Part shown: piece after piece, positions 1 to 24,904 of the stretch
Position numbering within the stretch: position 1 is the first letter of the stretch
Layout of the letters: every line of letters begins with the position of its first letter
Virus record (IMG/VR): IMGVR_UViG_3300042485_003342
Coordinates: 1 to 24,904 of that record
Source: a virus
Direction: 5' to 3' (one strand)
DNA length: 24,904 nucleotides
Translations under genes and position numbers: made by a program
Notes under the pieces: generated by a model
The model's database searches: none
The model's input: the letters and a program-made list of their open reading frames with translations, nothing else
What the model was told of the DNA's origin: nothing

Positions 1-70
1 TGAAAGTTTGATAGATTTTAGTCCAATCTTGTTGAACTAATAAACTGGTTTGTCTTGTGGTAATTGCCAT
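1..70 (-). CDS. 6: Baseplate wedge protein gp6, N-terminal fragment
   Basis: An ATG at 70-68 on the minus strand opens a frame that runs off the left edge of the window, giving 23 residues that begin MAITTRQTSLLVQQDWTKIY. This matches my recollection of the N-terminus of gp6 in marine T4-like phages, including the tryptophan-lysine-isoleucine-tyrosine stretch. gp6 forms the ring of wedges that holds the baseplate together and follows gp25 in these phages, as it does here. A late-promoter-like octamer lies 21 bases upstream. The fragment is short, so the call rests on the start sequence plus position after gp25. Confidence 0.72.
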   Translation of the reverse strand, partial: MAITTRQTSLLVQQDWTKIYQTF

Positions 71-90
71 ATCTTATACCTATTATTCAA

Positions 91-98
91 TATTTATG
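91..98 (-). promoter_or_regulatory. Candidate T4-type late promoter for gp6
   Basis: The minus strand reads CATAAATA, seven of eight matches to the T4 late consensus TATAAATA. It sits in the 48-base gap between the end of gp25 and the gp6 start, about 20 bases before the ATG. In T4 such octamers are recognised by RNA polymerase carrying gp55, which this phage encodes. In AT-rich DNA a single match can be chance. Confidence 0.45.
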
Positions 99-118
99 GC
101 AATTAAAATATGGTATTT

Positions 119-499
119 TTATGACGCAAGTAGTGTATTGGAATCTGAATTGAATTCTAACTTTAACTGTTCGCTGTAATTGCCTGGCAAAAATGTTAAA
201 TCAATTTGTATTTGTAAACCATGCTCAAATTCGTTAATTAACACGTTATCCACTGCCAGTCGTGGATCGTACCCCACAATCCTTTTTACATCTTCAACAA
301 TAGTTGACTGAACGTCGGCAGTAAGAGGTTCAAACAACATGTTCCAAATTATGCTGCCAAAATCTGGATTCATGAGCTTTTGACCTTTGCGAATGCCAAA
401 ATGATTTATCAAATCTTGTTTGACCAATTCAGCATCAACAATGCGGAATTTTTTTATGTTGTTTATAGTGCTGAAGCCTTTGTATCGTGTGTTAGCCAT
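119..499 (-). CDS. 25: Baseplate wedge protein gp25 (GPW/gp25 family)
   Basis: This encodes 126 residues, close to the 132 of T4 gp25. The gp25/GPW family signature is clear: an N-terminal segment ending in a short link, then a helix followed by GQKLMNPDFGSIIWNMLFEP, where the PDFGS...LFEP core is the family hallmark, and a C-terminal beta strand region (DLTFLPGNY). gp25 is a wedge component at the baseplate-sheath junction, related to T6SS TssE, and primes sheath assembly. It sits in the minus-strand baseplate operon, 17 bases after the 429-residue protein and just before gp6. The start is supported by a purine-rich GAGAG about 10 bases upstream. Confidence 0.93.
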   Translation of the reverse strand: MANTRYKGFSTINNIKKFRIVDAELVKQDLINHFGIRKGQKLMNPDFGSIIWNMLFEPLTADVQSTIVEDVKRIVGYDPRLAVDNVLINEFEHGLQIQIDLTFLPGNYSEQLKLEFNSDSNTLLAS

Positions 500-516
500 A
501 TTAGTATTTACTCTCG

Positions 517-1806
517 TTATGGAAGTGATTCTGTGGAAACATCTGCGTTAAGATTCTGAATAGCAAATTTGCCTGCTTGATAAAACAAAGCACCCGGACG
601 TCCTTGGCTGTCTTTTTCTTTGCCTTTTTGACGCCACTCTTTTGCCTTGGCAGCTGGCAGCGAGTTGGCATAATCATCGCCGGTAGCTTTCAATTTGCTT
701 ACATCAACTTTGGCTGCGGCTTTCTTAAATTGTGCTGCAGACCCTTGCAGTGCAGGATCAAGCGCAGTTTGTACACTTTGTGCAGTGGCAGTAGCAGTGC
801 CAGTAATATTAGGTATTCCGGATAGTGCCTGTGTGTCAACTGCAACCCCACTACTGGAAACACTAACAGTGGGCAAAGCCGACTGCAAGTTTTGTGCTAT
901 AGACGAAACTCCACTTTGAGCAAGTTGCGAAGCTGCCTGTAGTGGCGCTGCTGCGGTGCTCAACAGTCCGCCCAGGTCACTGGCCAGCCCTGATGCAGCT
1001 GATACTAAACTACTTGTGTCAGTACTCATCAATCCTGTTATAGACGATAATCCTTGTTGTAAAGTAGGATTGGCGTCTTGAAATTGATAAGACACAGCCA
1101 GCATACCTGCTACTACTTCTTTTGTGTCATAATCTTTGATTGCCCCCGATTTTATACCAGCGGTGTATTGTGCTAACAAAAATTTTTCCATGATGCGGTC
1201 TTGCACGTTCACATCAAAAATAAATTCTACTTCCGTGTTTACTCCGTCTTTGCCTGTATATGCAGCACCATTTGCAAATTTGTATCCGTAATTGATCAGA
1301 GTTTTGTTGTGTACTGCATATCTACCAATTCTGGGTGGCACATTGTATGTGCTATCATTGTTGGTCTCCATAAAAGCAATCTGTACCATTAAAGCCTTGA
1401 CATCGCTTTCCCGTAATGTGGGAATATCTTTTTTTACTTTAGGTGTTGGTGCTCCAATTGGTGCAGCAGGATCATCGAGCAGACTTCTGGGAGCGCCTTG
1501 GCCAAATGCTTGTTTTCTGGCTTCTTCAATTCCAACATTATTAGATTGGCTTTTGGCCTGTTGTCCAGGTGCGGCACTGGGTGTACCAAGATTGGCAGTA
1601 ATAGAGCCCACAGCATTGTTGATATTTGCCTGTACACCCGGAGGTAGATTGTTGGTCAATGTTAAAACTGTAGAAGCATTAACACCGCCTGACTCAAATG
1701 CACTAAACATGGCCGATGCTGTGCTTGCTCCTGCTTGTACTTGTGCAGTTGCCTGTGGATTATTTTGTACAATTTGATTGACCAATTGTGTTACATTAAT
1801 AGCCAT
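517..1806 (-). CDS. Putative baseplate/tail-tip protein with lysozyme- or transglycosylase-like domain
   Basis: The product is 429 residues. I start it at the ATG at 1806, which lies one base after the stop of the gp5-like gene and has AGGA upstream; a longer open frame to 1908 would overlap that gene. Residues 1-125 are Ala/Gln/Asn-rich. Residues about 130-250 form the only globular-looking part: a helix ending in VQIAFMETNND (candidate catalytic Glu147), then PPRIGRYAVHNKTLINYGY, which resembles the post-catalytic segment of muralytic enzymes. Residues 250-380 are low-complexity Ser/Ala/Gln, and the C-terminus has another short ordered block (WRQKGKEKD...GALFYQAGKFAIQNL). Since the neighbouring gp5 lacks a visible lysozyme domain, this protein may supply peptidoglycan cleavage during injection. 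That function is inferred; it could be purely structural. Confidence 0.5.
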   Translation of the reverse strand: MAINVTQLVNQIVQNNPQATAQVQAGASTASAMFSAFESGGVNASTVLTLTNNLPPGVQANINNAVGSITANLGTPSAAPGQQAKSQSNNVGIEEARKQAFGQGAPRSLLDDPAAPIGAPTPKVKKDIPTLRESDVKALMVQIAFMETNNDSTYNVPPRIGRYAVHNKTLINYGYKFANGAAYTGKDGVNTEVEFIFDVNVQDRIMEKFLLAQYTAGIKSGAIKDYDTKEVVAGMLAVSYQFQDANPTLQQGLSSITGLMSTDTSSLVSAASGLASDLGGLLSTAAAPLQAASQLAQSGVSSIAQNLQSALPTVSVSSSGVAVDTQALSGIPNITGTATATAQSVQTALDPALQGSAAQFKKAAAKVDVSKLKATGDDYANSLPAAKAKEWRQKGKEKDSQGRPGALFYQAGKFAIQNLNADVSTESLP

Positions 1807-1807
1807 A

Positions 1808-3484
1808 TTATTCGTCCTGATTTTGATTGGGTTCGGCCAAGCCACTGCTGAGTTTTTTCTTGCCAGTTTGCCTTGACCAAGGTTCGTGTGTGGGCGTAAA
1901 CGGAGCAATGCTGGCCAATCCGCTTTGTGGATCTAATTCCCAACGTTTGGTGTCTGGATTGAATCTAACATTATCTTGTTGATACAACTGCATGGCCGGA
2001 TTGATCAATGGTTCTACTGGTGTAGGAGGGATCTTGGGATTTTCTGGCACTTTACCATCGGTGTTGACATACACTTGTGCACCACCTTTAAACCATAGTT
2101 CTCCTGAAGTAACTTTCCATCCACTGGTTACACCCGAACTGGCATTGGTATTTGAGCTTATTATAAACTCGCTCTGTGAATTAAAAGTTACATTGCCTTG
2201 TGATCTAACATTGGTCCAACGAGACGATGTTATCATGGTATCTTGTGTTTTGATATTGAAAAGACCTGCAGTTTCTATGCTGGCATTTAATGCTCTAATA
2301 TCTATACTGCCGCCGCTGCGTAAACCAACCACACCTGCGTTGATATTGTATAAATCCTTGGCAGTGATAAGCTGCAAAGCAGTTTGCGATTCAATTGACG
2401 CACCTGCATACATTTTTATTGTGGATCCGGCATTAATGTTAACATTACCATCAGCATGAAAATTCAAATCCATCTCAGATCGGAGATTTAAACTATCGCC
2501 ACTGTAGATATTAATACTGCCCTTAGGCGTAAACTCCAACCAGGCAGTGCCTTTGTTGTTGATTATATATAAAACTTCGTTGGTATCATTGAACAATATC
2601 TGATGCCCGCCAGCTGATCTCAATCTTACAAGCTGGCTGTCTCCGTATAAGTCGCCATCATCCATTACAAAAGTATGTCCGCCTCGACGTTCTGTTGGAC
2701 GCCAATCTTGTATCTGTTCACCTTGATTGCCCAATTTAAGAGCATCATCTAACGATTCTCTGTCGGGATATTTGTCAGTTATATCTGGAAATCCACGGCC
2801 AGGCGTGCTGAAGCCAAACACTCTACTGGGCGATTCTCTGGTGCTTGAACTGGTAATTGTTCCTCGATCGGGATCAGTTTCCAAGCCTTGTTGGATAACA
2901 ATATTTGATTGGTAAGTGTGTAAAACTCTATCCAATTCAAGATAATTTCGTGAAGTATTTCGGTCTTCACTTTCTAAATTTACCTCACTGGCTGGCAAGA
3001 ACACATCGTCGGCTGGTATATCTCGGTCGGCACCAAAAGTTGTGTCGAGTGTGATAAAAGTAGTGCCTGATGGTCTTGCTATTCCCGGTACCATGTGCGT
3101 GGATTCTACATTTTGAACACAAGCGAACCAAAATCCTCTACTGATATCTCCATTTACAAAAGTAACCAACACTTGGTTTTCTAAGTCAGGCGGCACTGCC
3201 CAAAACCCATATGTTTGAGATTCGGTTCCAAAAGAATTAGGATCATCTACTCCGGGTTTGCCTACAGTGCTTCCAAAAAACGGACTTGCATAGCTAACAG
3301 TAATGTATGGCCCTGTTTCATCGCCTTGTAATTCAGATATCCAGACATCCAATCTGCCCAGGCGAGTGGGATCAACATTATTTTTGACTATGCCAATATA
3401 TGGGCCGGGATCAATTTTAATCCCGGGAGTTGCATCCTTGTCGTAATTGGGATTGACTTTGTTTGGTTTAATTGAATCTGACAT
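1808..3484 (-). CDS. 5: gp5-like baseplate hub spike (OB-fold plus beta-helix, no evident lysozyme)
   Basis: This 558-residue protein has the architecture of the T4 gp5/VgrG spike. The N-terminal third is an OB-fold: GPYIGIVKNNVDPTRLGRLD, a PPDLENQVLVTFVNGDISRGFW strand pair and conserved tryptophans. The section from about residue 265 (GGHTFVMDDGD, then SAGGHQILFNDTNEVLYI) leads into repeated short beta strands rich in Asn, Ser and Gly (NINAGSTIKMYAG and similar), typical of the triple-stranded beta-helix needle. T4 gp5 (575 residues) places a lysozyme domain between these parts; here I see no lysozyme-like motif and the linker is short and Ser/Arg/Asp-rich. It is coupled to the upstream hub gene and the downstream 429-residue gene through TAA-N-ATG junctions. 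Confidence 0.85.
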   Translation of the reverse strand: MSDSIKPNKVNPNYDKDATPGIKIDPGPYIGIVKNNVDPTRLGRLDVWISELQGDETGPYITVSYASPFFGSTVGKPGVDDPNSFGTESQTYGFWAVPPDLENQVLVTFVNGDISRGFWFACVQNVESTHMVPGIARPSGTTFITLDTTFGADRDIPADDVFLPASEVNLESEDRNTSRNYLELDRVLHTYQSNIVIQQGLETDPDRGTITSSSTRESPSRVFGFSTPGRGFPDITDKYPDRESLDDALKLGNQGEQIQDWRPTERRGGHTFVMDDGDLYGDSQLVRLRSAGGHQILFNDTNEVLYIINNKGTAWLEFTPKGSINIYSGDSLNLRSEMDLNFHADGNVNINAGSTIKMYAGASIESQTALQLITAKDLYNINAGVVGLRSGGSIDIRALNASIETAGLFNIKTQDTMITSSRWTNVRSQGNVTFNSQSEFIISSNTNASSGVTSGWKVTSGELWFKGGAQVYVNTDGKVPENPKIPPTPVEPLINPAMQLYQQDNVRFNPDTKRWELDPQSGLASIAPFTPTHEPWSRQTGKKKLSSGLAEPNQNQDE

Positions 3485-3485
3485 T

Positions 3486-6400
3486 TTATGCTATACCTGT
3501 TTTTTTGACTGTTTCTATTCGTGCAGTTTGTGCCTGGAAGAATTCTGTAGTTTCCTTTTGTAGCCTTGATAACTGGGTTAATAGTTTTAGTTTATCTAAG
3601 CCTGTATCGCTACCAACTTCTGTGTTTGTTTTAAAAGTTTTTGTTGCCAATTGAACTATTTGATCAGCTTGTGCTTTCAAGGTTGCCTGAAACTCTTGCC
3701 TTAAAGCAATTACCTTCTCGGCTTTTTCTTCTACACTCAGCGTGTTATCATTTCTTATTCTGGTGATTTCAGCGTTAAACACCGGAATTTGAGCAGCGCG
3801 ATCTCTCACTAAATCGTTATATTCGGCTTGAAATTCATCAAGGGCCAATCTTGGATCTGGAGGCGCCTTTTCTTGGGGCGCTATAGCCGGTGCATCATTG
3901 GCATTGCTGGGTGCTGCTGCGGTTGGTTGCGGAGATGTGGCCACTGTGCCTGCGCCTGCTTGTGTTGCTATTGGATTAGTTGCAGGTTGTGCTGCGGCAT
4001 TTTTCAAGTCAGCCAACTGAGTTGAATTTACCCCGGTGCTATCAACCAATTGATTTTGTTGTGACGCTGCTGCTGGAGTTGGTGTAGTGGTCTCGGTGGC
4101 GGCCACAGTGGCCTGCAGTTCAACCTTGGGCGAAAGTCGTGGTGTATCGTCGTAGAACAAATCGTTTGGCATTTTTACAAGATCAAGTGTTTGTTCAAAT
4201 TTTCCGCGATTGAAATCGCTTTTTACCTTGAGCACTTTGTAAACACCACTGAATGTGGAATCAGTCATTTTACCGTTGCTTAATTTTATTTGCTTGTTTG
4301 TAATACCAGTTGTGTCATCAATGTCCACTGCACTTTTGACCAAAAGTTGAACAAAAACCTGTTCTTGATCAAAAATAATTTGTCCTGTGTCTGGATTGAT
4401 TGGCACCGTTTCGCTGTTGTTTTCGCCCGATGATTTACTGATAATGGTATTTTGATAATCTGGACTCATGGGATTATAGTAAATGTCATCCTGTTTGATG
4501 AATGCCGGATCACCGATGATTCTTAACTGCACATTCAACATATCCCCGCCCGGGCGGGTGTAAATGCTGTCGGCAATATCAGCCACCGCACTGGAATCCG
4601 GTTTTGCAGTTCTGTTCATTTGTCCTGCACCTTTGGCATTTACACCCACCGGTTTATATGTGGTGGGCAAATCCAAGTTACGTTTAGGGTTGGAATTTTT
4701 AGGGTCTACATCTCTTTGTACATTATCCTCGTTTTCCAACGGGTTACTATAGCTTGCTGCTGTGGCTGTTTTGCTGTCTTGATAGGCAGTGATTGCAGTG
4801 AAATACAAACTATCAAAATCAATTTCAATGCTCACTATGTCTTGATTCAATCCTGTGTAAAGATAATTGTATGCTCTTACAATTTTACTTTTGTTGATTC
4901 GTGTTTTAGCAAAATCAGGATGATATGCATTTGCTGTTCGATAAGGCACAATTGAATATACTGCGGTTTTACTATAGGCATTGGCACTATCATCAAATCC
5001 ATTCATGTATATTTGTGGTACAATTTTGTACCAGTCTAAAAATTTGTATTTGTTTAGCTCTGCTTCGGCTTCGCGTAATTCTCTGAGACGCTGTTCTTTA
5101 TCTGCAGTATTTTGATTGGGATCATTAAGTAAATCACTTCGGTTGGCAATGATTTCTCTATTTCGTGCTATGGCTTCTTTGGCATCTTTCACTTGATCGG
5201 TAATGTATGCACTGCTTTGCATTATTCTATCAATCAGTTGCACAATGTTTATTCCAGGATTAATATTAAAACCTTGTTTAGTTTTGCCTTCGGGTAATTT
5301 TGCTGTGGCAGTAGTTTTGAAGGCTTGACCAGGTTCGGTCATTGGCATAGTGCGAGCTTCAGCAAATTTTTCATCAACTATTTTGCTTTTTTGTATTCGT
5401 GGGTCTGCAATATTGAAAGCAATCAAAGCTGGTGGTAATTTAAATGTTTTTCCCGAGCCTGACACCCCACGCATGAACGTGTTAAAGCCTGCTGGATAAC
5501 TTTTTGTTGTATAGGTATATGTTGCCCTTAATCGATTGCGTTCTTCGGTAAGTTCTGCTGCTGTTGGTTTAGTACCAGAATTTTTTTCGGTTTGTTCTGC
5601 TGCCCATTTACTTAGTTCGCTTTCTACTCGTTCTTCGTTTTGGGCCACTTCAGATGAGAAAATTTTAGCTATTTCGTTGTTGCTGTCAAAAAATTCTCCA
5701 ACAGTTCCTGCTTGTACACTCAATGCAACCGGTAAGGAAGCTATAGAATCCGAAAAAGCAGTATGGTTGTAAGGTACAGCTCTGCATCTATATTCCGTGC
5801 CTCCGGTTCCGGGCTTGATTTTCATTTCTATAATTTTTATGGCCACACGTTTTCTATCTATTCTAATAGAATTGTTTCGTGACTCAGTCACATTTGATAA
5901 AAAATCTACTTCAAGTAGATACGGTTGATCTATGTAATTGGGGCAATTGACCGGAGGCATCATACACGCACTTTGCAATCTATCTAACAGTGTCATGCCA
6001 TAAGGTTCTACTATGTTGAATGTAATTTCAATAGCATTACTGGCCTTGGTTTTGGAGTTTAATCCTACCACCGTGGTCATGCTGAGATTTTCAATAAAAA
6101 AATCTTCCATGAAATCTGGATGTCTACCTGTGCGTTTGGCTTTTGCCACATCCTTGAGCGGCTGTTCTTCAGCAAAGCCACCACCGCTGCTGATAAGAGC
6201 AAATTTTGGTTCAAAACTTTTTGGACGTTCTATCATTTCTGTGTAGTCCATGGCTGACAGGAGGTACAATGTGATCCTGTAGGTACTACTGGTGTAATCA
6301 TGCAGTGCATTCTTTTTGGCTTTGGCCAATTTGAGTGACAATTCTTTTTGTTTGTCACTGTCTGACTTGCCAGTATCAACTGGTTTACTGCTGCTTGTGG

Positions 6401-7442
6401 TTCCAATTATGCTGTCTTGTTTGCGTTTTTCTAAATTTTTTCCTGCTTCAACCGAGTTGCTTTCGCTGCCTGCTGCCGCGGGAAATGCATTTGGCGGTAA
6501 TTCATCGGCATTAGCTGCTCTATTTTCGTTATTTCGAATTCTATCTGCTTCCGCTGTGCTTACAGTAGCAGCAGGTACAATCAATGGGTTGGGATCAGTA
6601 GTGGTAGTTGGTTGGTTGTTACCGGCACCCACTTGCGGGGTGAGATTTTCATTTTTTAACTTGTCTTCGGCTGTTTGTCCGTCGGCTTGATTTTTCGCAG
6701 CTTGATTGTCAGTTTGTGCACCGTCGTTGGGTACTTGAGTGCTGCTGGTATTCGGCCGTATTGTTATTTCTTCGTATTGATTTTGTGGCGGCGGGCCAAG
6801 GGCATCACGGTTGGTGGTGACATTGAAATTTTTGCCTTCGGCTTCGGCTGCACGTAATGCTTTGTTTTTTTCTCTAAAATTTGCGTTCTCTAAGCCAAGA
6901 GATCTTAGATATTCGTTTTTGGCGTCTTGAGTTGCTTTGTCGTCGGCTTTGTAGGCTTGACTGTTCTTGTCGGTCCAGGCCGACATCTCGGCAGTCATTC
7001 GTGTTTCACGTGAGCCGCCGCCGGTAACAGTGGTTGTAACTTCGCCTCTTGTGGCAGCAGGGCCGGTAGTTTCAGCTTTGTCTTCTTCGTCGCTCCAACC
7101 TTTTTTAGCTGCGGCCTTTTCGTCTTCTCTCTTTTTTCGTAATCGCTCTAAGTTTTTCTCGCGGTCAACTCTGATTTCTTCGTCACGGCGTGCTCGTCGT
7201 TCTTCTGCTTCTTGTGTTCGTCTTTGATCTTCTGCTAATCTTGCTTCTTCTTCCTCTTTGGTTCTGACTTCAATGGTATCGAATGCTTTTGTAACTCGAC
7301 CTTTGTCATCCAATTGATACAAGCCATACTCTTCTTCGGTAATACCAGCACGATTAAAGGCGTCGTCTTCGCTGTACCCACCATATATGTACCTGTTTAC
7401 ATCATCAAGTTTTTTTTGACTAAATCTTAGCTCTTTTGGCAA
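3486..7442 (-). CDS. Giant baseplate hub-type structural protein (gp27 position), TTG start
   Basis: The protein has 1318 residues. The start codon is TTG at 7442, one base after the gp53 stop, with AGGAG six bases upstream; no ATG fits. Residues 60-115 are a Glu/Arg-rich probable coiled coil, 120-375 are low-complexity (Thr/Asn/Gln/Ala), 380 to about 1095 look folded, 1100-1200 are an Ala/Pro/Thr linker, and 1200-1318 are helical. Within the folded part, FNIVEPYGMTLLDRLQSA and, near its end, VLKVKSDFNRGKFEQTLDLV resemble hub-type beta-domains that cap phage spikes. In T4 the spike is carried by gp27 (391 residues); this gene is next to gp5, so I infer it is the hub, greatly enlarged. Direct similarity to gp27 is not demonstrable by eye. 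Confidence 0.6.
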   Translation of the reverse strand: MPKELRFSQKKLDDVNRYIYGGYSEDDAFNRAGITEEEYGLYQLDDKGRVTKAFDTIEVRTKEEEEARLAEDQRRTQEAEERRARRDEEIRVDREKNLERLRKKREDEKAAAKKGWSDEEDKAETTGPAATRGEVTTTVTGGGSRETRMTAEMSAWTDKNSQAYKADDKATQDAKNEYLRSLGLENANFREKNKALRAAEAEGKNFNVTTNRDALGPPPQNQYEEITIRPNTSSTQVPNDGAQTDNQAAKNQADGQTAEDKLKNENLTPQVGAGNNQPTTTTDPNPLIVPAATVSTAEADRIRNNENRAANADELPPNAFPAAAGSESNSVEAGKNLEKRKQDSIIGTTSSSKPVDTGKSDSDKQKELSLKLAKAKKNALHDYTSSTYRITLYLLSAMDYTEMIERPKSFEPKFALISSGGGFAEEQPLKDVAKAKRTGRHPDFMEDFFIENLSMTTVVGLNSKTKASNAIEITFNIVEPYGMTLLDRLQSACMMPPVNCPNYIDQPYLLEVDFLSNVTESRNNSIRIDRKRVAIKIIEMKIKPGTGGTEYRCRAVPYNHTAFSDSIASLPVALSVQAGTVGEFFDSNNEIAKIFSSEVAQNEERVESELSKWAAEQTEKNSGTKPTAAELTEERNRLRATYTYTTKSYPAGFNTFMRGVSGSGKTFKLPPALIAFNIADPRIQKSKIVDEKFAEARTMPMTEPGQAFKTTATAKLPEGKTKQGFNINPGINIVQLIDRIMQSSAYITDQVKDAKEAIARNREIIANRSDLLNDPNQNTADKEQRLRELREAEAELNKYKFLDWYKIVPQIYMNGFDDSANAYSKTAVYSIVPYRTANAYHPDFAKTRINKSKIVRAYNYLYTGLNQDIVSIEIDFDSLYFTAITAYQDSKTATAASYSNPLENEDNVQRDVDPKNSNPKRNLDLPTTYKPVGVNAKGAGQMNRTAKPDSSAVADIADSIYTRPGGDMLNVQLRIIGDPAFIKQDDIYYNPMSPDYQNTIISKSSGENNSETVPINPDTGQIIFDQEQVFVQLLVKSAVDIDDTTGITNKQIKLSNGKMTDSTFSGVYKVLKVKSDFNRGKFEQTLDLVKMPNDLFYDDTPRLSPKVELQATVAATETTTPTPAAASQQNQLVDSTGVNSTQLADLKNAAAQPATNPIATQAGAGTVATSPQPTAAAPSNANDAPAIAPQEKAPPDPRLALDEFQAEYNDLVRDRAAQIPVFNAEITRIRNDNTLSVEEKAEKVIALRQEFQATLKAQADQIVQLATKTFKTNTEVGSDTGLDKLKLLTQLSRLQKETTEFFQAQTARIETVKKTGIA

Positions 7443-7443
7443 A

Positions 7444-7749
7444 TTATACTCCTAAGTCTTGTTGGAGTGTGGCCTTTTTGGGAATGTATATTTGTACTCC
7501 GGCGCGGAAGTCAAACAAGGGATCTTTGAGCACATTGGGATTACGCACAGCAAATACCCACCATAGCGCACTGTCACCGTACAAGTCCGATGCCAGTATA
7601 TCTGGTCTGAATTCATATACTTTGTCTATCTCATACAGTACGTCATCTTCTTTTTTGGTTATAGGTCGATTGACCATGACGTCTAAGAAGTTACCAAATG
7701 TCCTGGTTTGGGCATACGGACTGCTACTTGAATACGCTACCTTGGCCAT
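7444..7749 (-). CDS. 53: Baseplate wedge protein gp53
   Basis: The product is 101 residues, about half of T4 gp53 (196) but in the size range I recall for marine T4-like phages. The diagnostic segment is YEFRPDILASDLYGDSALWW followed by VFAVRNPN and DFRAGVQIYIPKK, a LysM-like pattern (Y-x-RPD-x-LA, then YGD..LWW, then a terminal IYIP) characteristic of gp53 and related baseplate connectors. gp53 links wedges to each other in the baseplate. The ATG overlaps the gp48 stop by one base (TAATG), so the two are probably translationally coupled. Confidence 0.85.
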   Translation of the reverse strand: MAKVAYSSSSPYAQTRTFGNFLDVMVNRPITKKEDDVLYEIDKVYEFRPDILASDLYGDSALWWVFAVRNPNVLKDPLFDFRAGVQIYIPKKATLQQDLGV

Positions 7750-8648
7750 TAGAGCATTCCTTTGGTAATCATGTCGCCTCTTGCAAATGCAGCAAAATCA
7801 AATTCTCTTTGCTTGGTACGACTAAACACCGGCTGCAATGTAATAGAAATTGTGCTTACCAAAGGAAGTCGTGTTTTTGCAGGTAATTCTGCTGTTTCTG
7901 TTGTTATTGTGCCTGCACCAGTTTTGGTGGTAGGCAGTTTTGTTGCGGCGTCAATTGTGGTTTTTGTGGTGGTCTTGCTTTGATAAGTCATTTCAAGATA
8001 ATCAACGTCGTTTGGCATGGTGTGTGAAAATTGAGTAAGTAGGCAAGGTACATGGGGTAAATAATGAGCACCAAATCCATCTAAATACAAGATGGGTGGC
8101 GGAGATCCTTGATAAATTCCAGAATTTCCGTAAAACATTTTTGTAGCAGCTCTAAAGAAATAAAGTACACCCAAAAGATACTGTGCATCAAATTCGTTTT
8201 GTACAGAAAATTCACCGTTTATTTGAATTGCCTGCACTTCGCTGGCTTCATAAAAATAATTTGTGTAGTTTGAGTGTGTAAGTGGCTGTGATCCATATCT
8301 TGCTTGGTACGCCACAGTAACTTGAGGAACGTAAGGAAAAATGACTCCATCTGTATCTTTAAGCAAAGACATCACGCCAGGGTTCGGATCTCTATATAAT
8401 ATTTTTGCAGTGGGTGCCACGCTAATTCTAACACGCCATTCTTCGCCAGATCTATCAAAACCAACGGTGGGTGCTTGGGTCGCAGACATTCCAGCTGTTC
8501 GTGCTGTCCCGTCAGCTTGTAATCCGGCTTTCATTAGTCTTGAATCTTTTGGATCTCCTGAACCCGAAACTGCTGTTGATACTTGTTGGTTGCTGGGTAT
8601 CGTAGGAGTTGCAAATATTCCCACTTTTGAATCTTCTACTACAGGCAT
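7749..8648 (-). CDS. 48: Baseplate tail-tube cap protein gp48
   Basis: This 299-residue protein is the first gene of the minus-strand baseplate operon. The central block is highly characteristic of gp48 of marine T4-like phages: IFPYVPQVTVAYQARYGSQP, then LTHSNYTNYFYEAS, then QINGEFSVQNEFDAQYLLGV and LYFFRAATKMFYG, with GSPPPILYLDGFG further on. gp48 sits on the hub and, with gp54, starts tail-tube polymerisation. T4 gp48 is longer (364). The segment around residues 220-255 is a Thr/Lys-rich low-complexity insertion. GAGGA lies about eight bases before the ATG, and a late-promoter octamer lies about 25 bases upstream. Confidence 0.85.
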   Translation of the reverse strand: MPVVEDSKVGIFATPTIPSNQQVSTAVSGSGDPKDSRLMKAGLQADGTARTAGMSATQAPTVGFDRSGEEWRVRISVAPTAKILYRDPNPGVMSLLKDTDGVIFPYVPQVTVAYQARYGSQPLTHSNYTNYFYEASEVQAIQINGEFSVQNEFDAQYLLGVLYFFRAATKMFYGNSGIYQGSPPPILYLDGFGAHYLPHVPCLLTQFSHTMPNDVDYLEMTYQSKTTTKTTIDAATKLPTTKTGAGTITTETAELPAKTRLPLVSTISITLQPVFSRTKQREFDFAAFARGDMITKGML

Positions 8649-8672
8649 ATAATTTTCCTCTTGCTTTTTTAT

Positions 8673-8680
8673 TATTTATT
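8673..8680 (-). promoter_or_regulatory. Candidate late promoter for the gp48 baseplate operon
   Basis: The minus strand reads AATAAATA, one mismatch from TATAAATA. It lies in the 64-base divergent gap between gp48 and gp55, about 25 bases before the gp48 ATG, leaving room for a short leader containing the GAGGA ribosome site. As the only intergenic space upstream of seven collinear genes, it is the natural place for the operon promoter. I see no comparable octamer facing gp55, which fits gp55 being expressed before late genes. Confidence 0.55.
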
Positions 8681-8712
8681 TGCTAAATTAACAGCGTATT
8701 TTAAGGAATTTA

Positions 8713-9585
8713 ATGAAACACAACTATCTAAATAACCGTGATATTCTTAAAGAAATTCACAAAAGTAAACTTACCTACTGTAGTTTTTCGTTGCCCGAAG
8801 ATGGTGATTACGATATCATACTACCAAGTATAGACAAAATAAACAAAAAAAACATCACAGAAGGACGCAAACTACGAGCAGAACGACTGGCCAGAGCAGC
8901 ATATGATGCGGCGCAGGCCGTTTCAACTGAAAAATTAAAACTTGAAAATTTTGCTATAAAACCCAGCAAGATCGCCGACACAGATGTGGTATTTAGAATA
9001 ATGACCTGGAGTCATGTTCCGCAAGACACATCTAAAAAGAAAAAAGTCATTGATGATGAGGAAAATGTGCTTACTGAGTATGACGATCAGTCGGCAGATT
9101 CTGCTCCTGCCAAATATGTCAAATGTAATTTTCCTCCTTTTCAACATTATAAAATTAACAGCGACGGTAGTACATATTGTGTAGGTAAAAGTCACTGGAC
9201 AGGTGATTTAGAAAAAGGGCAGTTCTGTAAAGAGCACGGAACAATGACTAAAAAATTAGCTCATATGTTTATGAAACTGTGCGAACGTTATGCTACACGT
9301 AGCAACTGGCGCGGCTACACTTACAACGATGAAATGCGTAGTCAAGCATTGCTTCAACTCTCTCAGATAGGACTACAATTTGATGAAAGCAAATCACAAA
9401 ATCCTTTTGCTTATTATACTGCTGCTATCACTAATTCCTTTACTCGAGTCCTTAACATCGAAAAGCGGAATCAAAATCTTAGAGATGATATTTTGGAAAT
9501 GAACGGCCTTACTCCAAGTTATACCAGACAAGGTATGGGATCTTGGGGAGGTAATCCACAATCTGGCGATTATAGCGACGATTAA
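8713..9585 (+). CDS. 55: Late-transcription sigma factor gp55
   Basis: This 290-residue protein replaces the host sigma factor and directs RNA polymerase to TATAAATA-type late promoters. The family signature lies near the C-terminus: NPFAYYTAAITNSFTRVLNI followed by EKRNQNLRDDILEMNG, corresponding to the sigma region 2-like core of T4 gp55 (NPFAYFT...). T4 gp55 has 185 residues; here about 100 extra N-terminal residues precede the core. A stretch at roughly residues 137-177 holds three Cys and several His (CNFPPFQHY, YCVGKSHWTG, FCKEHG), possibly a metal site. AAGGA lies upstream of the ATG. It is divergent from the baseplate operon and precedes the gp47-gp46 block. Confidence 0.88.
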   Translation: MKHNYLNNRDILKEIHKSKLTYCSFSLPEDGDYDIILPSIDKINKKNITEGRKLRAERLARAAYDAAQAVSTEKLKLENFAIKPSKIADTDVVFRIMTWSHVPQDTSKKKKVIDDEENVLTEYDDQSADSAPAKYVKCNFPPFQHYKINSDGSTYCVGKSHWTGDLEKGQFCKEHGTMTKKLAHMFMKLCERYATRSNWRGYTYNDEMRSQALLQLSQIGLQFDESKSQNPFAYYTAAITNSFTRVLNIEKRNQNLRDDILEMNGLTPSYTRQGMGSWGGNPQSGDYSDD

Positions 9586-9587
9586 GT

Positions 9588-9617
9588 TTGACTTTACTGT
9601 TTAGAAAATAGTAAAAT
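9588..9617 (+). promoter_or_regulatory. Candidate sigma70-type promoter in front of gp47
   Basis: TTGACT at 9588-9593 is followed after 18 bases by TAAAAT at 9612-9617, resembling a host sigma70 promoter. It lies in the 38-base gap between gp55 and gp47. Transcription would begin at about 9623-9625, essentially at the gp47 ATG (9624), and no Shine-Dalgarno motif is visible there, so any transcript from it would be leaderless. Confidence 0.35.
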
Positions 9618-9623
9618 AATACG

Positions 9624-10643
9624 ATGAGTAATCTATTTAAACGAGCAGCAGTCTGCACAGATATACACTTTGGACTAAAAAGCAACAGTCAGACACACAA
9701 TGAAGATTGCTTAAACTTCATAAAATGGTTTACAGCCAAAGCCAAAGAGGAAGGTTGTGAAACAGCTTTCTTTCTTGGTGACTGGCATAACAATCGTGCC
9801 AGTATCAATATTGTTACTCTTAACTATAGCCTTAGAGCTTTGGAGCATTTAAATGACAATTTTGGCGCTGTTTATTTTATCCCTGGCAATCACGATCTTT
9901 ATTATCGTGACCGACGTGATGTCCAAAGTGTTGAATGGGCACGGCACTTGCCTAACATTCATATATGTAACGATTGGTATCATAGCGGCGACGTGGTTAT
10001 TGCTCCTTGGCTCGTTGGTGATGATTATAAGCGGATTCCTAAGCTGAGTGCCAAGTACATGTTTGGACATTTTGAATTACCAACATTCTACATGAATGCA
10101 ATGGTGCAGATGCCCGATCATGGCGATGTCAAGCGAGAAGACTTTACTGGCATTGAACATGTATTCACCGGACACTTCCATAAAAGACAGACACAAAAGA
10201 ATATTACATACATCGGTAACTGTTTCCCGCACAACTATGCAGACAATCACGACGATGAACGTGGCATGATGGTGCTGGAGTGGGGCAACGATCCAGTGTA
10301 CCATTCCTGGCCCGATCAACCCAGATATCGTGTGTATCAACTAAGCGATGTGCTTACTAATACAGATAGACTATTGCACAAGGGCATGCATGTGCGTGTG
10401 AATCTTGATGTAGACATTAGTTACGAAGAAGCAACCTTTATTAAAGAAACATTTGTTAGTACCTACGACCTTAGAGAAATTACACTTATTCCTCAAAAAG
10501 TAACAAACGAAGATATTAACTACGATATTACAGGAAACATAATGTTTGAAAGTGTAGACACTATTGTTACCAATCAGCTTACAAATATACAAAGCGAACA
10601 GTACAATGCCAAATTGCTAATGGATATATATAAAAATTTATAA
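9624..10643 (+). CDS. 47: Recombination nuclease subunit gp47 (Mre11/SbcD-like)
   Basis: The 339-residue product matches T4 gp47 in length (339) and in the calcineurin-like phosphoesterase motifs: CTDIHFGLKS (Asp13, His15), FFLGDWHNNRAS (Asp53, His55), YFIPGNHDLYYRD (Asn89, His90, Asp91) and FTGHFHKRQT for the C-terminal metal-binding histidines. With gp46 it forms an ATP-regulated exonuclease that resects DNA ends and feeds recombination-dependent replication. Its stop overlaps the start of a radical SAM gene (TAATG), so the expected direct junction with gp46 is interrupted. No ribosome-binding site is visible before the ATG. Confidence 0.95.
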   Translation: MSNLFKRAAVCTDIHFGLKSNSQTHNEDCLNFIKWFTAKAKEEGCETAFFLGDWHNNRASINIVTLNYSLRALEHLNDNFGAVYFIPGNHDLYYRDRRDVQSVEWARHLPNIHICNDWYHSGDVVIAPWLVGDDYKRIPKLSAKYMFGHFELPTFYMNAMVQMPDHGDVKREDFTGIEHVFTGHFHKRQTQKNITYIGNCFPHNYADNHDDERGMMVLEWGNDPVYHSWPDQPRYRVYQLSDVLTNTDRLLHKGMHVRVNLDVDISYEEATFIKETFVSTYDLREITLIPQKVTNEDINYDITGNIMFESVDTIVTNQLTNIQSEQYNAKLLMDIYKNL

Positions 10644-12181
10644 TGATTAATTTATCAAAACATTCAGAATATGGTGATCATTGGTTATATGATAGTTTGG
10701 AAGGTTTTAAACAAGAAGAAATATCAGCTAATTTTAAATTAAAGGTATTTTACACTTCAGATAATTTTAACAACAACGACTCAATTGGCTTAACGCTTTG
10801 GAAATTTTATGAATATATATCAATTATTGACTTTCCGTGTTTTTTTATTCATTTATATACCAACAAGTCAGATATAAGTAATGATCTAAAATTTTTAAAG
10901 AATACGTTCACTCCTAACGATGTAGACATTAACTTACATAGTATTAGCGGGTCTTTTAATAAAATATTTAAGAATAAAGATTCATTTTGTATTTTACCAT
11001 GGATAAGTTTACATATTAACGCTCAGGGACTCGTAGGACCTTGCTGTCAATTTAACGAACATTATCCTTTAGGAAATGTAAAAAATGATAATTTACTTGA
11101 CATCGTTAACAGTGCCAAATTAAAAGAAGTTAGAAAACAAATGTTATCTCAGCAGAGGCCTAACATTTGTAGTAATTGTTGGGTACAGGAAGACAACAAT
11201 GCTGTTTCTTTGCGTCAAACAAGTAATCAGGTGTTTAGTAAATACCTTCCTTTTAAAGAAAATACTAATACAGATGGTTCTATAGATAGTTTTAAATTAA
11301 AGTACATTGATTTTCGAGCATCTAATATATGTAACATGAAATGTAGAATGTGCGGAGGCAATTATAGTTCAAAAATAGCACAAGAAGATCTTATACTATA
11401 TCCAAACATTACAATTAATAAAAATTTTATAGAAAATAAACTAAACAAACAATCAATAAAAAATGTTCTTATCTTCATTGAAAACAACATTGACGAATTA
11501 GATACTATATATTTTGCTGGCGGCGAACCATTGATAATGTATGAACATTATAAAATTTTAGATTTATTACTTGAACATAATAAACATGATTTAGACATTA
11601 GTTACAATTCAAATTTATCAACATTAAAATTTAAAAACTACAATTTATTAGATTATTGGCAAAAGTTTACAAATATTACCCTACACGCAAGTATTGATTT
11701 GATAGGCGATCGGGCTTCTTATGTACGCTCGGGAGTAAATTATGATACCATTGAAAACAATTACAACTTAATTAAACACTTAGTTGATTTTAAAATTGAT
11801 AGCACTTTAACAATTTATAATGCATTTAATTTAATGGACTTACAACAGTATTGGATAACAACATACAATATTTCTCCCACGAAATTTAACATAAGATTAT
11901 CGATGCTGCCCCCGTATGTAATGTCATGCCAAGTATTACCTGATCATTTTAAACAACAAGTCACAGAAAAAATAAAAAATCATATAAATTGGTTAGAACA
12001 AATAGTTGATAGTAATTCTCTTATACAAAGATGGCACGATGTGTTACAATTTTTAAATGCTAAAGATCAAAGTCATTTACTTAAAGAATTTTTTAAATTA
12101 AATGACACAAAGGATGCGTATAGAAATGAAAAATTTACTGACATTTTTCCAGAATATAAAGACTTAAAAAAATATGTTTAA
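10643..12181 (+). CDS. Radical SAM protein with N-terminal twitch-like cysteine domain, between gp47 and gp46
   Basis: The product is 512 residues. The radical SAM core has SNICNMKCRMCGGN, a canonical CxxxCxxC (Cys230, Cys234, Cys237) that would hold the SAM-cleaving 4Fe-4S cluster, and the SAM-binding segment IYFAGGEPLIMY. Ahead of it at residues 113-185 lies an auxiliary cluster region: FCILPWISLHINAQG, GPCCQFNEHYPLGN and ICSNCWVQED (Cys116, 134, 135, 176, 179), typical of twitch-domain radical SAM proteins in which this domain precedes the core. Substrate unknown. It overlaps gp47 by one base and gp46 by eight. The DNA is visibly richer in A and T than gp47 and gp46 on either side, suggesting separate acquisition. 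Confidence 0.85.
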   Translation: MINLSKHSEYGDHWLYDSLEGFKQEEISANFKLKVFYTSDNFNNNDSIGLTLWKFYEYISIIDFPCFFIHLYTNKSDISNDLKFLKNTFTPNDVDINLHSISGSFNKIFKNKDSFCILPWISLHINAQGLVGPCCQFNEHYPLGNVKNDNLLDIVNSAKLKEVRKQMLSQQRPNICSNCWVQEDNNAVSLRQTSNQVFSKYLPFKENTNTDGSIDSFKLKYIDFRASNICNMKCRMCGGNYSSKIAQEDLILYPNITINKNFIENKLNKQSIKNVLIFIENNIDELDTIYFAGGEPLIMYEHYKILDLLLEHNKHDLDISYNSNLSTLKFKNYNLLDYWQKFTNITLHASIDLIGDRASYVRSGVNYDTIENNYNLIKHLVDFKIDSTLTIYNAFNLMDLQQYWITTYNISPTKFNIRLSMLPPYVMSCQVLPDHFKQQVTEKIKNHINWLEQIVDSNSLIQRWHDVLQFLNAKDQSHLLKEFFKLNDTKDAYRNEKFTDIFPEYKDLKKYV

Positions 12182-13943
12182 GATTAAAACACTCGCAGTT
12201 AAAAATTTTATGAGCGTGGGCAATGCTACCCAGGCTGTTCAGTTTGATCGCAAGGATCTTACTCTTGTATTGGGGCAAAATTTAGATCTTGGCGGAGATG
12301 ACACGGGAGCAAGAAATGGAACTGGCAAAACAACCATTATCAATGCACTCAGCTATGCGCTATATGGTTCAGCTTTAACCAACATTAAAAAAGATAATCT
12401 TATCAACAAAACAAATGGTAAGAACATGTTGGTTACCATTGAATTTGAAAAAGATGGTATTGATTACAAGATTGAACGCGGTCGTAAATCAAACACAATG
12501 GCTTTTTATGTAGGCGGACAAGAGCAGCAGATTACAGACGAAAGTCAAGGGGATAGTAGAGAAACACAAGCAGAGATTGAACGCATGCTGGGTATGAGCC
12601 ACGACATGTTCAAACATATTGTGGCACTTAATACCTATACCGAGCCTTTCCTTGCACTGAAAGCAAACGATCAAAGAGCTATCATTGAGCAGCTACTTGG
12701 TATCACTATGCTTAGTGAAAAAGCAGATTCTCTTAAGGAACAATTAAAAGCAACCAAAGATACCATAACACAAGAAGAATATCGTATTAAAGCAGTTACA
12801 GATGCTAACGCTCGAATACAAGAACAAATTGAAGCTACACGCCGTAGACAAACCATGTGGCGTACAAAAAACACCAATGACTTGTTAGAACTTGAAAGAG
12901 CGTTGAGTGTCATTGGCGATTTGGATATTGATCAAGAACTACGTAATCATGATTTACTCAATGAACACAATGAAAAAACAAATAAAATAAGAGAGATATC
13001 TCGTTGGCGAATAGCTTGTGAAACTGACCAAGTAAAACTATTAGTACAATTAGACAAATTAAAAGCAGAAATAGAAAAACTTAAAAAACACGAGTGCTAT
13101 GCTTGCGGGCAAGCAATACATGATACCAAGCATGAACAGGTCTTAGAAGAAAAACGAAATACACTTAAAGAAACTTCTTTGCAGTATCTTGCTAATGACG
13201 AACAACTACACGCACACATTGAAGCTATTAATCTATTAGGCGAACCGGGATTGATACCAAAAGTTTTTTACGACAATAAAGAAGATGCTATTAATCATAA
13301 AAATACTGTAGCAAATTTAAAACAACAACTAACAACAAAACAGAACGAGGTAGATCCGTATGCAGAACAGATTCAAGAAATGGAAACGCAGGCTGTTGAA
13401 GAAATTAATTATGACTTAATCAATGAGCTGTCTAATGTTCGCGAGCACCAAGAATTTTTATTAAAGTTATTAACCAACAAAGACAGTTTTATTCGCAAAC
13501 GTATCATTGATCAAAATTTAAGTTATCTTAATGCAAGACTCAGCCAATATCTTGATCGCATTGGGTTGCCGCATACTGTCAAGTTCCAAAATGATCTTAC
13601 AGTGAGTATCGAAGAGTTGGGCCGTGAACTTGATTTTGATAATTTGAGTCGAGGAGAACGTAATAGGCTTATTTTAAGTTTATCATGGGCTTTTAGAGAC
13701 GTTTGGGAAAGTTTATATCAACCAATCAATCTCTTGTTTATAGACGAAGTAATTGATACTGGTATGGACAGTTCAGGTGTAGAAAACAGTTTGGCTATTC
13801 TAAAGAAAATGGCCAGAGAAGGTAATCGTAGCGTGTGGTTAGTCAGTCACAAAGACGAACTGGCCGGTCGCGTGAACAACGTGCTAAGTGTTGTTAAAGA
13901 AAATGGATTTACCAGTTATAATACAGATGTTGATATAAAATAA
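12174..13943 (+). CDS. 46: Recombination nuclease subunit gp46 (Rad50/SbcC-like ATPase)
   Basis: The product has 589 residues (T4 gp46: 560). ABC/SMC-type motifs are in order: Walker A GARNGTGKTT at residues 45-54, a coiled-coil arm interrupted by a zinc-hook CYACG at about residue 308, the signature LSRGERNRLILSLSWAF, Walker B LLFIDEVID, and a late His switch (WLVSHKDEL). It partners gp47 in end resection and recombination-dependent replication. It starts inside the last codons of the radical SAM gene and ends in TAATG with the next radical SAM gene, so this whole block is likely one transcript. Confidence 0.96.
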   Translation: MFKIKTLAVKNFMSVGNATQAVQFDRKDLTLVLGQNLDLGGDDTGARNGTGKTTIINALSYALYGSALTNIKKDNLINKTNGKNMLVTIEFEKDGIDYKIERGRKSNTMAFYVGGQEQQITDESQGDSRETQAEIERMLGMSHDMFKHIVALNTYTEPFLALKANDQRAIIEQLLGITMLSEKADSLKEQLKATKDTITQEEYRIKAVTDANARIQEQIEATRRRQTMWRTKNTNDLLELERALSVIGDLDIDQELRNHDLLNEHNEKTNKIREISRWRIACETDQVKLLVQLDKLKAEIEKLKKHECYACGQAIHDTKHEQVLEEKRNTLKETSLQYLANDEQLHAHIEAINLLGEPGLIPKVFYDNKEDAINHKNTVANLKQQLTTKQNEVDPYAEQIQEMETQAVEEINYDLINELSNVREHQEFLLKLLTNKDSFIRKRIIDQNLSYLNARLSQYLDRIGLPHTVKFQNDLTVSIEELGRELDFDNLSRGERNRLILSLSWAFRDVWESLYQPINLLFIDEVIDTGMDSSGVENSLAILKKMAREGNRSVWLVSHKDELAGRVNNVLSVVKENGFTSYNTDVDIK

Positions 13944-15442
13944 TGTATGCAGTAATATTAACCGTTCCAAGAGTGGCAGCATTACGACCGGCAGCGGCTC
14001 CGGCAATTATCAAAAGCTTATTCACAAATTTAAATTTAGAAAGTAAAATACTTGATATAAATTTAGATTACTTTACAGATTTTAAAAACAGTATTGATAC
14101 CAATTTGTTTGCACAAGTAGATGAATTCTTATTTGTAAAAAATAAAAATTTAAATAGCGAAGGTCAAGCAGTTCTTGACAGTTTTATTGTTAAATGGATA
14201 GACACAGTCATTTCTTATAAACCACAAAAATTATTCATTAGTGTGTTCAGCTGGCAAGCGCAAAAGTTTACAGAAGAATTTTTAAGAAATTTTAGACAAA
14301 CTTGTGATATTGAAGTTATAATTGGGGGGCAAGGTTTAATTAGAGAAGAAAACGGAAGTTACAGTACCAGGCCAGAATTTGCTCATTACCTTAAAAAACA
14401 AGGCTTAATAGATCATTGGATACGTGGCGAAGCAGAAACTACCATACCCGAGATTGTCAAAGGCAACTACAACGTTGCAGGAGTTGACACAGATTTTTTG
14501 GCAGAACGCAGTGTAGTACAAGATCATACTTATATGGATTTTTCAGATTTTGATATTTTAAAATATCAAAGTGGATATGAAACTGGTGTGTTACCCATGG
14601 AAACCAGCAGAGGTTGTGTTCGCCATTGTGTGTTTTGTGACATACCCACAATGGCCGGAGGTTTTAGATTCAAACGCGGAGACCGCTTGGCTGCAGAAAT
14701 GATTCATTACTATGAAACTTATGGTGTGCGTAACTATTTTTTCCATGACGCTTTATGCAACGGCAGTGTGAGAGATTTTAGACAATTTAATCAGGTACTT
14801 GTAGATTACTATGCAAAAAATAACTTGCCCGATCGTTATTTGACTTATAGCAGCCATGCAATTGTACACAATAGACAAGCAATGAAACCTATAGATTTTG
14901 AGTTAATGGGTCGTGCAGGTGCCGAAACTCTTGTGATTGGCGTAGAGACAGGTAGTGATCGTGTACGCCAACATATGAAAAAAGGTTATGTTGGTGTTGA
15001 TCTTGATTACAACATGCAACAGTATAGTGCAAACAAAATGCAGGTATACTTGTTGATCATTGTGGGTTTTCCTACTGAAACTGATCAAGATTTCCAAGAA
15101 ACCTTAGACATGTTAACCAAGTATCAACGATATGTGGCAGACGGGACCATAATTGGTGTAAATCTTGGTACCACATTGACTATTGAACAAGGTACAGAGA
15201 TGTACAACAAACCTGATACTCTTAAAATTATTGGCATTGACAACAAACATCCGCAAGGTACTGAATGGATATGTCAAGACAATCCAGAATTAACCTACAA
15301 AAAACGTATCATGCGTAGGATACAGGCACAAGAACATGCTGTCAATTTGGGTTACACTTTCTGGAAAGGTGACGATCAAATGAAAATCTTAATGGACAAA
15401 TATCAAGAACGTTTATCTAAATTGGCCGGAGTAATTCATTGA
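13943..15442 (+). CDS. Radical SAM protein with probable B12-binding-type N-terminal domain
   Basis: The 499-residue product has an N-terminal half (1-200) with alternating beta strands and helices (KLFISVFSWQAQ, IEVIIGGQG, DHWIRGEAETTIPEI) in the pattern of cobalamin-binding Rossmann domains of B12-dependent radical SAM enzymes. The core follows: METSRGCVRHCVFCDIP gives CxxxCxxC at Cys225, Cys229 and Cys232, with later ETLVIGVETGSDRVRQHMKKG and LLIIVGFPTETDQDF, both common in this class. I see no DxHxxG cobalamin-ligand motif, so if B12 binds it would be without a His lower ligand. Members do methylations, rearrangements and ring chemistry; the substrate is unknown. It overlaps gp46 (TAATG) and the next gene (TTGA). 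Confidence 0.82.
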   Translation: MYAVILTVPRVAALRPAAAPAIIKSLFTNLNLESKILDINLDYFTDFKNSIDTNLFAQVDEFLFVKNKNLNSEGQAVLDSFIVKWIDTVISYKPQKLFISVFSWQAQKFTEEFLRNFRQTCDIEVIIGGQGLIREENGSYSTRPEFAHYLKKQGLIDHWIRGEAETTIPEIVKGNYNVAGVDTDFLAERSVVQDHTYMDFSDFDILKYQSGYETGVLPMETSRGCVRHCVFCDIPTMAGGFRFKRGDRLAAEMIHYYETYGVRNYFFHDALCNGSVRDFRQFNQVLVDYYAKNNLPDRYLTYSSHAIVHNRQAMKPIDFELMGRAGAETLVIGVETGSDRVRQHMKKGYVGVDLDYNMQQYSANKMQVYLLIIVGFPTETDQDFQETLDMLTKYQRYVADGTIIGVNLGTTLTIEQGTEMYNKPDTLKIIGIDNKHPQGTEWICQDNPELTYKKRIMRRIQAQEHAVNLGYTFWKGDDQMKILMDKYQERLSKLAGVIH

Positions 15443-15954
15443 AATTAGATATCAATTTCGTGGTAGAAAGAAGATTGGGTGTACCACAAATAAAAATTAT
15501 CATTGACGATTACATAACCTTATACAACGGCGACACACTTGATAATTATGAATTTGATATAGATTTAACCAATGGTGGTCATGATTTAAAAATTATTCAT
15601 TACGATAAAAAACCCGAACATCATGTACATGATCCATATGGTAATATTGTTATAGACCGGCATATTGAAATAAAACGTATTGCATTTGATCAAGTTGATT
15701 TAGAACAAGAATTATGGGACGGAAAATTTTACCCGGTATACATGCACCGAGCAGACAATGAACCGTACTATATTTGTCCTAATTTATACCTTGGTCACAA
15801 CGGTACCTGGAAGTACGAATTTGTTACTCCGATACTACCGTGGCTGATTGCCAGTAGAAATCAAGGGCCCAAGTTGGCTAATACGATTTTTCAAACCAAC
15901 GCCAGCATACTTGAACAAGCCAAGAACTTTTTTAAAGATTTACCTGATGTTTGA
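15439..15954 (+). CDS. Conserved-looking phage protein of unknown function
   Basis: The product has 171 residues from a TTG start at 15439 that overlaps the preceding stop (TTGA) and has GGAG seven bases upstream. The sequence alternates short hydrophobic and charged strands (VPQIKIIIDDYITLYNGDTL, HDLKIIHYDK, IVIDRHIEIKRIAFDQVDL) and has an aromatic segment EPYYICPNLYLGHNGTWKYEF, suggesting a beta-sandwich. There is no signal peptide, membrane helix or catalytic motif. I believe similar proteins occur in marine T4-like phages but cannot confirm this here. Its place between two radical SAM genes suggests it could be a substrate, carrier or partner of that pathway, which is inference only. Confidence 0.65.
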   Translation: MKLDINFVVERRLGVPQIKIIIDDYITLYNGDTLDNYEFDIDLTNGGHDLKIIHYDKKPEHHVHDPYGNIVIDRHIEIKRIAFDQVDLEQELWDGKFYPVYMHRADNEPYYICPNLYLGHNGTWKYEFVTPILPWLIASRNQGPKLANTIFQTNASILEQAKNFFKDLPDV

Positions 15955-17062
15955 TTACAAAAAAATTAAAGAGTACCAATTAGAAATCACGACATACTGT
16001 AATGCTGCATGTCCGCAATGTCCTCGAAATATTCAGGGTGGTGCTATAAATCCTCACATGCCACTATTACATCTAAGTAGAGAATCAATTGACGTCACTT
16101 TTGATGTTGATCTATGCAATCACGTAGAACGTATATTTTTTTGTGGTAGTTATGGCGATCCTATAATGCACCCGGATTTCTTAGACATTCTACAAGATTT
16201 TAGAAATAAAAATCCCACGTTGTGGTTATATATACACACCAACGGCGGGGTGCATGATGAAGCTTATTGGCAAGAAATAGCCACAATAATGAATGGGTAT
16301 GGCCAGATTGATTTTGGCTTCGACGGCTTAGAAGATACTTTACATCTGTACAGACGTAACGTAAAATATGCTGTTGCTATGCGTAATGCTCGTGCATTTA
16401 TCAAAGCAGGAGGTAGAGCGCAATGGAATTACATTGTGTTTAAACACAACGAACATCAGGTCGAACAGGCAAAATCATTAAGCCAAGACTACGGATTTTT
16501 TAATTTCTTGCCAAGAAGGACCGGACGTTTTTATGATCATACCAATGAGTGCGCCTATCTAAATTGGCCTGTACATGATCGAGCCGGGCACACTGAATAT
16601 GTATTAGAAGAACCTGTAAGCGAGCAATGGCGCAACCCAAGTGTACAAAGAATAGCAGTGATTAAAAAGATGCACGGCAGTTTTAAAGAATATCTAAAAA
16701 CAACACCAATACGATGCGATGCACTATTAGGTAATAAAGTTGTAATCACAGCCGAAGGGTTGGTATTGCCTTGCAACTTTTTTGAACACAATCTGTATGA
16801 TGCAAGATTTTACAGCTTCGCTCGACCTGGAGCCAATCAAGCAAGTTTTACTGCCACTGGTAAAGTACAAGTTAAAGAATTTGTCGATCAATATAAAAAT
16901 GAATTAGATATAAACAAAAAATATCTGTCAGACATTTTTAAAAGTCATTTTTGGCGCGACTTAGTTGACAGTTGGACAGATAATAATAGAATAATGGAAT
17001 GTGCTATGACATGTGGCGAAAAGTTTACTAAAGTATGGGATCAAGGAGGATCTATTAGATGA
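15947..17062 (+). CDS. Radical SAM protein with C-terminal auxiliary cysteines (SPASM/twitch-like)
   Basis: I start this at the ATG at 15947 (371 residues), overlapping the previous stop by eight bases; an upstream in-frame ATG at 15848 lies deep inside the previous gene. The N-terminus carries the core motif directly: LEITTYCNAACPQCPRN, CxxxCxxC at Cys18, Cys22 and Cys25. FFCGSYGDPIMHPDF follows where GGEP-type SAM-binding residues usually lie. Toward the end, IRCDALLG, LVLPCNFFEH and MECAMTCGEK supply Cys residues for an auxiliary cluster, as in SPASM/twitch enzymes that modify peptides or sugars. The gene leads into the dehydrogenase through an ATGA overlap. Confidence 0.85.
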   Translation: MFDYKKIKEYQLEITTYCNAACPQCPRNIQGGAINPHMPLLHLSRESIDVTFDVDLCNHVERIFFCGSYGDPIMHPDFLDILQDFRNKNPTLWLYIHTNGGVHDEAYWQEIATIMNGYGQIDFGFDGLEDTLHLYRRNVKYAVAMRNARAFIKAGGRAQWNYIVFKHNEHQVEQAKSLSQDYGFFNFLPRRTGRFYDHTNECAYLNWPVHDRAGHTEYVLEEPVSEQWRNPSVQRIAVIKKMHGSFKEYLKTTPIRCDALLGNKVVITAEGLVLPCNFFEHNLYDARFYSFARPGANQASFTATGKVQVKEFVDQYKNELDINKKYLSDIFKSHFWRDLVDSWTDNNRIMECAMTCGEKFTKVWDQGGSIR

Positions 17063-17646
17063 AGATGTTAGTTACAGGTGGTAATAGAGGGCTTGGGCAG
17101 TTTTTATGTACTGCATTTGGCGCGGACAGTGTCAGTAGATCATCAGGATTTGATATTACCAAAGATGTAGACCAAATTGCAAAGCAAAGTTTGAATTATG
17201 ATATATTTGTAAACAATGCATTTGATGGTCCTCCTCAAGAATCTTGGGCTAATTTTGGACAGATACAAGTGCTCGAAGCAGTGTATGACGAATGGAAACA
17301 AGCTGGTAAATCAGGGTATATTTTTAATATAGGTAGTGTTGGGGAAAAAAATATTGTTGCCCGTGAGCCTGGATTTGAAACTTACCGAGTGGCCAAAGCA
17401 GCACTGTCACATGCAAGTAAACAATGCACGGCATCATTCAAAGCCAATCATGTACCATTTAAAACTACCTTAATTACACTTGATCGCTTGGACACAGATC
17501 TTAGTCGTAGTAGAGCAACATGGACAGGAAATGGCATATTATTGGGAGATGTAGCCACTTTTATCAAGTATGCCACTGGATTGGTAGCAAATACTTGTAT
17601 TGAAGAAATAACATTTTATTGTAATTTAGATTACAAGCATAACTAA
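17059..17646 (+). CDS. Short-chain dehydrogenase/reductase (SDR)
   Basis: The product has 195 residues, shorter than the usual 240-260. The NAD(P)-binding motif TGGNRGLG is at residues 6-13, NNA at 52-54, and the catalytic set is Ser93 (NIGSVGEK), Tyr109 and Lys113 (YRVAK), all canonical. The short N-terminal Rossmann half and limited C-terminus suggest a compact oxidoreductase. It overlaps the preceding radical SAM gene (ATGA) and has a strong AGGAGG upstream, so it is the best-translated-looking member of the cassette. The substrate is unknown; reduction or oxidation of a product of the radical SAM enzymes is an inference from coupling. Confidence 0.85.
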   Translation: MKMLVTGGNRGLGQFLCTAFGADSVSRSSGFDITKDVDQIAKQSLNYDIFVNNAFDGPPQESWANFGQIQVLEAVYDEWKQAGKSGYIFNIGSVGEKNIVAREPGFETYRVAKAALSHASKQCTASFKANHVPFKTTLITLDRLDTDLSRSRATWTGNGILLGDVATFIKYATGLVANTCIEEITFYCNLDYKHN

Positions 17647-17652
17647 TGCTGT

Positions 17653-18087
17653 ATGTCATGGCTATTCGAATCCACTCTTGTGGAATCACTTCCTGAAGAT
17701 TGTGTAGGATTTGTGTATTTGATAACAAATACTGTATCTGGGCGTAAGTACATAGGAAAAAAACTGGCCAAATTTTCAAAAACTACAGTAAAAACAGTAA
17801 AACTTAAAAACGGCACCAAACGGAAAAAGAAGATCAGAAGCAAAATAGATAGCGATTGGCAATTATATTATGGCTCAAACGACGAACTTAAAAAAGACAT
17901 ACAAACACTTGGCCCAGAAAATTTTACAAGAGAAATACTTTTTTACTGCAAATCAAAAGCTGAATGTTCATATATTGAAGCAAGAGAACAATTTAGACAC
18001 CAAGTCTTAGAATCAGATGATTATTATAACGGACATATACAAGTCCGTGTCCATGGCTCCCATATCAAAGGCAAATTAAGCAGTTAA
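17653..18087 (+). CDS. GIY-YIG nuclease-domain protein
   Basis: The product has 144 residues. Residues 19-37 read GFVYLITNTVSGRKYIGKK, a GIY-YIG motif (VYL then YIG with usual spacing), followed by a basic Lys-rich loop, DWQLYYGSNDEL, ENFTREILFYC and YIEAREQF, where a Glu and later DDYYNG fit the family's metal and structural residues. Such proteins in T4-like phages are annotated as endonucleases; whether this is a homing enzyme or a nuclease with another role is not clear. It is the last gene of the plus-strand block, six bases after the SDR with no strong ribosome site, and directly precedes the structured RNA. Confidence 0.75.
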   Translation: MSWLFESTLVESLPEDCVGFVYLITNTVSGRKYIGKKLAKFSKTTVKTVKLKNGTKRKKKIRSKIDSDWQLYYGSNDELKKDIQTLGPENFTREILFYCKSKAECSYIEAREQFRHQVLESDDYYNGHIQVRVHGSHIKGKLSS

Positions 18088-18359
18088 GCTGGCACAGGCT
18101 AATATCGTGTGCCCTATACCTGGTAGAAATACACAGGGACGGAAGCCTTCTCGCTGCAAGAAGCACTCAACTACTACCCTTCGGGATGAAGATCGCAAGT
18201 GCCGCGATTTAGTTGTTTGAATAGGATTAATAAGGCTAAAAAGACGCATGAGCGATCATGCACGTTTGTTAGATATGCTGATATATGTTTAACAAATCGC
18301 CGTTGTAAAAGAACGGAGCTCGAGGTACAGGACAACCGCCTCTGTAATGCTCTAATATC

Positions 18360-18439
18360 AGTGACTGTGCTACTCGGATGAAGCGCATATATTTTTTGCC
18401 CGCCCTGGGCAAAGAGTGACTGATTAATCTGGATGAAAC
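18360..18439 (+). repeat. Imperfect direct repeat within the structured RNA
   Basis: Positions 18360-18384 and 18415-18439 share AGTGACTG at one end and GGATGAA(G/A)C at the other, in the same spacing, around a divergent seven- to eight-base middle; by eye 17 of 25 positions agree. A third GGATGAAG occurs at 18184-18191. The copies flank the 18395-18413 hairpin, so they may be a duplicated structural module. Confidence 0.45.
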
Positions 18440-18474
18440 TTAAAAAAACATTGATGAGCGCAAGCGAAATCAAT

Positions 18475-18493
18475 AGACTAACGAAGTTAGTCT
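18475..18493. other. Perfect hairpin at the convergent junction
   Basis: AGACTAAC and GTTAGTCT form an uninterrupted 8-bp stem with a GAA loop. Its right end overlaps the stop codon of the small minus-strand gene. It lies where transcription from the plus-strand block and from gp26 would converge, so a bidirectional stop or 3'-end stabiliser is plausible. Neither side has a proper U-tract, so it is not a textbook intrinsic terminator. Confidence 0.4.
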
Positions 18494-18705
18494 TAGAAGA
18501 ATGGCATTCCTGATTTCTTAGCAGTTTCTAAATTGTCTTTAACTATTTTGCCAATAATCTTTCTTTCATCAAGACTTAACAACATGGCACTGTCGTAGTC
18601 TAAACCACCGCGCATGTACCAACATAATCTTAACACTTCTTCTTTTATGGCTTTTGACTGTGCTTCAAGTTTATCAAAGTAAGCTATCATGTCCTCTGTG
18701 GACAT
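18493..18705 (-). CDS. Small protein after gp26; candidate tail-assembly chaperone partner (gp51 position)
   Basis: The product has 70 residues from the ATG at 18705, which has AAGG nine bases upstream; a TTG two codons earlier is also possible. It is probably all helical: a coiled-coil-like start (DMIAYFDKLEAQSKAIKEEV), then LRLCWYMRGGLDYDSAMLLS and a C-terminal IIGKIVKDNLETAKKSGMPFF. It follows gp26 by 11 bases and lies across a divergent promoter from the tape-measure gene. In T4, gp26 and gp51 act in hub/tape-measure assembly, so a chaperone role is inferred from position; sequence identity to gp51 is not established. The gp26 reading frame can run into this gene by a -1 shift. Confidence 0.6.
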   Translation of the reverse strand: MSTEDMIAYFDKLEAQSKAIKEEVLRLCWYMRGGLDYDSAMLLSLDERKIIGKIVKDNLETAKKSGMPFF

Positions 18706-18716
18706 AGTCAAAAGCC

Positions 18717-19553
18717 TTATCCGAAAAAATTAGCGTTATCGAAGTTTAATTCTGTAGTGTAAGTTTTATGACATTCACTGCACTCAATTTCCAATGAATC
18801 AGGTTTTGTTGACTGTATAAATTTTTCAATTTGTGATTTGATTTCTGCATAAACATTTCTATCACAATTTTCAATAAATTCTTTTATAAATTTGAATTCT
18901 GTAACTTCTTTACCATCCTCTGTGACAATTGATTCAATGCAGTATACCAGAGCCAACACATTCATGTCAGTCAATTTGGGGAAAATCTGATTGAACTGAT
19001 TGGTTTTTTCTTCGTCAGATAGTTCACTATTGGTTATGGCATCAAGCAGTTTACGTTGTTCAAAAACCATAAGATTAGTGTTATTCATGGTTTCGTAAGC
19101 TTGCGGTTTAAAATTGAATGTAAGTCCACTGATAGGTATAGGAGTATAATCTGGAATTTTGATGTTATCCAACAACACACGTAAATCTATTACGTTAGTG
19201 GTAGTTTCGTTACACTCGGGACAAACACTTTCGATATCCATTTCTGACCCGTAACTGGCTGCACGTATGGCTATCAAGATAGCGTCAAGATCTGATGCAG
19301 GAATTTTCCAGGCATTTTTGATGTTAGGACAGCAGCTTTGAATAGTGTCTACTACACCAACTCCGTTCATGAGTGCATCGGGAGTTTTTAATGTAATTTC
19401 ATCTTTGACAGTCATTGGGTATACAGGAATTTCGCCAGTTGGTGGTATGTCAATGGCATCTTCGGGCCAGAATCTGCCTTGACCGGGCAGTTTTAAATAA
19501 ATTGCTGGTTGTCGAAAATGTTTGAACAGCGGATTGTTAGCAGGATTTGCCAT
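18717..19553 (-). CDS. 26: Baseplate hub assembly protein gp26 (T4_baseplate family)
   Basis: I start this at the ATG at 19553 (278 residues), with GGGA about nine bases upstream; an ATG five codons earlier at 19568 has no ribosome site. T4 gp26 is 208 residues. Family features are NPLFKHFRQPAIYLKLPGQG, GRFWPEDAIDIPPTGEIPVY, PMTVKDEITLKTPDALMNG and the following VDTIQSCCPNI. Two CxxC pairs, CPEC at about residue 114 and CSEC near residue 260, suggest a zinc site. Together with the next small gene it probably chaperones the tape measure or hub. The last codons contain T TTT TTC, a possible -1 slippery site. It is driven by a perfect late octamer. Confidence 0.8.
   Translation of the reverse strand: MANPANNPLFKHFRQPAIYLKLPGQGRFWPEDAIDIPPTGEIPVYPMTVKDEITLKTPDALMNGVGVVDTIQSCCPNIKNAWKIPASDLDAILIAIRAASYGSEMDIESVCPECNETTTNVIDLRVLLDNIKIPDYTPIPISGLTFNFKPQAYETMNNTNLMVFEQRKLLDAITNSELSDEEKTNQFNQIFPKLTDMNVLALVYCIESIVTEDGKEVTEFKFIKEFIENCDRNVYAEIKSQIEKFIQSTKPDSLEIECSECHKTYTTELNFDNANFFG
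18723..18729 (-). other. Candidate -1 ribosomal slippery heptamer at the gp26 3' end
   Basis: The gp26 codons AAT TTT TTC GGA TAA contain T TTT TTC in the register required for -1 slippage (X XXY YYZ), two codons before the stop. After a -1 shift the ribosome reads CGG ATA AGG CTT TTG ACT ATG and continues without a stop through the small downstream gene, giving a fusion of about 353 residues. A 6-bp hairpin (ATGTCC, loop ACAGA, GGACAT) lies about 17 bases downstream, farther than the usual spacer. Confidence 0.5.
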
Positions 19554-19565
19554 GTTTTTTGATCC

Positions 19566-19573
19566 CATAAATA
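19566..19573 (+). promoter_or_regulatory. Candidate late promoter for the tape-measure gene
   Basis: CATAAATA on the plus strand, seven of eight matches to the late consensus, is 31 bases before the tape-measure ATG. It is arranged divergently with a perfect minus-strand octamer 14 bases away, so the two late transcripts would start inside one short shared region. Confidence 0.5.
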
Positions 19574-19587
19574 TAATTGATATACTA

Positions 19588-19595
19588 TATTTATA
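19588..19595 (-). promoter_or_regulatory. T4-type late promoter for gp26 (perfect octamer)
   Basis: The minus strand reads TATAAATA, an exact match to the T4 late promoter octamer. It lies 34 bases before the preferred gp26 ATG (19553) and 19 before the alternative (19568). The expected start about 6 bases downstream would leave a leader of roughly 28 bases containing GGGA for the downstream ATG, which supports that start choice. Confidence 0.7.
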
Positions 19596-19604
19596 GGTTA
19601 AATT

Positions 19605-21878
19605 ATGTCGGTAAATGTTCGGATACCCGGAGTTGGTGTAGTCAGTGCTGATAATGCAGCAACTGAAACCACACTAAGAGCTTTGTTGCAGGCTATGACA
19701 GCCTCGCAAGGGCGTCAGCGCCGGGCCGATAGTGAAACAGCAGCAGCATCAAGGCAGCAGGCTGGCTTTGCAGATCGTGCAGCGGACAGCATGGGCCAAA
19801 TGGCCGCAAGCGCCAAATCAAGTGAAAGTGCTGCTCGTAGTCTGTTTTCTAATTTGTCTGAAAATATCAATAGAGTCAGCATGGCTGGCGGTGATATCAA
19901 AGATTCAGGAGTAACAACATATCTCAAACAGTTGGGTGCCACCGCAGTCGAAGTAAGTGCGTTGTGGGCCAAAAACTTCGGCGAATTGCCAACCAATCCT
20001 GTTAAACAAGCTTCTGGATTAATTAACACTGCGATTGATGCTGTTGGCGATGGCCTAAACGAAAGTATAAAAAAAGTAGTTCCTAAAGCATTTGAAAAAT
20101 TGCCCGAAGCCGGTACAGCAGTAGTAAAAATGGGTTTAAAAATGAGCGTTGGTGCAATGTCCAACGAGTTAAACAGCACTATCAAGGCATATTCGCAGTT
20201 GAACAAAATGGGTGCAAATTTCAAGGACAGTATGACTGGCATGAGAAATATTGCATTTGATGCTGGACTCACTGTGGACCAATTTGCTGCGAGCATGGTC
20301 AAGGTAGAACCGCAACTGCGAGCCATGGGCATGAACATGGCAGGTGCAATGAGCAAGGTGTCGGGTGCGGCAAATGCATTTGATGAAGTGAATGCAAAAA
20401 CAGGAAAAACTTTTAGAGAAGAAATGCGTCTACTGGGATATTCCACTGAAGAACAAGTTGAACTTTCAGCACAAGTGTTGGCAAACATGCGTTCTGAAAT
20501 GACTGCTGAAAAATTCAGACAAACAACTGATAAACAAGTGGCCGAACGCACACGACAGTACGCCGAAGATCTCAAAGTATTACAAGATATCACTGGCAAG
20601 AACGCAAAAGCAGCCATGGAAGAAGCGCGGTCTAAAGCCATGGAAGCAGATATCATTGCACAGCTTTCACCTGAAGAAGCTGAGAAATTCAAGGCAGCTT
20701 ATGCCAACATGCCAGATTATGCCAAAAAAGGTTTCTTGGAGTATGTGTCAAGCGGTGGTACTGCAATCACACACGCATCAACGAATATAATGATGAGTCA
20801 AAATGCCAAAATTGAAGACTTGATCAAAGGCGGTTATAACAATATCAAGGATGCAGGCAAGAGTGTGCAAGATGTTCAAAAAGAAGTGCTGTATGGCGCA
20901 GTAGATGCAAATAGAGAACAAATGAGACTTGTGAAAGAAAAAGGCGGTGCTGCGATTGCACAAGCAGCGACACTGGGCGCACAAGGGTTAGACGAAGTAA
21001 GGAATCAAATGAACGCGGTTCTAAGCACCGGACTTTACAGCAAAGAGGATGTTGACGCTTCTATTAGAACTGGTAAAAAATTAGCCGAAGGCAATGACAA
21101 ACTTACAAACAATGTGACCGACTTGCAAGGCAACGCACAGAAATTTGCTGTAGAAATGGGAAAAGTAGTGGGCACATTTCTGCCAGACTATAGTACAGCG
21201 TTAAAGAATGTGATACAAGCAACCAATGATTTTACATTTGCTCTTACCAAACTGATTACGGGCAAAACAGCACCAAGGGGATCGCCGCCGGGAACAGAAC
21301 CTACAGAATCCTATGGCGTAGATCAATACAAGGCCGACATGGCTCGATTTTATTCAATATATGTAAAACCCTTGATTGATGGACTTGATGGTGTACTAAT
21401 ACGTCTAAATAACTTGCCAAGATTTCAAACCGGTGGAGTAGGAGATTTTGGACAGGGACAAATGGCCATGCTGCATGGCAAAGAAGCCGTGATTCCATTG
21501 AAAAATGGTAAAAGTATACCAGTAGATTTTGGTACAACCGGTGTACCCAATTTGGCTAATGCAGTACAACAAATGCAGTCTACATTTACAGCAGTAGCAG
21601 CAGCCAAATCTGCACCATCAACACAAGAATACAAACCAGGTGCCGCAAGTGAACAATTACAAGAACTCCCAACTGCTATTGGTACTGCTTTGGAAACTGT
21701 ATTATCCAGCCCAGCTGGTTTGGTTCAGACAATGACACAAGTTAAAACGCAGATAGCCGACGACAATCGAATGCAAATGGAAATGATGCAGCAGCAAATA
21801 GAAAGCTTGACCAAGCTGGTTGATACCATGCAAGAAAATGTTCGGTACAGCGAAAGATTAGCCAACGAGCTGGCATAA
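19605..21878 (+). CDS. Tail tape-measure protein (functional counterpart of T4 gp29)
   Basis: The product has 757 residues. Long amphipathic, Ala/Met/Lys-rich helices fill most of it (for example residues 170-380), as expected of a rod that sets tail length. The C-terminal region has RFQTGGVGDFGQGQMAMLHG followed by KEAVIPLKNGKSIPVDFG, the GG-G...LHG-EAVIPL pattern typical of tape-measure proteins. The final 60 residues are Met/Gln-rich coiled coil. It is divergent from gp26 and its small partner, the usual chaperone neighbours. AGG is about 10 bases before the ATG. A 325-codon open frame on the opposite strand is an echo of its codon bias. Confidence 0.8.
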   Translation: MSVNVRIPGVGVVSADNAATETTLRALLQAMTASQGRQRRADSETAAASRQQAGFADRAADSMGQMAASAKSSESAARSLFSNLSENINRVSMAGGDIKDSGVTTYLKQLGATAVEVSALWAKNFGELPTNPVKQASGLINTAIDAVGDGLNESIKKVVPKAFEKLPEAGTAVVKMGLKMSVGAMSNELNSTIKAYSQLNKMGANFKDSMTGMRNIAFDAGLTVDQFAASMVKVEPQLRAMGMNMAGAMSKVSGAANAFDEVNAKTGKTFREEMRLLGYSTEEQVELSAQVLANMRSEMTAEKFRQTTDKQVAERTRQYAEDLKVLQDITGKNAKAAMEEARSKAMEADIIAQLSPEEAEKFKAAYANMPDYAKKGFLEYVSSGGTAITHASTNIMMSQNAKIEDLIKGGYNNIKDAGKSVQDVQKEVLYGAVDANREQMRLVKEKGGAAIAQAATLGAQGLDEVRNQMNAVLSTGLYSKEDVDASIRTGKKLAEGNDKLTNNVTDLQGNAQKFAVEMGKVVGTFLPDYSTALKNVIQATNDFTFALTKLITGKTAPRGSPPGTEPTESYGVDQYKADMARFYSIYVKPLIDGLDGVLIRLNNLPRFQTGGVGDFGQGQMAMLHGKEAVIPLKNGKSIPVDFGTTGVPNLANAVQQMQSTFTAVAAAKSAPSTQEYKPGAASEQLQELPTAIGTALETVLSSPAGLVQTMTQVKTQIADDNRMQMEMMQQQIESLTKLVDTMQENVRYSERLANELA

Positions 21879-21881
21879 CAC

Positions 21882-21889
21882 GGTAAATA
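21882..21889 (+). promoter_or_regulatory. Weak candidate late promoter before the homing endonuclease and gp20
   Basis: GGTAAATA in the 31-base gap after the tape measure matches six of eight positions of the late octamer and is 21 bases before the next ATG. It could drive the endonuclease and portal genes, but the match is poor. Confidence 0.25.
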
Positions 21890-21909
21890 TAGCATACTGG
21901 AAAAATCTT

Positions 21910-22452
21910 ATGTTTGATTTAGTTTTTTATGTTTACCAATATGTGCATGCAGACGGTACACCGTACTATATAGGAAAAGGCAAAGGCAATAGAATTAACA
22001 CACATCATACCCATACAATTTTACCTCCTCATCAGCAGCGAGTAAAATTATTTGAAAATTTAAGTAATGACCAAGCCAAACAAATAGAAGGAAAATTGAT
22101 CACAAAATACGGTCGTAAAGTAGATGGCGGAATTTTAGACAATATCAAAATTAATCAATGGGCGTGTTTCACAGGGTGGAAGCATTCTGAATCAGCCAAA
22201 CTTGCCATAAAAGAAAAAAATACTGGAAAAAAACGTTCGCAAGAATCAAAGCAACGATATAAACAACCTAAAACCAAAATACATGCTGAAAATATCAAAA
22301 ATGCAGTAAAAAATTTATGGGCAAATATCGAATATAGACAAAAAAGAATGGAACAAATACAAAAACAGTCGTATGCTCACAAAGGTAAACCATGGAGCCT
22401 GGCACGAAGAAAGGCTCATGAAGATAAAAAAATAGAAAAGGTTAAACCATGA
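21910..22452 (+). CDS. Freestanding GIY-YIG homing endonuclease (Seg-like)
   Basis: The product has 180 residues. The N-terminal nuclease domain has FYVYQYVHADGTPYYIGKGK and GNRINTHH (VYQ...YIG, with Arg in the following helix) and a catalytic-type Glu in QIEGKLITKYGR. After about residue 90, TGWKHSESAKLAIKEKNTGK and KRSQESKQRY form NUMOD3-like DNA-binding repeats typical of phage homing endonucleases. Such genes spread by cutting cognate sites in related phages. It is wedged between the tape measure and gp20, and its stop overlaps the gp20 ATG (ATGA), so it has become translationally coupled to the portal gene. Confidence 0.85.
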   Translation: MFDLVFYVYQYVHADGTPYYIGKGKGNRINTHHTHTILPPHQQRVKLFENLSNDQAKQIEGKLITKYGRKVDGGILDNIKINQWACFTGWKHSESAKLAIKEKNTGKKRSQESKQRYKQPKTKIHAENIKNAVKNLWANIEYRQKRMEQIQKQSYAHKGKPWSLARRKAHEDKKIEKVKP

Positions 22453-24164
22453 CCTGGCGCAAGTATTTCAAAAGCGGCAATTTACCCAGCAATGTAAGTC
22501 CTTTAGGCAGTGGACGTAGCCCTGATCCTGGCTTCAAAAACTATCAAAGCAACTTGCCGGAAGTGTATATAGGCCATCCTAATCGTACCGAACGGTACAA
22601 TCAGTATGAACAAATGGACATGGACTCAGAAATCAATGCTGCATTGGATATTCTTGCTGAGTTCATGACACAAAAAAATGAAGCCAACGGCACAGCATTT
22701 GATATTCATTTCAAAGAAAAACCTACCGACAACGAAGTTAAAATCATCAAAGAACAGCTACAGCAATGGGTGGCCCTAAACGAATTAAACAAACGTATCT
22801 TCAAGATTGTGCGTAACACAATCAAATATGGTGACCAAGTGTTTGTTCGAGATCCTGAAACATTTAAAATGTTCTGGGTAGAAATGAGCAAAGTGGTCAA
22901 GGTGATTGTAAACGAAGCCGAAGGTAAAAAACCCGAGCAATACATTCTCAAAGATCTAAATCCTAATTTTGAAAATTTAACTGTGACAGCAGTATCTACC
23001 TCAGATACCTATATCAATCACCCGCAAGTGGGAGGTCCCAGCGGCAGTTATATACAACCGGCTACACCGTATTCGGGTGGTACAAGATTCACACGAGCGC
23101 AAAACGAGTCAGCAATCAATGCCGAGCACGTGGTACACATGAGCTTGACCGAAGGTTTAGATATCTATTGGCCGTTTGGCAATAGTGTGTTAGAAAACGT
23201 TTTCAAAGTGTTCAAGCAAAAAGAATTGCTTGAAGATGCTATTATTATCTATCGTATACAACGAGCTCCGGAACGTAGAGTATTCAAAATTGATGTAGGT
23301 AATATGCCTTCGCACATGGCCATGGCTTATGTGGAACGTATCAAAAACGAAATACATCAACGTAGAATTCCTACACAAACCGGTGGCGGCGCAAACATGA
23401 TGGATGCCACTTATAACCCTTTAAGCATGATGGAAGACTACTTCTTCCCAGTTACCGCTGAAGGCAGAGGATCCAGTATTGACGTATTTCCAGGCGGACA
23501 GAATCTGGGTGAAATCACAGACTTACGCTTTTTTACCAACAAATTGTTCCGTGGCTTACGTATTCCCAGCAGCTACTTGCCCACAGAATTAGACGATGGG
23601 TCTCGTTCGGTAACAGACGGTAGAGTAGGTACAGCACTGATACAAGAATGGCGCTTTAACCAGTATTGTAAGCGTTTACAATCAATGATTGTGGATAAAC
23701 TGGATCAAGAATTCAAACTGTTTATGCGTTGGCGCGGCATTAACATTGATGGTCAACTGTTTGATTTGATATTTGAAGAACCACAAAATTTTGCACAATA
23801 CCGACAAGCCGATGTTGACAGTGCGAGAATTGCCACATTTACACAACTTGAAGCATATCCTTACATGAGCAAGCGTTTCTTAATGAAACGTTATTTGGGT
23901 ATGACTGAACAGGAAATGAACGAAAATGAAACTATGTGGGCAGAAGAACAGGGCGATGTTGAACAAGCTCCAGTAGAAGATCCTAATCTACGTAGTGTGG
24001 GAATCAGTCCAGGTGGTATTGCTGGCGACCTTGAAGCTGTAGAGCCGCCAGCGCCCACAGGTGAAGTAGCACCGGGACAAATGCAAGGCATGAGTCCAAT
24101 GGGTGGTCCACAACCAGGTGCAGCAGCAGGTGCAGCACCTGCACCTGCAGCAATGCCAGCTTAA
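22449..24164 (+). CDS. 20: Portal vertex protein gp20
   Basis: The product has 571 residues (T4 gp20: 524). Hallmarks of T4-like portals are present: YNQYEQMDMDSEINAALDIL, IFKIVRNTIKYGDQVFVRDP, VVHMSLTEGLDIYWPFGNSV, LEDAIIIYRIQRAPERRVFK, IDVGNMPSHMAMAYVERIKN, MMEDYFFPVTAEGRGSSIDV and FRGLRIPSSYLPTELDDGSR. The protein forms the dodecameric channel at one head vertex for DNA packaging and tail attachment. The last 60 residues are a Pro/Gly/Ala/Met-rich low-complexity tail. The ATG overlaps the endonuclease stop. Confidence 0.97.
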   Translation: MTWRKYFKSGNLPSNVSPLGSGRSPDPGFKNYQSNLPEVYIGHPNRTERYNQYEQMDMDSEINAALDILAEFMTQKNEANGTAFDIHFKEKPTDNEVKIIKEQLQQWVALNELNKRIFKIVRNTIKYGDQVFVRDPETFKMFWVEMSKVVKVIVNEAEGKKPEQYILKDLNPNFENLTVTAVSTSDTYINHPQVGGPSGSYIQPATPYSGGTRFTRAQNESAINAEHVVHMSLTEGLDIYWPFGNSVLENVFKVFKQKELLEDAIIIYRIQRAPERRVFKIDVGNMPSHMAMAYVERIKNEIHQRRIPTQTGGGANMMDATYNPLSMMEDYFFPVTAEGRGSSIDVFPGGQNLGEITDLRFFTNKLFRGLRIPSSYLPTELDDGSRSVTDGRVGTALIQEWRFNQYCKRLQSMIVDKLDQEFKLFMRWRGINIDGQLFDLIFEEPQNFAQYRQADVDSARIATFTQLEAYPYMSKRFLMKRYLGMTEQEMNENETMWAEEQGDVEQAPVEDPNLRSVGISPGGIAGDLEAVEPPAPTGEVAPGQMQGMSPMGGPQPGAAAGAAPAPAAMPA

Positions 24165-24189
24165 ATAGGTATTTTGGTTAAATAACACT

Positions 24190-24414
24190 ATGTTGCTTAA
24201 TGAACTTTACGATCCTGCTAAACCTGGTTATCATTCCACAGCCGAAGATAATACTCCTCTCAAGCTGTCAGATCTGCGTAAAACAAGACTGACACTTGCT
24301 GATCTCAATCGCTTACGTATGGCCAGCGATGTGCGTAAAGTTGAACACGAACACAAGTTAGAAAAAATTACCAAGCAGTACAAACCACCAGCAGCAGCCG
24401 CAGGACCGGTATAG
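24190..24414 (+). CDS. Small protein between portal and gp67, function unknown
   Basis: The product has 74 residues. The N-terminal half is polar (YDPAKPGYHSTAEDNTPLKL), then LTLADLNRLRMASDVRKVEH and EHKLEKITKQYKPP form a basic helix, ending in a short Ala/Gly tail. I recall small Leu-Arg/Lys-rich genes at this place in marine T4-like phages, without known function. Being placed in the head gene cluster (portal, prohead core), it may be a minor head or scaffold protein. No good ribosome site is visible; GGTTAAATAACACT precedes the ATG. Confidence 0.65.
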   Translation: MLLNELYDPAKPGYHSTAEDNTPLKLSDLRKTRLTLADLNRLRMASDVRKVEHEHKLEKITKQYKPPAAAAGPV

Positions 24415-24467
24415 TCCATCTAAATCCTTCAAAAAAACACCATTTAACCCCTTAATCTACGTATTTT

Positions 24468-24475
24468 TGTAAATA
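24468..24475 (+). promoter_or_regulatory. Candidate late promoter for gp67
   Basis: TGTAAATA, one mismatch from TATAAATA, is 33 bases before the gp67 ATG within a 93-base intergenic gap, the longest in this head cluster. An AAGGAG ribosome site (24496-24501) follows between it and the ATG. Confidence 0.45.
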
Positions 24476-24507
24476 AAATACAGCCATATTATTATAAGGA
24501 GTTCCTA

Positions 24508-24904
24508 ATGAACAAATATGAACAGCTAATAGAACACATTATAAACGATGACGAAGCGAAAGCTCGTGCATTGTTTCACGATATTGTAGTAGAAAAATCA
24601 CGCGACATTTATGAAAGCCTAATGGACGAAGATTACACTGAAGAAGACATTGGTGGTAATCAAGTACAGGGTTTAGTAGATGAAATCGCTATGGACGAAA
24701 CTGACGGTATCGGAGAAGGCAACGACGAAGATGACGGCGAATTAGACATGGGCGACATGGGCGGTGATGACATGGGCGACATGGGCGACATGGGCGGCGA
24801 AGAAGACTTAGAACAAAAAGTTATGGATCTTGAGTCAGAGTTAGAAGCACTTAAGGCTGAATTTGAACAGCTGATGGGTGACGAAGGCGATGATGATATG
24901 GGCG
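24508..24904 (+). CDS. 67: Prohead core protein gp67, 5' part (runs off the right edge)
   Basis: The ATG at 24508 has AAGGAG six bases upstream, and 132 complete codons are visible before the window ends. The N-terminus YEQLIEHIINDDEAKARALF followed by HDIVVEKSRDIYESLMDED matches the pattern of T4 gp67 (LIEAIKSND..AARKLF...), after which both proteins become strongly acidic. T4 gp67 has only 80 residues, so this one is much longer: it adds a run of Asp-Met-Gly units and a helical segment (LEQKVMDLESELEALKAEFE). gp67 is an internal scaffold component removed by the prohead protease. Position after gp20 agrees with T4 order. Confidence 0.75.
   Translation, partial: MNKYEQLIEHIINDDEAKARALFHDIVVEKSRDIYESLMDEDYTEEDIGGNQVQGLVDEIAMDETDGIGEGNDEDDGELDMGDMGGDDMGDMGDMGGEEDLEQKVMDLESELEALKAEFEQLMGDEGDDDMG
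24745..24795 (+). repeat. Tandem GACATGGGC repeat in gp67
   Basis: Five near-perfect copies of the 9-mer GACATGGGC, with GGTGAT between copies two and three, encode repeated Asp-Met-Gly. The repeat keeps the frame and lies in the acidic low-complexity part of the protein. Confidence 0.8.

Follow-up and report, generated by a model that had tools for sequence, protein, structure and literature searches.

The four overlapping genes behind gp46 in the analysed window, a 24,904-nucleotide stretch of viral DNA (IMG/VR record IMGVR_UViG_3300042485_003342), form two separately inherited modules and not one four-gene unit: the radical SAM protein RSSP with the reductase SDR (module A), and the B12-type radical SAM protein RSB12 with its neighbour U171 (module B; Table 1). 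We hold it to be plausible, if finely balanced, that both modules tailor carbohydrates and remodel a host-surface or virion sugar. The data below directly support that the genes are intact, paired, co-evolving, and under selection, that RSSP and SDR are naturally fused in some contigs, and that U171 has the fold predicted for it.

Table 1. Genes of the cassette and its borders in the window.
Feature	Description	Position	Strand	Basis
twRS	N-terminal-twitch radical SAM protein between gp47 and gp46	10643..12181	+	NF033640, PF13186
gp46	SbcC-like recombination nuclease subunit; upstream slot border	12174..13943	+	phrog_77, 348 bits
RSB12	B12-type radical SAM protein, 499 aa; predicted catalytic subunit of module B	13943..15442	+	PF04055, 4.5e-15
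U171	Predicted CBM60/36-like beta-sandwich protein, 171 aa; obligate RSB12 neighbour	15439..15954	+	AlphaFold2, PDB fold matches
RSSP	Module A radical SAM protein (371 aa) whose C-terminal cysteines are of the auxiliary (twitch-like) type	15947..17062	+	PF04055, 4.7e-10
SDR	Short-chain dehydrogenase/reductase, short (195 aa); module A	17059..17646	+	PF00106
SegE	SegE-type GIY-YIG endonuclease; downstream slot border	17653..18087	+	PF19835, 116.8 bits

The serial overlaps given in the preliminary description are confirmed by direct reading at 13943–17646. TAATG (13941–13945) holds both the stop of gp46 and the start of RSB12, RSB12 and U171 meet in TTGA, U171 and RSSP overlap by 8 bases, and RSSP runs into SDR through ATGA. 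Dozens of IMG/VR contigs show this gene order, the SegE-type endonuclease keeps its position downstream of the cassette across slots, and the radical SAM cysteines are present in all complete homologues. Thus, the gene set is far beyond chance, and neither of the outcomes named in advance as counter-evidence, scattered single homologues or relatives without catalytic cysteines, is seen. Moreover, purifying selection acts on each of the four genes (dN/dS 0.06–0.12). RSB12, RSSP, and twRS each combine the CX3CX2C motif with a PF04055 core above cut-off, which places them in the radical SAM superfamily, and their Pfam and NCBIfam types agree with the three architectures proposed earlier, including that of the gene between gp47 and gp46. 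The latter, twRS, belongs to NF033640 (N_Twi_rSAM; 361.1 bits, cut-off 170) and carries its PF13186 match at the N-terminal side (residues 116–180); it is linked to the cassette and lies outside both modules. The carriers are widespread T4-like phages of freshwater and marine origin, in which the cassette stands beside recombination genes.

The division into two modules emerges from a survey of 59 slots with gp46 as upstream border (38 after dereplication). RSB12 and U171 are absent from 13 of the 38, and elsewhere they stand after SDR, are duplicated, or appear in inverted order. The distances of RSB12 and RSSP are uncorrelated (mirror-tree r = 0.12), whereas those of RSSP track the gp46 phylogeny (r = 0.79). 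A single linear pathway, in which all four genes lead to one product, would account for the overlapping reading frames and for an order fixed across many contigs, but both the slot survey and the mirror trees disfavour such an indivisible arrangement, which we regard as very unlikely. Of the coupled cassette proposed initially, the functional coupling stands, while the single unit gives way to two independently inherited pairs.

Within module A, pairing is nearly absolute. SDR is the next gene after RSSP in 80 cases and is naturally fused to it in five contigs (L015, L016, L081, L092, and L094). The only two RSSP genes without SDR behind them are those of a paralogue in L005/L006, which has a different SDR directly upstream. 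An independent search seeded with SDR, which has 307 relatives in IMG/VR, finds RSSP directly upstream in 32/32 testable loci. In RSSP, C17, C21, C24, C256, C275, C351, and C355 are invariant among 32 aligned sequences; the last four, with C275 in a GX4C motif, correspond to a SPASM/twitch auxiliary cluster, and this pattern recurs in 87/87 homologues. The PF13186 score itself is 12.5 bits, under the gathering score of 21.5. Six RSSP copies seem to lack CX3CX2C, but this is an ORF-calling artefact caused by skipped upstream non-ATG starts. SDR narrowly passes PF00106 (26.8 bits, cut-off 26.6); its glycine motif, Ser93, Tyr109, and Lys113 are conserved in 22 aligned sequences, and TGxxxGxG and YxxxK occur in 79/79 complete homologues, as defines the SDR family. 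The catalytic residues are thus intact, the radical SAM cysteines as well as the SDR triad.

Among HMMs, RSSP scores best against the tungsten-enzyme maturase TIGR04317 (57.5 bits), and further SPASM peptide enzymes match as well. A sequence search of the PDB with RSSP gives no match; in a structural search, BlsE ranks first among PDB folds for the RSSP half, and the matches behind it include the peptide maturases SuiB, SkfB, and PqqE. These HMM and fold matches would suit a RiPP-type maturation, with a phage peptide from another locus as the substrate of the radical SAM enzymes and SDR reducing dehydro-residues. We consider this unlikely, as the NCBIfam scores of RSSP and RSB12 fall far under every functional or curated cut-off, RSSP begins directly at the radical SAM core without an N-terminal leader-binding extension, and U171 is a predicted folded beta-sandwich with variable cysteines. 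Further, the overlapping genes leave no room for a precursor gene, and none is found inside the cassette.

Module B is tightly paired as well. U171 adjoins RSB12 in 71 of 73 cases, both exceptions lying at contig ends, and the two proteins co-evolve closely (mirror-tree r = 0.96). CX3CX2C of RSB12 is invariant in 26 aligned sequences and present in 64/64 complete homologues. By its best NCBIfam matches, RSB12 is a B12-type radical SAM protein, with 79.1 bits to the PhpK-type P-methyltransferases of TIGR04479, of which it is not a member (cut-off 600), and 76 bits to TIGR04072, likewise far under cut-off. A profile search matches chains of OxsB, CysS, RimO, and MiaB. The N-terminus has no Pfam B12-binding match, and the alignments to OxsB (query residues 74–370) and CysS (86–291) extend into this part.

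The AlphaFold2 model of U171 (pLDDT 87.6) resembles 2xhh and 2xfd as its best two PDB matches in Foldseek (probability 1.00), a moderate match with target TM-scores of 0.62–0.68 and E-values of 3e-3 and 5e-3. With moderate confidence, the model thus suggests a beta-sandwich whose nearest counterparts are CBM60/36, carbohydrate-binding modules that depend on calcium. At the sequence level, U171 has no significant match in Pfam, PHROG, or NCBIfam, including the CBM60/CBM36 profile, none in the PDB at E ≤ 1, and a profile scan of viral contigs gave no usable matches. The preliminary description had considered U171 as substrate or scaffold. A RiPP precursor or substrate is ruled out by fold, length, and the cysteine content, which varies among homologues; a binding or scaffold role is favoured on the basis of the predicted fold.

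A wider bacterial search yields only a handful of RSSP relatives, seven of them distinct (L099–L104 and L183). In L099, an SDR gene lies directly upstream of the radical SAM gene; at E ≤ 1e-5, no other gene of that genome matches the profile of the phage SDR. The pair sits in a nucleotide-sugar/exopolysaccharide locus, with a GT2 transferase, an NDP-sugar dehydrogenase, a Gfo/Idh oxidoreductase, a methyltransferase, a hexapeptide transferase, and a DegT aminotransferase as neighbours. The comparison with bacterial gene clusters suggested earlier thus delivers a clear sugar locus for the pair, but in 1/7 distinct relatives only; the neighbourhoods of L103 and L183 show no sugar context. In L064, the cassette might seem to have been transferred to a bacterium, but the genes on the extended contig read as nrdA/B, PAAR, and curli-type proteins, which pelagimyophages also have. 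A phage in which the cassette has been relocated is therefore the likelier reading; here, a C-terminal gp46 remnant is attached to a cupin gene. Isolate phages carry distant RSSP relatives (22–28% identity over part of RSSP); those of Mosig and CP220 have genes for a sugar aminotransferase, a carbamoyltransferase, or a nucleotide-sugar transferase in their vicinity.

Phages employ radical SAM enzymes for base modification (QueE-like). With this precedent, the recombination genes adjoining the slot, and the resemblance of RSB12 to lipid B12-radical SAM enzymes (TIGR04072, HpnJ) and to PhpK, the cassette might instead modify phage DNA or nucleotides, or serve lipid or cofactor synthesis. The sugar locus of L099, the CBM-like U171 model, and the scores of RSB12 and RSSP under all functional cut-offs speak against this alternative and make it improbable. 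Among the targets proposed initially, the sugar or surface kind is likeliest; the exact target is still an inferred one.

The biological role that we infer, along with the carbohydrate substrate, the type of reaction, and the use of cobalamin, is as follows. RSSP, with one extra iron–sulfur cluster, would abstract a carbon-bound hydrogen from a sugar or nucleotide sugar, giving an oxidised (keto) or dehydrated intermediate. SDR would reduce this intermediate with NAD(P)H, so that the net product of module A would be an epimerised or deoxygenated sugar. RSB12 would act as a radical SAM enzyme of the B12 type, with C-methylation as its most likely reaction, and the CBM-like U171 would hold it on the glycan. 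The end product would most likely reside in a host surface glycan, where it would block co-infecting phages, or in a virion glycan. In a more specific version, which we put forward tentatively and with considerable doubt, the near-core, sometimes fused radical SAM–reductase makes a new sugar, and the exchangeable RSB12 with its lectin-like targeting subunit modifies assembled glycans.

The carbohydrate reading draws on fusion and pairing of RSSP and SDR, the L099 locus, the U171 fold, and the co-evolution of RSB12 and U171, together with the gene neighbours in Mosig and CP220, the AprD4/AprD3 and GenD1/GenK precedents, and the pelagimyophage host-recognition island (see below). Against it stand the single sugar locus among the bacterial relatives, the PDB sequence search without a match to RSSP, the peptide maturases among the RSSP fold matches, the moderate U171–CBM similarity, and a cassette that contains no glycosyltransferase of its own in the window.

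Since 2010, phage genomes rich in radical SAM genes have been on record with no function demonstrated for them (PMC2853527), and 12 such genes are reported for one T4-like genome (PMC5332604). With the fusion, two obligate partners, and a CBM-like subunit, "some radical SAM genes" become two enzymes of two components each that are open to testing. The near-core RSSP–SDR pair in a common aquatic phage lineage suggests a radical-chemistry step important for infection, probably aimed at surface glycans. If true, RSB12 and the lectin-like U171 would represent a previously undescribed type of two-part glycan C–H functionalising enzyme.

Like the Campylobacter phages CP220/CPt10 and the pelagimyophages, the carriers are T4-like and rich in radical SAM genes arranged as exchangeable cassettes, and the relevant passages on pelagimyophages place these cassettes within a host-recognition island with LPS genes (PMC7029224). 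The RSSP–SDR pair, its fusion, and the RSB12–U171 pair are not described in the passages on radical SAM genes of these accounts (PMC2853527, PMC7029224). Unlike twRS, RSSP and RSB12 do not belong to NF033640. U171 shares a predicted beta-sandwich with CBM60/CBM36, and glycan binding is putative; unlike these glycoside hydrolase domains, it lacks a sequence match to the family and stands free, as the partner of a radical SAM enzyme of the B12 type. BlsE, a radical SAM enzyme of blasticidin S biosynthesis, provides the closest fold for the RSSP half, but RSSP is paired with SDR and has no sequence-level PDB match, and BlsE chemistry is not indicated for it. Sugar precedents exist for both modules: GenD1/GenK are B12 radical SAM methylases acting on sugars, and in apramycin the radical SAM diol dehydratase AprD4 is followed by its obligate NADPH reductase AprD3 on the sugar ring (PMC5461906). 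The AprD4 model NF033070 does not match RSSP and gives RSB12 13.7 bits (cut-off 500). RSSP differs from AprD4 in its auxiliary-cluster cysteines and in that it can be fused to its reductase. By analogy, the best reading is that RSSP and SDR act like radical SAM/reductase pairs such as AprD4/AprD3, with which they share the genetic coupling to an SDR-type reductase, here through fusion and near-absolute pairing.

The cassette lies 3' of gp46 in a T4-like phage whose 24.9 kb record carries a gp55-like sigma factor, gp47, gp46, portal, and tail genes, the portal sharing ~50% identity with its counterparts in jumbo phages PA5oct and Phosso. Four serially overlapping genes encode a 499-residue B12-type radical SAM protein (RSB12), a 171-residue protein (U171), a 371-residue radical SAM protein with C-terminal auxiliary cysteines (RSSP), and a 195-residue short-chain dehydrogenase/reductase (SDR). 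The junctions read in the sequence match those of the preliminary description, and the gene that it placed inside gp47-gp46 genuinely belongs to the N-terminal-twitch radical SAM family.

Genes of the cassette and its downstream border
Feature	Position	Strand	Remark
RSB12	13943-15442	+	
U171	15439-15954	+	
RSSP	15947-17062	+	
SDR	17059-17646	+	
GIY-YIG gene, SegE type	17653-18087	+	directly after cassette

By their conservation, all four are working genes, because catalytic residues are kept and median dN/dS is 0.06-0.12 for each. RSSP keeps C17/C21/C24 (radical SAM) and C256, C275, C351, and C355 (auxiliary) in all 32 sequences compared, and RSB12 keeps C225/C229/C232 in all 26 (some only 24-28% identical to that of the window); the loss of catalytic cysteines considered earlier is thus absent. 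The nucleotide-binding and YxxxK motifs occur in 79/79 SDRs.

Gene order in relatives, reconstructed by simple ORF calling plus clustering, resolves the cassette into two genetically coupled pairs. We surveyed 59 slots between gp46 and the GIY-YIG gene (38 once near-identical copies were removed), selected for the presence of RSSP. RSSP is accompanied by SDR, while RSB12 and U171 occupy 25 of the 38; in the remainder their place is empty or filled by other genes. Three such genes without Pfam match (c34, c35, and c36 in L033, L035, L036, L042, and L043) lie between gp46 and RSSP, apparently as an alternative module. Since the slots were selected for RSSP, an SDR-seeded search served as independent test of the pairing: RSSP is directly upstream in 32/32 SDRs having upstream sequence, two further SDRs lie at contig ends, and one locus (L146) is fused. 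RSSP and SDR also form one fused protein in L015, L016, L081, L092, and L094. Only a paralogue in L005/L006 lacks the adjoining SDR, with a different SDR directly upstream. RSB12 has a U171-type neighbour in 71/73 cases, both exceptions being contig ends, and in 14/16 of a further set, the last two adjoining a 130-residue protein of marginal U171 similarity (E 0.009, 0.02). Distance matrices of RSB12 correlate with those of neighbouring U171 (r=0.96) but hardly with those of same-contig RSSP (r=0.12, a figure lowered by paralogues), while RSSP distances track gp46 (r=0.79) and SDR (r=0.74). From slot survey, pairing counts, and correlations, RSSP and SDR behave as a near-core pair of the phage lineage and RSB12 and U171 as a mobile pair.

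In most relatives the variable slot ends at the SegE-type gene, and homing by its endonuclease could drive the exchange of cassettes. In L064 (7526-7927), the end of a cupin-like gene directly before a relocated four-gene copy reads like the last gp46 residues, a scar of whole-block movement.

Searches of IMG/VR yielded 119 RSSP and 307 SDR relatives (80 kept of each). None of the four genes has a complete homologue among annotated phage isolates, which yielded one partial match to RSB12 and, at 22-28% identity, partial matches to RSSP in Pelagibacter phage Mosig and Campylobacter phages. The richness of T4-like phages in radical SAM genes is already known (PMC5332604, PMC2853527); the RSSP-SDR pair, its fusion, and the RSB12-U171 pair are not described in the literature searched, which excluded most subscription journals. 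A Polynucleobacter-1 RNA (RF01718; 18087-18218, +; 106.7 bits, E 1.5e-22) begins where the GIY-YIG gene ends and recurs in 4/7 relatives searched (L002, L005, L024, L035); the motif may be phage-borne. As it is listed from Burkholderiales of fresh water and estuaries (PMC2864571), it gives a hint of a host among freshwater Burkholderiales.

In larger relatives, each contig has 9-16 radical SAM genes. Parts of 75, 61, and 137 kb contigs (L105, L107, L112; 6-10 radical SAM genes each, larger contigs up to 16) contain islands of about five closely spaced twitch-type genes, interspersed with genes resembling, by look, SGNH hydrolases and glycosyltransferases. A two-gene pair (c16/c15; L005 13691-14624 and similar), with a short radical SAM core (~210 aa) followed by a SPASM-like domain (~105 aa), resembles a radical SAM/SPASM enzyme divided over two genes. 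Downstream of the cassette, L065 (12857-13910, -) and related contigs encode an MTA/SAH-type (5'-methylthioadenosine/S-adenosylhomocysteine) nucleosidase and an adenine phosphoribosyltransferase, possibly recycling 5'-deoxyadenosine. Published pelagimyophage genomes have their radical SAM cassettes in a host-recognition island that also contains LPS genes (PMC7029224). We count these nucleosidase genes, the radical SAM-rich relatives, and the LPS island as supporting context.

Full-length bacterial RSSP relatives (34-37% identity) occur in a few MAGs of Deltaproteobacteria, Myxococcales, Acidobacteria, and Hyphomicrobiales. In one of them (L099), the SDR immediately upstream is the only hit of the phage SDR profile in the 2.2 Mb genome (E<=1e-5), and the surrounding GT2 glycosyltransferase, nucleotide-sugar dehydrogenase, Gfo/Idh oxidoreductase, methyltransferase, hexapeptide transferase, and DegT aminotransferase mark a nucleotide-sugar/exopolysaccharide locus. 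Genes adjoining L100-L102 are GT-A transferase-like by eye, without Pfam match, and glycosyltransferase-like genes lie near L104; L103 and L183 show no sugar context around the relative. These neighbourhoods give a real, if thin, clue to a sugar target.

The AlphaFold2 model of U171 is a confident beta-sandwich (pLDDT 87.6) whose complete fold is common to three uncultured-phage proteins. Its top two PDB matches are a CBM60 and a CBM60/36 circular-permutation entry (probability 1.00, E just 3e-3 to 5e-3). In CBM60, a calcium ion contacts the sugar hydroxyls (PMC4444583); the likeness of U171 to CBM60 is one of predicted fold. In the model of the fused RSSP-SDR protein (pLDDT 86.6), the radical SAM half best matches BlsE, followed by RiPP maturases, and the SDR half resembles ordinary reductases of sugars and ketones, a modelled fold that by itself does not name the substrate.

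These data show the coupling within the pairs and the predicted fold, and from them we infer substrate, reaction, cobalamin use, and biological role. A carbohydrate target has roughly an even chance, and any specific reaction ranks below it. In the best-supported model, RSSP would oxidise or dehydrate a sugar and SDR would reduce the product, for net epimerisation or deoxygenation; optionally, a B12-type radical SAM reaction would be aimed at a glycan by U171. The proposed order resembles that of AprD4/AprD3 on paromamine, where a radical SAM step is likewise followed by reduction (PMC5461906).
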